This document shows positions 1 to 64,000 of a DNA stretch of 64,000 nt, one piece after another. A program made the position numbers and the translations under genes. The notes beneath the pieces were generated by a model, which searched no databases, had not been told where the DNA came from, and was given only the letters and a program-made list of their open reading frames with translations. Positions within the stretch are counted from its first letter, which is position 1, and each line of letters opens with the position of its first letter. The stretch is taken from positions 124,001-188,000 of the forward strand of contig JADZAN010000002.1 in NCBI GenBank assembly GCA_020852815.1. Reading direction: 5' to 3'. This stretch comes from Gemmatimonadaceae bacterium (lineage in GTDB: Bacteria > Gemmatimonadota > Gemmatimonadetes > Gemmatimonadales > Gemmatimonadaceae).

Positions 1-389
1 AGGACGCGCTCCATTACCTGGGCCAGGTGGTGATTGACCGGGTACTTCACGAACGGGCGCACCATGGGGTCGTCGCTGCCGAAGGGGACCACCCCCTTCC
101 CGCCCCACAGCGATGCAGCGACGGGACCGCGTCGCCCCTGCGCGCCGAGCATGAGTTCGTGCGCGTACGTGTGCGGGTGACGGCGGTCGATGTATCCCTC
201 GCCGTAGCCACCAGGGTTGATCTCGCCGCGGCGCAGGGTGACGCCTTCCAGGTTGAGCGTCGCCAGCGCCTGCACGGCCCCGCCCGCCAGCTGCATGCTC
301 CCGAAGAGCATGGGCTGCGTGAGATACCCCTCGGTGATGCGCTGGCCGTGCGCCCCCGGCGCGGCAACAGTGCCGAGGCCAATGGCCAT
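1..389 (-). CDS. Secreted/outer-membrane-like protein, C-terminal part outside window
   Basis: The leftward reading frame is open from about position 551 to the window edge, so the C-terminus is cut off. It contains GEINPGGYGEGYIDRRHPHT, followed by YAHELMLGAQG. Tyr/His/Pro-rich motifs of this kind occur in uncharacterised bacterial envelope proteins often found near metal-handling genes; this is a family impression, not a firm assignment. The first in-frame ATG is at 389. However, the same frame upstream (about 518 to 455) encodes a good signal-peptide core (ALAALSLVGAPLAAQ), and no in-frame ATG, GTG or TTG precedes it. The true start is therefore unclear: a CTG start or an upstream frameshift are both possible. 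It follows the cyclophilin gene in the same direction and may be co-transcribed with it. Confidence 0.5.
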   Translation of the reverse strand, partial: MAIGLGTVAAPGAHGQRITEGYLTQPMLFGSMQLAGGAVQALATLNLEGVTLRRGEINPGGYGEGYIDRRHPHTYAHELMLGAQGRRGPVAASLWGGKGVVPFGSDDPMVRPFVKYPVNHHLAQVMERV

Positions 390-549
390 GGCGCCGGCGC
401 GAAACTCTGGACGGCCTGCCGCGCTGTCGCTGCGCGCCGGATGTTCGTGCTGCGCGGCGAGCGGGGCGCCGACGAGCGAGAGCGCTGCCAGGGCGCGCGC
501 CGTCGCGTGGAGCGGCAGCGCTCGGAGCGCGCTCCTCCGCGCGCCGAGC

Positions 550-1320
550 CTAACGCCCGGCGTTGGCAGGGGCGGCGGGCTGCGCGGACGATTCCTGCGC
601 CGTCCCCTTGGCGGCGCTGTCGCTGGCAGCGGCTGGTGCGTCGCCCACCACCCGCGCGGTGCGGATGAAGTCGAGCTTGGGGAACTCCTTGTCGAGGTAC
701 GTGTTCCCCTCGCGCATGAGGCGCATCTGGTCGGGGCCAAAGCCTGCTGGCGGCCCGTCGCCATAGCCGCCGTAGAGCGAGTCGACGACCGCCATCCCCT
801 CGACCACCTCAGCCACCGGGGCGAAGCCCATTTCGTCGAGCGAGCGGTTGTCGACCAGGTTGATGAAGACCTGCGTGGTCCGCGTTCCCGGCCCCGCCAT
901 CGCGAACGACATGCGCCCGCGGCTGTTGCCCTGCGCCACCGAATCGTCGGGGATGGCCAGGTTCTCCCACGCTGCATTGACCGCGGGGTCACCGTGCACG
1001 CCGAACTGCACCATGAAGCCGGTAACCGTGCGGAAGAAGCGCGTGTTGTCGAAGAAGCCGCTGTTCACGAGCGAATACAGGCGGTCCACCCCCTTGGGGG
1101 CCCACGCGCGATGCGCCTCGACGACGAACGCCCCCTTGCTGGTCTCGAAGCGGACCTTGAACGTCGACGGCGCCTCGGCGGTTGTCGACGGCGGGCGGCC
1201 AACGTCGGAGCTTTCCCTGGGTGCGTCCTTTCCAACCTGTGCGCCGCAGGCGGCGAGCGTCGCCGCCAAGGCGGTGACAGCGACAACGGAACGGGTGGAG
1301 CGAGGGGCCAAACGCAGCAT
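550..1320 (-). CDS. Cyclophilin-type peptidyl-prolyl isomerase, lipoprotein
   Basis: The predicted 256-residue protein catalyses cis-trans isomerisation of Xaa-Pro bonds, probably at the cell envelope. The N-terminus (MLRLAPRSTRSVV, then ALAATLAAC) is a lipoprotein signal with Cys at about residue 25. The cyclophilin fold covers about residues 50-215 and shows FFDNTRFFRTVTGFMVQFG, GRMSFAMAG and TTQVFINLVDN, which carry the usual active-site Arg, Phe/Met and Gln positions. The C-terminal tail is Ala/Ser/Gln-rich and probably disordered. The start at 1320 was chosen because it creates the lipobox; longer upstream extensions read through non-coding sequence. The stop codon lies inside a CGTTAGG heptamer. 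It may be co-transcribed with the truncated gene downstream. Confidence 0.85.
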   Translation of the reverse strand: MLRLAPRSTRSVVAVTALAATLAACGAQVGKDAPRESSDVGRPPSTTAEAPSTFKVRFETSKGAFVVEAHRAWAPKGVDRLYSLVNSGFFDNTRFFRTVTGFMVQFGVHGDPAVNAAWENLAIPDDSVAQGNSRGRMSFAMAGPGTRTTQVFINLVDNRSLDEMGFAPVAEVVEGMAVVDSLYGGYGDGPPAGFGPDQMRLMREGNTYLDKEFPKLDFIRTARVVGDAPAAASDSAAKGTAQESSAQPAAPANAGR

Positions 1321-1448
1321 GACGAGTCCCTGAGGGGAGAAGTCGAACGAGTGATGAGTGTCTTGAGCGGCGGCGCCGGTGCCGTGCGACCGCCGCTCCT
1401 GGCATAACGCGGCCAGGTGTGCCCAGGTTGCGGTTCGGGAATGGACCA

Positions 1449-2576
1449 TCATTTCGGCGTTCGCCGCGACCGGGCATCGAACCGCCCCACGCGTCCGCCG
1501 CTTCCCGAGGCGTAGAAGATACCATCGCGTGAGGCGCGCACCGCGTGATATCCGACCGTGTCGAATGCTCCCCACTGCACCCCGCTATCGAGCGATATGT
1601 CGCTCCCCGCGGGGCCGACGGCGATTCCGATGCGCGCCCCGTCGGGCAGCTGCACGAAGGCGACCCCCGAGCGATAGCCGCGTGGCGCCTTGGGATCGAT
1701 GAGGCGCCATTGCGGCCCTGACACCGTCGTCGCTGCATTGCCGCGCGTGGAGTCGTCCTGCGCGTAGTGGCCACCCACCACCATGATCCCGTGCCCGGGG
1801 ACTTCCGCCACGGAGAAGATCCCCGCCGCCGACTCGCCCTGGCGAATCGGCGTGTCGTACGCCACCCACTGCCGCAGGCGATTGGTGCTGCGGTGCAGGC
1901 GTGCCACCGAGCCACCGCTTCCGATCAGGGCCACGAGCGAATCCGCACTCCCCAGCGTGAGGAGCGAACTTCCGCTGGCGGCGAAGGCTGCTTCACCCCG
2001 TTCGGCAATGGGGCGTTCGTCGAACGGCGCCTCGCGCCAACTGTCGCCGCCGTCACGCGTCACGAGGAGGAAGAAGCGCCCGCCGATCGGGTCGCCTAAC
2101 GCGATTCCGTTCGCGTCGTCCCAGAAGGCGATGGCATCGAGGAAGACCGCGGTATCGCGCGCCTGGTAGCGGAGCGACCAGCTCTTGCCGCCGTCGGTGG
2201 TGCGCCAGATGCGCCCAGCGGTGGCGGCCACGTGGGCCACACGCGCGCTCCGCGCATGCACCGAGCGCAGGTCGAAGGCCGCGGCTCCCGCCACCGTATC
2301 GACCGCCCACGTGGCGCCGCCATCGGTCGTATGGATCACCGTCCCCCTGGTGCCACTCGCCCACGCGGTGCGCCCATCGACCACGCTCAGCCCGCGCAGC
2401 GAGGCATTGGTCCCGCTCGTGAGCGGAACCCATTGCGCCCGCGCCCGTGAAGCCGGCAGCGCCAACGCAGCCAGGGCGAGAGCGGCCCAGGTGGTGGCAC
2501 TCGTCAGGCGGCGCGATGGTGCCGTGCGCGAGGGGAGTACCTTGCGACCGTCGCGGACGGTGAGGGGCTGGGGCAT
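1449..2576 (-). CDS. YCF48/BNR-like beta-propeller protein, secreted
   Basis: The 375-residue protein has an N-terminal signal sequence (LALAALALPASRARAQ). Repeated units follow the pattern GTVIHTTDGGATW, GRIWRTTDGGKSW and FLLVTRDGGDSW. This is the Asp-box sialidase/BNR pattern also found in YCF48-like photosystem assembly factors, and it implies a six- or seven-bladed propeller. Many bacteria carry such secreted propellers with unknown ligands. The start at 2576 gives a plausible basic n-region. The gene is divergent from nadB, with 76 bp between starts. Its 5' leader is C-rich on the sense strand and shows no clear Shine-Dalgarno sequence. The specific function is unknown. Confidence 0.8.
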   Translation of the reverse strand: MPQPLTVRDGRKVLPSRTAPSRRLTSATTWAALALAALALPASRARAQWVPLTSGTNASLRGLSVVDGRTAWASGTRGTVIHTTDGGATWAVDTVAGAAAFDLRSVHARSARVAHVAATAGRIWRTTDGGKSWSLRYQARDTAVFLDAIAFWDDANGIALGDPIGGRFFLLVTRDGGDSWREAPFDERPIAERGEAAFAASGSSLLTLGSADSLVALIGSGGSVARLHRSTNRLRQWVAYDTPIRQGESAAGIFSVAEVPGHGIMVVGGHYAQDDSTRGNAATTVSGPQWRLIDPKAPRGYRSGVAFVQLPDGARIGIAVGPAGSDISLDSGVQWGAFDTVGYHAVRASRDGIFYASGSGGRVGRFDARSRRTPK

Positions 2577-2652
2577 GGTGCGCGGGGTGGGGAGGGGCGA
2601 TATCGTGCACATCGCGGTCCTTCAATCTCGCACTTCTCCTGAGCGCCGGGCC

Positions 2653-4164
2653 ATGCCCTCCCTTCTTCGTACCCGATATCTCGTCATTGGCAGCGGCGTA
2701 GCCGGGCTGCACACCGCCTGGCGCGCCGCCGCCTCGGGCGACGTGCTCGTCCTCACCAAGCGCACGTTGCACGACAGCGCCACCTCCTACGCGCAAGGCG
2801 GGATTGCCGCCGCGCTGGGGGCGGGCGACTCGCCGGAGCTGCACCGGCGCGACACGCTCGCCGCCGGCGCCGCGCTGTGCGATCGCGAGGCGGTGGAGGT
2901 GCTGGTGGAGGAGGGGCCGGCGCGGGTGCGCGAGCTGCAGCTGGCGGGTGCGGCCTTCGACCTGGGCACGGACGGCAAGCTCAAGCTGGGGCGCGAGGCG
3001 GCCCACTCGCGCCGTCGCATCGTGCACGCGCACGGCGATCGCACCGGCGCCGAGGTCGCCCGCACCCTCATCGCGCGCGTGCAGGGCACCAGGAGTGCGA
3101 GCGTCCTCGAGCACGCCCGCGTCCTCGCGCTCATTGTCGAGAATGGGCGGTGCGCCGGCGTGCGCGCCAGCGTGATGGGACAGGCCGTCGAGATCCGCGC
3201 CGACGCCACGGTGCTCGCCTCGGGCGGGTGCGGACAGATCTACCGCTACACCACCAACCCCGTCGTGGCGACCGGCGATGGTTTCGCCATTGCCCATCGC
3301 GCCGGCGTGCGGCTGGCGGACATGGAGTTCGTGCAATTCCATCCCACGGCGCTCGACACGCCGGAGAATCCGCTCGCGCTCATCTCCGAGGCGGTGCGCG
3401 GCGAAGGGGCGACGCTGCTCAACGCGGAAGGCAAGCGCTTCATGGTCGGACGGCACAAGCTCGCCGAGCTTGCCCCGCGCGACGTGGTGGCGCGCGAGAT
3501 CTTTCGCGAGCGCCAGCGCACGGGCGGCGTCTCGCTCGACGCGCGCAAGATCGGGAAACAATTCGCCGATCGCTTCCCGGGGATCTTCGCCCTGTGCCAG
3601 CACCGCGGCATCGACCCGGGCAAGGAGCTGATCCCCGTCACCCCCGCCGCGCACTACATGATGGGGGGAATCGTCACCGACCTGGCGGGCCGTTCTTCGC
3701 TCCCCCACCTCTACGCTGCCGGCGAGGTGGCATGCACCGGCGTGCACGGTGCGAATCGCCTGGCGTCCAACTCGCTGCTCGAGGGATTGGTCTTCGCGGA
3801 ACGCGTGGCGCGCGACATGGGGACTGCGCCGCGCACGTCGCCACCGCGCACGGCGCGCTCGTGGGACGTGCCGCCACTCGTCGATCGCGGTGCGGCGCAG
3901 GTCGCGGCCGATACCATTCGCCAACTCATGTGGGACCATGCGGCGATCGATCGCAACGCGCGCGGGCTGCGCAAATGCATCAACGAGTTGGAGGCGCTGC
4001 TGGCCCGGTTGCACGTGGGGATGACCGAGGAGCGCAACATGTGCGAGACGGCGCGCCTGGTGGCGGCTGCAGCGCTGGCGCGGCGTGAGTCACGCGGCGG
4101 GCACTATCGCTCGGACTTCCCCAAGGCCAAGGGCGAGTGGCGCGGCAAGCATATCGAGTGGTGA
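2653..4164 (+). CDS. nadB: L-aspartate oxidase
   Basis: The 503-residue protein is an FAD flavoprotein that oxidises L-aspartate to iminoaspartate, the first step of de novo NAD synthesis; the product is used by NadA. Sequence support: the dinucleotide-binding motif GSGVAG at residues 13-18, SYAQGGIAAAL near 45-55, MEFVQFHPTAL and AVRGEGATLLN in the middle, the active-site HYMMGGIVTDL near 333, and a second FAD segment LYAAGEVACTGVHGANRLAS. The C-terminal helical domain is complete and the length is typical of NadB. The start at 2653 places the FAD motif at the usual distance from the N-terminus. It is the first gene of a rightward group ending with nadC. Confidence 0.95.
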   Translation: MPSLLRTRYLVIGSGVAGLHTAWRAAASGDVLVLTKRTLHDSATSYAQGGIAAALGAGDSPELHRRDTLAAGAALCDREAVEVLVEEGPARVRELQLAGAAFDLGTDGKLKLGREAAHSRRRIVHAHGDRTGAEVARTLIARVQGTRSASVLEHARVLALIVENGRCAGVRASVMGQAVEIRADATVLASGGCGQIYRYTTNPVVATGDGFAIAHRAGVRLADMEFVQFHPTALDTPENPLALISEAVRGEGATLLNAEGKRFMVGRHKLAELAPRDVVAREIFRERQRTGGVSLDARKIGKQFADRFPGIFALCQHRGIDPGKELIPVTPAAHYMMGGIVTDLAGRSSLPHLYAAGEVACTGVHGANRLASNSLLEGLVFAERVARDMGTAPRTSPPRTARSWDVPPLVDRGAAQVAADTIRQLMWDHAAIDRNARGLRKCINELEALLARLHVGMTEERNMCETARLVAAAALARRESRGGHYRSDFPKAKGEWRGKHIEW

Positions 4165-4243
4165 TGGTGGTGCGGTGCGCGCTGGTCGCGATTTGCCAAT
4201 CCGTTTCCCGCTCGCTAGGCTCACACCCTCCTCATCACGACCC

Positions 4244-4690
4244 ATGATCACTGTATCCGTCGCCCGTCGCGCCGCCCTGGCGTCGCTCACCGCTGCCGCC
4301 GGCATCGTCATCGCCATGGTGGCGGCGCTGCGTCCGGCGCACGCCGAGTTGGTGCGCGTCGCCACGCCACCATTCCCGTTCCACCTCCGCCTCGAGAAGT
4401 CCGAGCCGGCCAAGGACGAGACGCTCGCCACGGCGCCAAAGGTCATCCGCCTCTGGTTCTCCCTTCCTCCCGAGATGGCCGTCACCGCGGTCAAGCTCGC
4501 CGACGCCAATGGCGCCTCCGTCGCCCTCGCGGCGCCTACGCGCGGCAGCGGCGCGAAGGATCCGGTCCAGAGCGTGATTCAGGGCGCCCTCGCCGATGGC
4601 TCCTACAGTGTGTCGTGGAAGACCTCGTCAAAGGACGGACATCCCATTCGCGGCGACTTCAGCTTCACCGTGAAAGGCTCGGCCAGGTAG
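4244..4690 (+). CDS. copC: CopC-domain copper-binding periplasmic protein
   Basis: The 148-residue protein has a signal peptide ending near AHA (about residue 33) and a CopC beta-sandwich. Diagnostic segments are LRLEKSEPAKDETLATAP, VIRLWFSLPPEM and DGHPIRGDFSFTV at the C-terminus. CopC proteins bind copper in the periplasm and work with the membrane protein CopD, which is encoded immediately downstream. The mature N-terminal His expected for Cu(II) binding is not perfectly placed, because the chain begins ELVRVATPP, so metal affinity may differ. Its stop codon TAG (4688-4690) is separated from the copD GTG start by 2 nt. It lies between nadB and nadA, an unusual place for copper genes. Confidence 0.85.
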   Translation: MITVSVARRAALASLTAAAGIVIAMVAALRPAHAELVRVATPPFPFHLRLEKSEPAKDETLATAPKVIRLWFSLPPEMAVTAVKLADANGASVALAAPTRGSGAKDPVQSVIQGALADGSYSVSWKTSSKDGHPIRGDFSFTVKGSAR

Positions 4691-4692
4691 CG

Positions 4693-5619
4693 GTGCTCGA
4701 CCCGTTCGTCGCGGAGGCCGCCCAGGGCGTTGTTCGCGCGCTCCTCTTCGCAGGGTTGATTGGAATGGTCGGCTCGGCGCTCTTCGCATGGCGCATCGCC
4801 CCTGTCTTCCCCGGCGACGCTCGGCGCGCGGCTGGCGTCGGAGCGGAACGCCTGATGCGCTGGGCGGGAGTCCTGGCCTCGCTGGCCATCGCTGCGCGAC
4901 TCGTGCAGCAGTCGGCCGCCTTTGCCGATACGGCATCAGAGTGGAAGACGGCGGTCCCCATCGTGCTGGGGAGCACGACATGGGGAAAGGGGTGGATTCT
5001 CCAGGCGCTCGCGCTCCCGGTGGCGCTCCTCGCCGCGCCGCGCGGGATGCGCCACGCCGGCATCGCGCGGCTGGCGTTAGGCATGGCGCTCCTCGCACTG
5101 TGCGCCGCGCCCGCCTTCTCCGGCCACGCGGTGGGCGCGCCACGACTCGCGCCGCTCGCCGTCGCGTTCGATACAGCCCATGTCATGGCCGCGGGAGCGT
5201 GGCTCGGGACGCTCACCGCCCTCGCCGCCGTCGCGATTCCCATTGCCCGCGGACATCCCGCGATTGCCGGGCATCCCGGCGAGGTCATGATCGCGGCCCT
5301 CTCGCGATTCTCCCCCATCGCCCTCGCCAGCGCCGCCATTCTCGCCCTCACCGGCGCATTTGCCGCGTGGCTTCACCTCGAAGCGCTCTCCGCACTCTGG
5401 CGCTCCGACTACGGCCTCATGCTCGTACGGAAGCTGGTCCTCCTCGCGGGAACGGGAGCCGCCGGAGCCTACAACTGGAAAGTTGTCACGCCGCGCATCG
5501 CCGCCGGCGGCGACCTGCGCGCTCTGGTGCGAACGGTCACGGTCGAGCTTCTCTTCGCCGCCGCGCTCGTTTCCGTGACGGCGCTCCTCGTCGCGACGCC
5601 GCTCCCCGCAGAATCCTGA
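4693..5619 (+). CDS. copD: CopD-like copper resistance/uptake membrane protein
   Basis: The 308-residue, highly hydrophobic protein has about eight membrane segments. Conserved CopD features are the early segment [40 protein letters not shown] (His and Trp typical of CopD) in the centre, and [14 protein letters not shown], then [11 protein letters not shown], near the C-terminus. CopD is thought to move copper across the inner membrane in partnership with CopC. The GTG start at 4693 lies 2 nt after the copC stop, so translational coupling is likely. The reading frame is open further upstream, but that part would overlap copC in another frame and does not look like protein. Confidence 0.85.
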
Positions 5620-5731
5620 GCGTCGCGCTGGGAGCGACGGCGTCGGATCCGAAGGCAAATGGCAGCGCGACGGCGCACGGCGCTGGACCTGGGCCGTCGA
5701 CCATTCATGGCGTCACGCCTACATTGCCCTC

Positions 5732-6781
<1,050 letters not shown>

Positions 6782-6810
6782 CCTCACTACCTGGTTCGAG
6801 GGAAGGTCCG

Positions 6811-7737
6811 ATGCCGATGCACGAAGACCCCGTGACGCCGCCGCGTCGCGTCACGCCGCTGGATACGCCAAGCATCAACCGGCGCACCGTGTTGCGCTTC
6901 CCGCTCAGCGAGCCGCAGGTGGCAACGCTGGTGCGAACGGCGCTCGATGAGGACGGCGCGTTCAACGACATCACGACGATTGCCACCGTGCTCAGCGATC
7001 GACGGGCGCGGGCGCGCCTGGTGGCGCGCGATGTGGGCGTGGTGGCGGGGCTCGCCCTGGCGATCGATGCGTTTCACCAGCTCGACCCCAAGGCGTCGAA
7101 ACGCGTGGACGCCGAGGATGGCACGCGCGTGGCGAAGGGCGACACCGTGCTCTTCATCTCCGGGCATGCACGTGGGCTTTTGTCGGCAGAACGCGTGGCG
7201 CTCAACTTCCTGCAGCGCCTGTCCGGCGTGGCGACGCTCACGTGCAAGTTCGTCGACCAGGTGAAGGGGACGGGGGCCCGCATCCTCGACACGCGCAAGA
7301 CCACGCCGGGGTGGCGCGCCCTGGAAAAGTACGCCGTGCGATGCGGGGGCGGCGTGAACCACCGCATCGACCTGTCGTCGTCGGTGCTCATCAAGGACAA
7401 TCACCTGGCCGCCGTCGAGGGCGACATCTCGGTGGCCGTGCGTCGCGCGCGTGACCTCCTCGCCGCCGGCGGCACCGTGGAAGTGGAGTGCGATCGCATC
7501 GAGCAGGTGCGCGCCGCGCTCGACGCGCGCGCCGACATCATCCTCCTCGACAATATGTCGCCCGAGGCCATGCGGGAGTGCGTGCGGCTCGTGAACGGGC
7601 GTGCCGTCACCGAGGCGTCGGGAGGCGTGTCGCTCGACACGGTGCGCGCCATCGCGCTCACCGGCGTCGACCACATCTCCGTGGGTGCGCTCACCCACTC
7701 GGCGCCGGCGCTCAACCTGGCGCTCGACTTCGAGTAG
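6811..7737 (+). CDS. nadC: Nicotinate-nucleotide pyrophosphorylase (quinolinate phosphoribosyltransferase)
   Basis: The 308-residue enzyme converts quinolinate and PRPP to nicotinate mononucleotide, CO2 and pyrophosphate, completing de novo pyridine-ring synthesis. Signature segments are LSAERVALNFLQRLSGVAT, LDTRKTTPGWRALEKYAV near residue 160, GGGVNHRIDLSSSVLIKDNH, VEVECDRIEQV, ILLDNMSPEAM and ASGGVSLDTVRAIALTGVD, all canonical for NadC. The start at 6811 follows GGAAGG at 6801-6806. An N-terminal extension of about 25 residues precedes the core. It is the last gene of the nad-cop group and is followed by a strong hairpin. Confidence 0.95.
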   Translation: MPMHEDPVTPPRRVTPLDTPSINRRTVLRFPLSEPQVATLVRTALDEDGAFNDITTIATVLSDRRARARLVARDVGVVAGLALAIDAFHQLDPKASKRVDAEDGTRVAKGDTVLFISGHARGLLSAERVALNFLQRLSGVATLTCKFVDQVKGTGARILDTRKTTPGWRALEKYAVRCGGGVNHRIDLSSSVLIKDNHLAAVEGDISVAVRRARDLLAAGGTVEVECDRIEQVRAALDARADIILLDNMSPEAMRECVRLVNGRAVTEASGGVSLDTVRAIALTGVDHISVGALTHSAPALNLALDFE

Positions 7738-7763
7738 GCGAGCCGCGCCAGGGTTGAAGGCGA

Positions 7764-7798
7764 AAGCGCCCGGCGACCGTTATGGTCGCCGGGCGCTT
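7764..7798. terminator. Bidirectional intrinsic-terminator hairpin between nadC and BIG2 gene
   Basis: A perfect 15-bp inverted repeat (7764-7778 and 7784-7798) with a 5-nt loop GTTAT sits between two convergent stops. The stem ends with AA on one side and TT on the other. It can serve both genes; the T-tract is short. Confidence 0.8.
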
Positions 7799-7820
7799 CG
7801 CCCATCGGGGAGCCTGCGCG

Positions 7821-9800
7821 TCAGGTCACCGTGATCGTGATTGTCTGGATCGCGCCGCCAACCGAGACCGTGATGATCGCCGTGCCGACGGCCCGGGCGT
7901 TGATCGTCATCGTGAGCCCGCCGGTCGCGCTCGCCGGCTGCGCAATGCCGGACGCACTGCTGCTGTAGGTCACCCGCGGCCCATTGAGCTTGAGCGTGTG
8001 CCCGCTCGCGTCCTTGAGGATGAGCGTAAGCTGCGTGGACCCGTTGACCGGGATGGACGTGGCGCCCGCGGTGATCTGGATCGTCGCCACGGTCGTCACC
8101 ACGATCGACAGCGGCTCCGTGGTCGAGACGTTGTCGATGATCCCCGTGACCGTCGCCTGGTCGGGAGTGCTCCCTGCCGTCACGATCACGCCCGCCGCCG
8201 CCGCCGATGTGCCGATGACGAGGTTGTTCGACGGGATGTAGGAAACGTTTCGGCCAATCAACGTTGGGATGATCGCTCCCGCGGTGTCGCGCACGACGGG
8301 GTTGTACTGGCGGCTGTCGCCAATGATGAGGGTGTCCTGCGTCGGGGTGAACGCCACCGATCCCACCGGGACGAGGGTCACCTGCACGCTGACGTTTGCC
8401 GTGCGCGAATCGATCTCGGCGGTGATCGTCGTCGTCCCCACGCCCACGCCGCTCACCAGTCCGTTTGCAGAGACGCTGGCCACCGACGCGTTGTTCGTCA
8501 GCCAGTTCACCGTCTTGCCCGGGATGACCTGCCCCTGGTTGTCGAGCGCCTGCGCGCTTAGCTGCACCGAGGTGCCAACGCGAAGCAGCTGCGGGTTGAT
8601 GGGGGTGATGCGCACCGAGGCCACAGTTGGCGTCACCGTCACCGTCACGTCGTTCGACTTGACGCCGTCCACCGTGACGCTGATGCGCGCCGTTCCCGAG
8701 CCGATGCCCGTCACGACGCCGGTCGCGTTCACCGTCGCCACGATCGAGCTGGTCGACTGCCAGACCACCTGACGGTTGTTGAGCGAGGTCACGAGCCGTC
8801 CCGCCGAGTCGATCACCGTTGGGGTCAACTGGCGCGTGAGGCCGGTGCCGAGCCCGAAGGTGTCGGGTTCGAGCGTGACGGTCCTGGCCGGGACCTCGGT
8901 GACGGTGATGCCAAGCGAGGCGGTACGCCCCTCGACGTCGGCGGTTATGGTCGCATTGCCCACGCCGAGTGCCGCTACGAGGCCCGCGCCGGTCACCGTG
9001 GCGACCGCCGGGTTGTTGGACGTGAAGTTCACCGTGCGCCCGGTAAGGGGCTGTCCTTGCGCGTTGCGCGGCGTGGCGGTCACCTGCACCTGCCCGCCAA
9101 TGCGCATGAGCTGCGCGACCACCGGGGTGAGCGTGACCGAAGCCACAGCTTCGCGCGTGACCGTCACCGTCACCGATGCATTCTTTCCTTCGGCGACCGC
9201 CGAGACGATGGCGCTGCCTTCAGCCACCGCGGTCACCAGCCCAGCGGTGCTGACAGTGAGCACGTTGAGGTTCGAAGAGGAATAGCCCACGGCCCGCCCA
9301 CTGATGGGCGATCCGTCGGCCGCAACGAGCGTGGGGCTGAGCTGGCGCGTCTGACCGGCGACGAGCGTGAAGTCGGTCGTGTTGAGTTGGATGCGGTCGA
9401 CGGCGCTGATGATCTTGACGCTTGCCTCGATGAAGCGCCCATCGACCGTGGCGCGAAACAGGGCGTTCCCGTTCGCCTTGCCCGTGACCTGTCCGGTGCT
9501 CGCGTCGACCGTGAAAATCGCCGTATTCGTCGACGAGTACGTGATCCGGCGGTTGTCCTTGATCTCGTTGCCGGACGCATCGAGCAATGTGACGGCGAAC
9601 GGGTTCGACGTCGTGGTCACCCCGTTGAAGAAGGAGTCAGCCTGCGGCAGGATGCGCAGCGAACTGAGCGGAGTGGGTGGGATCGGTTCGGTGCAGCTCG
9701 CCGCGAGCAACCCCGCGCAAGAAAGGAGGGCGAGTGTCAGGACGCGCGCGGCGCCCGACGTCAGGCGTCGACTCGATCGGGCGAAGTCGGAGGTGTGCAT
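7821..9800 (-). CDS. Multi-domain BIG2 (bacterial Ig-like) lipoprotein
   Basis: The 659-residue exported protein has a lipoprotein signal ending LLAASC (Cys near residue 36). About seven Ig-like BIG2 repeats of roughly 80-90 residues follow. Each repeat has a segment like GRTVNFTSNNPAVATVTGAG followed by GLVxxxGxGxATITA and ending in VTVTV. BIG2 domains are surface adhesion or scaffold modules. No catalytic domain is present, and the protein ends directly after the last repeat. It converges on nadC across a shared hairpin. Codon use is like that of its neighbours. The role is unknown; cell-surface structure or adhesion is inference. Confidence 0.85.
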   Translation of the reverse strand: MHTSDFARSSRRLTSGAARVLTLALLSCAGLLAASCTEPIPPTPLSSLRILPQADSFFNGVTTTSNPFAVTLLDASGNEIKDNRRITYSSTNTAIFTVDASTGQVTGKANGNALFRATVDGRFIEASVKIISAVDRIQLNTTDFTLVAGQTRQLSPTLVAADGSPISGRAVGYSSSNLNVLTVSTAGLVTAVAEGSAIVSAVAEGKNASVTVTVTREAVASVTLTPVVAQLMRIGGQVQVTATPRNAQGQPLTGRTVNFTSNNPAVATVTGAGLVAALGVGNATITADVEGRTASLGITVTEVPARTVTLEPDTFGLGTGLTRQLTPTVIDSAGRLVTSLNNRQVVWQSTSSIVATVNATGVVTGIGSGTARISVTVDGVKSNDVTVTVTPTVASVRITPINPQLLRVGTSVQLSAQALDNQGQVIPGKTVNWLTNNASVASVSANGLVSGVGVGTTTITAEIDSRTANVSVQVTLVPVGSVAFTPTQDTLIIGDSRQYNPVVRDTAGAIIPTLIGRNVSYIPSNNLVIGTSAAAAGVIVTAGSTPDQATVTGIIDNVSTTEPLSIVVTTVATIQITAGATSIPVNGSTQLTLILKDASGHTLKLNGPRVTYSSSASGIAQPASATGGLTMTINARAVGTAIITVSVGGAIQTITITVT

Positions 9801-10231
9801 TCGAACGAAGGGAGTGTTGATCGGGGTGGCAGCGCGATCACGTCTGGCGACCTGCTACCCCCAGTACGGACGAGCGTGTCGCCGGACGGGATACCACAGC
9901 TGGAGCAAGCAAGGTGCCACACCCGGCAGGTCCTTCCCAGTCCCTGGAGGCGGCAACCTTTTTGGCGAGGCGCAAGGCGTCCGGCGGTAGCCCCCGCCCC
10001 GCCGCCCTCGAGCCCGGTGCCGCGGACCCGTAGCGCGCACGCACACCCGCCGACATTCCCCCGGGCGGCCGGTGCGCGCGTGCAACAGCCACCGCCCGCG
10101 GTGCCAGACCGCCTCCGCCGCGCCATCCCCCCCCCCCCGCGCCCCCCCGCCCGTTGTGCCCCCCCACCGCACACCCCACCTTCCCCGCGCACCTCAACTC
10201 CCGTCCCCCGTCCCCCGTCCCCCGTCCCACG
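9801..10231. other. C-rich divergent intergenic region
   Basis: This 431-bp gap separates the BIG2 gene (leftward) from an M20 peptidase (rightward). No convincing gene is present. It holds a 12-C homopolymer at 10127-10138, a further C-rich stretch to about 10165, and a perfect 7-bp tandem repeat at its right end. Promoters for both genes must lie here, but no clear -35/-10 pair could be picked out. Confidence 0.6.
10201..10228 (+). repeat. CCGTCCC x4 tandem repeat immediately 5' of a start codon
   Basis: Four exact copies of a 7-mer end 3 nt before the ATG at 10232. There is no Shine-Dalgarno sequence in this leader. The same 7-mer family (rotated as TCCCCCG/TCTCCCG) precedes genes at 31031-31058 and 49340-49360, always with the C-rich strand as sense. 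Confidence 0.9.
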
Positions 10232-11599
10232 ATGTCCGCCCTCTCGTCCTATCTAGAGACGCACGACGAGCGCTTTCACGCCGAGCTCTTCGACTTCCTG
10301 CGCATTCCCAGCGTCTCGGCGCGATCCGAGCACAACGCCGACGTCGCGCACGCGGCCAACTGGCTGCGCGATCAGATGGAGCGCATCGGGCTCGACGCCA
10401 GCATCCACCCCACCGAGGGACACCCCGTCGTGCTGGGGGAGTGGCGCGGGGCGGGGGCCGCGGCGCGCACCATCCTGATCTACGGGCACTACGACGTGCA
10501 GCCGGCGGAGCCGCTCGAGCTGTGGGACTCGCCGCCGTTCGAGCCGGTCATTCGCGATGGGAAGATCTTCGCCCGCGGCTCGGTCGACGACAAAGGGCAA
10601 CTGTACCTCCACCTCAAGGCGATCGAGGCGTATCTCGCGGTGCACGGGGCGCTTCCGGTCAATGTGATCGTGCTCGCCGAGGGGGAAGAGGAGGTGGGGA
10701 GCGAGCACCTGGCACCGTTTGTCGAGAGCCACGCCGCTCGCCTCGCCTGCGACGGTGTCGTCATCTCCGACTCGGCGATGTTTGCGCCGGGGCTTCCGTC
10801 CATTCTCTCGTCGTTGCGCGGGCTGGCGTACTTCCAGATCGACGTCCAGGGGCCGGGCGGCGACCTGCATTCGGGGAGCTATGGTGGCGCGGTGGTGAAC
10901 CCGGCCATGGCGCTGGCGCGCATCCTCGCCACGTTCCACGACGGTACGGGAAAGGTGGCGATTCCCGGCTTCTACGATTCCGTGCGGGCGTGGGAGGAGA
11001 AAGTGCGCGCGCAGCTTCGTGCGCTTCCCTTCGACGAGGAGGCGTTTCGCCACGAGACGGGGGCGCCGGCGTTAGGCGGCGAGGCGGGCTATTCCGTGCT
11101 GGAGCGCATCTGGACGCGCCCCACCTGCGAAGTGAACGGGATGCTGAGCGGCTACACGGGCGAGGGGGCCAAGACGGTGCTGCCGGCCAGGGCGATGGCC
11201 AAGGTGAGTTGCCGCCTGGTGCCGGACCAGGATCCCGACTCGGTGGAGCGGTTGCTCAAGGCGCACGTTGCCGCGGTGCAGCCGGCGGGGGTGACGGTGA
11301 CGGTGCGGGCGCTGCACGGGGGAAAGCCATGGCGCGGCGAGTTGGCGGGTCCGCTGTTCGAGGCGGGGGCGCGGGCGCTGGAGCGGGCCTTCGAGCGGGC
11401 GCCGGTGATCGTTGGCGAGGGGGGTTCGATCCCGGTGGTGCACGACTTTGCGCGCGTGCTCGGCGCGCCGGTGCTCCTGATGGGCTTTGGCCTCCCCGGC
11501 GAGAACGCGCACGCCCCTAACGAGTGGATGAGCGACGCCAACTTCACCGGCGGGATCCGGGCGGCGGCGTTCCTCTGGGAGGAGCTGGGGCGTTTGTAG
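10232..11599 (+). CDS. M20 family dipeptidase (CNDP-like)
   Basis: The 455-residue cytosolic zinc metallopeptidase is of the carnosinase/succinyl-diaminopimelate desuccinylase type. Metal-binding and catalytic motifs are YGHYDVQPAEP (His, Asp), ARGSVDDKGQLY (bridging Asp) and AEGEEEVGSEHL (catalytic and metal Glu). A dimerisation lid domain contains DLHSGSYGGAVVNP. A late His/Glu segment GEGGSIPVV, then MGFGLPGENAHAPNEW, completes the site. The length fits the family. The ATG at 10232 directly follows a C-rich tandem repeat. The substrate is probably a dipeptide, but specificity cannot be read from sequence. Confidence 0.9.
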   Translation: MSALSSYLETHDERFHAELFDFLRIPSVSARSEHNADVAHAANWLRDQMERIGLDASIHPTEGHPVVLGEWRGAGAAARTILIYGHYDVQPAEPLELWDSPPFEPVIRDGKIFARGSVDDKGQLYLHLKAIEAYLAVHGALPVNVIVLAEGEEEVGSEHLAPFVESHAARLACDGVVISDSAMFAPGLPSILSSLRGLAYFQIDVQGPGGDLHSGSYGGAVVNPAMALARILATFHDGTGKVAIPGFYDSVRAWEEKVRAQLRALPFDEEAFRHETGAPALGGEAGYSVLERIWTRPTCEVNGMLSGYTGEGAKTVLPARAMAKVSCRLVPDQDPDSVERLLKAHVAAVQPAGVTVTVRALHGGKPWRGELAGPLFEAGARALERAFERAPVIVGEGGSIPVVHDFARVLGAPVLLMGFGLPGENAHAPNEWMSDANFTGGIRAAAFLWEELGRL

Positions 11600-11637
11600 G
11601 GGACCGCGTTGCTGGCCGATGTGATCTTCGTCGTGCG

Positions 11638-11665
11638 CGCCGAGGACGCTCATACGTCCTCGGCG
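11638..11665 (+). terminator. Hairpin after M20 peptidase gene
   Basis: A perfect 11-bp stem (11638-11648 and 11655-11665) with loop CTCATA lies 38 nt after the stop. No T-run follows, so it may be a transcript-stabilising or Rho-assisted structure. Confidence 0.55.
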
Positions 11666-11805
11666 TGGGACAGCGCCGCTCGGGCGTCGCGGCGGGTTCC
11701 CTCGCAAGTGGTGGCGCGGACGTGAGTTAGCGCGGCGTGTCGGTTGGTGCCATGCGCGGCACCGGGCGTGCGTTTCCATGGTCCTGCAACTCACCAGGAG
11801 TCACC

Positions 11806-12468
11806 ATGACCCGCACGTCTGTCCTTCCCCGCCGCGAGGCGGTTGCAGCTGCCGCGTTGCTTTCGCTGCTCGCCCTCGCCGCCCTCGTCATCCTGCCGGC
11901 GCGCGTGCAGGCGCAGAAGCCGGTGGTGGCCCGCCTCACGCCGTATGTCGGCTACATGGCGTTTGGCGACTACGTCGATGGTCCCATCGGCACGCGCATC
12001 ACCAACAGCAACTCGGCGCTGTACGGCGTGACGGCGGGGCTCGACCTCTCCCGCAACGTGTCGCTGGTGGGGAACATCGGCTACACCGACAGCAACGTGC
12101 GTGTAGGGCTCCCCATCATCGGGGGAGTCAACATTGCCGACAGCAAGGTGCTGTTGTACGACGGCGGGCTGCAGTTCCGCCTCCCGCAGGGTGGCGCGTT
12201 AGGCACCGGGATCGCGCCGTTCGTGGAGGTGGGGGCGGGCGCCATCCGCTATGAAGTGCGCACGGGCCCCCTCACCACCAACGCGACCAACTTCGCGGGG
12301 AACTTCGGCGGCGGGCTCGACCTGCAGCTCAATCGCTCCATCGCGCTTCGCGGGGCGGTGAAGGACTACGTGGGGAAGTTCGACTTCCACGAGGCAACGT
12401 CGTTCGATCTCAGCAGCAAGGTCGCGCACAACGTGGCCTTCACCGTCGGGATCACGTTGGGCTTCTAG
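11806..12468 (+). CDS. Outer-membrane beta-barrel protein (small, 8-strand type)
   Basis: The 220-residue protein has a cleavable signal peptide (hydrophobic LLSLLALAALVILPARVQAQ). The mature part alternates polar and hydrophobic residues: TPYVGYMAFGDYVDGP, YGVTAGLDLSRNVSLVG, FVEVGAGAIRYEV, FGGGLDLQLNRSIALRGAVKDYV. It ends in an amphipathic strand with terminal Phe (NVAFTVGITLGF), the classical barrel-insertion signature recognised by BamA. The start at 11806 is supported by AGGAG at 11796-11800. The function is unknown; an OmpW/OmpA-like structural or porin role is possible. Confidence 0.85.
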   Translation: MTRTSVLPRREAVAAAALLSLLALAALVILPARVQAQKPVVARLTPYVGYMAFGDYVDGPIGTRITNSNSALYGVTAGLDLSRNVSLVGNIGYTDSNVRVGLPIIGGVNIADSKVLLYDGGLQFRLPQGGALGTGIAPFVEVGAGAIRYEVRTGPLTTNATNFAGNFGGGLDLQLNRSIALRGAVKDYVGKFDFHEATSFDLSSKVAHNVAFTVGITLGF

Positions 12469-12489
12469 CCTGAAACGACGAGAACACCG

Positions 12490-12508
12490 TCCCGGCGAAG
12501 GCTGGGGA
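12490..12508. repeat. CGAAGGCTGGGG hairpin-family repeat (degenerate copy)
   Basis: This is one copy of the CCCCAGC-GAAG-GCTGGGG element also seen at 28531-28570 and inside the FAD oxidase gene. It overlaps the first ATG of the next open frame, so that ATG (12508) is unlikely to be the true start of the DUF5916 gene. Confidence 0.65.
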
Positions 12509-12711
12509 TGAGTTGGACGAACGGCGGCGGGAGCTTCGGCTTCCGCCGCCTTCTCGTTGGCGATGGGTGGCGCGGTCGCGGTGCGGGGTGCAACATCGTG
12601 CGTCGCCTCGTCCGCGTGCGAGCGCCCTTCGTGGCATTCGCCTGCGCCGAGCGGTGTTCGCCCGGCAACGTTCCCGCCCGCCTGGCGCGTATCGATGCGG
12701 CCGTTCCCCTG

Positions 12712-15153
12712 GTGGGGGGCGGCCGCGCCCCGCGTCCTCCCCCTCGCCGATCCAGCTTCGTGCTCGTTCCCGCCCTCGCCACGTTTGCCACGGTCGCCGC
12801 GCTTGCCACGGCCTCCCACGATCGTCTCCCCGCGCCATCCGCGCCTCCGCCATCGGGCGGGGTGTACAACGGACGCGCCGGCCAGCTCGACGTGGCACCT
12901 CCACGGCTTGAGCAGAGCGTCACCGTCGACGGCGTCCTGGGAGAGGAGGTGTGGCGTAACGCGGCGCTCCTGACCGGCTTCTCGCAGTTCCAGCCGGCCG
13001 ACCGGCGTCCGTCCACCGACTCGACGGAAGTACTGGTCTGGTACTCTCCGACGGCAATCCACTTCGGCGTGCGCGCCTTTGCGCCGCCGGGGGCAACCAA
13101 CGCCCGGCTCTCCGACCGCGACAAGATCACCGCCGACGACTACGTCGAGATCATCCTGTCCACGTTCAACGACGGGCGGCAGGCATTCGTGTTCGGCGTC
13201 AACGCGTTAGGCGTGCAGGCCGACGGGACGCTCAACGAGCTGCAGACGACCACGTCCACCGGAAGCTCGAACTCGTCGGCGCGCGCCTCGGCCGACCTGA
13301 GCGCCAACTTCGTCTATGAATCCAAGGGGCGGCTCACCGACTTCGGCTACGAGGTGGAGGTTCGCATCCCGTTCAAGTCGTTGCGCTATCAGTCGCGTGA
13401 CGTGCAGGACTGGGGATTGCAGCTGGTGCGCATGGTGCAGCACCTGGGGCACGAGGACACCTGGACCCCCACGCGGCGCGACGCCGCCTCGTTCCTGGCC
13501 CAGTCGGGGCGCCTGACCGGGCTGCGCGACCTGCGCCGCGGCGTGGTCGTCGACCTCACGCCGTCCGTCGTCGCCTTCCAGAACGGCCAGCGCAAGGGCG
13601 AGGTAGGGTGGGGCTATGCGCCGCAGGGGCCGGAGTACGGCGGTACGGTGCGGTGGGGGGTGACCAACAACCTCACGCTCAACGGCACCGTCAATCCCGA
13701 CTTCTCGCAGGTCGAGGCCGACGTCGTCGCCTTCCAGTACGATCCGCGCATCGCGCTGTTCTATCCGGAGCGTCGCCCCTTCTTTCTCGAGGGGATCGAG
13801 AACTTTGCCGTCGGCAACAACCTGATCTACACGCGCCGCATCGTGCAGCCCGACGTGGCCGTCAAGCTCACCGGGAAGGCGCTCGGCACCAACCTCGCCC
13901 TCCTCTCGGCGGTCGACGACCGGCGCAACTCGCTGAGCGGGAGCGACCGCCCGCTCTACACCATCCTGCGGGGCACGCGCGACGTGGGGCGGCAGTCGCG
14001 CCTGGGCTTCACGTACACCGATCGCATCGACGGCGACGACTACAACCGCGTTGCCGGCCTCGACGCGCGCATGGTCATGCGCAAGATCTGGTCGCTCACG
14101 CTGCAGGGAGCGTTGAGCCGCACCCGCGCCGACTCCGTCGCCACGACCGCCCCGCTGTGGGCGGGAACGCTGGCGCGGCAGGGGCGTCACTACAACTTCT
14201 CGGCGCGCATCAACGCCATCGACGCCGACTTCGACGCGCAGGCAGGGTTCCTCTCGCGCCGGAACGTGGTGGACTACGCCGTTGCCAATTCGTGGACCTT
14301 CTTTCGTCCCTCGGGTTCGCTCGTGGAGACGTGGGGCTTCACGGTGCGCGGGCAGGGGACGGGCCCGTACGAGGCCTTCGTGCGGGGCAAGGCGTCGCAG
14401 GATCGCAAGCTGCACTTCACCTCCAACGCCGCCGTGCGCGGCGGGTGGCGCGTGAGCGGGGCGCTCTTCTTCGAGAACTTCGGCTTCGACCCCGACCTGT
14501 ACGCGGGATACTACGTCGAGCGGTCGCTCGGCGCGCGCAAGGACACCGTCGTCTTCGACGGGGCGGGCGACCCGCGACTGCACAACGTCGACCTGATGGT
14601 GAACGTGAGCACGCCCGAGTGGTCCAAGGTCTCGGCCGACTTCCAGTACATCGGCGGCAAGGACGAGAACTTCGATGAGTGGCAGTCCGGGCTCATCCAC
14701 TTCATCACGGCGAACGTGGCCTTTCGCCCTACCGACCAACTGCGCCTGGAGGCGCAGTACCAGCACCAGGAGTTCAATCGCTGGACCGACGGCACCACCG
14801 TCAACATCCGCAAGGTGCCGCGCCTCAAGGTCGAGTACCAGGCGTCACGCTTCATCTTCTTCCGCATGATCGGGCAGTACGACACGCAGGAGAAGCTCGA
14901 CCGCCGCGACGACGGCCGCACCAACGATCCGCTGCTCTTCCGGAACCCGGATGGCTCCTTCGTGCGGCTGGCGGGGTTCAAGCGCAACCGCGTGCGTGCC
15001 GACTGGCTCTTCTCCTACCAGCCCACGCCGGGCACGGTGCTCTTTCTCGGCTACGGCAGCTCGCTCGACGAGCCCCAGCCGCTCAAGTTCCGCTCCCTCA
15101 AGCGGCTGCAGGACGGCTTCTTCATGAAGTGGTCCTGGCTCTTCCGGCTGTAG
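12712..15153 (+). CDS. DUF5916 outer-membrane protein with N-terminal CBM9-like domain
   Basis: About 813 residues. After a signal-like stretch (SSFVLVPALATFATVAALAT), a CBM9-like sandwich at about 65-230 contains VTVDGVLGEEVWRNAALL, STEVLVWYSPTAIHFGVRAF and DDYVEIILSTFNDGRQAFVF. The rest is the DUF5916 barrel, with TVNPDFSQVEADVVAFQYD, FYPERRPFFLEGIENF and many aromatic beta-strands up to FFMKWSWLFRL. The family is secreted or outer-membrane and widespread in Bacteroidota and Gemmatimonadota, with unknown ligand; carbohydrate binding by the N-domain is inference. The frame is open from ATG 12508 and GTG 12598, but the former lies in a repeat. GTG 12712 gives the best signal peptide, so the start remains uncertain. 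Confidence 0.85.
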   Translation: MGGGRAPRPPPRRSSFVLVPALATFATVAALATASHDRLPAPSAPPPSGGVYNGRAGQLDVAPPRLEQSVTVDGVLGEEVWRNAALLTGFSQFQPADRRPSTDSTEVLVWYSPTAIHFGVRAFAPPGATNARLSDRDKITADDYVEIILSTFNDGRQAFVFGVNALGVQADGTLNELQTTTSTGSSNSSARASADLSANFVYESKGRLTDFGYEVEVRIPFKSLRYQSRDVQDWGLQLVRMVQHLGHEDTWTPTRRDAASFLAQSGRLTGLRDLRRGVVVDLTPSVVAFQNGQRKGEVGWGYAPQGPEYGGTVRWGVTNNLTLNGTVNPDFSQVEADVVAFQYDPRIALFYPERRPFFLEGIENFAVGNNLIYTRRIVQPDVAVKLTGKALGTNLALLSAVDDRRNSLSGSDRPLYTILRGTRDVGRQSRLGFTYTDRIDGDDYNRVAGLDARMVMRKIWSLTLQGALSRTRADSVATTAPLWAGTLARQGRHYNFSARINAIDADFDAQAGFLSRRNVVDYAVANSWTFFRPSGSLVETWGFTVRGQGTGPYEAFVRGKASQDRKLHFTSNAAVRGGWRVSGALFFENFGFDPDLYAGYYVERSLGARKDTVVFDGAGDPRLHNVDLMVNVSTPEWSKVSADFQYIGGKDENFDEWQSGLIHFITANVAFRPTDQLRLEAQYQHQEFNRWTDGTTVNIRKVPRLKVEYQASRFIFFRMIGQYDTQEKLDRRDDGRTNDPLLFRNPDGSFVRLAGFKRNRVRADWLFSYQPTPGTVLFLGYGSSLDEPQPLKFRSLKRLQDGFFMKWSWLFRL

Positions 15154-15162
15154 CGACGCCGC

Positions 15163-16092
15163 CTAACGCTTCGCCGACTCGGTGACGATGGGAAGGTCCG
15201 GCTTCCTGCTCCACTCCTCCCACGAGCCGTCGTAGATGCGGGCGTCGAATCCGGCGCGGCGGGCCGCGAAGTAGAGGAGCGAGGCCTGCATCCCGATGTG
15301 GCAGTAGGTGACCACGGTGTCGCCCGGTTTCACGCCGGCAGCCGCAAACAGGCGGCTCAGCCTTGGCTGTTCGCGAAGCCGCGTCAGCTCGCCGGTGAGT
15401 TGGGAGAAGGGGATGTTCACCGCCCCGGGAATGTGTCCGGCGCGCGGCATCTGGCCCGGCGAGTACCCGAGGTAGAACTCGGGCGCGCGCGCGTCGAGGA
15501 TGCGGACTCCGGGCGTGTTCGTGTTCTGGCCCAGCCATGTCACGTCGGCAATGACCGAGGCATCGACACGAGGGGTGAAGTTCCCGCGCGCGACCGTCGG
15601 CGCCTCGTGCGAGAGCGGGCGTCCCGCCTCGCGCCACGCGTCGATGCCGCCGTCCAGGACCGAGGCGTGCCCCTTGAGCCCGAGATAGTCGAACGTCACG
15701 AGCAGGCGCGCCACCTGCAGCGGCTGGCCGTAGATCACGATCCGGTCGCCATCGCTCACCCCAACCGACTCGAGGAGCGAGTCGAGTTGAGCGGCAGGGG
15801 GGATCTGGCTGCTCAACCCTTCCAGCGTCGGTGCGTAGCTCGAGAAGAGCACCAGGCGCGCCCCGGGGACGTGCCCCGCATCGTACTCCGCCTTGGACGA
15901 CGCGGCGTGCAGGATGACCAGTCGCGCCTGGTTCAGGTGCTGCGCCATCCACTCCTCGTTGACGAGGAGCGGGACGGCGGCAGCTGGCGAAGGCTGGGCG
16001 CTCGCGCGCGACGGTCCTGCCAGCGGGGCGACGGCAAGGAGGGCGAGCATCGCCGTCGCCAGGGGAGTCGATTGAACGCGTCGTGCGGGCAT
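15163..16092 (-). CDS. Periplasmic sulfurtransferase, tandem rhodanese domains
   Basis: The 309-residue protein has a Sec signal (TAMLALLAVAPLAGPSRASAQ) and two rhodanese domains. The N-terminal one (about 40-165) has VIYGQPLQVARL at the catalytic loop and lacks Cys, as is usual. The C-terminal one (about 180-300) has VTYCHIGMQAS with active Cys near residue 263 in a six-residue loop, then DGSWEEWSR. It would transfer sulfane sulfur from thiosulfate or 3-mercaptopyruvate to a thiophilic acceptor outside the cytoplasm. It is divergent from a dihaem cytochrome that resembles thiosulfate dehydrogenase, 120 bp away, which supports a sulfur-oxidation context. Its stop codon lies in a CGTTAGG heptamer. 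Confidence 0.9.
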   Translation of the reverse strand: MPARRVQSTPLATAMLALLAVAPLAGPSRASAQPSPAAAVPLLVNEEWMAQHLNQARLVILHAASSKAEYDAGHVPGARLVLFSSYAPTLEGLSSQIPPAAQLDSLLESVGVSDGDRIVIYGQPLQVARLLVTFDYLGLKGHASVLDGGIDAWREAGRPLSHEAPTVARGNFTPRVDASVIADVTWLGQNTNTPGVRILDARAPEFYLGYSPGQMPRAGHIPGAVNIPFSQLTGELTRLREQPRLSRLFAAAGVKPGDTVVTYCHIGMQASLLYFAARRAGFDARIYDGSWEEWSRKPDLPIVTESAKR

Positions 16093-16212
16093 GTGGTGTG
16101 ACCCCGATCGTGGTGTGACGCGAAAAGCTAAGGTGTTCGCGCTCCCGCGGTGGTAGCTTGTCGTGACCGCGGACTCGCCCGCACAACCGGAGACATGGAG
16201 AACTAGCCGACC

Positions 16213-17169
16213 ATGGGACGAACGGTGGGGATGCGACTGATGGCGACACGTGCAGTGATGGCCATCGCCGCGATAACGGTTGCCGCGCTTGGCTGCGCCA
16301 GGCGCGACAGTGAGTCGCGTGATGCGCAGGCGACGGCCGCGCCGGCTGCGACCGCTGCGGCCGCGGCGAAGGCAACGGGAGTCTCCACCGGTGCCGGCGC
16401 CAAGTCGCCGTTCCGCGTTCCCGCCGAGTCGGAAGTGAAGGACAGCGTGCTCCTGGCGTCGATCCGTCGCGGGCGCGCGCTTCTCAGCCACACGCGCGAT
16501 TCGTTGCCGCGCCACGTGGGCAACGGCTTGGTCTGCACCAACTGCCATCTGCAGGACGGGACGCGCAAGCTGGGAATGCCGTGGGTGGGCGTGTATGCAC
16601 GTTTCCCCCAGTATCGGAGCCGCGCCGGGACGACGCAGCTCATCGAGGATCGCGTCAACGACTGCTTCAAGCGCTCCCTCAACGGGCGACCACTCACGCC
16701 GGAGTCGCGCGACATGCGCGACATCGTGGCCTACATGGCCTTTCTCTCCATTGGCTATCCGGTGGGTGTGGAGATGGAGGGGCAGGGGCTGCCGAAGCTG
16801 GAGCCGCTGGAGGGGGACACGCTGCGCGGGGCGCACATCTTTGCCACGCGCTGCGCGCGCTGCCACGGTGCAGCTGGCGAGGGCTCGTCCGCATATCCCC
16901 CACTCTGGGGGGCACGTGCCTACAACATTGGTGCCGGCATGGCGCGCGTGCGCACGGCCGCGGCCTTCGTGAAGCAGTGGATGCCGCAGGACTCGATGGG
17001 GGTCCTCACACCGCAGGAAGCGTTCGACGTGGCGCGCTTCATCGACGCGCGCCCGCGCCCCGACTTCAAGGGAAAGGAGCTGGACTGGCCGCACGGCGAC
17101 CCGCCCCCCGATGTCGCCTACGCCACCAATGCCGCGCGACGGACGGGAGCGGCAGGCTCGCGCCGGTGA
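16213..17169 (+). CDS. Dihaem c-type cytochrome, TsdA-like (thiosulfate dehydrogenase family)
   Basis: The 318-residue protein has a lipoprotein-like signal (ITVAALGC) and an Ala-rich linker. Two haem-c domains carry CTNCH near residue 107 and CARCH near 214. The first domain matches the TsdA pattern closely: GNGLVCTNCHLQDGTRKLGM, then RFPQYRSRAG, IEDRVNDCFKRSLNG and DMRDIVAYMAFLS. TsdA oxidises two thiosulfate to tetrathionate, or works in reverse. The Cys in NDCFKRS is conserved in related SoxA/TsdA proteins. The adjacent divergent rhodanese fits sulfur chemistry. The lipid anchor would tether it to a membrane. Assignment to the wider family is firm; substrate is inferred. Confidence 0.85.
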   Translation: MGRTVGMRLMATRAVMAIAAITVAALGCARRDSESRDAQATAAPAATAAAAAKATGVSTGAGAKSPFRVPAESEVKDSVLLASIRRGRALLSHTRDSLPRHVGNGLVCTNCHLQDGTRKLGMPWVGVYARFPQYRSRAGTTQLIEDRVNDCFKRSLNGRPLTPESRDMRDIVAYMAFLSIGYPVGVEMEGQGLPKLEPLEGDTLRGAHIFATRCARCHGAAGEGSSAYPPLWGARAYNIGAGMARVRTAAAFVKQWMPQDSMGVLTPQEAFDVARFIDARPRPDFKGKELDWPHGDPPPDVAYATNAARRTGAAGSRR

Positions 17170-17202
17170 GGCGTTCGCGCCGGGCCGGCGCAGGAACCGG
17201 CG

Positions 17203-18078
17203 TTAGGCGCGGTACTGCGCCCGGTCGCACTCCGCCAGGGCGCGCACGCGCTCCATCACCGTGTCGGTAATCTGCTTGTAGGTGCTCCCCTTGCCCGGGA
17301 GCGCCAGCAACTGGTCCAGCGCCACGGGTTGGTCGAACCAGACGCGAATGGGCTCGCCCCCGGTCCAGTTGCGTCGCAGCTGCTCCGGGAGGTCGTTGGT
17401 GAGCCCGGCGATGAAAGTCGGGATGACGATGGGGCGCGCGGCATGGATGATCTTTCCCGCCCCCGGCTGGAAGCGCATGAACGAGTACGGGTCCGGGTCC
17501 AGGTTGCGCCCTCCCTCCGGATGGATCCCCAGGATGTTCCCCTGGCCGCGCGCACAGAGATCGACCAGGACGTCGAGCGCGTAGCGATCGCTCGCACCAT
17601 GCGACGGAAGGGCGAACAGCGGCGGGAACATCGACCAGAAGGCGACGAGCTGGTTGAGCGCCATCCCGGCCCACGACTGGTAGTAGTACTGCCCCACCAC
17701 GGGAAAGTAGAGGCGCTTCCGTCCGCGGAGTTCGCGATGCAGCAGCGCCGAGACGATGAACAGGTCGAAGTACGTGCGATGGTTGGCGACGAAGAGCAGC
17801 GCACCACGCGGGTAGGCATCGCGCACGTGCTCGAGCCCCTGCACGCGCAGCAGTCGCCCGGTCGCGAGCGCGATCCACGTGGCGCCAATCGCCCGCTGGC
17901 ACCAGCTCCACGCCCCTTTCAGCGGCTCGCGGTTCATCCGCAGCGCGACTTCCAGATGTGCTCGCTCCAGCGGGGCGAGAGATGCGCGCACCACGGCGGG
18001 GAGCGGCGCGTCCACGAGTGGCCGATCGTGCGGTGGGACGTCGCGGCGCCTGGGCAGCTCGTCTCGTGACGCGCTCAT
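17203..18078 (-). CDS. 1-acyl-sn-glycerol-3-phosphate acyltransferase-like (PlsC family)
   Basis: The 291-residue protein carries the acyltransferase motif NHRTYFD (H-x4-D) at about residue 100, a block with IHPEGGRNLDPDPYSF (EGxR type), and a later IVIPTFIAGL segment. It would transfer a fatty acyl group to lysophosphatidate or a related lysolipid at the inner membrane during phospholipid synthesis. About 70 extra N-terminal residues precede the catalytic core. The start at 18078 is the first ATG giving a non-overlapping 5' end. It converges on the TsdA-like gene with only 33 bp between stops, and a CGTTAGG heptamer covers its TAA stop. Confidence 0.85.
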   Translation of the reverse strand: MSASRDELPRRRDVPPHDRPLVDAPLPAVVRASLAPLERAHLEVALRMNREPLKGAWSWCQRAIGATWIALATGRLLRVQGLEHVRDAYPRGALLFVANHRTYFDLFIVSALLHRELRGRKRLYFPVVGQYYYQSWAGMALNQLVAFWSMFPPLFALPSHGASDRYALDVLVDLCARGQGNILGIHPEGGRNLDPDPYSFMRFQPGAGKIIHAARPIVIPTFIAGLTNDLPEQLRRNWTGGEPIRVWFDQPVALDQLLALPGKGSTYKQITDTVMERVRALAECDRAQYRA

Positions 18079-18341
18079 TCGCTCGGCGATACGCGGTACG
18101 TGACCGGGGCGGTGGCAAAGCCTGCGCTTTGGCTGCACCTTGTGGCGCGCGCGCCGTGTCCCGCGTGGCCGGGATGACAGTCGCGGAGCGACAGGACGCG
18201 CACGAGGAGAGGCAGGGAGTGATACGATTGCCTCGGAAGCGAGGCTGTTGGCGAGCTGGACATGATCGAGAAGGGTGTCTCCGTCAGTTCCGAATGGGAA
18301 GCGGTGGGGCGACCAATCAGATCGTTGACGCGGAGGAGTCG

Positions 18342-18788
18342 GTGATTTCAGTCTTCGACACGCATGGGCTGTGGTTGTGGTCCGTCTGGTACGGGCTGCT
18401 GTGGCTTGCCGTCGTTCCCTTCGGCTGCCTGGTGATCTACACCTTCCTCAAGGTGCGGCCGGCGACGAGTCGTGAGGAGAGCACGTGGCTCAATGGGGCG
18501 GTGCTGGCGTCGTTCATCGTCCTCATGGTCACGTCGTTCCTGGCGGCGCTGCTGTACGTTCGTGCGCAGCCCGATCGCCAATGGTGGTCGTACGTCCTGG
18601 CAATCGCCGTGCACTTCACCTGCTGGACCTTCCTGGGCTCGGGGGTCTTTTTCGCGTCGCTGCAGGCGCTGGCGGCGGGGCCGCGCGTGGGGTTGCGACG
18701 GCTTTCGGCGCTGCTGGCGGTGGTGGGCGTCTCGCTCTTTCACTACGCCACGCTCTACGCCACCGATACATTCCGCACGCGTCCGTGA
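18342..18788 (+). CDS. Small four-helix membrane protein of unknown function
   Basis: The 148-residue protein has about four predicted membrane helices: WSVWYGLLWLAVVPFGCLVI, VLASFIVLMVTSFLAALLYV, YVLAIAVHFTCWTFLGSGVF and LSALLAVVGVSLFHYATLY. No enzymatic motif was recognised. The GTG start at 18342 is preferred because GGAGG at 18332-18336 sits at ideal spacing; a longer ATG form from 18294 is possible. It lies in the gap after the acyltransferase, read the opposite way, and 237 bp upstream of the PD40-GGT fusion. Confidence 0.7.
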   Translation: MISVFDTHGLWLWSVWYGLLWLAVVPFGCLVIYTFLKVRPATSREESTWLNGAVLASFIVLMVTSFLAALLYVRAQPDRQWWSYVLAIAVHFTCWTFLGSGVFFASLQALAAGPRVGLRRLSALLAVVGVSLFHYATLYATDTFRTRP

Positions 18789-19025
18789 TGCGGGGCGGTG
18801 CCGCGAGGGGCGCTCTCCTGGCAGCGTGCGCGGACATCGTCGTGCGCGACCGGTCATCGCCGAGTTGCAGCTGACCGCATCCGGCGCGGGCGCGTGGCGG
18901 GTTCCGGGCGTCGTCATGCACGGCGCGGGCGACGGAGTCCTTGCGCGCACCCGCCTCGCACGCACCTGGCTCGCACCGCGGGTCGAGCGATCGTGCGCAA
19001 TCACTTCTTCGTTCCGGAAGACCGC

Positions 19026-21992
19026 ATGTCCTGGTTAGCCTTGCTGGGGGCGGCGTTGCTGCAGGGGCCGGCCACCGTGTTGCAGCCGGCGATGCGCGAC
19101 CCGGCATACGCCCCCGACGGGCGCCTGGCCGTGAGCATCGACGGCGACCTGTGGCTCCAGCGCGCCCCCGGCGAGGGGAGCGCCTGGCGCCGCCTGACGA
19201 GCGGCGAGGCGTGGGATCGCGAACCGACGTGGACCCCGGATGGGCGCTCCATCGTCTTCACCTCCGACCGTGCCGGTGGTCTCGACCTCTGGCGCATCGA
19301 CGTCGGCGACGACGCGCCGGGCGCCGCCGTGCGCCTGACGACGGACGATGCCGACGACATGGAAGCCACGGTCGCCCGCGACGGGACGATCGTTTTCACG
19401 CGCGGTCGCGGGAGCCGCGCGCGGCTCTGGCTGCGCGACCCGGCGGGCGCCGAGCGGCGCGTGACCAAGGGGGAGTCGGCGGAGCGGTGGGGCGCCTTTT
19501 CCCCCGACGGGACGCGACTCGCCTACGTGCAGCTGGCGGAGTCGGCTCGACGCCTGCGCGTGCGCGCACTGGTCGAGTCGGGGCCCGACAGCATCGTTGT
19601 CGGCGATCGCGGCGCGGAGCAGCCCGTCTGGTCGCCTGACGGGGAGCGCCTTGCCTTCTCGGCGGCGTCGCCACGCGGCGGCGTGTATGTGGCGCCGCGC
19701 GACGGGCGGTATGTGAACCTCGTGGCGCTGGTGGAGGGGAGGGCGGCGTGGTCGCCCGATGGCCGCGTGCTGGCGATTGCCGAACGCGAGCAGGATGAGC
19801 AGGGGTACAACGGTGATCCGCGCCGTCTCCCCGATCGCGTGGCCGAGTCGCTGGGCAACGTGTCGCGCCTGCGGTGGGTGGCGGCGCCGGTTGCGCCTGA
19901 CGGTGGCACGACGTCGGCGGCGGCGCCGGTGGTGGCGGCGGGCGAGGCACGCGCCGCGCGGAACGCCGAGATGTTCGATCGCATCTGGTCGCGGCTTGAT
20001 CGCCTGTACTACTCGGCGCCGTCAGCAGCAACTCGGCGGGCGGCCTGGCAGCGGCTGCGCGACCGTTGGCGAGCGCGGGCGCTGGCGGCGGCGAGCGACC
20101 TCGAACTCGAACGCGCCATCCATGCCATGCTGCGCGAACGCCCCCCGTTTCGCGACGAGGCGGTGGGGCGCGCGGCGGTGGCCAGCGCACACCCGGTCGC
20201 CACCGCGGCAGGGCTGGAGATCCTTGCCAAGGGGGGCAACGTGGTCGATGCCGCGGTGGCAACGTCGTTCGCGTTGGGTGTGGTGGAACCGGACGCCAGC
20301 GGCATGGGCGGCTACGGCGAGATGCTCGTCTTTCTCAAGGGGATGGAGAAGCCGGTCCTGTTCGAGTTCATGGCGCGCGTCCCCGAGGAAGGCGGGCTCT
20401 CCAACGCGGCGCTGCTGCAGGATGGGCGCTACCCCTCGGATGGCCCGGTGCTGGCGATGGTCCCGGGAACGGTGGCCGGGATGCACGCGGCGTGGAAGCG
20501 CCTTGGCAGCGGGAAGGTGACGTGGCGCGAGTTGCTGGCGCCGGCGATCCGCGCCGCGCGCGAGGGCTACGTGGTGAGCGACGGCCTGGCCACCACGCTC
20601 TGGCTCGAGCAGTCGCGCTTCCTCAAGTACGAGGGGAGTCGCGCCCTCTTCTTCCGCGATGGCAAACCGTTGGCAGCGGGCGACACGCTGCGCAACCCCG
20701 ACCTCGCCTGGACGCTGGAGCAGGTTGCCGCCGGGGGCGCCGACGGCTTCTATCGGGGCGAAGTGGCGCGTCGCCTGGTGCAGGACCTGCGCGGCAAGGG
20801 AAACGCCGTGCGGCTGACGGACCTCGCGCGCTACTTCGCCCCCGAGCGCGAACCGGTGTCGACCACGTATCGCGGCAACACCATCTTCTCCAGCGCTCCC
20901 CCGGCGTCCGGCGGTACCATCCTCGCCGCGCAGCTCAACAATCTGGAGCGCTTCGCGGCGCCCGCCGCGCTCACCGAGGACGCGGCGTCGCTGCACGCCG
21001 CCATCGCCGCCTGGCAGCTCGCGCCATCGGGTCGCGGACGCATCGCCGACCCATCGCTCTGGCCGGTGAACACGGAGCCGTTCACCAGCAAGGACACGGC
21101 TGCGATCCGCTGGCGCTGCTTCGATCCGGCGCGCGCGGTGACTCCCGCGCTCTTCCGCGGCGACACGCTTTCCTGCGGCGCCGCGCCGGCGCCGGAGGCG
21201 TTAGGCAAGCCGGCCGGCACGCCGCCCGCCAAGCCGTTGGGCACGCCGCAGGACACGTCGTTAGGCACGGCGGTCGACACGCCGTTGGGCACGGCGTCAG
21301 CCCAGCCGGCGGAACCGTCATCGCCCCCGGGGCGCAACGACTGCGCGGAACTGGACCACGCCGAGGGGAGCAGTTGTCGCCCGCAAGGGACGACCGCCTT
21401 CACCGTGGGCGACGCCGAGGGGAATCTCGTGGCGGTGACGCAGACGCTGGGCACATGGGGCGGGAACTTCTACGTCACACCGGGACTGGGCTTCCTCTAC
21501 AACGACAAGCTCACCTCCTATGGGACCGACCCCAACCAGTACGGAGCGCGACTCCCGTATGCGAGACACGGCAGCACGCTCGCCCCCACCATTGCCTTTC
21601 GCGGCAGCGGTGCGGCCAGACGCCCCTGGTTCGCCGTGGGCGCGGCGGGGAACGCCTGGATCAACGCCGCGGTTTATCAGGCGGTGGTCGGGATGGTCGA
21701 TCTCTCACTGGGGCCGCAGCGCGCGCTGGAACAGCCGCGCTTCCTCCCGGGGCAGCGCCTCGGCGCCGCTGGGCGCGAGATGGTGATCGACATCGAGGAT
21801 GGCTTCGCGCCCGACGTCATCGCCACGCTGCGCGGAATGGGCTACCACTTCGACGTGGTGTCGCTCAAGGGCGAGCTGCGCATGGGGTACGGCTCCGCGG
21901 TAATGCTCGATGCGGGGCGCATCCGCGGTGGCGGTGACCCACGCCGCGCCGGCGTGGCCGGCGCGCTCGACGAGACGGGACGCCGGCCCTGA
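19026..21992 (+). CDS. PD40/TolB-like propeller fused to gamma-glutamyltransferase
   Basis: The 988-residue exported protein has two recognisable halves. Residues about 25-290 form a TolB/PD40 propeller with repeats such as EPTWTPDGRSIVFTSDRAGG, WGAFSPDGTRLAYVQ and PVWSPDGERLAF. A helical linker follows (FDRIWSRLDRLYY), recalling the region after the propeller in tricorn-like proteases. Residues about 375-970 form a gamma-glutamyltransferase: EILAKGGNVVDAAVATSFAL, DASGMGGYGEMLVF, GTVAGMHAAWKRLG, the nucleophile region GTTAFTVGDAEGN near 788, and GSTLAPTIAFR. The usual TTH(Y/F)S has no His here. A Pro/Thr-rich repeat inserts at about 721-761. Autocleavage at Thr 788-789 is inferred from family knowledge. 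The function could be glutathione or gamma-glutamyl peptide cleavage. Confidence 0.85.
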   Translation: MSWLALLGAALLQGPATVLQPAMRDPAYAPDGRLAVSIDGDLWLQRAPGEGSAWRRLTSGEAWDREPTWTPDGRSIVFTSDRAGGLDLWRIDVGDDAPGAAVRLTTDDADDMEATVARDGTIVFTRGRGSRARLWLRDPAGAERRVTKGESAERWGAFSPDGTRLAYVQLAESARRLRVRALVESGPDSIVVGDRGAEQPVWSPDGERLAFSAASPRGGVYVAPRDGRYVNLVALVEGRAAWSPDGRVLAIAEREQDEQGYNGDPRRLPDRVAESLGNVSRLRWVAAPVAPDGGTTSAAAPVVAAGEARAARNAEMFDRIWSRLDRLYYSAPSAATRRAAWQRLRDRWRARALAAASDLELERAIHAMLRERPPFRDEAVGRAAVASAHPVATAAGLEILAKGGNVVDAAVATSFALGVVEPDASGMGGYGEMLVFLKGMEKPVLFEFMARVPEEGGLSNAALLQDGRYPSDGPVLAMVPGTVAGMHAAWKRLGSGKVTWRELLAPAIRAAREGYVVSDGLATTLWLEQSRFLKYEGSRALFFRDGKPLAAGDTLRNPDLAWTLEQVAAGGADGFYRGEVARRLVQDLRGKGNAVRLTDLARYFAPEREPVSTTYRGNTIFSSAPPASGGTILAAQLNNLERFAAPAALTEDAASLHAAIAAWQLAPSGRGRIADPSLWPVNTEPFTSKDTAAIRWRCFDPARAVTPALFRGDTLSCGAAPAPEALGKPAGTPPAKPLGTPQDTSLGTAVDTPLGTASAQPAEPSSPPGRNDCAELDHAEGSSCRPQGTTAFTVGDAEGNLVAVTQTLGTWGGNFYVTPGLGFLYNDKLTSYGTDPNQYGARLPYARHGSTLAPTIAFRGSGAARRPWFAVGAAGNAWINAAVYQAVVGMVDLSLGPQRALEQPRFLPGQRLGAAGREMVIDIEDGFAPDVIATLRGMGYHFDVVSLKGELRMGYGSAVMLDAGRIRGGGDPRRAGVAGALDETGRRP

Positions 21993-22003
21993 GGAGCCGG
22001 CGT
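21980..22003 (+). terminator. Hairpin spanning the stop codon of the PD40-GGT gene
   Basis: An 8-bp perfect stem (21980-21987 and 21996-22003) encloses the TGA stop (21990-21992) in its loop. No T-run follows. It may attenuate read-through into msrB. Confidence 0.45.
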
Positions 22004-22051
22004 GGCCGTCAGCTGCACGCCTGGTGAACGATCGACGAGAAGGAGGAGATG

Positions 22052-22567
22052 ATGGACCATCACGACGCGGACGACGGGCGCGCGCGCGGCCACTCGGCAG
22101 CGACCGACTCGGCGGCGGCCGGCGCCACGCCGCCTAACGGCGCGCGCATCGAGAAGAGCGAACGCGAGTGGGAGTCGTGCCTCACCCCCGAACAGTTTCA
22201 CGTCATGCGGGAGAAAGGCACGGAGCGCGCCTTCACCGGGAAGTACTGGAACACCAAGGAGAAGGGGACCTACCACTGCGCTGCCTGTGGGGAGCCGCTC
22301 TTTGCCTCGGAGACCAAGTACGACTCGGGGACCGGCTGGCCCTCGTTCTGGTCCCCCGTGTCGCCCGAGGCGGTGGCGACCGAGACGGATGAGACGCATG
22401 GCATGCGGCGCACCGAGGCGCTGTGCGCCCGCTGCGGGGCCCACCTCGGCCACATCTTCGACGACGGCCCCCGCCCCACCGGGACGCGCTATTGCATGAA
22501 CTCGGTCTCGCTGGATCTCAGGAAGGAGCAGAAGACGAGAGGAGGAGAAGACGAGAAGACGGGATAA
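22052..22567 (+). CDS. msrB: Peptide-methionine (R)-S-oxide reductase
   Basis: The 171-residue enzyme reduces methionine-R-sulfoxide in proteins with thioredoxin electrons. The MsrB fold has two zinc CxxC pairs, [10 protein letters not shown] and [11 protein letters not shown]. The block [11 protein letters not shown] and the catalytic [10 protein letters not shown] (Cys near residue 148) are also present. The N-terminus has about 30 hydrophilic, probably disordered residues. AGGAGG at 22041-22046 favours the second of two adjacent ATGs (22049, 22052). The last 13 codons are made of an AGAAGACG repeat and encode a Lys/Glu/Arg tail not found in typical MsrB, so the repeat has extended the protein. 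It is convergent with rho. Confidence 0.93.
22530..22561 (+). repeat. AGAAGACG 8-mer tandem repeat at msrB 3' end
   Basis: Four 8-bp units (the second degenerate) run through the last msrB codons up to just before the stop. The same 8-mer follows the stops of rho (22619-22650, reverse orientation) and of the penicillin-binding protein (28498-28525). Confidence 0.9.
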
Positions 22568-22574
22568 GAACAAT

Positions 22575-22604
22575 GGGGGTGCCGCACTCGCGTGCCGCAC
22601 CCCC
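22575..22604. terminator. Bidirectional hairpin between msrB and rho
   Basis: Stem GGGGGTGC/GCACCCCC, one C-C mismatch, then GCAC/GTGC around loop TCGC. It lies midway between the two convergent stops and is flanked by inverted AGAAGACG repeats, which could themselves pair. Confidence 0.75.
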
Positions 22605-22618
22605 CCGTGCTTCTACCT

Positions 22619-22650
22619 CGTCTTCTCGTCTTCTCGTCCTCTCGTCTTCT
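22619..22650 (-). repeat. AGAAGACG 8-mer x4 just downstream of rho stop
   Basis: Four units read on the minus strand begin 3 nt beyond the rho TGA stop (22654-22656). They are oriented with rho, and so inverted relative to the msrB copies. Confidence 0.9.
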
Positions 22651-22653
22651 GGC

Positions 22654-24204
22654 TCAGAGTCCCGCGAGCAACGCGTCGTTGTTCTGCGTGGCCGCGATGC
22701 GCTTGATGAGCCACTCCATTGCGCTCTGCGGCGGCATCTGCTGCAGGCCGCGGCGCAACGTGTAGATCGCGTCGAGCTGCCCTTCCTTGTAGAGCTTCTC
22801 CTCGCGGCGCGTCCCGCTGGCCGCGATGTCGAAGGCCGGGAAGATGCGCTTCTCGGCCAGCGAGCGGTCGAGCTTGATCTCGCAGTTGCCCGTCCCCTTG
22901 AACTCCTCGAAGATCACGTCGTCCATACGCGACCCGGTCTCGACGAGCGCTGTGGCGATGATCGTGAGCGAGCCGCCGCCATCCTTGGGGTGCACCGCGC
23001 GCGCGGAGCCGAAGAAGGCCTTGGGCTTGGCCATCGCACTGGTGTCGAGGCCGCCGGACATCGTGCGACCCGAGCCACGCTCGGCGGTGTTGTGCGCGCG
23101 CGCCATGCGGGTGAGCGAGTCGAGGACGATGACGACGTCCTTCCCCATCTCCACCATGCGGCGCGAATGCTCCAGGACCATCTCGCACACCTCGACGTGA
23201 CGCGGCGCGGGCTGGTCGAACGACGAAGCGATGACTTCCCCCACGCCCCACGATATGGCCTCGCTGACCTCTTCCGGGCGCTCGTCGACCAGGAGGATGA
23301 GGAGGACGGCGTTGGGATGGTTGAGCGCGATCCCCTCGGTGATGGCGTGGAGGAGCATCGTCTTGCCGGCGCGCGCCGGTGCGACGATGAGGGCGCGCTG
23401 CCCGTAGCCGATCGGGGCCACGAGGTCGATGGCGCGGCGCGTGAGTTCGGGACCGCCCTTGGCCGGTCGCCCGGTTTCCAACGTTAGGCGACGCTCGGGA
23501 TACGTGGCCGTGAGCGACCCGAAGTCGGGACGGCGTCCCAGGTCGGCGATCAGGACGTCGTTGAGTTGCGTGATCTCCACCACGACGTGACGCCCGCGAT
23601 TGTCGCGCCCGGTGGTGGCGGCCAGGAGGTCGCCGCGGCGTAGCGTGTATTGCCGAACGAGTTGCGGGGAGATCCACGCATCGCCGTGATCGGCGAGGTA
23701 GCTGTTGGAGGCGCGGCGGATGAAGCCGCCATCCCTCGACGCGTCGAACCAGCCGAGCGTCTCGCTGTCAGCCACGATGGGTTGCTGCGGGAGCGGCTGC
23801 TGCCCGTCGCGCTTGCCTCGGCCGTGGCGCCGACGATTGCGCCGCCCGCGTCCTCCACCGCCGCCAAAGTCGTCGTCGCGGCGCTGGAACTCCTGGCGCG
23901 GGGGGCGTTCGTTGCCGGGTTGCACCTCGCGGGGGTTGGCCCCATCGCCGCCAGGTGCGCTGTTGTCACCGGTGCGGGGTTGGCCGTCACCGGCCCCGGC
24001 ATCATCGCCGGTGATGCCACGAGGCTCGCGCCCCTCGCGCGGCGGTGCCGCGCCCTCGTTCCCTTCCGCCCCTCCTCCCTCGCCGGGACCGCCCTCGGCG
24101 TCACCATCGCGATAGGGATTGGGTTCGGCGTACGGCTCGGCGTTCTGCTGGCGCTTGTTGTACGGTCGCCGGCCGCGACGGAATGGGCGTCGACGTTCGG
24201 TCAT
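22654..24204 (-). CDS. rho: Transcription termination factor Rho with disordered N-terminal insert
   Basis: The 516-residue RNA-dependent ATPase helicase ends transcription. The N-terminal ~115 residues are low-complexity (Gly, Arg, Gln, Asn, Glu; GGGGGRGRRNRRRHGRG), as seen in Rho from several high-GC phyla, where they bind RNA or drive condensates. The cold-shock-like RNA-binding domain (LGWFDASRDGGFIRRASNSY, then SPQLVRQYTLRRGD) follows. The motor has Walker A APARAGKTML (the usual second Pro is Ala), Walker B VVIVLDSLTRMARAHN, Q-loop/R-loop DTSAMAKPKAFFGSAR, and EEFKGTGNCEIKLDR. The start at 24204 gives MTERRRPFRRGRRP. Downstream lie AGAAGACG repeats and a hairpin. Confidence 0.95.
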   Translation of the reverse strand: MTERRRPFRRGRRPYNKRQQNAEPYAEPNPYRDGDAEGGPGEGGGAEGNEGAAPPREGREPRGITGDDAGAGDGQPRTGDNSAPGGDGANPREVQPGNERPPRQEFQRRDDDFGGGGGRGRRNRRRHGRGKRDGQQPLPQQPIVADSETLGWFDASRDGGFIRRASNSYLADHGDAWISPQLVRQYTLRRGDLLAATTGRDNRGRHVVVEITQLNDVLIADLGRRPDFGSLTATYPERRLTLETGRPAKGGPELTRRAIDLVAPIGYGQRALIVAPARAGKTMLLHAITEGIALNHPNAVLLILLVDERPEEVSEAISWGVGEVIASSFDQPAPRHVEVCEMVLEHSRRMVEMGKDVVIVLDSLTRMARAHNTAERGSGRTMSGGLDTSAMAKPKAFFGSARAVHPKDGGGSLTIIATALVETGSRMDDVIFEEFKGTGNCEIKLDRSLAEKRIFPAFDIAASGTRREEKLYKEGQLDAIYTLRRGLQQMPPQSAMEWLIKRIAATQNNDALLAGL

Positions 24205-24803
24205 GCAACGAATTGGTGTGGGTGTGAACACGCGTGCTTGCGGCTGCGCCGCACGGCATCGCAAGAACTGGATGGACCGATATCCTGAACGGATTTCGAA
24301 TGGGGTGCACGATGCGCAAACAGGCGCGCATTGCGCTGGCGGAGCGGGAGTCCGGGCTTTGGAGCTGAGAGGGGCGACTCGTGCGTTTCGTCGCACGGAC
24401 CGCGTTGTCACCGGTCGGCGCGGAATCCTCACGCGATGCCGATGACCACGTTCCCTACGTCGCAATCGCTCCTGGCCACCTTCCCACCCCGAGGGCAGGA
24501 GACTGAAGGGCCAACGCGATGCAGATCCTGAGGCGGAACCGAAGCTTGCCCGCGGATGCTACGAGTATCGCACGGCTCCGCCATTCGCGCAAGCAGCGCT
24601 AGCGCCGTCCCCTCTCGAGAGATCGCGTCGCGCTGCCGCCCGGACCGATAGCCACCGCCACAAATGGTCGTCTGCTCCTCGCCGGAACAACGAAGCGGCG
24701 CACCGAGCCAGCGCGCCGGCGACCATCCACGGAGCTGCCCAGTAGAGACCGTCGGCCACGCCGAAACGCAACACGCCCGGGCGCGTCACGAGGCAGTCGC
24801 CGG
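24205..24803. other. 599-bp region upstream of rho, no gene recognised
   Basis: No frame here looks like a real protein. The stretch from 24205 to about 24560 is less GC-rich than its surroundings and probably holds the rho promoter and a long leader; Rho is often autoregulated through its leader. The part nearer 24800 is the region beyond the 3' end of the orphan kinase-like gene, which also reads leftward. No repeat or strong hairpin was noticed. Confidence 0.5.
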
Positions 24804-25553
24804 TCAGAACTCGGGGGGCGAGGTCGACTGCTCCCCCTCGTGTCCGAGCCCCTTGATCGATCGCGCCACGTCGATCACGCGGCGGCACAACTCCACCATG
24901 CGCCGCACCGACTCGAGGTGCTCGGCGGCGAGTGGCTCCGACTCCAGCAGCTGCATCTCCGCCAGCAGCGCCGCCAGCGGATTGTTCAGGCGATGCTGCA
25001 ATCCGGTCACCAACTCGCCGGCCGCCATCAGGGCGCGGGCGCGCGTGAGCGACGCATGAATGGCCGCGGCGCGCGGCGAGCTCTCGCGTTCACTCCCCCA
25101 CTTCACGATGCGCAGCAATGCTTCGGGGAGTTGGAGTGCCACCTCCGACTCGGCCAGAACCGCGTCGATGCCGAGGCGCCCGGCGTCGGACGCCTGCACG
25201 CTCGAGGGCGACTCCACCACCAGCGCAATCGGCCCCTCGAATCCGCGCGCCCTCAGCTCGTTCGCCAAGGCGATCGCCACGCCATAGAGACGCCCCGCGG
25301 AGAGGATCAAGCAGTCGGCGTCGGGGACGGTACGCACCAGCGCGGTATCGGCGGCCTCGACGAGCGCCGTGGGAAGGAGCGCGGCCACCGTCCCCTGCAG
25401 GGCGATCGCTGCCTGCACTTCGGTCGCGATGCACACCAGGCGCAGGGGACGCTCGACTTCCCCAGGCGGCGTGACGGTCCCCGTTCTGCGAGCGCCGGAC
25501 CGGGGCGCCAACGACGGCTTGGAGGCGCTTCCTCCGTCGCCCGGGGTCAACAT
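24804..25553 (-). CDS. Orphan receiver-like/DHp histidine-kinase-like protein lacking an ATPase domain
   Basis: The 249-residue protein has a proline-rich N-terminus and a degenerate receiver-like alpha/beta domain (PLRLVCIATEVQAAIAL to DAVLAESEVALQLPEALL). A dimerisation/phosphoacceptor helix pair contains ELVTGLQHRLNNPLAALLAE, the H-box of HisKA kinases with a His followed by LNNPLA. The chain ends shortly after the second helix, with no N-, G- or F-box, so it cannot phosphorylate itself. It may be a phosphotransfer partner or a scaffold for another kinase. The start at 25553 is divergent from the TPR-like gene, 33 bp away. Confidence 0.7.
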   Translation of the reverse strand: MLTPGDGGSASKPSLAPRSGARRTGTVTPPGEVERPLRLVCIATEVQAAIALQGTVAALLPTALVEAADTALVRTVPDADCLILSAGRLYGVAIALANELRARGFEGPIALVVESPSSVQASDAGRLGIDAVLAESEVALQLPEALLRIVKWGSERESSPRAAAIHASLTRARALMAAGELVTGLQHRLNNPLAALLAEMQLLESEPLAAEHLESVRRMVELCRRVIDVARSIKGLGHEGEQSTSPPEF

Positions 25554-25586
25554 GCGCGTGCCGTCCTCCCGGCGTAGCTTTCGACC

Positions 25587-26180
25587 ATGAACGCTCCCAC
25601 CTCCGGATTCGCCGCCGAACTGGCGGCGCTGGTGGCCGACTATCGCGCCCACCACAACATCGCACACCTGAAGCAGCACCTGCAATCGCTGGCTCGTCAG
25701 GCAACGCCCGATGCCGTGATCATTGCGGCTGAGCCGTATCGCGATGAACCGGAGATCGTCGCGCCGCTGTACGAGGCAGTCGTCGAGGTGCAGCCGGAGA
25801 ACGCGCGCGCCCTCGTCATGCTGGCCAATGCCTACTGGCTTCTCGGGCTCGGGCCGGATGTCGTGTCGGAACTGGCCAACCGCGCCATTGCCGCCGACCC
25901 ATCCCACCGCGGGGGGTGGCACCTGTGGGCGCTGGCCGAGTCGGACCCACGGCAGCGCGTAGGGCGCTGGCAGCAGGTGGTGTCGCGCTTTCCCGGCGAC
26001 GATCTCGCCCTCGCCAACGTGGCCGACAACGCGGCGGGGGTGGCCGGCAACGAGCAGGATTACGAGATGCTCGACCTCGCGGTCGCCTGCTACGAATCGT
26101 TGCTGGAGCGGGCCACCGAGCCGGCGCAGCAGCAGGCGCTCGACACGGCGCTCAAGGCGCTGCGGGGGTGGAAGTTCTAG
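25587..26180 (+). CDS. TPR-like helical repeat protein
   Basis: The 197-residue soluble protein is built of helical pairs resembling tetratricopeptide repeats: APLYEAVVEVQPENARALVM, LANAYWLLGLGPDVVSELA, NRAIAADPSHRGGWHLWAL and LDLAVACYESLLERA. There is no signal peptide or catalytic motif. Such proteins usually scaffold complexes. It is divergent from the orphan kinase-like gene and 72 bp upstream of the penicillin-binding protein, so a shared transcript with the latter is possible. The exact role cannot be stated. Confidence 0.75.
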   Translation: MNAPTSGFAAELAALVADYRAHHNIAHLKQHLQSLARQATPDAVIIAAEPYRDEPEIVAPLYEAVVEVQPENARALVMLANAYWLLGLGPDVVSELANRAIAADPSHRGGWHLWALAESDPRQRVGRWQQVVSRFPGDDLALANVADNAAGVAGNEQDYEMLDLAVACYESLLERATEPAQQQALDTALKALRGWKF

Positions 26181-26252
26181 GGACGACCGGAGAAACCTTC
26201 GGGGTGGGGAGACGTATCTAACCGAGCAGCCCCATCGCTCCCCCACGAAACC

Positions 26253-28499
26253 ATGACGCGTCGCGCCGCGCTGTCTGCGCGCTGGCAGTCCCTTCGAGCG
26301 GCCTTTCGCCGCGATCCGCTGCAGCCGGCGCGCACCCTTCGCGCCGACCTGCGCCTCCACTGGCGCTCGACGCTGGTTGTCACGGCGCTCGTGGCCGGTG
26401 CGGCGACGTTCGACGCGTGGGCCTACACCTGCGGCTTCAACGCGTGCCCCACGGTGGCCGCGATCAAGGCGTTCCAGCCGCCGGAGGGCGGGCGAGTGCT
26501 CGATCGCAACGGGCGACTGCTGGGGCGCCTGACGACGGTCAAGCGGGTGAACGTCCCGCTCGCCAAGGTCCCGTCGCATGTGCGTGAGGCGTTCGTAGCC
26601 ACCGAGGACCGGCGCTTCTACTCGCACGACGGGATCGACTGGCGCGGCTTTGCGCGCGCCGTGTGGCGCAACACCGCGTCGCTCGACGTGCGCGAGGGGT
26701 TCAGCACCATCACGATGCAGGTGGCGCGCAACACCTTCATGGCCGAACGCGAGGCGCTGCAGCGCTCGTTGGGGCGCAAGCTCATCGAGTTGCGGCTGGC
26801 GAAGCTGCTCGAGGACAACCTTACCAAGGACCAGATCCTCGAGCGCTACCTCAACGCGATCTACCTTGGCAACGGCGTGTACGGCGTGGAAGGGGCGAGT
26901 CGCGACCTGTTCGGGAAGCACGTGGGCGAGGTGAGCATCGCCGAGGGGGCCATGCTGGCTGCACTCCCCAAGGGGCCGTCGCTGTACACGCCGCGCCGCG
27001 ACCTGGCGCGTGCGCAGGCGCGCCGCGACCTGGTGCTCGGGCTCATGCGCGAGGAGCGGTATCTCGACGAGATCGGCGTCGCCGCCGCGCGTGCCGAGGA
27101 GCTGGAGATTGCCGAGCGCGAGTGGTCGCCGGCGCAGCCGCACGAGTCGTTCGCGCTCGATGCCATTCGCGCCACGGTCGATTCGGTGTTGCGTGTGAGC
27201 GGCGAACGCATGTCCGAACTCACCGTGTACACCACGCTCGACCTCGCGGCGCAGCAGTCGGGCGAGCGCGCGGTTCGCCTGCATGCCCACCGCATCGAGC
27301 GCGAGACGTGGTGGAGCGGTGACGACGCGGACTATGACGAGGCGCTCGACGACGGCGGCGAGGGGGACTCTGGTCGGGGCACATCCGTCCGGCGCGGCAG
27401 CCGGCAGCTGCAAGGCGCGCTGGTGGCGCTCGATCCGCGCACGGGAGACATTCGCGCGCTGGTGGGTGGCCGGCGTTATGAGCGCGGGAGCTTCAACCGG
27501 GCCATCGCCGCGCGTCGCCAACCCGGCTCGGCGTTCAAGCCGTTCGTCTACGCCGCGGCGCTCACCGCCGGCTTCACCCCTGCCACCATCGTCGACGACG
27601 ATCCGGTCTCGGTGGAGACCGGGCGAGACGTGTGGACTCCGGCCAACTATGGCGACGAGTATCGCGGGCGCGTGACGTTGCGCCAGGCGCTGGCGCAGTC
27701 GGCCAACGCGGCGACCGTGCGGGTCTCCCGCGCCGTGGGCGAGGGGCGGGTGGCCGAGCGTGCGCGCCGCAATGGCATCGCCTCGCGGCTGCAAGCGGTG
27801 CCGTCCATCGCCCTCGGCGCGGTGGAAGTCACGCCGCTGGAGCTGGTCGCCGCGTACGCGCCGTTCGCCAACGGCGGTCTGCGGGTCACGCCGCGCCTCG
27901 TGCGCCGCATCGAGCGGTCGGACAAGAGCCTGCTGTGGGCGTCGGTGGTCAAGACGGAGCCGGTGATGGACCCGCGCGATGCATTCCAGCTGACGTCGAT
28001 GCTGCGTTCCGTCGTGGATGAGGGGACGGGGCGAGCGGTGCGGAGCTCGGGGATCACCGGTCCGGTGGCGGGGAAGACGGGGACGACGAACAACGGCGCC
28101 GACGTCTGGTTCGTGGGCTACACGCCGACGCTGGTGGCCGGCGTCTGGTTCGGCTACGACACGCCGCATTCGTTAGGCTCGGCGGCCAACGGCGGGCGGT
28201 ATGCCGCGCCGGCGTGGGCCGACTTCTACCGGCGCGGCTGGCGCGAGCGCGCCAACGCCGGGGCGTGGAAGGCGCCCGACGGGCTCATTGCGCGCGACAT
28301 CGACCCGGCGACCGGGCTGCTGGCCGAGGAGTGGTGCGACACGCGCCGCCGCGAGTGGTTCAAGCCGGGTACCGAGCCCACGGAGTACTCGTGCGAGAGC
28401 CCGCGCCGCGAACGCGAGGAGTGGCTGCAGGACGTGGAGGACGCCGTCGGCGAGAAGCTGGTGGATCTCTTTCGCCGGATGGTCCGCAAAGGAATGTAG
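26253..28499 (+). CDS. Class A penicillin-binding protein (PBP1-type transglycosylase/transpeptidase)
   Basis: The 748-residue bifunctional peptidoglycan synthase has an N-terminal membrane helix (TLVVTALVAGAATFDAWAY). The GT51 domain at about 75-260 has ATEDRRFYSHDGIDW (catalytic Glu), STITMQVARN and LERYLNAIYLGNGVYGVEGA. The penicillin-binding domain at about 385-680 has GSAFKPFVYAA (SxxK Ser near 425), QSANAATVRV (SxN) and GKTGTTNNGADVWFVGY (KTG). An acidic linker (DDADYDEALDDGGEGDSG) separates the domains. The active sites face the periplasm. The stop codon is overlapped by the AGAAGACG repeat. Confidence 0.93.
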   Translation: MTRRAALSARWQSLRAAFRRDPLQPARTLRADLRLHWRSTLVVTALVAGAATFDAWAYTCGFNACPTVAAIKAFQPPEGGRVLDRNGRLLGRLTTVKRVNVPLAKVPSHVREAFVATEDRRFYSHDGIDWRGFARAVWRNTASLDVREGFSTITMQVARNTFMAEREALQRSLGRKLIELRLAKLLEDNLTKDQILERYLNAIYLGNGVYGVEGASRDLFGKHVGEVSIAEGAMLAALPKGPSLYTPRRDLARAQARRDLVLGLMREERYLDEIGVAAARAEELEIAEREWSPAQPHESFALDAIRATVDSVLRVSGERMSELTVYTTLDLAAQQSGERAVRLHAHRIERETWWSGDDADYDEALDDGGEGDSGRGTSVRRGSRQLQGALVALDPRTGDIRALVGGRRYERGSFNRAIAARRQPGSAFKPFVYAAALTAGFTPATIVDDDPVSVETGRDVWTPANYGDEYRGRVTLRQALAQSANAATVRVSRAVGEGRVAERARRNGIASRLQAVPSIALGAVEVTPLELVAAYAPFANGGLRVTPRLVRRIERSDKSLLWASVVKTEPVMDPRDAFQLTSMLRSVVDEGTGRAVRSSGITGPVAGKTGTTNNGADVWFVGYTPTLVAGVWFGYDTPHSLGSAANGGRYAAPAWADFYRRGWRERANAGAWKAPDGLIARDIDPATGLLAEEWCDTRRREWFKPGTEPTEYSCESPRREREEWLQDVEDAVGEKLVDLFRRMVRKGM

Positions 28500-28525
28500 A
28501 AGACGAGAAGACGAGAAGACGAGAC
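28498..28525 (+). repeat. AGAAGACG 8-mer x3 overlapping the PBP stop codon
   Basis: Three exact 8-bp units plus AGACG start within the TAG stop (28497-28499), in sense orientation. It is the same unit as at the ends of msrB and rho. Confidence 0.9.
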
Positions 28526-28530
28526 GCCTG

Positions 28531-28570
28531 CCCCAGCGAAGGCTGGGGCCTGCCCCAGCGAAGGCTGGGG
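28531..28570. repeat. Tandem CCCCAGC-GAAG-GCTGGGG hairpins
   Basis: Two identical 18-bp perfect hairpins (28531-28548 and 28553-28570; 7-bp stem, loop GAAG) repeat with a 22-bp period just after the AGAAGACG repeat. They may act as terminator or mRNA stabiliser of the PBP transcript. Related copies lie at 12490, 49371, 50202 and 50301. Confidence 0.85.
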
Positions 28571-28645
28571 ACGACATGCGGGGGAGGCGGTAGTTTTCCC
28601 TGAAGTGGCGCTCCTGCACTCCTCCACTCGCCTTCCATCCCATCC

Positions 28646-29605
28646 ATGCCTCGCATTTCGCTCGATCGCATCGCGCGCGCCTCGCGCGAGATCGATCCCG
28701 TTTTCCGGCAGTCGCCGCAGTTCATCGCCGAGTCGTTAGGCGCGGCGCTGGGGGTGACGCTCACCGTGAAGGTCGAGACGGTGAACCCGATTCGCTCCTT
28801 CAAGGGGCGTGGTGCCGACTTCTTCATCCGCGAGCTGGGCGACGCATCGATCCCACTCGTGTGCGCCTCGGCGGGGAACTTCGGGCAGGGGTTGGCCTAC
28901 GCGGCGCGGCGCGTGGGGCAGCGGCTCGATGTCTTCGCCTCTGAGGTGGCCAACCCGCTCAAGGTGGAGCGGATGCGAGCCTTCGGCGCTTCGGTGCGAC
29001 AGGTGGGGCGCGATTTCGACGCGGCCAAGGCGGCGGCGCGGGAGTTCGCGTCGGCCGAGGGCGCGATCTACGTCGAGGACGGGCGCGACGTTGCCATCAG
29101 CGAGGGGGCGGGGTCGATCGCCGTCGAACTCACCGCGGCGCAGGGCGCCCTCGACACCGTCGTCATCCCGTTAGGCAACGGGGCACTGCTGGGCGGGGTG
29201 GCCACGTGGCTACGCGCCCAGGCTCCGTCGGTGCGCATCATCGGCGTCTGCGCACGCGGGGCACCGTCGATGGAGCGCAGCTGGCGACGGCACGCGGTGA
29301 TCGAGACCGCCACCGCAGACACCATCGCCGACGGAATCGCCGTGCGTGTCCCGATCGCCGAGGCCGTCGACGACCTGCAGGGGATTGTTGACGACATCGT
29401 CCTCGTCGACGACGACACGACGTTGCAGGCAATGCGCCTCCTCTTTGCGCACCTGGGGATCGTGGTGGAGCCGGCGGGGGCGGTGGGGGTGGCGGCAATC
29501 ATGGGCGATCGCGCGCGCTACGCGGGGGGGCGCGTGGCGACGATCCTGTGCGGAGGGAACCTGACGGCGGAACAGATCGCGACGTACGCGGTCACCGGCG
29601 CCTGA
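28646..29605 (+). CDS. PLP-dependent threonine/serine dehydratase-like enzyme
   Basis: The 319-residue protein is a fold-type II pyridoxal-phosphate enzyme. PLP lysine lies in NPIRSFKGRGADFF. The substrate loop is CASAGNFGQGLAYAARR (the usual SxGNxAQ). The phosphate-binding loop is VVIPLGNGALLGG, in place of the usual GGGGL. A late TILCGGNLTAEQI contacts the ring nitrogen. It would deaminate threonine or serine to a 2-oxo acid, but racemase or other beta-eliminating roles cannot be excluded. There is no regulatory ACT domain, so it is a short catabolic-type form. Upstream lies the hairpin repeat cluster. Confidence 0.85.
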   Translation: MPRISLDRIARASREIDPVFRQSPQFIAESLGAALGVTLTVKVETVNPIRSFKGRGADFFIRELGDASIPLVCASAGNFGQGLAYAARRVGQRLDVFASEVANPLKVERMRAFGASVRQVGRDFDAAKAAAREFASAEGAIYVEDGRDVAISEGAGSIAVELTAAQGALDTVVIPLGNGALLGGVATWLRAQAPSVRIIGVCARGAPSMERSWRRHAVIETATADTIADGIAVRVPIAEAVDDLQGIVDDIVLVDDDTTLQAMRLLFAHLGIVVEPAGAVGVAAIMGDRARYAGGRVATILCGGNLTAEQIATYAVTGA

Positions 29606-29685
29606 CGGGGCGCGGTAGTGCGGCCATGCGCTGCGGCCATGCGCTGGGGCCGTGCGGCGCGTCCGCGCGATCGGGCCGTGTGGTG

Positions 29686-31011
29686 CTACCCCTCGCGCAG
29701 GACGCCGAGCCAGTCGTTGCGGCTGGCGGAATAGCCCGGGAAGATCGTGGCGGCGTCGGTCGCGCCCATGTGACGGGACAGCAGCTCCGAGAATACGGCG
29801 CGGAAGTCGGTCGTGAGTGCGAGGTCGCGCCCCTCGTGCAGCTGCTCGCGCTCCAACCCGGGCCAGCGTCCGTGCACGCGCCCACCGCGCACCTGACTGC
29901 CGATCGCGAACATCGCCCCCGCGTGGCCGTGATCCGTTCCCCCAGTGCCGTTCTGGCGCGCCATGCGCCCGAACTCCGACATGGTGAGGATCAGGACGTC
30001 GTCCATTCGGTCGCCAAGGTCGGTGACAAAGGCGGCAATGCTGTCGCCAAAGTCCCGTAGGCGTGCGGCGAGCTGCCCCGCGGCACCACCCTGGTTCACG
30101 TGCGTGTCCCATCCGCCCACGTCGGCAAAGGCGATCTCCAGCCCCACGCCGCACTTGATGAGCTGGGCGATCTCGCGCAGGCGCTGCGCGAACGGTGATC
30201 GCGGATACGCCGCGCCGTGCTCCGGGAGGTAGCGCTGCGGGTTGGCCGACCGCAGGAGCTTCACGGCTTCGAACATCTCGCTCCCCGACGCGTGCACCAG
30301 GTCGGCCGTCCCCGTGCGATAGAGCGCCTCGAGTCGTGCCGCCGAGCTGCCGCTGGCGCGCACCGTGAAGTCACCTAACGACGACATCGCGATGGCGGGC
30401 TCTGGCCCCTCGAGGATGCGGGGCGTCTGTGCGGTCATCGCCACCGCCCGGAAGGGCGACGTGGCACTCGTCGCGCCGGAGCCACGCGTGTCGGCGTTGC
30501 GGCTGGCGGTGCTGCCGCTGCCGGCGCACGCCTCGCACGTCCCGGCGACGGCGAGATAGCGGTTGAGCCACCCGTCCGCCGTCGACTTGCGGTCCGGCGT
30601 CCCCGATTCCATGTAGTCCTGCGCATCGAAGTGCGAACGGGTCGCACTGGGGCTCCCCACGGCGTGGATGGGGGCGAGGAGTCCGTCGGCGTACAGCGGC
30701 TGCAACGACGCCAGCGCCGGGTGCAACCCGAAGAAGCCGTCGAGGTCGATGGCCCGGTCACCGGCGTCGCCGGCGCGCGAGGGTGGCGCGATGCCGATGG
30801 TGGGGCGCAGGGCGTAATAGGCGCGCTCGCCGTGGGGGACGACGACGTTGAGCGCGTCCGCGGCGCCGCGCTGGAACAGGCACACGAGCGTCTTCCCGCG
30901 ATGTGCGCGCGGCAACTCGGCGGCCAGCGCCGTGCGACGCAGGAACGACGGGGAGAGGCCGAGGGTGACCAGGGCGAGGGCGCCCGACTTGACGAAGACG
31001 CGGCGGCGCAT
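29686..31011 (-). CDS. DUF1501 protein, Tat-type signal
   Basis: The 441-residue protein begins MRRRVFVKSGALALVTLGLS, a twin-arginine-like signal. The DUF1501 core shows TLVCLFQRGAADALNVVVPH, SHFDAQDYMESGTPD, ADVGGWDTHVNQGG and MSEFGRMARQNGTGGTDHGH. The Asp/His pattern resembles the alkaline phosphatase/sulfatase superfamily, to which DUF1501 is distantly related, but substrate is unknown. The partner DUF1800 gene lies upstream in the same direction with a 78-bp gap; the pair is commonly linked in soil bacteria. A TCCCCCG-type tandem repeat is in the leader, 19 nt from the start. Confidence 0.88.
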   Translation of the reverse strand: MRRRVFVKSGALALVTLGLSPSFLRRTALAAELPRAHRGKTLVCLFQRGAADALNVVVPHGERAYYALRPTIGIAPPSRAGDAGDRAIDLDGFFGLHPALASLQPLYADGLLAPIHAVGSPSATRSHFDAQDYMESGTPDRKSTADGWLNRYLAVAGTCEACAGSGSTASRNADTRGSGATSATSPFRAVAMTAQTPRILEGPEPAIAMSSLGDFTVRASGSSAARLEALYRTGTADLVHASGSEMFEAVKLLRSANPQRYLPEHGAAYPRSPFAQRLREIAQLIKCGVGLEIAFADVGGWDTHVNQGGAAGQLAARLRDFGDSIAAFVTDLGDRMDDVLILTMSEFGRMARQNGTGGTDHGHAGAMFAIGSQVRGGRVHGRWPGLEREQLHEGRDLALTTDFRAVFSELLSRHMGATDAATIFPGYSASRNDWLGVLREG

Positions 31012-31030
31012 GGGAAGGGGCGGAAAGGCG

Positions 31031-31058
31031 GACGGGAGACGGGGGACGGGGGACGGGA
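31031..31058 (-). repeat. TCTCCCG/TCCCCCG x4 tandem repeat in DUF1501 leader
   Basis: Four 7-bp units (GACGGGA, GACGGGG, GACGGGG, GACGGGA on the plus strand) lie 19 nt upstream of the ATG at 31011. The sense strand is C-rich and the complementary strand has G-runs suited to a quadruplex. Confidence 0.88.
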
Positions 31059-31089
31059 GATGGTGTAGCGCGGGGGGCGATACTCGCGA

Positions 31090-32880
31090 TCAACGGCGCT
31101 GGAACTCGGGACTGCCTAACGCGAGGCCGATCACTTGGTCGAGTCCGGCGAGGGGAGCGGCGGGGCGAAGGGGGCGTCGCGGCGGATCGCCGGGCGGGCG
31201 ATCGTCAGGCGAGGGCGCCAGCCCTTCGCGAGCGAGCGGATGCTCGCCGCTCATGAGGATGGCGCGCGTGTCGGACGAGACGGAGCCGCCCAGGAGGGCG
31301 ACGATCACACCATCCACCTGCTGCTCGCGCGGTGCGGCGCGCAACGCGGCGTACGACGGCCACGCCGTCACCCGCGCGCCGGGCACCCGGTTCGCCGCGA
31401 CGGCGAGAGCGAAGTTGATGCGCGACAGGATGGCGCCGGTGTTCATCCATGCGTCGCCGGTCTCCGGCCACCCGTTAGGCGCCTGGTGCCCGAAAATGGG
31501 GGCCCCCAGCCGCGCGACCGCGAGCGACGACGTGGTGGTCGTGTCGGGCTCGGCGCCAAGGGCGCGCGCCGTGCTCACCACCACCTCGAAGGGCGACTTG
31601 ACCTTGGCGCGATAGGCGGCGCGCGTGAAGAACTCCGGCGAGGTGACGATGGTGCGGACCACCTCGCGCAGGTCGCCATCGGTGCGGCGAAAGGTCGCGG
31701 CCGCGCGCTCGACCAGGGCGCCCGGCGGCGAGTCGCTCACGAAGCGCACGGCCAGCTTGCGGGCGATGAAGCGCGCGGTGGCCGGGTGGCGCGCCAGCAA
31801 GTCGAGCACGTCTTCCCCGTCTTCCATCCCCCGCCCGCCCCGGAGTGTGACGCCCAGCACACGTTTTGGCTCGGCGTCGTGCGCGTTGCGATTGAACCAG
31901 AACTCCGGCGCCCCGCTCCGCAGCGGCCGCACACCCCACCCCGTGAGTGCGCGCGCCACCTCGATCACGTCCTGTTGGGTGTAGCCGCCATCCACGCCTA
32001 ACGTGTGCAGCTCGAGCAGCTCGCGCGCATAGTTCTCGTTGAGCCCGCGCGGACGCTGCCCTGCCGGGCGCGGGAGCGGCGGGCGCTGGAGCGGCGGGCG
32101 CTGGACCGCAACGCGCCGCCGCACCGCGCGCGACGACAACGTGCGGTGCGCAGAGTCGGCGACGCTCTGCGCGTTGTCCAGGTACAGCAGCATGGCCGGG
32201 TTCCGCGCCACGCTCCCCAGAAGGTCGCGAAAGCGCCCCAGGACATGCGGGCGAATGGCGTCGCGCTCGTAGTCGGCCAGGAAGTACCGCAACTGTCCCT
32301 TGCCGACATACACGGAGAAGTGATTGAGCCAGAAGTCGGTCATCACTTCTTGCAGCTGTCGTTCGCTCCCCACCGCGCGCGCCACGCGCGCCGCGAGGAT
32401 CTCGCCCACGAACTGGCGATTGCGCCGCGCACCCTGACGCATCGCCACCGAGTCGCCGGCTGCGGGCGCCAGCGCCGGCGGGCGTGTGCGCATGGAGTCA
32501 TCGCGTTGCGGCTGCCGAGCCCGGAGCAGCGCGGGTGGCGGAGCGTCGCGCAACAACTCGGCGGCGCTCCGCGAGGATGACGGGAAGTGCGCGAGCGCAC
32601 GGCGCAACGCGGCGTCGTCGATGCGATCGGGTGTCAACTGCTGCGCGATCCAACGGTCGACGCCCATCGCGCGGATCCGTTCCACTTCACCGGGCCGCGG
32701 ACCGAAGGCGAGGCGGTTGAGGACGTGCCGAGCCTGCTCGTCGCGCCCCAGTTCGCGTTCGTCGACGGCGGGGCGAGGTTGGTCGAAAGCGGACCCGGCG
32801 CGGGATCCCGCGCAGCCGATCATGAGGAGCATCGCACCGAGCGCATGCAACGTGCGGTGGCTGGCGGTCAACACGGTCAT
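31090..32880 (-). CDS. DUF1800 lipoprotein
   Basis: The 596-residue protein has a lipoprotein signal (LHALGAMLLMIGC; Cys near residue 22). The DUF1800 family follows: ARHVLNRLAFGPRPGEVERI, MTDFWLNHFSVYVGKGQ, GLNENYARELLELHTLGVDG, YTQQDVIEVARALTGW and IARKLAVRFVSDSPP. It is predicted to be exported. Its function is unknown, but it is nearly always paired with DUF1501, encoded downstream. A repeated RPPLQRPPLPRP stretch lies mid-protein. The start at 32880 was chosen for the lipobox; an upstream ATG at 32946 would add a non-conserved extension. Confidence 0.86.
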   Translation of the reverse strand: MTVLTASHRTLHALGAMLLMIGCAGSRAGSAFDQPRPAVDERELGRDEQARHVLNRLAFGPRPGEVERIRAMGVDRWIAQQLTPDRIDDAALRRALAHFPSSSRSAAELLRDAPPPALLRARQPQRDDSMRTRPPALAPAAGDSVAMRQGARRNRQFVGEILAARVARAVGSERQLQEVMTDFWLNHFSVYVGKGQLRYFLADYERDAIRPHVLGRFRDLLGSVARNPAMLLYLDNAQSVADSAHRTLSSRAVRRRVAVQRPPLQRPPLPRPAGQRPRGLNENYARELLELHTLGVDGGYTQQDVIEVARALTGWGVRPLRSGAPEFWFNRNAHDAEPKRVLGVTLRGGRGMEDGEDVLDLLARHPATARFIARKLAVRFVSDSPPGALVERAAATFRRTDGDLREVVRTIVTSPEFFTRAAYRAKVKSPFEVVVSTARALGAEPDTTTTSSLAVARLGAPIFGHQAPNGWPETGDAWMNTGAILSRINFALAVAANRVPGARVTAWPSYAALRAAPREQQVDGVIVALLGGSVSSDTRAILMSGEHPLAREGLAPSPDDRPPGDPPRRPLRPAAPLAGLDQVIGLALGSPEFQRR

Positions 32881-33014
32881 GGGGCGAGCTCCGACATCGG
32901 GTGGCGCGCGGTTGGACGCGATGAGGCACACCGCGTTAACCGGCACGGCCGGGGCGTCGGCGCCTCAAATTCCGCTAATCCCGCCGGCGTAGCGCGCCGA
33001 CACTTCTCCTCAGC

Positions 33015-33296
33015 ATGGACCACCTCGGTACCCACGGATCGATGCACGTCCCTCGAATCACCCTGCCGCGGTCGGCCACGTTGCGCGCGACGGCGGAGCT
33101 GGCCACGCCGCTGCGCACCCTTCCGGAGGGCGGTACGCTCGTCCTCGACACCTCGAACCCGGCTCCGAGCGACACGGCGGCACTGCAGCTCCTGCTGGCG
33201 CTACGGCAGGGGCGAGTTGGGCCGGGGCGGGGCTCGGCGGGGCCGGACGGCCGCGTCGGGCACCTGTGCTGCGCCGGCATCGATCCGCTCTGTTGA
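33015..33296 (+). CDS. Short STAS-like protein
   Basis: The 93-residue protein resembles a single STAS domain (anti-sigma-factor antagonist/MlaB type). An N-terminal strand is followed by TLRATAELATPLRTL, then LVLDTSNPAPSDTAALQLLL and LALRQG. The stretch after that is poorly conserved and short, ending CAGIDPLC. Such STAS proteins often lie beside cheY and act in chemotaxis-like or stress switches. It is 76 bp upstream of cheY. The start at 33015 lacks a Shine-Dalgarno sequence; ATG 33042 is an alternative. It could be truncated. Confidence 0.6.
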   Translation: MDHLGTHGSMHVPRITLPRSATLRATAELATPLRTLPEGGTLVLDTSNPAPSDTAALQLLLALRQGRVGPGRGSAGPDGRVGHLCCAGIDPLC

Positions 33297-33372
33297 ACGG
33301 CGCGCGCCGGTACGGCACAGGAGCCGGCGGAACCTCTTCGCCTTGCCACACCACCCATAACGCATTCTCACG

Positions 33373-33738
33373 ATGGGCAAGACAGCATTAGTCGTCGACG
33401 ACTCCACCACGATGCGGGAGATGGTCTCGTACTCGCTCAAGGAAGCGGGCTTCGAGGCTGTGACCGCCGGGAACGGACAGGAGGGGCTCGACGCCCTCGC
33501 CAACCGTTCCGTTGACCTGATCATTTCCGACCTCAACATGCCGGTGATGGACGGGCTGACCTTCATCAAGCACGTGCGCGGTATCGACAGCTGCAAGGGT
33601 GTACCGATCCTCATGCTCACGACCGAGTCGCAGCAGGCAATGAAGGATCAGGCCAAGGCGGCGGGCGCGACCGGGTGGCTCGTCAAGCCGTTCAATCCCG
33701 AGATGCTCCTCAAGGTGATCGCGAAGGTCGTACCCTGA
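33373..33738 (+). CDS. cheY: CheY-like single-domain response regulator
   Basis: The 121-residue protein is a stand-alone receiver. The acidic pair is in LVVDDSTTM, phosphoacceptor Asp near residue 54 in LIISDLNMPVMDG, the switch Thr in ILMLTTES, and Lys near 104 in GWLVKPFNP. The closest resemblance is to chemotaxis CheY rather than to output-domain regulators. It probably transmits kinase signals to a motor or to another effector. It is encoded just upstream of a CheZ-like protein and a REC-REC-CheX protein, both plausible phosphatases for it. No CheA or receptor is present in this window. Confidence 0.9.
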   Translation: MGKTALVVDDSTTMREMVSYSLKEAGFEAVTAGNGQEGLDALANRSVDLIISDLNMPVMDGLTFIKHVRGIDSCKGVPILMLTTESQQAMKDQAKAAGATGWLVKPFNPEMLLKVIAKVVP

Positions 33739-33758
33739 CATCGGCCGTCCCTTCACCA

Positions 33759-34328
33759 ATGTCCACCGACCGCACGACACCGGGCCCGGAACTCACCCCG
33801 GCGCAAGTCCGCGACCGTCTCTCGACGCTGCACTCCACGGTGCTCGAGTCGCTCGACGGGCAGTTTGGCCAGACCCTTGGCGACCTCCAGCAGCTGCGCG
33901 GGCTCCTGGGTGATGCCACGGGAAAGCTCTCGCAGGCGTTCCAGTTGATGGTGCGCCAGGCACAGCTGCAACGCGACATGGCCCGCACGCTCATCGATGA
34001 GGTGGACTCGCCGGCGGCGCGCGACATCCACGAGCTGGCCGGTGAGATCTCCAAGGGGGCGATGCTCGTCGTGCAGAGCCTGCAGTTCGAGGACATGGCC
34101 AACCAGCTCGTGCAGCACGTGGACAAGCGCATTGCCTGGCTCGACTGCTTTGCGCGCGACGCCTCGCTGCTGCGCACCGCGGTGCGCGAGGACATGATCG
34201 GGATGTCGTACGAGGAGTTCCTCGCCGTGGAGGAGCGACTGGCCGAACTGCGCATGCAGCTGGGAGTGTGGGACCGCAAGGTGGTGCAACAGCAGTCGCT
34301 CGACGAGGGCGAGATCGAGCTGTTCTAG
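33759..34328 (+). CDS. CheZ-like helical chemotaxis-associated protein
   Basis: The 189-residue, all-helical hydrophilic protein has a long coiled-coil-prone region (DGQFGQTLGDLQQLRGLLG, QAFQLMVRQAQLQRDMARTL) and the motif VVQSLQFEDMANQLVQHVD. The LQFxDxxxQ pattern recalls CheZ and related phosphatases, in which an Asp and Gln act on phospho-CheY. Overall length and the rest of the sequence differ from enterobacterial CheZ, so this is a family-level guess. It is 20 bp after cheY. The C-terminus is acidic (QQSLDEGEIELF), reminiscent of a CheY-docking tail. Confidence 0.65.
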   Translation: MSTDRTTPGPELTPAQVRDRLSTLHSTVLESLDGQFGQTLGDLQQLRGLLGDATGKLSQAFQLMVRQAQLQRDMARTLIDEVDSPAARDIHELAGEISKGAMLVVQSLQFEDMANQLVQHVDKRIAWLDCFARDASLLRTAVREDMIGMSYEEFLAVEERLAELRMQLGVWDRKVVQQQSLDEGEIELF

Positions 34329-34462
34329 GGGTCGCAGGGGGCACCCCGCCGCTGACGGGGGCGGGGCGCGGGCGGGAAGGTTGGGACTCCGCAACGACCT
34401 GCCGATACTCCGGCAGAGGGCCCGGCTCGCCCCAGGCCCGCCGCTTCAACCGACACCCCACG

Positions 34463-35839
34463 ATGAAGATCCTGGTCGCCGAGGACGACCTCGTCACGCG
34501 AGAGATCCTCAAGCGCATCCTGACCCACATGTCGGATGAGATCCTCGAGGCCAGCAATGGCGTCGAGGCGCTGGAACTCATCGAACGCCACGACCCGGAC
34601 TTCCTGTTCACCGACATCCAGATGCCGCTCCTCGACGGAACGGCGGTTGTGGAGGCGGTGCGCTCGTCGCGCACCCACAGCATGCTTCCCATCGTTTGCA
34701 TGTCGTCGGTGAAGGACAAGGAAGACATCACGCGGCTGGTGGGCTTCGGGATCGCCGACTACATCCTCAAGCCGTTGCGCCCGTCGGAGGTGCACGAGCG
34801 CTTCCGGCGCGTGATCTCGCAACACGCCGGGTGGCGCCAGCGCCAGGGCGCCGAAGGACAGACCTCCCTCCTCGTCGTCGACTCCGACCCCAACTTCCGG
34901 CAGTTCGCGATCCCGCTGCTCGAAGGCGACTTCGTCATCTCGCAGGCCGTCTCCGGTGCGCACGCGCTGCGCGTCTACCAGGAATCGGAACTCAAGCCCA
35001 CGACTATCCTCGTGGCCGAGGGGCTCCCGCTGGTGTCGGAACTGCAGGTCGTGAACCTGGTGAGCAAGCTGGCCATCGAGTCGCGCACCGGGATCCCCTC
35101 GTTCTGGCTGGTGACGGACAGCGACGTGGCGCCCGCCGACAAGGTGCGCCACTTTGCCGGCGTGATCCGGCGCTCGTTCGTCCCCGAGACGTTCATCGCC
35201 GAGCTGCGTCGAACGCTCCTTGCCGGTTCCGCCCCGATCGACAAGCTGCGCCGCCACCTCAGGGAGGACGCGCGGAAGTGGATGGTGACGGCCACGCGCC
35301 AGACGTTAGGCGTGATGTCGGGACAGGACGTGTCGACGCTCGACTCGGCGGGCCACCGCATCGAGGACGGGATCTGCGGGCGGATCACGCTGACCGGCGA
35401 GACCGATCACATCGAAGTGGTCATCGCCTGCAACCGCGACGACGCCGTGCGCCTGGCGAGCAAGGTGCTGCGGCGCGAGGCGACGCTCGACACCGGTGGC
35501 CTCGACGTCTTTGGAGAGTTCAGCAACACGATCGGCGGGCGCGCGCGCGCCGCGCTCCTCGAGCGCGACTTCGACCTGCACATCTCGCTCCCCGAGATCA
35601 CGCAGGGCTATCAGCACGCGGGCGACGACACGGCGTGGGACACCTCGGCCTGGTTCGCCACCGCCACGGGCGAGACGTTCTTTGTCGGCATTCGCGCCGA
35701 GGAAGGGCGCGTGGGAACGATGGTCGGCTACGATCCACTGTCGGAGCTGGAGCAGGCCTCAGCGCCCGTCGTCAGCGCGAGCGCCAGCGCCGATGCCAGT
35801 TCAGTCAGCGACTCATCGGTGGACGACGCGCTATTCTAG
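34463..35839 (+). CDS. REC-REC-CheX-like response regulator
   Basis: The 458-residue protein has three domains. A true receiver (1-120) carries MKILVAEDDLVT, LFTDIQMPLLDG (Asp near 53), VCMSSVKDKED and DYILKPLRP. A second receiver-like domain (about 135-255) begins LLVVDSDPNFRQ, but has LVAEGLPLV where the phosphoacceptor should be, so it is probably inactive. A C-terminal CheX/CheC-like domain (about 285-420) has GRITLTGETDHIEVVIACNR and DVFGEFSNTIGGRARAAL, with the E-x2-N pair used by CheX phosphatases. The tail is Ser/Ala-rich. It may dephosphorylate the nearby CheY under receiver control. Confidence 0.8.
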   Translation: MKILVAEDDLVTREILKRILTHMSDEILEASNGVEALELIERHDPDFLFTDIQMPLLDGTAVVEAVRSSRTHSMLPIVCMSSVKDKEDITRLVGFGIADYILKPLRPSEVHERFRRVISQHAGWRQRQGAEGQTSLLVVDSDPNFRQFAIPLLEGDFVISQAVSGAHALRVYQESELKPTTILVAEGLPLVSELQVVNLVSKLAIESRTGIPSFWLVTDSDVAPADKVRHFAGVIRRSFVPETFIAELRRTLLAGSAPIDKLRRHLREDARKWMVTATRQTLGVMSGQDVSTLDSAGHRIEDGICGRITLTGETDHIEVVIACNRDDAVRLASKVLRREATLDTGGLDVFGEFSNTIGGRARAALLERDFDLHISLPEITQGYQHAGDDTAWDTSAWFATATGETFFVGIRAEEGRVGTMVGYDPLSELEQASAPVVSASASADASSVSDSSVDDALF

Positions 35840-35913
35840 AAACCATTCCATGAATGGACGCCGCCGCGCCGGCGCCCTGCGCCTGCCTTCGGCGTTCGGT
35901 GGGGCTGTGTCCG

Positions 35914-36645
35914 CTACTGATCCGCCGTGAGCATGTACCCCACGCCGCGCACCGTCTGGACGAGCGCCTTGTCAGCGTCGTGGTCGACCTTCTTGCGCAG
36001 GTAGTTGATGTAGACGTCGACGATGTTGGTCGTCGGGTCGAACTCCTGCTTCCAGACGTGCTCCGAGATCTGCTCGCGCGACACCGGCATTCCGGCGTGT
36101 CGCATGAGGTACTCGAGGAGCGCGTACTCCTTCTGCGTGAGCGCGATGACGCGCTCGCCACGCATCACCTCGCGCGAGATGGGATTGAGCGTGAGGTCGC
36201 CCACGCGCATGAGCGTCGCTTCCACGCGAATCGACGAGCGGCGCAGGAGTGCGCGCACGCGGGCCAGCAGTTCGTCATAGTCGAACGGCTTGGCCAGGTA
36301 GTCGTCGGCTCCCGCCTCGAAGCCCTGCACCTTGTCGGTGACCGTGTCGCGCGCGGTGAGCATCAGCACCGGCGCGGTAAAGGCGCGCTGCCGCAACTCC
36401 TTCGCCACCGACAGCCCGTTCCGCTTGGGGAGGCCGATATCGAGGATGATAAGGTGCGGTTGCTCGTCGAGGGCGACCTGCAGGGCCGCGTCCCCATCGG
36501 TCGCGGTTATCACCGTGTAGCCGTTGTCCGCCAGCGTACGCTGGAGGACGTCGAGCACTTCGCGGCGATCCTCGACGACGAGGATCTTGGCCTGCGCGCC
36601 CTGCGGCGCTGGCGATCCCTGCTGCGTCGATGTGGTCTGTTCCAT
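35914..36645 (-). CDS. OmpR/PhoB-family DNA-binding response regulator
   Basis: The 243-residue two-component regulator has a receiver with ILVVEDRREVLDVL (one acidic residue replaced by Arg), phosphoacceptor in LIILDIGLPKRNGLSV, VLMLTARDTV and YLAKPFDYDEL. The winged-helix domain shows LTLNPISREVMRG, LTQKEYALLEYLMRHAGMPV, SREQISEHVW, NIVDVYINYLRKKVD and VRGVGYMLT, typical of OmpR-like DNA binding. The N-terminus has about 17 Gln/Ser/Thr-rich residues. ATG 36660 is an alternative start. There is no sensor kinase next to it. Confidence 0.92.
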   Translation of the reverse strand: MEQTTSTQQGSPAPQGAQAKILVVEDRREVLDVLQRTLADNGYTVITATDGDAALQVALDEQPHLIILDIGLPKRNGLSVAKELRQRAFTAPVLMLTARDTVTDKVQGFEAGADDYLAKPFDYDELLARVRALLRRSSIRVEATLMRVGDLTLNPISREVMRGERVIALTQKEYALLEYLMRHAGMPVSREQISEHVWKQEFDPTTNIVDVYINYLRKKVDHDADKALVQTVRGVGYMLTADQ

Positions 36646-36773
36646 ATGCAAGAAAGTCATAATGCGATTCAACGGCGCGGGCAAGCAAGTGGGCACGACC
36701 CGGTACGGGGGGCGCGGGCGCGATTGGCGGCACGTCATGCGCCCTCCGTTTCGCTCGACTCCGCCAGCTCCCT

Positions 36774-37289
36774 GTGTCGGGTCTCCTGCTCCCCCTTGAG
36801 TGTCGGCAGCTTCCCCTCTTCCTTTCGCTCGTGCTTGCCAACCGAGTTCGAGACGGGGTGTCCATCGGGGCCATCGGGGCCGCCGCGACTGCGGGGGCGC
36901 TGGTGGGGCTCGGAATGCGCCACGACGCCGCCACGCTGCCGTTCGACCTCGCCGGGCGCGCGCTGCTGGCGAGCCTGCGCCTTGCCACGGCCTCGCCGTC
37001 GTTCGCCGTGGGCCTTGGCGCGGTCACCCACCTTCTCTGGATGGGACTGTGGGGTGTGTGCTTCAGCGCCTTCGCGACATCGCTGCGGGGGCTCGCGCTC
37101 CCAGCGGGGGCGCTGGTCTTCGTCCTCTTCCTTGGCGCCTTGGCGGGGACCGTCGTCCCCGGGGCGCTGGGGGCGGCGGCGTTCGCCCAACTCAGCTCGG
37201 CACAGACTGCCTTCCTCCTCGCCCTCCTCGCTGGTGCGTTCATTGCGGGAGTGGTCGTCGTGCGTCCGCGTATCGGGCACGTCACGTAA
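36774..37289 (+). CDS. Hypothetical multi-pass membrane protein
   Basis: About 171 residues with four hydrophobic segments: SIGAIGAAATAGALVGLGM, SFAVGLGAVTHLLWMGLWGV, LALPAGALVFVLFLGALAG and AFLLALLAGAFIAGVVVV. No known family was recognised. The longest open frame starts with GTG 36774; internal GTG codons near 36828 and 36855 are also plausible, since the first ~25 residues are not well conserved in type. It is divergent from the OmpR-type regulator with 128 bp between them, so it might be a target of that regulator (inference). Confidence 0.6.
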   Translation: MSGLLLPLECRQLPLFLSLVLANRVRDGVSIGAIGAAATAGALVGLGMRHDAATLPFDLAGRALLASLRLATASPSFAVGLGAVTHLLWMGLWGVCFSAFATSLRGLALPAGALVFVLFLGALAGTVVPGALGAAAFAQLSSAQTAFLLALLAGAFIAGVVVVRPRIGHVT

Positions 37290-37426
37290 TCGGAACCTCA
37301 TCTTCCGAGGTGTGGCCGACGGCGCACTCGCGGGGTCCATCCTTGTGAAGGACTCCCGCTCCGAGAAGCGCAGGCGGACACTTCGGCCCGCTGCGATACG
37401 GAGCGTTCCTTTGAGAAGGAGGGGTG

Positions 37427-37963
37427 ATGGACGTCCTCGTGATGCTCGAGGATCGCCCCGAACACTCGACAGTGCTCGCGCACGTGAACTCCGTACCCTC
37501 GCCGCTCAATTCCGAGCGCCCCTCGCGGGACGTGGTCACGCTCTTCGGAGATGCCACGCCCGAGTCGTTGGCCCTCGCCTTGGCGGCCGCGGTCGAAGCG
37601 CACCGTGAGCCCACCGAGCGTTTGGACACGATCCGACACGTAGCCTTGTGGCCGGAGCGCGGCGCCGTGGGAGACGCCGCGTGGCGAGATGAATCGACGG
37701 GACATCTCGTCACGAGCGACCTGGCCATCCCGTTCGCCGTCCTGCAGGACACCGCCGAGCTCTTGCTCGCGGAGTGTGGCGCAGCGATTCGCCGACTGGT
37801 GGCCGGGCTCCTCATGCCCGACTGGCCCGAAGGGACGCGCCGCGCGATCAGCTTCTCGCTGGCACCGCATGCCGTCCTCCCGGCGGGCGCCGGGGCGCAC
37901 CGTGATGCACTTCTCGACAGCTATCGCCAGGCCGATGGACTCGACTTCGACCAAGGAGACTGA
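37427..37963 (+). CDS. Hypothetical soluble protein
   Basis: The 178-residue predicted cytosolic protein has an N-terminal MDVLVMLEDRPEHSTVLAH and an Ala-rich helix (SLALALAAAVEAHREPTERL). It was not recognised. The gene is supported by a strong ribosome-binding site (AAGGAGGGG at about 37417-37424) immediately before ATG 37427, and by a terminator just after the stop. An adjacent GTG at 37424 is less likely. No other reading frame in this stretch looks better. Confidence 0.6.
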   Translation: MDVLVMLEDRPEHSTVLAHVNSVPSPLNSERPSRDVVTLFGDATPESLALALAAAVEAHREPTERLDTIRHVALWPERGAVGDAAWRDESTGHLVTSDLAIPFAVLQDTAELLLAECGAAIRRLVAGLLMPDWPEGTRRAISFSLAPHAVLPAGAGAHRDALLDSYRQADGLDFDQGD

Positions 37964-37992
37964 ACCTCGATCCTGATCTGTCCGAGCAGTCG

Positions 37993-38028
37993 ACGGGGCG
38001 CCCTTCGCGGGGCGCCCCGTTCGCGTTT
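37993..38028 (+). terminator. Rho-independent terminator
   Basis: A perfect 11-bp GC-rich stem (37993-38003 and 38010-38020), loop TTCGCG, followed by TCGCGTTTT. It is 30 nt after the hypothetical gene stop and upstream of the EF-G-like gene. Confidence 0.85.
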
Positions 38029-38115
38029 TGGCAATCGGGCGTTCGCTTCTTGACGCTCCCTCGCTCGCGCGCCAGCGTCCGGGCATGTCACCATCCCACC
38101 ATGGGAGAACATGCA

Positions 38116-40224
38116 ATGCGTGAATATCGCGCGACGGACATTCGAAACGTGGCGGTAGTCGGACACGGAGCCAGCGGCAAGACCACCTTGGTCGACGCCC
38201 TGGCTTTCGTGTCCGGATCGAGTAAACGCCACGGCACCATCAAGGAAGGGACGACCCTCACCGACCATACCCCCGAAGAAATCGAGCGCGGCTACTCCAT
38301 CAGCCTCGGGTGCGCATTCGCCGAATGGATGGACACGAAGATCAACCTGATCGACACCCCGGGGTACCTCGACTTCCACGGCGATGCGATCGCCGGAATC
38401 GCGGCAGCTGACGGCGTCATCAGCGTCGTCAGCGCGCAGGGCGGGGTCGAAGTCGGGACCGAAAAGACGTTTCACGAGGCGGTGTCGCGCGGCGACCCGA
38501 TCCTGTTCGTGGTCTCGATGATGGACAAGGAACACGCCGATTTCGACCGCGTCTATCACCAGGTCAAGGACCGGCTCTCCGCCAAGGTGGTCCCGGTCGA
38601 GATCCCGATCGGCAGCGGCGCCAACTTCCGCGGTGTCATCAACCTCTTCACCCGCAAGGCGTACCTCTACAACCCGGGGAGCAAGTCGAGCGACTACACC
38701 GAGGCCGAGATCCCGGCCGAGCACAAGGAAACGTTCGACACCTACTACCAGGAGCTGATCGAGGCCATCTCCGCCACCGACGACGCCATGCTCGAACGCT
38801 ACCTGGAAGGGGCGGAGATCGGGCGCGACGAGGCGATCCACGGGATGAAGGAAGCGATGAAGCGGATGGACCTCTTCCCGCTCTTCGCCGTCTCGGCCGA
38901 TCACCTCATTGGCATCCAGGCCATGCTCACCGAACTCGTGCAGCTGATGCCCTCGGCGTACGAGATGGAGGAGATCCACGCCTTCAAGGGTGCCGAGGGC
39001 GACCACACGGTTGAGATCCACGCCGTCGACACCAACCCGTTCTCGGCGCTCGTCTTCAAGACGCTGTCCGAGCCGCACGTGGGCGAGGTGTCGTTCTTCC
39101 GCATCTTCTCGGGGAGCGTGAACAACGGGCAGGATGTCTTCAACGCCACGCGCGACGGTGTGGAGAAGATGGGGCACCTGTGCGTGGGGCAGGGGAAGGA
39201 GCGCATCGAGGTCCCGGTGCTGCACGCCGGCGACATTGGCTGCGTGGCCAAGCTCAAGAACACGCACACCAACGACACCCTGTCCACCAGGGAGCACCCC
39301 GTGCGCCTGCCGCAGGTGAGCTTCCCCGAGCCGGCGGTGCAGTTTGCGGTACATGCCGCATCGCGCAGCGACGAGGAGAAGCTGCAGCAGGGGCTGCACC
39401 GGCTGCACGACGAAGATCCCACCTTCGAGACGAGTTACAACCCGGAGACGCACGAGACCATCATTTCCGGGTTAGGGGAGCGGCACCTCGACGTGTCGCT
39501 GGCCAAGCTCCGCCGCAAGTACAACGTGAACGCCGAGCTCACGCGGCCGCGCATCGCCTACCGCGAGACCATCACGGCGCGCGGCGACGGGCAGGGGCGC
39601 CACAAGAAGCAGTCCGGAGGGCGCGGGCAGTTCGGCGACTGCTGGATTCGCATGGCGCCGCGTCCGCGCGGCGACGGCTACCACTTCATCGACAAGATCG
39701 TCGGTGGCGTGATTCCTTCCGGCTTCCGGCCGGCGATCGACCGCGGGATCCAGGAGGCCTCGGCGCGCGGCATCCTGGCCGGCTATCCGCTGGTGGACTT
39801 CGAGGTCGAGCTGTACGACGGCTCGTATCACTCGGTCGACTCGAACGAGATGTCGTTCAAGATGGCCGGGATCCTCGGCTTCAAGGCGGTGGCGCCAAAG
39901 TGCAAGCCCATTCTCCTCGAGCCGCTCGATCACGTCGAGATCACGACCCCCGACAGCTTTCTGGGCGACGTGATGGGTGACCTGAGCGGTCGCCGCGGGC
40001 ACATCCTGGGTTCCGACTCGGCCATGGCGGGGCACACGATGGTGAAGGCGGTAGTGCCGCAGGCCGAGATGCACCTCTATGCGACCGACCTCAGCTCACT
40101 GAGCCACGGGCATGCGTCGTTCCGGAAGCGCTTCCACGGCTATGAGCAGATGCCGCACGAAGCCGCGCTCAAGGTGGTGAGCGAGTCGGCGAAGGCCAGG
40201 AAGGAGGAGGAAGAGGAAGGCTGA
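38116..40224 (+). CDS. EF-G-like translational GTPase (EF-G2-type paralogue)
   Basis: The 702-residue protein has the five-domain EF-G layout. G1 is GHGASGKTTLVDAL, whereas canonical EF-G has AHIDAGKTT. Switch I region is EEIERGYSISLGCAF; G3 is DTPGYLDFHGDAI. G4 reads VVSMMDKEHADF, so the NKxD Asn-Lys pair is replaced by Ser-Met. Domain II, III (SYNPETHETIISGLGERHLD), IV (GGRGQFGDCWIRM and GVIPSGFRPAIDRGIQEA) and V (GDLSGRRGHILG) are present. The start at 38116 is supported by GGGAGA at 38104-38109. It is probably not the housekeeping EF-G; family members act in ribosome recycling or have unknown roles. The C-terminus is a Lys/Glu run. Confidence 0.88.
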   Translation: MREYRATDIRNVAVVGHGASGKTTLVDALAFVSGSSKRHGTIKEGTTLTDHTPEEIERGYSISLGCAFAEWMDTKINLIDTPGYLDFHGDAIAGIAAADGVISVVSAQGGVEVGTEKTFHEAVSRGDPILFVVSMMDKEHADFDRVYHQVKDRLSAKVVPVEIPIGSGANFRGVINLFTRKAYLYNPGSKSSDYTEAEIPAEHKETFDTYYQELIEAISATDDAMLERYLEGAEIGRDEAIHGMKEAMKRMDLFPLFAVSADHLIGIQAMLTELVQLMPSAYEMEEIHAFKGAEGDHTVEIHAVDTNPFSALVFKTLSEPHVGEVSFFRIFSGSVNNGQDVFNATRDGVEKMGHLCVGQGKERIEVPVLHAGDIGCVAKLKNTHTNDTLSTREHPVRLPQVSFPEPAVQFAVHAASRSDEEKLQQGLHRLHDEDPTFETSYNPETHETIISGLGERHLDVSLAKLRRKYNVNAELTRPRIAYRETITARGDGQGRHKKQSGGRGQFGDCWIRMAPRPRGDGYHFIDKIVGGVIPSGFRPAIDRGIQEASARGILAGYPLVDFEVELYDGSYHSVDSNEMSFKMAGILGFKAVAPKCKPILLEPLDHVEITTPDSFLGDVMGDLSGRRGHILGSDSAMAGHTMVKAVVPQAEMHLYATDLSSLSHGHASFRKRFHGYEQMPHEAALKVVSESAKARKEEEEEG

Positions 40225-40262
40225 TTGCACGGCGTGGCTCGCCGCGCGTGATGCCTGGAAAG

Positions 40263-40296
40263 ACGAACGGCCCGGGTGCGATCCCGGGCCGTTCGT
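40263..40296. terminator. Bidirectional hairpin between EF-G-like and metallo-hydrolase genes
   Basis: A perfect 14-bp stem (40263-40276 and 40283-40296), loop TGCGAT, lies between convergent stops at 40224 and 40317. Confidence 0.8.
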
Positions 40297-40316
40297 GCGA
40301 CCGGCGCGCCGCGCAC

Positions 40317-41174
40317 CTAACGAATCGCAACAACCTCCGGGCCGGCGCTGGGAAAGCGGCCAAAGACGGTCGGGTCGTGCCCCGGCACCACGAGGCGCGG
40401 CGGTGCGGCAATGCGCTGCATCCGCGTCTGTGCCGCAAGGTTGGAGAGCGTGTCGAGCGTTTGCGCGATGGGGCGGCGCAACGAGAGGTTCTCGTACAGG
40501 TAGGCGTTGTCCGAGGCAATGACGACACGCCCCGCGCGCGTCTCCACGCCAACGTACTGCGACGCGAAGGTGTGCTTCCCGCCGGTGTAGACGCGGATTC
40601 CCGGGCGCACCTCCGCGCTGTCGCCGTCGGACAGGCGCACGCGCCCTTCCGTGAACAGGCGCCGGTACAGCTTGGCCACGTCGGGATCGATGGCCCGGTC
40701 CCTGGCCGAGCCGTCGGCGCCGACGTAGTGCTCGAACTCCGCGCGCTGCAGCCAGATGCGGGCGCGCGGAAAGCGCTCCACGCCATCGGCGTGATCCCAG
40801 TGGATGTGCGAGACGACGATGTCGCTCACGCGCGCGGGGTCGAAACCGGCGCGGCGCAGCGCCGAGTCGGGGGTGACGTAGGCGGTGGGCTTCCACTGGC
40901 GAATGAACTTGTCGCGCGTGAAGCCGGCGTCGACGAGGACGATGTCGCCGTCAGGTGCACGGAGCGGCCACACCATCATGGCGATGTCGAGGCGTCGCGC
41001 GCTGTCGCTCCCGGCAATGAGGGCGCGCACCGGGAAGCCGGGGAGGGTCGCAAACCGAACCGCGAATGCCTCCCACTGCGTGGTCGTCGCGTGACGCGGC
41101 GATGCGGCGCAGGCGGAGAGTGCGGCGGCGAGCGACAGGGCGGTGGCGAGCGACGTCAGGCGCCGTGAGTGCAT
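40317..41174 (-). CDS. Metallo-beta-lactamase-fold lipoprotein hydrolase
   Basis: The 285-residue protein has a lipoprotein signal (LSLAAALSAC; Cys near residue 22) and the metallo-hydrolase fold. Motifs are GDIVLVDAGFTRDKF, SHIHWDHADGVERF (HxHxDH zinc site), an internal YTGGKHTFASQYVGVE, a bridging Asp in VVIASDNAYLYEN and a final His in LVVPGHDPTVF. The whole catalytic set is complete. Related proteins include quorum-quenching lactonases and other hydrolases; substrate cannot be read. Three GCCCCCTC units lie immediately 5' of its start. The stop lies in a CGTTAGG heptamer. Confidence 0.88.
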   Translation of the reverse strand: MHSRRLTSLATALSLAAALSACAASPRHATTTQWEAFAVRFATLPGFPVRALIAGSDSARRLDIAMMVWPLRAPDGDIVLVDAGFTRDKFIRQWKPTAYVTPDSALRRAGFDPARVSDIVVSHIHWDHADGVERFPRARIWLQRAEFEHYVGADGSARDRAIDPDVAKLYRRLFTEGRVRLSDGDSAEVRPGIRVYTGGKHTFASQYVGVETRAGRVVIASDNAYLYENLSLRRPIAQTLDTLSNLAAQTRMQRIAAPPRLVVPGHDPTVFGRFPSAGPEVVAIR

Positions 41175-41179
41175 GGCAC

Positions 41180-41203
41180 GAGGGGGCGAGGGGGCGAGGG
41201 GGC
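41180..41203 (-). repeat. GCCCCCTC 8-mer x3, 5 nt upstream of a start codon
   Basis: Three exact 8-bp units (GAGGGGGC on the plus strand) precede the ATG at 41174. The sense strand is C-rich, as for the 7-mer repeats at three other gene starts. Confidence 0.9.
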
Positions 41204-41258
41204 GAGAGGAGGTGATGGGTGAAGGGGAGCACACGCGCCGTGGTGGGGCGCCATTCGC

Positions 41259-43313
41259 TCAGTTCCGTTCCCCGCGGAGGATGGTCGTGAGCAGCCCCAC
41301 CGCGAAGATGCGTCCCTGGCCGGGCTCGGCCCACAGCTGCAACAAGTACTGCGTCGTTGGCGAGGTGAGCGAATGCCACGCCGTGCCGTCGAAGCGCAGC
41401 AGCGCCCCCCCTTCGCCGAGTGCATACACGTCGGTGGGCCCCGTTCCCCACACGTGGCGCAGCGTGCGGGCCACGGGGCTCGTCATGGAGTACCAGCGCT
41501 TCCCGTCGTAACGCAGGATCGTTGCCGAGTCGCCGACCGCAAAGATGTCGCGCGGCCCCGTCCCCCAGATGCCGCGCAGCAGCTGACGGGTGGGTGTCGC
41601 CATCCGCCGCCACTGGGTCCCGTCGTAGCGCAGCACGAGCCCTGTGTCGCCCACGGCAAAGACGTCGGTGGCCGAGAGCCCCCACACGTGCCGCAGGAAG
41701 GCGGTCGTCCCGCTGGTCATCGGCGTCCACGTCCCGTTCCCCGCGGACGAGAGGATCACGCCGCGCTCGCCGACGATGAAGGTGTGCGCGGGGTCGGATG
41801 ACCAAACCGAGCGAAGCAGGGTGAAGAGTCCGGTGCTCTCGGTGCGCCATGCCGTGCCGTCGTAGCGAATCACCGTCCCGGTGTCGCCCACGGCCACCAC
41901 CTGCGTGGGCGAGGCTCCAAAGATGCCGTACAGCGGTTGCGTGGGCGGGGTGTCGTCCAGCACCGACCACCCGGCCTGTGCGGTGCGCTTGAGCACCACG
42001 CCCCCCCCGCCCACCGCGTACATCGTCCCGTCGCCCGGCCCCCACACCGACGTCAGCGCCGGCGAGGTGATCTCGGCGCGCCACCCGGTGGCCGGCGTGC
42101 CGCGCAGCACGGTCCCGTCCCACCCCGCCAGCAACACGCGCCCCGCGCCGTCGCCCCACACACCGCGCAGGTTCTGCCCCGTGCCCGAGTTGGTCACCAC
42201 GCGCCAGGTGGCGCCGTCGAACTGGAGTACCGCACCGGTGTTGCCCACGGCGTAGACCTCGTTGGCCGACTGCCCCCATACGGCGAAGAGGTTGCGGCGC
42301 GTGACCGTGGAACGCTGCTGCCAGTTAGTCCCATCGTAGTGCAGCGTGAGCCCGTTGATCCCCACCGCCCACACATCCTGCGCACTGCTCCCCCACACGC
42401 CGAAGATCGCATCAGTGGTGGGGGAGGAGGCCGGCGTGAACTGCGCACCGTCGTAGTGCACCAACACCCCGTTCTGCCCGGCGAACCAGAGGTCGTTGCC
42501 CGCCGTTCCCCAAATTGCCCACAGCTCCCAGCCGCGCGCGGCGGAGAGGACGCGCCAGGCGGTCCCATCCCAGCGCAGGATCGTGCCGTCGGTGCCGGCG
42601 ACATACACCTCCTGCGCCGAGAAGCCAAAGACATCCAGCAGCGTCTCGCTGGAGGGGCTCGCCATCGGGAGCCAACGCGTTCCATCGTAGTGCCAGATGG
42701 CCCCGGCCGTCCCCACGACGTACACGTCGCGCGCACTCGATCCCCACACGCCCACGAAGGTCACCGAAGTGTCGGTGCGCACCAGGCGCCAGTTCCCCCC
42801 CGTGCCTTGCAGGATCACCCCGCCTTGCCCCACGGCAAACCCTTCGCCGGTGGCCGGGTCGCTCCAGACGCCGAGCAACGAGACGTCTGTCACTCCCTCG
42901 CGCTCGATCCCGAAGGTGGGGACGCGAATGGTCGTCCCCACGACGGTGATGTCAGAACTGTCGCGCAATGCCCCCGCACTCGCCGTGATCCGCGCGCTCC
43001 CCGCCGCCACTCCCTGCACCACGCCGGCGCTCGACACGCTCGCCACGGCCGGGGCGCTGCTCTCCCAGCGTAGCGTGACCCCCGTGACCGCCCCACCGCT
43101 CGCGTTGCGCGCCGTCCCCGCCAACGGAAGCGTGGCCCCGGTGTGCAACCACGCCGTCGCCGGGACGACCTCCACCGACGCCACTCCCGGGGGCGTTGGA
43201 TCGCCAGGGCCGTTGCCTTCGTCGCGACACGCCGCGCCCGCGAGCAACGCGACCAGCACGAGTGCGCGCGCCAGCGCCGCTGAGACGCCTTCATGAGCAA
43301 GGCCTAACGCCAT
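41259..43313 (-). CDS. BIG2 plus 14-unit propeller lipoprotein
   Basis: The 684-residue lipoprotein (signal ending LLAGAAC) has one BIG2 domain (ASVEVVPATAWLHTGATLP to RITASAG). After it come 14 units of about 38-42 residues with the pattern VWGxSAxDVYAVGxxGxILRYDGTxW. Fourteen units fit two seven-bladed propellers. The last unit ends the protein. There is no catalytic motif; surface recognition or binding is inferred. The start at 43313 gives MALGLAHEGVSAAL followed by a signal helix. It is 85 bp upstream of the metallo-hydrolase gene and may be co-transcribed with it. Confidence 0.85.
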   Translation of the reverse strand: MALGLAHEGVSAALARALVLVALLAGAACRDEGNGPGDPTPPGVASVEVVPATAWLHTGATLPLAGTARNASGGAVTGVTLRWESSAPAVASVSSAGVVQGVAAGSARITASAGALRDSSDITVVGTTIRVPTFGIEREGVTDVSLLGVWSDPATGEGFAVGQGGVILQGTGGNWRLVRTDTSVTFVGVWGSSARDVYVVGTAGAIWHYDGTRWLPMASPSSETLLDVFGFSAQEVYVAGTDGTILRWDGTAWRVLSAARGWELWAIWGTAGNDLWFAGQNGVLVHYDGAQFTPASSPTTDAIFGVWGSSAQDVWAVGINGLTLHYDGTNWQQRSTVTRRNLFAVWGQSANEVYAVGNTGAVLQFDGATWRVVTNSGTGQNLRGVWGDGAGRVLLAGWDGTVLRGTPATGWRAEITSPALTSVWGPGDGTMYAVGGGGVVLKRTAQAGWSVLDDTPPTQPLYGIFGASPTQVVAVGDTGTVIRYDGTAWRTESTGLFTLLRSVWSSDPAHTFIVGERGVILSSAGNGTWTPMTSGTTAFLRHVWGLSATDVFAVGDTGLVLRYDGTQWRRMATPTRQLLRGIWGTGPRDIFAVGDSATILRYDGKRWYSMTSPVARTLRHVWGTGPTDVYALGEGGALLRFDGTAWHSLTSPTTQYLLQLWAEPGQGRIFAVGLLTTILRGERN

Positions 43314-43595
43314 TGCCCGTAGAGCCTTGGGTGCACCGTCACCGTGCGTTGAAAGTGGTCGTCCCACGCGTCTCCGATCAGTCAAGAACTCCTCCAAAGT
43401 TGCCGATCATCACCAGCAGGTGAAAGCCTCGAGCGCCGCACGCTCACTCGCCGACGATCCGGGATGCCACGATGTACGGAACACGCGCGCCGCTCTCCTG
43501 TTCCCGACGCTCTCTCTGCCGCGCCCTGCGCGCTGTGACGTGACCGGGCACGCTTGCGCCCTGCCCGGGGTTCCCCATGACACCCTTGAGGTGAC

Positions 43596-46649
<3,054 letters not shown>

Positions 46650-46701
46650 CGGTTCGTTAGGAGCGCTGGGCGCCGCCGACAGTATGGCGCGCGGCGCGGC
46701 T

Positions 46702-46737
46702 CATGGCGTGGCGCATGGCGTGGCGCATGGCGCGGCT
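46702..46737. repeat. CATGGCGTGGCG 12-mer tandem repeat
   Basis: Two exact and one degenerate 12-bp units lie in the gap between the convergent hybrid-kinase and plug-like lipoprotein genes. Related GGCGCGGCTCA words flank them. There is no coding frame here. Confidence 0.75.
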
Positions 46738-46760
46738 GACGGCGCCGCGTTCGCCGCGGC

Positions 46761-47192
46761 TCACGGCGTGCCGCGGCGTGATGTCCCGGTCAACACGTGG
46801 ATCACACCGGCCGGATGGTCGCTCCCCCACTTCATCTGCGCCTGCGCCGAGCCGATCAGGCGGATCTCGATGATTCCCGCAACCGGAATGTTCTGCAACG
46901 CCGACGTGTCGCCGAAGCGCTGGTTGTCGAGGTACACCACCGGCGTGCTGCTCCCCGCACGTGTGCGCAACAGCGTTGTAGGGCCACGCCCGGCCAGGAA
47001 CGCCGGCCGCAACAGGCGCACCGCCTCGTACGCGTTGAGGGCGCTCGTCTTCGCGATCTCCGATCGGAAGATGACGTCCGATTGCCGCCCCTCGGCGGCC
47101 GAGCGACCGCCCCCGCTGGCGCAGCCACCCGTGACGGCCGCGAGGAAGACGATCCCGGTCAGCAACTGCCGCGCATGTGGGGACATGGACAT
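46761..47192 (-). CDS. Small lipoprotein with TonB-receptor plug-like domain
   Basis: The 143-residue protein has a lipoprotein signal (IVFLAAVTGGC). Its domain contains TSALNAYEAVRLLRPAFL, TPVVYLDNQRFGDTSALQNI and IPVAGIIEIRLIGSAQAQMK, ending WGSDHPAGVIHVLT. This is the pattern of the plug of TonB-dependent receptors (variable name, then IEIR, then GVIxV), but without the barrel. Such free-standing plug-like proteins recur in Gemmatimonadota. Two ATGs (47192, 47186) are both suitable. The role is unknown; interaction with secreted ligands is inference. Confidence 0.75.
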   Translation of the reverse strand: MSMSPHARQLLTGIVFLAAVTGGCASGGGRSAAEGRQSDVIFRSEIAKTSALNAYEAVRLLRPAFLAGRGPTTLLRTRAGSSTPVVYLDNQRFGDTSALQNIPVAGIIEIRLIGSAQAQMKWGSDHPAGVIHVLTGTSRRGTP

Positions 47193-47373
47193 GTCAGTGA
47201 CTCGAGTGGGGAGAAGGGGGCGTCTCCCAACTTGCCGCGCCAGCGCCTGCGCTGTCCAGTCGCGCGGGACGGCGAGCCCGGGCGTGGGGTGAAGCGCGCC
47301 GTGTGGCCACCAAACGTTCGCCAGCGGTGCAGCTGCACTGCCACCGCGGTGGCAGTGCGGCCCGCGGCGAGGA

Positions 47374-48345
47374 TCAGGACGCGAGCGAGCGCAGGCGCGT
47401 TCCCGCGGCCGGCGTGCGCCGCGCCAGGCGCGGGAGCGGCGGCACACTCGGCATCGGGACACCGCATCGCTCCGCCGCCAGCAGCAGGCAGCGTTGCACC
47501 AACTCCTCCTCGGCCAGTCCAGCGGCACTCGCCGCCGTCACCAGCGCCTGGTCGCCGGCGCGGGTAAGCGAGGGATTGGTGTCCACGGCGCAGACGTTGG
47601 GAACGCCGCTATGCGAGAGACGGATGTCGACGCGCGCCACGTCGCGGCACCCCAGCGCGTGAAAGGCGCGCAGCGCTATCGACTCGACCTCTTCTGCCAG
47701 GCCGTCGGCGCAAAGGGGAACGCCGCGCGCCGCCGACGAGGTAGGGGCGAACGGGTCGTTGGGGATGTTGATGGCTGGAAGCATCACCGCCGTTGCGCCG
47801 TTCCCCAGGATTCCGCAGGCGAACGACTCACCCGGGAGGAATCGCTCGATGAGGACCGGCTCCGGCGACACGCCGAACAGCTCGGCGACAATCGACTCCA
47901 ACTCGTCGTAGTCGAGCGCCACGAGCGTGGCGTGACACGACGACACGCCACGCTCGCGCCGCACCGAGACGGGAAAGGCGCGCCGCGCGAATGGCTCGAG
48001 CTGCTCCGGCCGGTCGACGACCGCGTAGCTCGCCGTGGGGACGCCGTGAACCGCCAACGCCGACTTCATGCGCGCGCGCGCAACGCAGGTGGCGTGCGTG
48101 ACGCTGTCACTCCCCGAGAACGGGATCTCGAAGTACTCGAGGAAGGCAGGGACGTGCAGCCGCCGCTCGGGATGCCCCTCGCCGCGGGCCAGGTTGAGCA
48201 CGATGTCCGGGCGGGCCACCTCGAGTCGCGCGGGGAGCGTGGCATCGGCGGCGAGGAAGTGGACGTCGCCGAGCGAGCGCAACGCCCGCTCGACCACGAC
48301 TCCCTCTTCGTTAGGTGTTCCGTCGACCGTGACGCCGATGCGCAT
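47374..48345 (-). CDS. D-alanine-D-alanine ligase-like ATP-grasp protein
   Basis: The 323-residue ATP-grasp protein has an N-terminal Rossmann-like half (MRIGVTVDGTPNEEGVVVE, PDIVLNLARGEGHPERRLHV). A middle segment, IPFSGSDSVTHATCVAR, recalls Ddl and its IPYTGSGVLASALAMDK. The ATP-grasp part has PVLIERFLPGESFACGILG, then DVARVDIRLSHSGVPNVCAV and DTNPSLTRA. The second-metal segment (DTNPSLT, in place of EVNTxPGMT) is diverged, so the product may be another dipeptide ligation. It is probably not the cell-wall Ddl. The C-terminal ~30 residues are Pro/Arg-rich. Confidence 0.8.
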   Translation of the reverse strand: MRIGVTVDGTPNEEGVVVERALRSLGDVHFLAADATLPARLEVARPDIVLNLARGEGHPERRLHVPAFLEYFEIPFSGSDSVTHATCVARARMKSALAVHGVPTASYAVVDRPEQLEPFARRAFPVSVRRERGVSSCHATLVALDYDELESIVAELFGVSPEPVLIERFLPGESFACGILGNGATAVMLPAINIPNDPFAPTSSAARGVPLCADGLAEEVESIALRAFHALGCRDVARVDIRLSHSGVPNVCAVDTNPSLTRAGDQALVTAASAAGLAEEELVQRCLLLAAERCGVPMPSVPPLPRLARRTPAAGTRLRSLAS

Positions 48346-48451
48346 CGTGACCCGTAGCCCGCTGTCGTTATGCTAGAGCTCGACTGAGGCGGCAATAGTA
48401 GGGGCGGTGCCATGATCGGTCAACAACGAGCTTGCCTTCTCGCCAAACGCA

Positions 48452-48481
48452 GGAAGGACCAGCCAGCGGGCGGGTCCTTCC
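48452..48481. terminator. Weak hairpin between thyX and the ATP-grasp gene
   Basis: A perfect 9-bp stem (48452-48460, 48473-48481) with a 12-nt loop. It lies 107 nt after the thyX stop. There is no T-run in either direction. Confidence 0.35.
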
Positions 48482-48508
48482 GGGCCTAACGCCGCGTCGA
48501 TGTGACTC

Positions 48509-48537
48509 GGCGTGCGTCGGCGTGCGTCGGCGTGCGA
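48509..48537. repeat. CGTGCGTCGG 10-mer tandem repeat
   Basis: Nearly three 10-bp units lie downstream of thyX. The unit is close to the 10-mers at 58621-58700 (YGTGYGSCGG). Confidence 0.75.
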
Positions 48538-48587
48538 TGATTGGTCGAGCGTTGTGGCTGATTTCAGGCGATGTGTCAGGCCTTGCG

Positions 48588-49337
48588 TCAGACCTTGTGG
48601 AAGCCGGGGCGCGCCGATTCGCGGCGATCTTCGGCCATGTACACCTCGAAATCGCCGAAGAAGGCGGGGGCCTCCTGCTGCATGGTGCGCAGCACCATGA
48701 GCCCCAGGCGGCGGATCTCCTGCTCGGCGCCCTCGCCGCAGCGCAGTTCGAGCATCGTGCGCCATGCCCGCACGTTGCCGGTGACCACGATCTTGGTTTC
48801 CGTGGAGTTCGGGAGGACGCCGCGCGCCGCCTCACGCGCCATCTTGCGACGATGAACCTTGTCCGACACCCACGAGTAACGCTGCATGAGGTCATCGACG
48901 AGCGCGACGTATGTCTTCTGCGCCGACTCGACCTGGTCGCGCCACGTCTTCTCCAGTGCCTCGTCGCCGACAATCGCCGGTGGGACGACGAATGCCGCCT
49001 CCGATTCGTCGACGTAGCGCTGTGAGAGCTGCGAGTACGCGAAGCCGGCGCGATGGCGCACCAGTTCATGCGTGAGCGAGCGCGAGATCCCTTCCAGCAG
49101 CAACGAATACGTCGCGTGCTCGAGGACGCTGCCGTGTCCCTGCTTGAGGATGTTCTCCAGGTACTCGCGCGTGGAGCGTCCGGCCGGGTTGCGCTGGCTC
49201 ATGTAGCAGAGTCGTCCCGCAAACTCCGCCAGGCGCTCGCCGTCCGTCGACTCGCCGTGCCACGCGACCGGAAGGTGCGCCGCGTCGGTGAACGACGGGC
49301 GGGCGAGGACGGTGACACGCGGTTCGTAGTAGAACAT
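48588..49337 (-). CDS. thyX: Flavin-dependent thymidylate synthase
   Basis: The 249-residue enzyme makes dTMP from dUMP using FAD, NADPH and methylenetetrahydrofolate. The hallmark RHRx7S motif is present as RHRAGFAYSQLSQRYVDE. HGSVLEHATYSLLLEGISR, VLPNSTETKIVVTGNVRAW and ELRCGEGAEQEIRRL are also family segments. The length is typical. No thyA is seen in the window. Three TCCCGTC-like units directly abut the start, with 2 nt in between. The gene stands between the FAD oxidase (upstream) and the ATP-grasp gene (downstream), all leftward. Confidence 0.95.
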   Translation of the reverse strand: MFYYEPRVTVLARPSFTDAAHLPVAWHGESTDGERLAEFAGRLCYMSQRNPAGRSTREYLENILKQGHGSVLEHATYSLLLEGISRSLTHELVRHRAGFAYSQLSQRYVDESEAAFVVPPAIVGDEALEKTWRDQVESAQKTYVALVDDLMQRYSWVSDKVHRRKMAREAARGVLPNSTETKIVVTGNVRAWRTMLELRCGEGAEQEIRRLGLMVLRTMQQEAPAFFGDFEVYMAEDRRESARPGFHKV

Positions 49338-49339
49338 CG

Positions 49340-49360
49340 GACGGGAGACGGGAGTCGGGA
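49340..49360 (-). repeat. TCCCGTC-type 7-mer x3, 2 nt upstream of thyX start
   Basis: Three 7-bp units (GACGGGA, GACGGGA, GTCGGGA on the plus strand). The sense strand is C-rich. The same family is found at 10201-10228 and 31031-31058. A degenerate CGAAGGCTGG repeat follows at 49371-49390. Confidence 0.88.
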
Positions 49361-49431
49361 GAAAGCTTGCCCCCGCGAAGGCTGGCGGGAGACGTGAGTG
49401 GCGCGCTCGCGAGCGCGCCCGCGCGGGAAAC

Positions 49432-51324
49432 CTATTCGGGGCTGGTGAGCATCTCCAGACGAGATGCGTCGTAGGCGCGTTCGCGCTCCACGCGCTCGAG
49501 GACGGCGCGCGCTGCCTCGGGGAGCGCGGGAAGGGTGGGGTCGTACTTGATCTGCGCGAAGAGATCGCACGTGAGGGGGTGAACCTTCACGCCGGGGTTG
49601 AGGATCCCCGCCGGGTCGAAGATCGCCTTGATGCGCTCGAAAAGCGCCAGCGCGCTGGGCGGCCATAGCTGCGCGAGTGCCGGCGTGCGCCAGCGGCCAT
49701 CGCCGTGTTCGCCGGCGATCGTCCCGCCCAGCGTGGCGGTGAGGGCGACGACGTTGTCGAAGAGGAGGCGGATGCGCTCGCGCCAATCGTCGTCGCGCAC
49801 GTCGACGAGCGCGTTCACGTGGACGTGCGCATCGCCGGCGTGCCCGAAGATCACGCCGCGCAGTCGCGATTCGGCGAGCGCGTTCCGCACGCCGCGCACG
49901 TAGTCGCCCAGTCGTTCCGGGGGGACGCAGCCATCCTCGACCACCTGCATCGACTTGAGGTTGGGGTCGAGGCGGGAGAGGATCGGCGACGCCGCATGGC
50001 GCAGCGCCCACAGCGCCTCCTCGGATTCGGCGTCCAGCCCCACCAGCACGCCGGAGGCGCCATTCGCCTCGCACGCCGCGGCAAGTGAGCGCGCGCGATC
50101 GGCGACGGCGACGCCAGCATCCGCGTCTGGGCCGACTGGCGTGTGGCGCCGATTTTTCGCGCCCGAGGTCGCCGAAAGAGCGGGGTGTTCCGACGTATGG
50201 GTCCCAGCTTTCGCTGGGACGGTGGGCGAATGCTCGCTCGGTGGGTGAGTGCTTTCGCGGCTTTGCGCCGGCGCGGGTGCACGGTGCACCGGCAAATGGG
50301 TCCCAGCTTTCGCTGGGAAGGTGGGTGAATGCTGGATCGGTGGGCGAGTGCTTTCGCGGCTTTGCGCCGGCGCCATTCCTTCCTCCAGTTCGATGAGGAG
50401 GACCGCCTCGGTGTCGTCGGGGACGGGGAGCGCCTGCGCCCTGCGGGCTATGTCGAGGAAGGTGCGGTCGAGGAGTTCGCACGCGGTGGCCCCGTGCTCG
50501 CGCGCGAGCGCCGCCCCAACGACCGATTGCTCCAATGACGGAAAGGCGGCCAGCACGGTGGCGGTGGCCGCGGGGACTGCCGTCAGGCGCAACTCGAGGG
50601 CCGTGAAGAGGGCAAGCGTCCCCTCGCTCCCTACCAGGAGGTCGAGCAATTCGCCGCTGGCGGCGAAGTCACGCACGCCGTATCCCGACGACTCCTTGCG
50701 CACCCGCGCCTCGGGGAGCGCGGCGGCCGCCGCACGCAGCTCGTCCTTCGCCGCGCTCCAACGATCAAGTGCCGGCACGCCAACCGGGAGCGGGGCACCA
50801 CGCCGGATCGTCGCCCGGCTGCCATCGGCAAAGACGCACTCCGCCGCCTCCACCCAGCGCCGCATGGCGCCAAAGGCGAGCGTGCGCGGACCGGCCGCAT
50901 TCGTCGACGCCATCCCCCCGATCGTCGCGAACGTTCCGCTCGATGGATCGACCGGGAAGCGCAGCGCGGCGCCGTTGGCGTCGTGCTCCACGTCGCGGCG
51001 CAACACGCCGCTCCCTACCCACACGGTGCGGCGTACGACGTCGACCGGCTGGCGCGCCAGCAGCCGCGAGCAGTCGACGATCACGCCGTCGCCCACGGCC
51101 CCTCCGCCCATGCTGCTCCCGCTGCCACGTGCAACGAGCGGGACCCGTTCGGCGGCCGCCCAGCGCAGCAGCGTGACCACGTCGTCGGCGTCGAGCGGGA
51201 TGGCCACGGCGCGGGGGACGAGCTGGAGCACTCCGGCGCTCTCGGCGTAGACGGCGCGCGCAACGTCGTCCGTGCGGAACGGGCCGCGAATCGGTGGGGG
51301 CGAATTCACGAAGCGGGACCACAT
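49432..51324 (-). CDS. FAD-linked oxidase (GlcD/D-lactate dehydrogenase family) with in-frame repeat insertion
   Basis: The 630-residue flavoprotein has a FAD_binding_4 domain (about 40-215): LVARGSGSSMGGGAVGDGVI, PVDPSSGTFATIGGMASTNA, SSGYGVRDF and LLVGSEGTLALFT. The C-terminal oxidase domain ends FDPAGILNPGVKVH and has GHAGDAHVHVNALVD and TIAGEHGDG. It would oxidise a 2-hydroxy acid such as lactate or glycolate. Residues about 316-398 are foreign to the family: two near-identical APAQSREST, then HSPTxPAKAGTH, units. They are encoded by 77-bp DNA repeats and placed between two conserved parts of the cap domain. The reading frame is kept throughout. Confidence 0.88.
   Translation of the reverse strand: MWSRFVNSPPPIRGPFRTDDVARAVYAESAGVLQLVPRAVAIPLDADDVVTLLRWAAAERVPLVARGSGSSMGGGAVGDGVIVDCSRLLARQPVDVVRRTVWVGSGVLRRDVEHDANGAALRFPVDPSSGTFATIGGMASTNAAGPRTLAFGAMRRWVEAAECVFADGSRATIRRGAPLPVGVPALDRWSAAKDELRAAAAALPEARVRKESSGYGVRDFAASGELLDLLVGSEGTLALFTALELRLTAVPAATATVLAAFPSLEQSVVGAALAREHGATACELLDRTFLDIARRAQALPVPDDTEAVLLIELEEGMAPAQSRESTRPPIQHSPTFPAKAGTHLPVHRAPAPAQSRESTHPPSEHSPTVPAKAGTHTSEHPALSATSGAKNRRHTPVGPDADAGVAVADRARSLAAACEANGASGVLVGLDAESEEALWALRHAASPILSRLDPNLKSMQVVEDGCVPPERLGDYVRGVRNALAESRLRGVIFGHAGDAHVHVNALVDVRDDDWRERIRLLFDNVVALTATLGGTIAGEHGDGRWRTPALAQLWPPSALALFERIKAIFDPAGILNPGVKVHPLTCDLFAQIKYDPTLPALPEAARAVLERVERERAYDASRLEMLTSPE
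50197..50372. repeat. Two 77-bp direct repeats with CCCAGC-TTTC-GCTGGG hairpins inside a CDS
   Basis: Copies at 50197-50273 and 50296-50372, spaced by 99 bp, differ by few bases. Each starts with an 18-bp hairpin (TCCCAGC-TTTC-GCTGGGA), related to the intergenic hairpins at 28531-28570. They form an in-frame insertion in the FAD oxidase gene. Confidence 0.9.
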
Positions 51325-51426
51325 ACCCGGTCAATGATAGTGCCCGCAGTGCTCCCTGTCCTCGCCGCCCCCGGGTCGCGCCTTACCCGAGGCTCAGCGC
51401 CGGCCGCTGCCGCGCGCTCGCGCCGG

Positions 51427-52158
51427 TCAGTGCTTCCGGTCCTGCTTCTTCGCCTGCGCAGCGAGCATCGTCGTGTCGATCTTGAACGCGAACATCTGCT
51501 GCACCAGCTGGCGCACCTTGCGCCCGTTCATCACCGCGGGGCGAAAGCGCATCTCGGGGAGGGTGTGCTTCACCGACTCCGCAAAATCCGGATGCGTGGC
51601 CGAGAGAATCACGATGCTCGCGATATCCGCTGCGCCCGTGGTGTCGACGACGTACTGGATTCCCACCGATCCCTCGATCCGCTTCTCCAGCATCCTGGGC
51701 GGATACGGCGGTGCGGCGCTGTCGTCGTAGCGCGCCGCTGCGGAGTCGACCTGCAGCACCGTCATCACGCTGTCGCCCGTCGACTCGGGCGCGGTCTGCT
51801 GCTCCTCCGAAGCCTTGCTCGCCAGTTCGGTGAGTCCTGGGCCCGGTTCAACGGGCTCGCTCCGGAACTTGGTCGCCTTCTCGTCCTGCACCTCGTTCCC
51901 CGAGCCGCCGGGCGCCGCGGTCGACATGTACGTGATGCGCTCCTGCCGGGGGCGCGAACCGATGATGCGATCCTTCGGGATGAAGAAGGCGACCGGCGAG
52001 AACGAGTTGGCCAGGTCCGACGGCTTCACGTCGCGCGTGGTGACGAAGACCGTGCTCCCGATGACTGCGGCGTGCGCCACGACGCTCACCGCGTACCCCT
52101 CGAGGCTCGCGATGAAGGTCGCGCGCGCGTTGCTTTCGACCAGGCGTCGGAAGAGCAT
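51427..52158 (-). CDS. Energy transducer TonB-like protein
   Basis: The 243-residue protein has one N-terminal membrane helix (GYAVSVVAHAAVIGSTVFVT), a hydrophilic periplasmic linker, and a TonB C-terminal domain. The latter begins PPYPPRMLEKRIEGSVGIQY and continues VVDTTGAADIASIVILSATH, then LPEMRFRPAVMNGRKVRQLV. The YPxxxxxxxxxG pattern and F/RPA segment are TonB-like. It would couple the proton-motive force to outer-membrane receptors, but no ExbB/ExbD genes lie nearby. The linker lacks the usual Pro-Lys repeats. It is read in the same direction as the FAD oxidase, 102 bp upstream of it. Confidence 0.8.
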   Translation of the reverse strand: MLFRRLVESNARATFIASLEGYAVSVVAHAAVIGSTVFVTTRDVKPSDLANSFSPVAFFIPKDRIIGSRPRQERITYMSTAAPGGSGNEVQDEKATKFRSEPVEPGPGLTELASKASEEQQTAPESTGDSVMTVLQVDSAAARYDDSAAPPYPPRMLEKRIEGSVGIQYVVDTTGAADIASIVILSATHPDFAESVKHTLPEMRFRPAVMNGRKVRQLVQQMFAFKIDTTMLAAQAKKQDRKH

Positions 52159-52293
52159 GGGTCACCTCCGCCGCTGAGGGCGGATGGCCGGGGGGCGATG
52201 GCAGGGTACCGTCGCTCCGTTCAACATTAGCGAGCGGTCGAACGGCGACAAGCGGTATGGGGCGAACGGAACTCCGCGCGCCGCCAACGCACG

Positions 52294-53100
52294 TTACCGC
52301 CCGGTGAACTGCGGTCGGCGCTTCTCGAGGAAGGCGGCGACCCCCTCGCGCTTGTCGTCGCTAGCGAAGGCGAGCAGGTACAACCCGGTCTCCACGCGCA
52401 GCCCCTCGGCCAGTGGCGTCTGCAGCGCCGCGCGCAGTGCCTCCTTGGCTGCCGCGAGCGCCACCGGACTCTTGCGGGCAATCACCTCGGCGATCGCGCG
52501 TGCGCGAACCATCAACTGGTCGAGTGCCACGACCTCCTGGACCAATCCCACCCGCAGCGCCGTCGCGGCGTCGATCGGCTCGCCCGTGAGCACCATCTGC
52601 ATTGCCATTCCCAGGCCAATGAGGCGCGGGAGTCGCTGCGTCCCGCCGCCGCCGGGGATGATCCCCAGGTTGATCTCGGGCTGCCCAAGGCGTGCGCTGT
52701 CGGCGGCAATGCGGAGGTCGCAGGCCATGGCCAGTTCGAGCCCGCCCCCCAGGCAGTAGCCGTTGATTGCCGCGATGACCGGCTTGGGCGAGCGCTCGAT
52801 GGCCTCGAGGGGAGACGGTGCGCGCATCGCCTGGTACTGGTCCACCGGCGTGCGGGTGGCAAACTCCGCGATGTCGGCGCCGGCAACGAAGGCCGTGTCT
52901 CCCGCCCCGGTGACGATGATCGCGCGCACGTCGGGGTCGGCCGAGAGCGGGGTGAAGGCGTCGAGGAAGGCGCGCCGCACCGCCGCGCTCAGCGCGTTGC
53001 GCCTGTCGGGGCGGTTGATGGTGACCGTGGCGATGGCACCGTCACGTGCAACGAGGACGAACGGTGCCGGCGACGGGGCGTCCACGGCGTCACTCGCCAA
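52294..53100 (-). CDS. Enoyl-CoA hydratase/isomerase (crotonase family)
   Basis: The 268-residue protein is a crotonase hydrating trans-2-enoyl-CoA. Oxyanion-hole and acid-base segments are FVAGADIAEFATRTP and NGYCLGGGLELAMACDLRIA (first catalytic Glu), then LGQPEINLGIIPGGGGTQRL (second catalytic Glu). KSPVALAAAKEAL and a C-terminal FLEKRRPQFTGR complete the typical fold. Both Glu are present, so hydratase rather than isomerase is likely. The start is TTG 53100, overlapping the end of the upstream membrane-protein gene by 11 nt (stop TGA inside), which implies translational coupling; GTG 53085 is an alternative. Confidence 0.92.
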   Translation of the reverse strand: MASDAVDAPSPAPFVLVARDGAIATVTINRPDRRNALSAAVRRAFLDAFTPLSADPDVRAIIVTGAGDTAFVAGADIAEFATRTPVDQYQAMRAPSPLEAIERSPKPVIAAINGYCLGGGLELAMACDLRIAADSARLGQPEINLGIIPGGGGTQRLPRLIGLGMAMQMVLTGEPIDAATALRVGLVQEVVALDQLMVRARAIAEVIARKSPVALAAAKEALRAALQTPLAEGLRVETGLYLLAFASDDKREGVAAFLEKRRPQFTGR

Positions 53101-53590
53101 TCACGACCGAGGCACGCGGGCGTTGCGGCGTCGCCATGATGTTCTCGCGCGAGGCGCGGAGCCCGCGCCACCCCAGCACCAGCGACGCCACCACGAACGA
53201 GAGGTGCTTCACGATCGCCTTCGACGCCGCCGATTCGAACGCCGCCTTGGCCTCGGCCTGCACCACGCTCCGCAGCTGCAATATGTCGAGGACGAAGAAG
53301 GCGACGAGGACGGCGAAGCACGCGCCGAGGACGAGGTTCACGATCGCCAGGATGCGTTGGAGCAGCACGTGCTCCGCGTAGGCGGCAACGCCCATCGCGA
53401 GGAGGACGCCGAGCAGCGGAGTGAGCAGGAAGCCCGACAGCAGCCCTACCGATGCAAAGCGCCACTCGATGTCACCCAGGCGCAGCGGGAGGATGCTGGT
53501 GACGAAGTCCATCGCCGGCGTCGCCACCAGGAGGAAGGCGATCAGGTAGGCGGGGACGATGAGGGCGTCGGCGCGTTCGGAGGAGTTCAC
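53090..53590 (-). CDS. Membrane protein of unknown function
   Basis: The 166-residue protein has four predicted helices: IVPAYLIAFLLVATPAMDFV, WRFASVGLLSGFLLTPLLGV, LLAMGVAAYAEHVLLQRIL and LVLGACFAVLVAFFVLDIL, with a charged C-terminal third. No family was recognised. The GTG at 53590 is the best start, because upstream sequence is low in coding character. Its 3' end overlaps the crotonase start, so the two form an operon. A terminator hairpin from the PEP-CTERM gene lies upstream at 53746-53779. Confidence 0.75.
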   Translation of the reverse strand: MNSSERADALIVPAYLIAFLLVATPAMDFVTSILPLRLGDIEWRFASVGLLSGFLLTPLLGVLLAMGVAAYAEHVLLQRILAIVNLVLGACFAVLVAFFVLDILQLRSVVQAEAKAAFESAASKAIVKHLSFVVASLVLGWRGLRASRENIMATPQRPRASVVIGE

Positions 53591-53745
53591 GGGGTTGTCG
53601 GTCGCGAGTGGTCGGCAGCGGGCGAAACGAGGGACGCATGGTGACGCAGCGGGCGCACAGCGCGTGCGGAATGGCGCGATGCGACTGCCCACCGTTCGCA
53701 AGTATCGTGCGGTCGCGACACTCTACGCATCACCGACCACAATGA

Positions 53746-53779
53746 AAAGTGGGCTGGGTTCCGGGACCCAGCCCACTTT
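53746..53779 (-). terminator. Terminator of the PEP-CTERM gene
   Basis: A perfect 14-bp stem (53746-53759 and 53766-53779), loop TCCGGG, starting AAAGTGGG and ending CCCACTTT. Read leftward, it is followed by a T-containing stretch. It lies 68 nt after the stop at 53847. Confidence 0.85.
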
Positions 53780-53846
53780 CCACCGGCCGCACCCGAGGGA
53801 GAGGCGCGGCCGAACTCACTCCGTTGTCCCGATCGCCTCGAGACGC

Positions 53847-54581
53847 CTAGAGCCGAATGGCGCCCTTGGAGATCGCGATACCGAGGATCACGAGTGCCCC
53901 CGTTCCAAACAGGATCCACGTCTCCGGCTCCGGAGTCGCCACCGTGTCGGTGATGAACTCCTGCGTCCCGACGCCCGAGATGTGTCCCGCGGCCCGCGAA
54001 TCGGTCACGATCGACCAGCGCGAGAAATCGAAGGATTTCGCGCCCCCATTGTTATACCACGAGTCGGCCTGGTTCAGCCAGTACGCCTCGGACGAATTGA
54101 CGGCCGGATTCGTCCCGCCGTTGGGGAGCCCGGGGTTGAGCAGGTTCCAGATCGCCGTCTGGATCCCCCCCCACTGGCTCGTCTGGATGCCGGGGGCGCG
54201 GTAGACCGAGGCCAGGTACGCGGCCTTCTGGTACTCGGTGGCCCGGGCGTTCCCGTGGCGGGTGGCCGAGTAGTTGTTCGAGCTCAGGCGGGTAAAGACG
54301 CCCGTCCAGATCTGGCCGAAGTTGATGTGGTTGAGGACGTCGACGCAGAACAGGTTGAGCGACGGGCGCGTCGGGTCGGAGAGAACCGTCCCGGTGAAGG
54401 GGCCCACGTAGTAGCCGTAGGCGGTCACCGCCGGGTTCGGGGCCTTCGTCTGAAACTGGAGCTTCTTGATCCGGTACGCCTCGATGGTTGGCGGCGCGGA
54501 GACCTGCGCCCGCGCCGGAGCGGCGAACGTCGCGATCGAGGCGAGGGCGGCGAGGGTCGAGAGCGAACGGGAGTAGCGCAT
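53847..54581 (-). CDS. PEP-CTERM sorting-domain protein
   Basis: The 244-residue secreted protein has a signal peptide (LAALASIATFAAPARAQ) and a C-terminal PEP-CTERM sorting signal. The latter consists of VATPEPETWILFG, a hydrophobic helix (TGALVILGIAIS) and basic residues (KGAIRL). The central part has YGYYVGPFTGTVLS, LNLFCVDVLNHINFGQIW and SQWGGIQTAIWNLLNPGL, and is Asn/Tyr/Trp-rich as in other exosortase-processed surface proteins. Exosortase would cleave at the PEP box and attach the protein to the surface or matrix. No exosortase is in this window. The start at 54581 fits the signal sequence. Confidence 0.9.
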   Translation of the reverse strand: MRYSRSLSTLAALASIATFAAPARAQVSAPPTIEAYRIKKLQFQTKAPNPAVTAYGYYVGPFTGTVLSDPTRPSLNLFCVDVLNHINFGQIWTGVFTRLSSNNYSATRHGNARATEYQKAAYLASVYRAPGIQTSQWGGIQTAIWNLLNPGLPNGGTNPAVNSSEAYWLNQADSWYNNGGAKSFDFSRWSIVTDSRAAGHISGVGTQEFITDTVATPEPETWILFGTGALVILGIAISKGAIRL

Positions 54582-54639
54582 GGGCGTCGGGGACGGCGGG
54601 AGGGACAACGGGGAAACCATGGGAACGCGACTGCTTGAC

Positions 54640-54665
54640 GTGCGAACGGGTCGTGCGAACGGGTC
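54640..54665 (-). promoter_or_regulatory. 13-bp tandem direct repeat GTGCGAACGGGTC x2 upstream of PEP-CTERM gene
   Basis: Two exact copies (54640-54652 and 54653-54665) lie about 60-85 nt upstream of the ATG at 54581. Spacing near one helical turn and position suggest an operator, but no regulator is known. Confidence 0.5.
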
Positions 54666-54702
54666 GGACAAACGGTCGCGAAGCGGCCGGACAGATCGGG
54701 TG

Positions 54703-54769
54703 GCGCACATCGGCGGAGGTCCAGCGCCGCGGACTGCAGCCGGCAATAGAGCGGGCCGCCGATGTGCGC
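54703..54769. promoter_or_regulatory. Interrupted 14-bp inverted repeat
   Basis: Arms at 54703-54716 and 54756-54769 (GCGCACATCGGCGG and its complement) flank a 39-nt centre, about 120-190 nt from the PEP-CTERM start. It is either a dyad operator or a leader hairpin. Confidence 0.5.
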
Positions 54770-55063
54770 TACGTCACATTTGCAGGAGGCGTGCCCGGAC
54801 GTTCACGGTACGCGATGTAAGGCCCCGACCTTCATGCTCGCGCGGGGCGTAAGTCCGCCAAGGCGTTCAGCCGCAACGGATTGCGAGCGCCCGTCGGCGC
54901 GCGCGGTGCGCGCTGTGGCTGGCGGGAGCGCGCGATTCGCCGCCGCGCGCTCGGCGGACCATTCCGTCCTGTCGCGGCGGCTCGGCACAGGCGGTGGCCA
55001 ACGCTCGACGTTGCAAAACGCCGCACGAGGAGGCGAGGCGATCGGCGAGCGGCACCAAACGAA

Positions 55064-55100
55064 GACCGCCGATCCGACGTGTGATGTCGGATCGGCGGTC
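55064..55100 (-). terminator. Terminator of the YjfB-like gene
   Basis: A perfect 15-bp stem (55064-55078 and 55086-55100) with loop GTGTGAT, 18 nt beyond the stop at 55118, followed on the minus strand by TTCGTTT. Confidence 0.85.
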
Positions 55101-55117
55101 GCGGGAGGGAGGGTGGG

Positions 55118-55414
55118 TTACGCGGCCTGGGCGCTGTCGTAGCCGCCGACGCGGAGCGCTTCGCTGATCCCCTCGTTGGCCGCGGCGGCCATCTTGAGGG
55201 CGGCGGAGAACATCCGCTTCGAGACCATCATCTGGACGGTCCCGTCGAGGAGACCCGCTTCCTGCGTGGCGAGCGCCTCGGCGTCCTGCTGGTTGGTCGG
55301 GGCGTCGGTGATGTTGGTCGTGGTGGAGCGCGCCACCTTCTCGGCCGCGCGATCCATCGACGTCTGCTGTCGCTGGATGGCGGTGAGACTGCTGGATATC
55401 GCGTTGATTGCCAT
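55118..55414 (-). CDS. Small motility-type protein (YjfB/flagellar-rod N-terminal-like)
   Basis: The 98-residue protein begins MAINAISSSLTAIQRQQTSM, then DRAAEKVARSTT. This resembles the N-terminal helix of flagellar rod/hook proteins and the short YjfB-like family (I-x-S-S-hydrophobic-A, then A-x-N-hydrophobic-A). A C-terminal helix TVQMMVSKRMFSAALKMAA also fits a rod-type alpha-helical partner (usually ending K-S-Q/YxANxK). The function of YjfB-like proteins is unknown; a link to motility is inferred. It has its own terminator. Combined with CheY/CheX genes elsewhere in the window, the cell may be flagellated. Confidence 0.7.
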   Translation of the reverse strand: MAINAISSSLTAIQRQQTSMDRAAEKVARSTTTNITDAPTNQQDAEALATQEAGLLDGTVQMMVSKRMFSAALKMAAAANEGISEALRVGGYDSAQAA

Positions 55415-55606
55415 GCACGCTCTCCTGAAGCGGGGTTCGTTCCCGGCGTCGCCGGACCTGGGGTACCTGGGGGAGTTCGGTGGACCGGCGCGTCGGCGTC
55501 GACGGGCGCAGATACACTTCTGAGGATGAGTGTCGGCAGGGGGACGGGAAACTTTAGCGAACCCGGGAATTGGGCGTTGGGGGAGGGGCGCGGCGCCCCC
55601 CCCGCC

Positions 55607-56812
55607 TCAGGAACCGACCGCGCCCGTGCCTCCCACAGCGGCCAGGAACTCCCCCAGATGCTCGGCGTGCTGCTCCGCGTCTTCCTCGCCCAGCGCGATG
55701 ACGCGTCGCAGGTAGTCTTCCTGGAACATCACCAGCGACAGGATGTCGGGGCTCGCCGACCGCCGAGTCCCGAGCCCTCGGGTCAGGAAGCGAAAGACGC
55801 GCGGCAGCCGCGGCTCGTACTCGCGGGCCAGCAGCCCGAGGTCGATCGACGGGCGCAGGACCAGGATGTCGATCACCCGCATCCCCGAGCGCTTCTCCTC
55901 CGGAATGCGCTGCACCAGCTCGTTGATCATCTTCATCCGCACCACGTCCTGATCGATCACGTCGAGGAAGACGGCGTTGTACAGCGTCCCCAGGATCTGC
56001 GCCGGCGGCGGGTACTCGTTAGGGTCGTTGACGGCCGCCGGGCGGTGCAGGCGCGAGCGCGTGGAGATGGTGATGATGCGCGAGGCCCCCAGGTGCAACG
56101 CCGGCGAGAGCGGCGCCGTGAGCCGCACCCCACCGTCGCCGTACCACTCCGTCCCCACGCGCTCGGCGGGGAAGAAGATCGGCAGCGCCGCCGACGCCAT
56201 CACGTGGTCGACGTTGAGCCTCGTCATCACGCTCTTGCGCTGCGGGCGCTCCCACTCGAAGGGGCGCCGCCCCTCCACCCACGTCACCGACATCCCCGAC
56301 GTGTAGCTGGTGGCGGTGAGCGCCGCGGCGTGCAGCGTCCCCCGCTCCAGGTTGTAGCGGATTCCCGGGAGCGCCCCCGTCTCGTCGTGCTCCAGCGTGC
56401 GCTCCAGGAAGGCGCGCAACGGCGCGGTGTCCACCATGCCACGCACACGCTCGCGCTCCCCCGGATCGCCCGACATCAACCCGTAACCCGAGCGAATCAC
56501 GCCGGTGAGCAGCGAGCGCGCATCCACGCGGTACACCTGCTCCGGCGTCATCGAGAGCCAGTGCCGGACCAGTTCGTCGGTCGACTCCTCGAACGTGCCG
56601 CGATGCGACGCGAGGTGGATCGTGTTGACCGCCCCCGCCGACACTCCGATGAGGATGGGAATGCGAAGGTGGGGATAGCGACGCGCGATGGCGCGCAGCA
56701 GCCCGGCCTGATAGGCCCCGCGCGCACCGCCCCCGCCCAGCACGAGGGCGAGATCGTCGGTCACGGGGGTGGGACGCGTCGTGAAGGGCATCGTCGTTCT
56801 CTCGTTCGTCAC
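55607..56812 (-). CDS. Patatin-like phospholipase
   Basis: The 401-residue protein has the patatin Ser-Asp dyad. The oxyanion hole is LVLGGGGARGAYQAG, the nucleophile elbow is LIGVSAGAVNTIHLA (GxSxG), and the catalytic Asp is in WYGDGGVRLTAPLSPA (DGG). VMASAALPIFFP between them is another family segment. The C-terminal ~130 residues are extra and helical (DVIDQDVVRMKMINELVQ, SLVMFQEDYLRRVIALGEED). It would hydrolyse acyl ester bonds of membrane lipids. Two ATGs (56812, 56791) are suitable starts. It is 58 bp downstream of the MATE gene, same direction. Confidence 0.9.
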   Translation of the reverse strand: MTNERTTMPFTTRPTPVTDDLALVLGGGGARGAYQAGLLRAIARRYPHLRIPILIGVSAGAVNTIHLASHRGTFEESTDELVRHWLSMTPEQVYRVDARSLLTGVIRSGYGLMSGDPGERERVRGMVDTAPLRAFLERTLEHDETGALPGIRYNLERGTLHAAALTATSYTSGMSVTWVEGRRPFEWERPQRKSVMTRLNVDHVMASAALPIFFPAERVGTEWYGDGGVRLTAPLSPALHLGASRIITISTRSRLHRPAAVNDPNEYPPPAQILGTLYNAVFLDVIDQDVVRMKMINELVQRIPEEKRSGMRVIDILVLRPSIDLGLLAREYEPRLPRVFRFLTRGLGTRRSASPDILSLVMFQEDYLRRVIALGEEDAEQHAEHLGEFLAAVGGTGAVGS

Positions 56813-56870
56813 GCGATTCGCGGCTGCGCTGATCTTCGCGCGCCGCGCACGAGTTTGCCAGCTCCACGCT

Positions 56871-58331
56871 TCACACGTGCTTCATCTTCCAGGTTCCCCG
56901 GCGAAACAGCACCGCCGACACCACCGCCAGCGATCCGTAGGCGATCGCCACGGCCAGGAAGACGCCGTGCGGACCGAGCTTCAGGTGCAATGCCAGCACC
57001 CATGCCAGCGGGATCTCCCAGAACCAGAAGCAGGCGAGGTTGATGAGCGTGGGCGTCCACGTATCCCCGGCTCCATTGAACGCCTGCGTGAGCACCATCC
57101 CGTACGCATAGAAGACGAAGCCGCCGGCCACCAGCCGCAACGCATCGATGGCGTAGCGCGCCACGCCGGCGTCGTGCGTGAAGAGCGCAACGATTTGCGG
57201 GGCAAAGACGAGGAAGAGCGCCTCGATCACGCCGAGGAAGACGACGTTGTACCGCCCGGCCATCCACACCGCGCGCTCGGCGCGGTCCGGCTTGCCTGCG
57301 CCTAACGCCTGGCCCACCATCGTCGCCGCGGCGTTGCTCATCCCCCACGAGGGGAGGAGGGCGAACGCCACGACGCGCATGGCGATGGTGTAGCCGGCCA
57401 GCGCCTCGCTCCCGAAGCCCGACAGGACACGGATCAGGATCACCCAGCTTGCCATCCCGATGAAGATCTGGAACGTCCCCGACGCCGAGAGACGCACCAG
57501 GCGCCACATGAGGATCGGCTCCACGCGCAGCACGCGGCGCGAGAGGTGGACGCGCGCGCCGGGACGCAGCAGTCGCGACAACGCCAGCAGCGCCCCGGTC
57601 CCGCGCCCGATGGTCGTGGCCACCGCAGCCCCCATCACCCCCAGCTCCGGGAAGGGGCCAAGCCCAAAGATGAGGCACGGGCCGAGCGCGATGTTGATCG
57701 CGTTCGCGATCCACAACGTGCGCATGGCGATCACGGCATCCCCCGCGCCGCGGAAGATCGCGTTGAGGAGGAAGAGCATCAGCACGCTGGCGTTCCCGCC
57801 CAGCATCACCCGCGTGAAGCCGCTCCCCGAGGCAATGACGTCCGGCTCGGCCCCCATCGCCGCCAGCAGCTGAGGTGCGAAGATCGCGCCGCCCACGCCT
57901 AACGCCACGGAGAGGACGAGCCCCAGCAGCACGGCCTGCATCGCCGCACGCGACGCCCCCATCGGGTCGTGCTCGCCGATGCGGCGCGCCACCAGCGCCG
58001 TGACGCCGATGCCGAGTCCCATCGCGATCGTGTAGACGAGCGTCATCATCGACTCGGTCAGTCCCACTGCTGCGATCGCCTGGGGACCGAGTCGCGAGAC
58101 GAAGAAGACGTCGACGACGGCGAAGATGCTCTCCATCGCCATCTCCAGCACCATCGGGATGGCGAGGAGCAGGATGGCCTGCCCGGTCGCTCCCTTGGTG
58201 TAGTCGATGTGCGTCCCGCGCAGCGCCTGGCGCACCAACTGCCACGTGCTGCGAGGAGGATCGTTGTTCCCTGGTGGCGACGCGGCGGGGCCCGCCGAGC
58301 GCGGCTCGGCGGAAGTCGTGTCGTGCTTCAT
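56871..58331 (-). CDS. MATE-family efflux transporter
   Basis: The 486-residue inner-membrane antiporter has 12 helices in two homologous halves. It shows GQAILLLAIPMVLEMAMESI, DVFFVSRLGPQAIAAVGLTE and ALVARRIGEHDPMGA in half one, then WGMSNAAATMVGQALGAGKP and QAFNGAGDTWTPTLIN in half two. It probably exports organic cations or drugs with Na+ or H+ counterflow. The start 58331 gives a ~45-residue hydrophilic N-terminus. An ATG at 58370 would add 13 residues and would sit immediately downstream of a C-rich leader, as at other genes here, so it is a serious alternative. Confidence 0.9.
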   Translation of the reverse strand: MKHDTTSAEPRSAGPAASPPGNNDPPRSTWQLVRQALRGTHIDYTKGATGQAILLLAIPMVLEMAMESIFAVVDVFFVSRLGPQAIAAVGLTESMMTLVYTIAMGLGIGVTALVARRIGEHDPMGASRAAMQAVLLGLVLSVALGVGGAIFAPQLLAAMGAEPDVIASGSGFTRVMLGGNASVLMLFLLNAIFRGAGDAVIAMRTLWIANAINIALGPCLIFGLGPFPELGVMGAAVATTIGRGTGALLALSRLLRPGARVHLSRRVLRVEPILMWRLVRLSASGTFQIFIGMASWVILIRVLSGFGSEALAGYTIAMRVVAFALLPSWGMSNAAATMVGQALGAGKPDRAERAVWMAGRYNVVFLGVIEALFLVFAPQIVALFTHDAGVARYAIDALRLVAGGFVFYAYGMVLTQAFNGAGDTWTPTLINLACFWFWEIPLAWVLALHLKLGPHGVFLAVAIAYGSLAVVSAVLFRRGTWKMKHV

Positions 58332-58746
58332 GCGTTGTGTGGCGAAGGGTAGCGATGCCCGTCGCGGCATCGCGGGCGGATCGGGCGGAGGGGCGGGGGG
58401 GCAGGGGGTGGGGGGACGTGACGCGGCGTTACCGCGCGCGCACGTCCTACACGTTGCGCCCCGCAAAGGTGGCGGCGACGATCCCGACGGTGTCGGGGGC
58501 GCCTGCCCCGTTGGTCGTGTGACCCGTGGTCGTGGTGATCCGCATCGATGTCGCTCCTGCAGGCGAGACCCTCGCTCGCGGCAGGCGGTCACAGGCCGCG
58601 CCCAACGAGGGTGGCCCCGGCGTGCGGCGGTGTGCGGCGGTGTGAGCCGGCGTGTGCCGGTGTGCGGCGGCGTGTGCCGGTGTGTGCCGGTGTGTGAAGG
58701 AATCCCCTCTCGACAGAATCGTGCGCGGATCGCATTCTCCGCCCCC
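58332..58746. other. 415-bp divergent intergenic region with repeats
   Basis: This region separates the MATE gene (leftward) from the polyferredoxin-like gene (rightward). It has a G-run tract at about 58371-58415 (C-rich in MATE sense) and the 10-bp repeat array at 58621-58700. Open frames through the array encode only HTPPHTGTRR-type low complexity, so no gene is proposed. Confidence 0.65.
58621..58700. repeat. Eight-unit 10-bp tandem array (YGTGYSSCGG)
   Basis: Eight successive 10-bp units with small changes (CGTGCGGCGG, TGTGCGGCGG, TGTGAGCCGG, CGTGTGCCGG and so on) end 46 nt before the ATG at 58747. A 10-bp period equals one helical turn. A related unit lies at 48509-48537. Confidence 0.9.
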
Positions 58747-59748
58747 ATGCAGCGCACCCATGTTCCGCGCCCCAGCCAACCCTGGCATCTCGTTCAAGGG
58801 GCCATGCTCCTTGCCACTGTGGGCTTCCTGGTGGCGGTGTGGCTACGCCCCGAGCCATCGCTCACGTTGTTCTGGGGAGTCGTTGTCCCGCTCCTTCCGT
58901 TCTCGTTCTTCGTGAGCCCGCTTCTGTGGCGCGGCGTCTGTCCGCTGGCCACGTTCAACATGATGTCCAACACGCCGGGTGGGCGGCGACATCCGACACA
59001 TGCGGCGCGCTGGGCCGGCGCCCCGGCGATGCTTGCGCTTGCCGTCCTCGTTCCGGCGCGCCACTTCGCCTTCAATGTGCGCGGGGAGGCGCTGGTGCTG
59101 CTCGTCGTTGGGGCGGCGACCGCGGCCATCCTTCTCGGTCGTCGCTACGAGGCGCGCGCCGGCTTCTGCAACTCGTTCTGCCCCGTCCTCCCGGTCGAGC
59201 AGCTGTACGGCATGCAGCCGGTGCTCACGCTGGAGAATCCGCGCTGCGCCACCTGCAGCGCGTGCACGCCGCGTGGCTGCCTGGACCTGGCGCGCGACAA
59301 GACACTCGCGCAGGTGCTGGGGCGCGCCCGCCGCGGTCGTGCCTGGCTGCTCTCGGCCTTTGGCGTCTTCGCGGTCGCATTCCCGGGCTTCATCTATGGC
59401 TACTTCAACGTGAACGACGCGGAGGCCGCGGCCGCCGGCTCCATCTACTACCACATGTTCGAGCACTCCCTCGAGAGCGCGCTGATCTTCGGGACGATCG
59501 TGCTCGTGACCGGTGCATCGGCCGCCGTCGCCCTGCCGCTCCTCGCGGCGGTGGCGGGCGGGACCTACTACTGGTATGCCGTCCCGGTCATCCTCAAGGC
59601 GTTGCACCTCCTGACGCCGGCGGCGGTGCTGGGCTTGCGCGTCCTCCTCGGCGCCTTCCTCCTCTGGTGGCTGCAACGCGCGTTGCGCCTGTCGGCCGGA
59701 GGCGTGCCGGTGCAACGTCGCGGGCTCCCGCTGGCCGTCGCCGACTAG
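58747..59748 (+). CDS. Polyferredoxin-like (NapH/NosR-type) membrane protein
   Basis: The 333-residue membrane protein has about eight helices and cysteine motifs. GVCPLATFNMM after helix two and GFCNSFCPVLPVEQLYG recall the CP motif of NapH/NosR-type proteins. NPRCATCSACTPRGCLDL resembles a ferredoxin-type cluster segment, but with fewer Cys than a full 2[4Fe-4S] domain. It probably passes electrons across or into the membrane; the electron acceptor is unknown. C-terminal helices are separated by an acidic loop (NVNDAEAAAAG). It lies 46 nt after the 10-bp array and 7 nt before an M20 peptidase gene. Confidence 0.8.
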   Translation: MQRTHVPRPSQPWHLVQGAMLLATVGFLVAVWLRPEPSLTLFWGVVVPLLPFSFFVSPLLWRGVCPLATFNMMSNTPGGRRHPTHAARWAGAPAMLALAVLVPARHFAFNVRGEALVLLVVGAATAAILLGRRYEARAGFCNSFCPVLPVEQLYGMQPVLTLENPRCATCSACTPRGCLDLARDKTLAQVLGRARRGRAWLLSAFGVFAVAFPGFIYGYFNVNDAEAAAAGSIYYHMFEHSLESALIFGTIVLVTGASAAVALPLLAAVAGGTYYWYAVPVILKALHLLTPAAVLGLRVLLGAFLLWWLQRALRLSAGGVPVQRRGLPLAVAD

Positions 59749-59755
59749 CACGCGG

Positions 59756-60985
59756 TTGCCAGCCGGCACCGTCAGGAGCAAAGCCGAGCGCGACGCGAAG
59801 CTCGCCGCGGCCATCCGGCGCACGCTCAAGCGCGACACCGCCGACCTGGTCGACTTCGCCTCGACGCTCATCGCCATCCCCAGCGAGAACCCGCCGGGGA
59901 GGGCGTACGAGGCGTGCGCGAAGCTCATCGCCCGACAACTGCGCCAGCTCGGTCTCGCCGTGCGAACCGAGAATCCCACGGGCGAAGGACCGTGCGTGAT
60001 CGGGACGTTCGGCGATGGCGGTCGGGCGCTCTACTTCAGCGGTCACTACGACGTGGTCCCGGCGCAGCAGCGCGCGCAGTTCACGCCGCGCATCGAGAAG
60101 CGCCACCTGCATGGGCGCGGCGCCGCCGACATGAAGGGAGGGATCGCCGCGATGGCCTTCGCCATCCGCGCGCTGATGGCCACCGGCTTCGCGCCGGCTG
60201 GGCGCCTCATATCGGTGTCGGTGCCTGACGAGGAGACCTCTGGACCACGCGGGACCGTGGCGCTCTCCGGCGCCGGCTTCATCGAGCGCGACGCCATCGG
60301 GATGCTGACCATGGAACCGACGGCCGGCGTGATCTGGAACGCCAGCCGCGGCGTCATCACCGTGCGTGTGACGGCGCTGGGGAAGGAAGCGCATGTGGGG
60401 TTGAGCTGCCGTGGCGTGAACGCGTTCACGCGCATGCTCGCGGTCGCGTCGGAGTTCGGCGCGCTGGAACGCGAAGTTTCGCAGCGTCGCACGCGGTTCA
60501 ACGTCACCCCCGACGCGGCGCGTGCCTCGATCCTCCTCATGGGGGGGGAACTGTCCGGCGGCGACAACTTCAACGTCGTCCCCGACCGCGCGTCGTTCAC
60601 CGTCGACCGGCGATTCAACCCCGAGGAGGACTTCGACACCGAGAAGGGGCGCCTTTTCGACGTCATCGAACGCGCGCGCGCCGCCGGCATCGACTGCGAA
60701 GTGGAGGTGATGCAGGAGGGAGTCGCCGCCGCCACGGAGCCGTCGGTGACGTTAGGCAGGGCGCTGGCCTCCAGCATTCGCGGCGTGACCAGCGGGCGCG
60801 CCCGCTTCGAGATCTGCCCCGGCGTGCTCGAGACGAGGCACTACGCCACGCTCGGCATCCCCGCCTTCGCCTACGGCCCGGGGTTGCTCTCGGTCGCACA
60901 TGGCCCGCACGAGTTTGTCTCGATCGAGAAGCTGGTGCAGTGCGCCGAGGTGTACGCGCTCACGGCGGCGCGACTGCTCGCGTAG
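59756..60985 (+). CDS. M20 family peptidase (ArgE/DapE-like)
   Basis: The 409-residue zinc amidohydrolase has YFSGHYDVVPAQQ (His, Asp), GRGAADMKGGIAAMAFA (bridging Asp), VSVPDEETSGPRGT (catalytic and metal Glu), and LSVAHGPHEFVSIEKL (final His) at the C-terminus. The lid domain has GKEAHVGLSCRGVNAFTRM and a basic binding patch. It would cleave acyl groups from amino acids such as N-acetylornithine or succinyl-diaminopimelate; specificity is uncertain. The start is TTG 59756, 7 nt after the upstream stop, suggesting coupling to the polyferredoxin-like gene. Confidence 0.9.
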   Translation: MPAGTVRSKAERDAKLAAAIRRTLKRDTADLVDFASTLIAIPSENPPGRAYEACAKLIARQLRQLGLAVRTENPTGEGPCVIGTFGDGGRALYFSGHYDVVPAQQRAQFTPRIEKRHLHGRGAADMKGGIAAMAFAIRALMATGFAPAGRLISVSVPDEETSGPRGTVALSGAGFIERDAIGMLTMEPTAGVIWNASRGVITVRVTALGKEAHVGLSCRGVNAFTRMLAVASEFGALEREVSQRRTRFNVTPDAARASILLMGGELSGGDNFNVVPDRASFTVDRRFNPEEDFDTEKGRLFDVIERARAAGIDCEVEVMQEGVAAATEPSVTLGRALASSIRGVTSGRARFEICPGVLETRHYATLGIPAFAYGPGLLSVAHGPHEFVSIEKLVQCAEVYALTAARLLA

Positions 60986-61030
60986 GGCGAACGGCTCGTG
61001 CAAGGCGCGCCGTTGGCGTGAACCGGGCGG

Positions 61031-61447
61031 CTATTCTGGAACCAGCGCCGTGGCTTCGATCTCGACCTTAGCGCGCGGCTCGACAAGTCCGGCGACGATC
61101 ACCACCGCCATCGCCGGAAAGTGGCGCCCAACGATCTCGCGGTACAGACGTCCGACGTCGCGCAACGACGCATTGTACTCCTCGCGCGAGGTGATGTACC
61201 ACGTGAGGCGCACGAGGTGCTCGGGGGCGGCGCCGGCAGCAGCAAGGACCGCCACCACGTTGCGAAACGCCTGCGCGCACTGCGCCGCGAGGTCGTCGCT
61301 GGGAAACTGCATCGTGACGGGATCCCACCCCACCTGACCGGCGGTGACCACGACGCGTCCGCGCCCGGTCATCCCGTTGGCATAGCCGGACGGTCGCGGC
61401 CAGCCGTCGGGGGCAACGGGGGTGGGAAGTGCGCGTTCGTCGCTCAT
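61031..61447 (-). CDS. RidA/YjgF family protein
   Basis: The 138-residue protein is of the RidA/YER057c/UK114 family, which deaminates reactive enamine/imine intermediates or acts in amino-aromatic catabolism. It shows GRGRVVVTAGQVGWDPVTMQ, AAQCAQAFRNVVAVLAAAG, LVRLTWYITSREEYNASLRD and PAMAVVIVAGLVEPRAKVEI, then EATALVP, the last with Arg and Glu of the active cleft. It overlaps the stop of the upstream CoA-ligase gene by 4 nt (ATGA), which shows translational coupling. Confidence 0.92.
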   Translation of the reverse strand: MSDERALPTPVAPDGWPRPSGYANGMTGRGRVVVTAGQVGWDPVTMQFPSDDLAAQCAQAFRNVVAVLAAAGAAPEHLVRLTWYITSREEYNASLRDVGRLYREIVGRHFPAMAVVIVAGLVEPRAKVEIEATALVPE

Positions 61448-63171
61448 CGTGCGGCGTCCCTCTCGGTGTTTCCGTCGGTGGTGGGGCGGTCGTGCTCGCG
61501 GTCGCGCAATACGAAACGTTGCAGCTTGCCGGTGGCGGTGCGCGGCATGGCATCCACGAACTCGATGGCGCGCGGATACTTGTACGGCGCCAGCTGCTCC
61601 TTCACCCACGCTTGCAGCTGTCGAGCCGTCTCCGGCGAGCGGGCGACCCCCGGCTTGACCACGATGCACGCCTTCACCAGCTGCCCGCGATGCTCGTCGG
61701 GGACGCCGATCACGGCGCACTCCTGCACGGCCGGATGCTCCAGCAACACCCCCTCCACCTCGGGGCCGGAGATGTTGTATCCCGACGAGACGATCATGTC
61801 GTCGGTGCGCGCCTGGTACCAGAAGTAGCCATCGGCGTCGCGGATGTATGAGTCGCCGGTGAGGTTCCACCCATTGCGCGCGTACGCCTGCTGCCGCTCG
61901 AGGTTGAGCAGGTAGCGACACCCCGTGGGACCGCGTACCGCCAGGCGCCCGATCGTGCCGTCGGCGACGGGCCGCACATCGTCGTCCACGACGCACGCCT
62001 CATAGCCCGGCACCACACGCCCGGTCGACCCCGGTCGCACATCGCCCCCCGACGCCGAGATGAAGATGTGGAGCATCTCCGTCGCCCCGATCCCGTCGAT
62101 GATGGTGAGCCCGGTCGCCTCCTTCCACGCATTGAAGGTCGACAGCGGCAACGCCTCACCAGCCGAGACACACCGCTTGAGCGAGGAGAGATCCTGGTCC
62201 TTCCGCACTCCCAGCATGGCGCGATACGCGGTGGGCGCGGTGAAGACCGTTGTCGCCTTGTAGTCGTGGATGGCCTGGATCAGGAAAGGGGGCGTCGCCT
62301 GCTCGAGCAGCACGCTGCTCGCCCCGAAGCGCATGGGGAAGAGCACCAGCCCACCCAACCCGAAGGTGAAGGCAAACGGCGGCGAACCAATGAAGACGTC
62401 GTCCATGTCCGGCTGGAGGACATAACGGGGAAAACAGTCGCAGATTGCCAGCACGTCGCGATGGAAGTGCATCGTCCCCTTCCCCTCGCCGGTCGTTCCC
62501 GAGGTGAAGGCAATGAGCGCCACGTCGTCGGCGGCGGTGGCGGCGTTCGCGAACGTCGTCGGCTTCCCCGCCATGCGCGCCTCGAGCGACTGCGAGGCGT
62601 CGGCGCCTGGCTGCACGTTGTACTCCACCACGCGCGCCCCGTCGCGCGCGCGGCCGTCGGCGTGGTGCGCCATGGCCACGGCGCAGTCGGCGGTGAGGCG
62701 AGCGTCGGTGATGGCCAACGCGATACGCGCCTTGTCGGCGATGAAGACCAGCTCCCGCGCGCGGCTCAGCGGCACTGTAGTCACCACGATGCCGCCCGCC
62801 TTCAACACCGCGAACCAGAGCGCCGCCAGCATTGGCGAGTTGGGGCCGCGCAGCATCACGCGGTTCCCGGGCACCACCCCCAGGTCGTCCACCAGCACGT
62901 GGGCGAGCTGGTTGGCCTTTGCCAGGAGTTCCGCGTACGTCCACCGAATGCCCGGCGCAATGAAGCAGGCGCGATCCCCCCATCCGCGCGCCACCGCCGC
63001 ATCGAGCAGCTCGGCGGCGCAGTTGAGCCGGTCGGGATAGGCCAACTCCGGAATGCCGCTGTAGTCCATCCGCGGCCACGATTCGCGTGGCGGCAGGGCA
63101 TCGCGCGCGAAGGTGTCGACGTGGGCGGTCGGGACGCCGCCGGGGAGACGAGGGGAGGTCGCTGCCGTCAT
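61444..63171 (-). CDS. Aryl-CoA ligase (2-aminobenzoate/benzoate-CoA ligase-like)
   Basis: The 575-residue AMP-forming acyl-CoA synthetase activates a carboxylate via acyl-AMP to CoA thioester. Motifs are ALIAFTSGTTGEGKGTMHFH (P-loop-like), TPPFLIQAIHDYKATTVFTA, IIDGIGATEMLHIFISASGG, NGWNLTGDSYIRDADGYFWY and RTDDMIVSSGYNISGPEVE, plus PRTATGKLQRFVLRD with the catalytic Lys. The N-terminal AHVDTFARDALPPRESWP and YPDRLNCAAELLD segments resemble 2-aminobenzoate/benzoate-CoA ligases. The substrate is inferred from this resemblance and from the RidA and acyl-CoA dehydrogenase neighbours. Confidence 0.85.
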   Translation of the reverse strand: MTAATSPRLPGGVPTAHVDTFARDALPPRESWPRMDYSGIPELAYPDRLNCAAELLDAAVARGWGDRACFIAPGIRWTYAELLAKANQLAHVLVDDLGVVPGNRVMLRGPNSPMLAALWFAVLKAGGIVVTTVPLSRARELVFIADKARIALAITDARLTADCAVAMAHHADGRARDGARVVEYNVQPGADASQSLEARMAGKPTTFANAATAADDVALIAFTSGTTGEGKGTMHFHRDVLAICDCFPRYVLQPDMDDVFIGSPPFAFTFGLGGLVLFPMRFGASSVLLEQATPPFLIQAIHDYKATTVFTAPTAYRAMLGVRKDQDLSSLKRCVSAGEALPLSTFNAWKEATGLTIIDGIGATEMLHIFISASGGDVRPGSTGRVVPGYEACVVDDDVRPVADGTIGRLAVRGPTGCRYLLNLERQQAYARNGWNLTGDSYIRDADGYFWYQARTDDMIVSSGYNISGPEVEGVLLEHPAVQECAVIGVPDEHRGQLVKACIVVKPGVARSPETARQLQAWVKEQLAPYKYPRAIEFVDAMPRTATGKLQRFVLRDREHDRPTTDGNTERDAAR

Positions 63172-63187
63172 GCGTGGGGGCCGGCGT

Positions 63188-64000
63188 TCAGTGCGCGCTG
63201 GATGTCGTGCCGTCGTTCATGGCCTTCGCCGCCTCGAGGAGCTGTCCGGCGATCACCAGCTTCTGGATCTCGCTCGTTCCCTCATAGATGCGCAGCGCGC
63301 GCACCTCGCGATAGAGCGATTCGACGATGTTGCCGACCTGGATCCCGCGTCCGCCAAGGAGCTGGACCGCCGAGTCGATCACCTGCTGCGCGCTCTCGGT
63401 TGCATGTAGTTTGGCCATCGCCGCCTCGCGCGTGACGCGCGCGCCGCGCGTGTCCTTGGCCCACGCCGCACGATAGACGAGGAGCGCGCTGGCATCCACG
63501 GCCAGCGCCATTTCGGCCAGCCTGGCCTGCGTGAGCTGGAAATCGCTCAGCGCCTGGCCAAAGGCGCGCCGCGCGCGCGTGTGGGCGACGGCCTCGTCCA
63601 GGGCGCGCCGCGCCATGCCGAGTGCGGCCGCGCCGACCGTCGAGCGAAAGACGTCGAGCGTCGCCAACGCCACGCGCAATCCCTTGCCCGGCTCGCCGAT
63701 CAGCGCGGTGGGGGGGACGCGCACGGCATCGAAGGTGATGCGCGCCAATGGGTGCGGGGCAATCACGTCCAGCCGCTCGGCGACCGCAAAGCCTGGCGTA
63801 TCGGCATCCACGACGAAGGCGGCGAACGCTCGTTCGCCGCCTTCCGGATACCGCGCGAAGACCGTGTAGAAGTCGGCGATCCCGCCATTCGAGATCCAGG
63901 TCTTCTCGCCATCGAGGCGCCACCACCCGTCGTGCTCGCGGCGGGCGGTGGTCGACATCGCCACCACGTCGCTTCCGGCGTTAGGCTCGGAGAGGGCGAA
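63188..64000 (-). CDS. Acyl-CoA dehydrogenase, N-terminus outside window
   Basis: The visible 270 residues are the C-terminal two-thirds of a FAD acyl-CoA dehydrogenase. The frame enters the window as [13 protein letters not shown], then has [80 protein letters not shown] and [20 protein letters not shown] with the catalytic Glu in YEGTS. The 5' end is cut at 64000. It lies 16 bp upstream of the aryl-CoA ligase gene and is the first visible gene of a three-gene catabolic operon. Confidence 0.93.

Follow-up and report, generated by a model that had tools for sequence, protein, structure and literature searches.

In-frame insertion of a REP-like palindrome array fragment in a loop of an FAD-linked oxidase gene from a Gemmatimonadaceae bacterium

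The window, a 64,000-nt stretch of DNA (positions 124001–188000 of contig 2), belongs to a 5.38 Mb genome of 47 contigs, whose closest named relatives found are Gemmatimonadaceae/Gemmatimonadetes MAGs. It contains an open reading frame that runs without interruption across all of its 630 aa and carries both FAD_binding_4 (residues 37–170, E 2.3e-29) and FAD-oxidase_C (E 1.9e-54, best C-terminal stretch from residue 399), the Pfam domains of FAD-linked oxidases of the GlcD / D-lactate dehydrogenase type. Because its score against the GlcD equivalog model TIGR00387 (210 bits) lies far under the cut-off of 567.9, the oxidase is not named GlcD proper. The AlphaFold2 model of the protein (overall pTM 0.78, built on a shallow alignment of 6 sequences) best matches D-lactate dehydrogenase 9qit among solved folds (Z 34.6), along with mLDHD 8jd* structures at Z ~34 and remoter flavoproteins, such as eugenol oxidase, at Z 26 and below. 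Outside the insert described here, the model has the D-LDH fold (Table 1).

Table 1 Features of the oxidase gene and its insert, in window coordinates.
Feature	Position	Strand	Evidence
FAD-linked oxidase gene, GlcD / D-lactate dehydrogenase type, 630 aa, insert-bearing	49432..51324	-	Pfam, NCBIfam, fold matches
Helix aa 401-420, first ordered element after the insert	50065..50124	-	AlphaFold2 model
Inserted segment, ~aa 317-400, ends approximate (+/- 15 nt)	50124..50373		Empty sites in congeners
Upstream part, array unit 1 (GTGTGGCGCCGATTTTTCGCGCCCGAGG...; intergenic arrays have the homologous GTGTGACACCGATCTTTCYCGCCCGGGAG...)	50140..50183	+	blastn/nhmmer to L081 (C15:~216.6-217.3 kb)
Repeat copy 1, 91 nt	50184..50274	+	Direct-repeat search
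Palindromic core TCCCAGCTTTCGCTGGGA, copy 1	50202..50219	+	
Repeat copy 2, 91 nt, 89% identical to copy 1	50283..50373	+	Direct-repeat search, blastn
Palindromic core TCCCAGCTTTCGCTGGGA, copy 2	50301..50318	+	
Strand aa 307-314 (VLLIELEE region), final ordered element ahead of the insert	50383..50406	-	AlphaFold2 model

Alignment with 29 relatives uncovered ~80 extra residues between 'VLLIELEEG' and 'VADRARSL', a segment present in 1/30 proteins, this oxidase alone, which rules out an ancient family-specific loop. In two congeners (G001 and G002; 74–75% amino-acid identity to the oxidase), the site is occupied by short, variable loops (LVEDGAP and DGLEGDGREGTG). The DNA flanking the insert is collinear with both congeners by blastn, the gap between matches being 276 nt here vs. 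27 nt in G001 (net +249) and 272 nt here vs. 38 nt in G002 (net +234), and each net length is divisible by 3. The ends of the insert are approximate because the length of the native loop varies, and neither terminal inverted repeats nor a target-site duplication was recognised at them. An initial annotation, made from the DNA letters alone, had described ~80 foreign residues in an FAD-linked oxidase with the frame kept open, and had proposed a comparison with insert-free orthologues; the unbroken ORF, the 29/29 orthologues without the segment and the collinear empty sites of the two congeners bear this description out.

The two direct copies within the insert recur with a period of 99 nt (33 codons), and each contains the same palindromic core. 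They correspond to two REP-like copies in the initial annotation, which had their number right and slightly underestimated their size at 77 bp. Among the encoded peptides are AGTHLPVHR and ESTHPPSEHSPTVPAK, and the peptide repeats named in that annotation, APAQSREST[R/H] and PAKAGTH, are present. The palindrome has a stem of 8 bp in copy 1 (GTCCCAGC/GCTGGGAC) and of 7 bp in copy 2, a GAAA loop, and a tail that reads ...GGGA(C/T)CCAT; both insert copies, like most copies of the family, read CACC on the minus strand ahead of the 8-nt stem position. Positions 50140–50325 align over almost two units with an array on another contig (contig 15), and the core of the second unit (50277–50325) shares 49/49 bases with an intergenic unit of that array. 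The reading of the segment as a repeat element inserted in frame is supported.

A search with an 18-mer of the palindrome (≤2 mismatches) returned 147 + 123 = 270 matches in the genome; the reversed control gave 0 and 1. Two families can be distinguished: family A (AAATGGRTCCCAGC...GGTGGG), which forms head-to-tail arrays with variable spacing and includes the insert, and family B (CTCGTYCCCAGCNTTCGCTGGGRCAGG), which is mostly intergenic, single or paired. Nearly all palindrome copies lie outside genes according to a survey of ORFs and codon GC, and as short, high-copy, mainly intergenic palindromes, single or grouped, they are REP-like in the general sense. The family-A 23-mer ATGGRTCCCAGCNTTCGCTGGGA (≤1 mismatch) occurs in 110 copies in this genome and in none of 248 other genomes of the phylum; by these counts, family A appears private to the species, as sampled. 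The copy distribution and the perfect match to the intergenic unit together indicate that the insertion is young. No donor outside the phylum came to light: viral contigs, plasmids and phages were searched and all lacked a match.

Contigs C2, C8, C13, C18, C19, C20, C22, C37, C38, C39, C42, C43 and C46 also begin or end in family-A arrays, which probably broke the assembly there, so that the true copy number is probably higher than the count. On contig C30, ~12 family-A-like palindromes lie in tandem with an exact 36-bp period (L093:2685-3180; C30:58.68–59.18 kb), and a palindrome array with a 45-bp period occupies 62.3–63.05 kb. Elsewhere in the window, a head-to-tail family-B pair is found in apparently intergenic DNA just past a probable gene end (28531–28570), and a single family-B palindrome at 12490–12507.

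Other in-gene palindromes were sought among 273 copies in 515 kb, the survey requiring coding-like flanks of ≥150 nt on both sides; diverged copies were covered in part. Nine ORFs passed the codon-GC filter, and after Pfam searches the oxidase remained as the only clean in-gene case, along with two weaker ones. Systematic domestication in this genome is not supported, the oxidase being nearly unique among the surveyed palindromes, and its insertion has the look of an uncommon chance event rather than of a domestication programme. The first weaker case is a degenerate family-B-like palindrome in a hydrophilic, variable loop of an L-lactate permease (L163:3-1832; C19:~265–266.8 kb), a loop longer than that of the congeners. 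In the second (L125:2480-4366; C2:~286.4–288.3 kb), a family-B pair sits where an AHSA1-glyoxalase gene meets an alpha/beta hydrolase ORF within a single open frame of 629 aa. The corresponding hits in the congeners have one stop each (TAA in G001, TGA in G002), and a REP-made gene fusion or a stop loss is possible.

In the AlphaFold2 model of the oxidase, residues 318–400 are the sole long stretch with pLDDT <50 (~27) and are all coil, which suggests that the insert peptide is disordered, low pLDDT being only suggestive of disorder. The stretch lies between an ordered strand and an ordered helix, at a site where the native loop is variable in congeners. The initial annotation had placed the insert in a loop between conserved parts and called for a structure model; the model agrees with that placement, and the retained activity it considered possible is plausible for an insert so located.

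A REP-array fragment that inserted in frame into a permissive loop of the oxidase, with neutral effect, very probably explains these results. Part of an intergenic array of REP-like palindromes would have been copied or recombined into the gene, landing in the beta-alpha loop behind the conserved strand 'VLLIELE'; a net length divisible by 3 and a GC-rich repeat mostly free of stops kept the frame open. The insert itself is stop-free in 4/6 frames, and any one frame is open in 44% of comparable 250-bp segments of the arrays, giving a random insertion a chance of ~1/3 × 0.44 = ~0.15 of being both in frame and open. We infer that frame-breaking insertions would be lost, so that the survival of one open insertion is unsurprising. 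If translated, the gene would yield a normal, presumably still active enzyme with a Pro/Ser/His-rich disordered surface loop of ~80 residues, which is most likely neutral or slightly harmful.

Measured against its congeners, the oxidase is constrained (dN/dS ~0.21–0.27, at the same rate in both gene halves), and its distances to outgroups equal those of the congeners, with no acceleration; both measures mostly reflect the time before the young insertion and are no proof of present function. Between the two insert copies, dN is 0.129 and dS 0.095 (dN/dS ~1.3), and the differences fall on all codon positions; with no codon-position bias, there is thus no sign of purifying selection on the peptide. 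The initial annotation had spoken of domestication, a term that these substitution rates (dN 0.13 vs. dS 0.10), the disordered model and the youth implied by the 49-bp perfect intergenic match do not support, as none of them gives a sign that the peptide has been recruited. In its coding-strand RNA, the insert folds more stably than shuffled sequences (z -4.36), as expected since it contains palindromes, and this predicted fold could possibly affect expression.

It is unlikely that the insertion inactivated or crippled the enzyme and that the gene is a fresh pseudogene not yet decayed. In so young an insertion an intact ORF is weak functional evidence, and the inserted RNA is strongly structured, but the frame is exact with no stop along the ORF, the insert occupies a variable loop between ordered elements, and the low chance of an open frame mildly favours selection against frame-breaking insertions. 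That the insert peptide or RNA hairpins have gained a useful role in partner binding, localisation or translation regulation we regard as most improbable: the strong RNA fold and a 33-codon period that permits in-frame expansion are compatible with such a role, but the two copies show no sign of constraint, no structure is predicted, the insert is young and species-private, and it is nearly the sole intragenic case in the survey. We likewise give very little credence to the array acting in this lineage as an expandable 33-codon cassette that alters the enzyme loop, and hence its partners, abundance or regulation, which would mean that a private palindrome family had truly been recruited within Gemmatimonadota. 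An assembly artefact, in which an array was misjoined into the gene, is scarcely credible even for repeats that break assemblies at many contig ends, given that the insert stands between the two halves of a single gene, in collinear order with congener DNA, the copies differ by 11% and are thus distinguishable, and the frame is preserved.

In-frame insertions of this kind have several published counterparts. The initial annotation held such insertions to be rare outside Rickettsia, yet in-frame intragenic REPs and MITEs are on record well beyond that genus (PMC3733652, PMC2759123, PMC2229807, PMC5896051). REPs tagged with GTAG or CGTC lie within genes in Opitutus terrae, Thauera, Xanthomonas recB and R. 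conorii (RPE-4/6), and REP clusters in Thauera and R. conorii encode 43–82 aa (PMC3733652). In-frame fusions of RPE, ERIC/RU and Correia 107-bp elements have been reviewed, including an R. conorii guanylate kinase (Gmk) that is active despite its RPE (PMC2229807); further cases comprise enterobacterial in-frame repeats (PMC2759123) and Coxiella QMITEs fused in frame to genes (PMC5896051).

Like the tagged REPs (PMC3733652), the palindromes reported here are short and mostly intergenic, with few copies within conserved genes. Their hairpin, with its 4-nt GAAA loop and CCA tail, resembles CGTC-1 REPs and fits the loop of 4–5 nt and CCA tail of the CGTC super-family (PMC3733652), and like CGTC repeats they have no recognisable transposase of their own. 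The unpaired CGTC/TGTC/CCTC tag and the 8–9 bp stem with an AT-pair start described for that super-family (PMC3733652) were not found, the insert copies having CACC and a stem without an AT start, and for this reason the palindrome is not filed under it. Unlike tagged REPs, it also has a longer conserved unit (~70–95 bp) and forms head-to-tail arrays, and its phylum is absent from the list of CGTC phyla in PMC3733652.

The palindromic elements of Rickettsia (RPE) and Wolbachia are similar in being tolerated in frame in protein genes. The RPE differ in phylum and in number, with essentially one clean case here vs. 19 reading frames first reported there; no RPE protein-domain model appears among the NCBIfam hits to the oxidase up to E = 1, which rules out the insert as an RPE. 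ERIC/RU-1..3, Correia/NEMIS 107-bp elements and Coxiella QMITEs are likewise small non-autonomous repeats whose open frames fuse to genes, but most of them resemble MITEs, bearing terminal inverted repeats and, in several, target-site duplications; neither was recognised in the present insert. Neisseria dRS3 / NIME arrays (CGTC-1) share the repetition of a palindrome in mosaic intergenic arrays and differ in the arrangement of spacers and, judged by the CGTC-1 description, in the palindrome.

The oxidase thus leaves the knowledge of intragenic REPs unchanged, the phenomenon being already described in several other bacteria, but provides a clean, young and well-bracketed natural insertion, with two congener empty sites and a 49-bp identical intergenic unit. 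It shows that a conserved enzyme can take up GC-rich palindromic repeats in frame, here in a phylum unlisted for CGTC repeats (PMC3733652), and offers a handy test case for the tolerance of large disordered loops.

Candidates for mobilising the palindromes were also considered. Integron cassettes are rejected, as GTTAGGC/GCCTAAC is not enriched near the copies (19 in 35.9 kb vs. 79 in 178 kb elsewhere). An integron-type integrase is encoded at C18:187322-188263 (TIGR02249, 393 bits, over the cut-off), with no family-A copy near it. A RAYT, which would be a tyrosine transposase gene with this palindrome on its flanks, is rejected as mobiliser: the sole Y1_Tnp hit, at C9:243554, has unrelated inverted repeats on either side (GGGGTCAGAGTCA.../...TGACTCTGACCCC), and its 10-kb locus (L111) holds no family-A or -B copies. 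Within this locus (L111:4823-5778; C9:~243.3–244.3 kb), the Y1 transposase lies between its own inverted repeats GGGGTCAGAGTCANCGA/TCGNTGACTCTGACCCC and likely represents a 'TIRtron' with no relation to either palindrome family.
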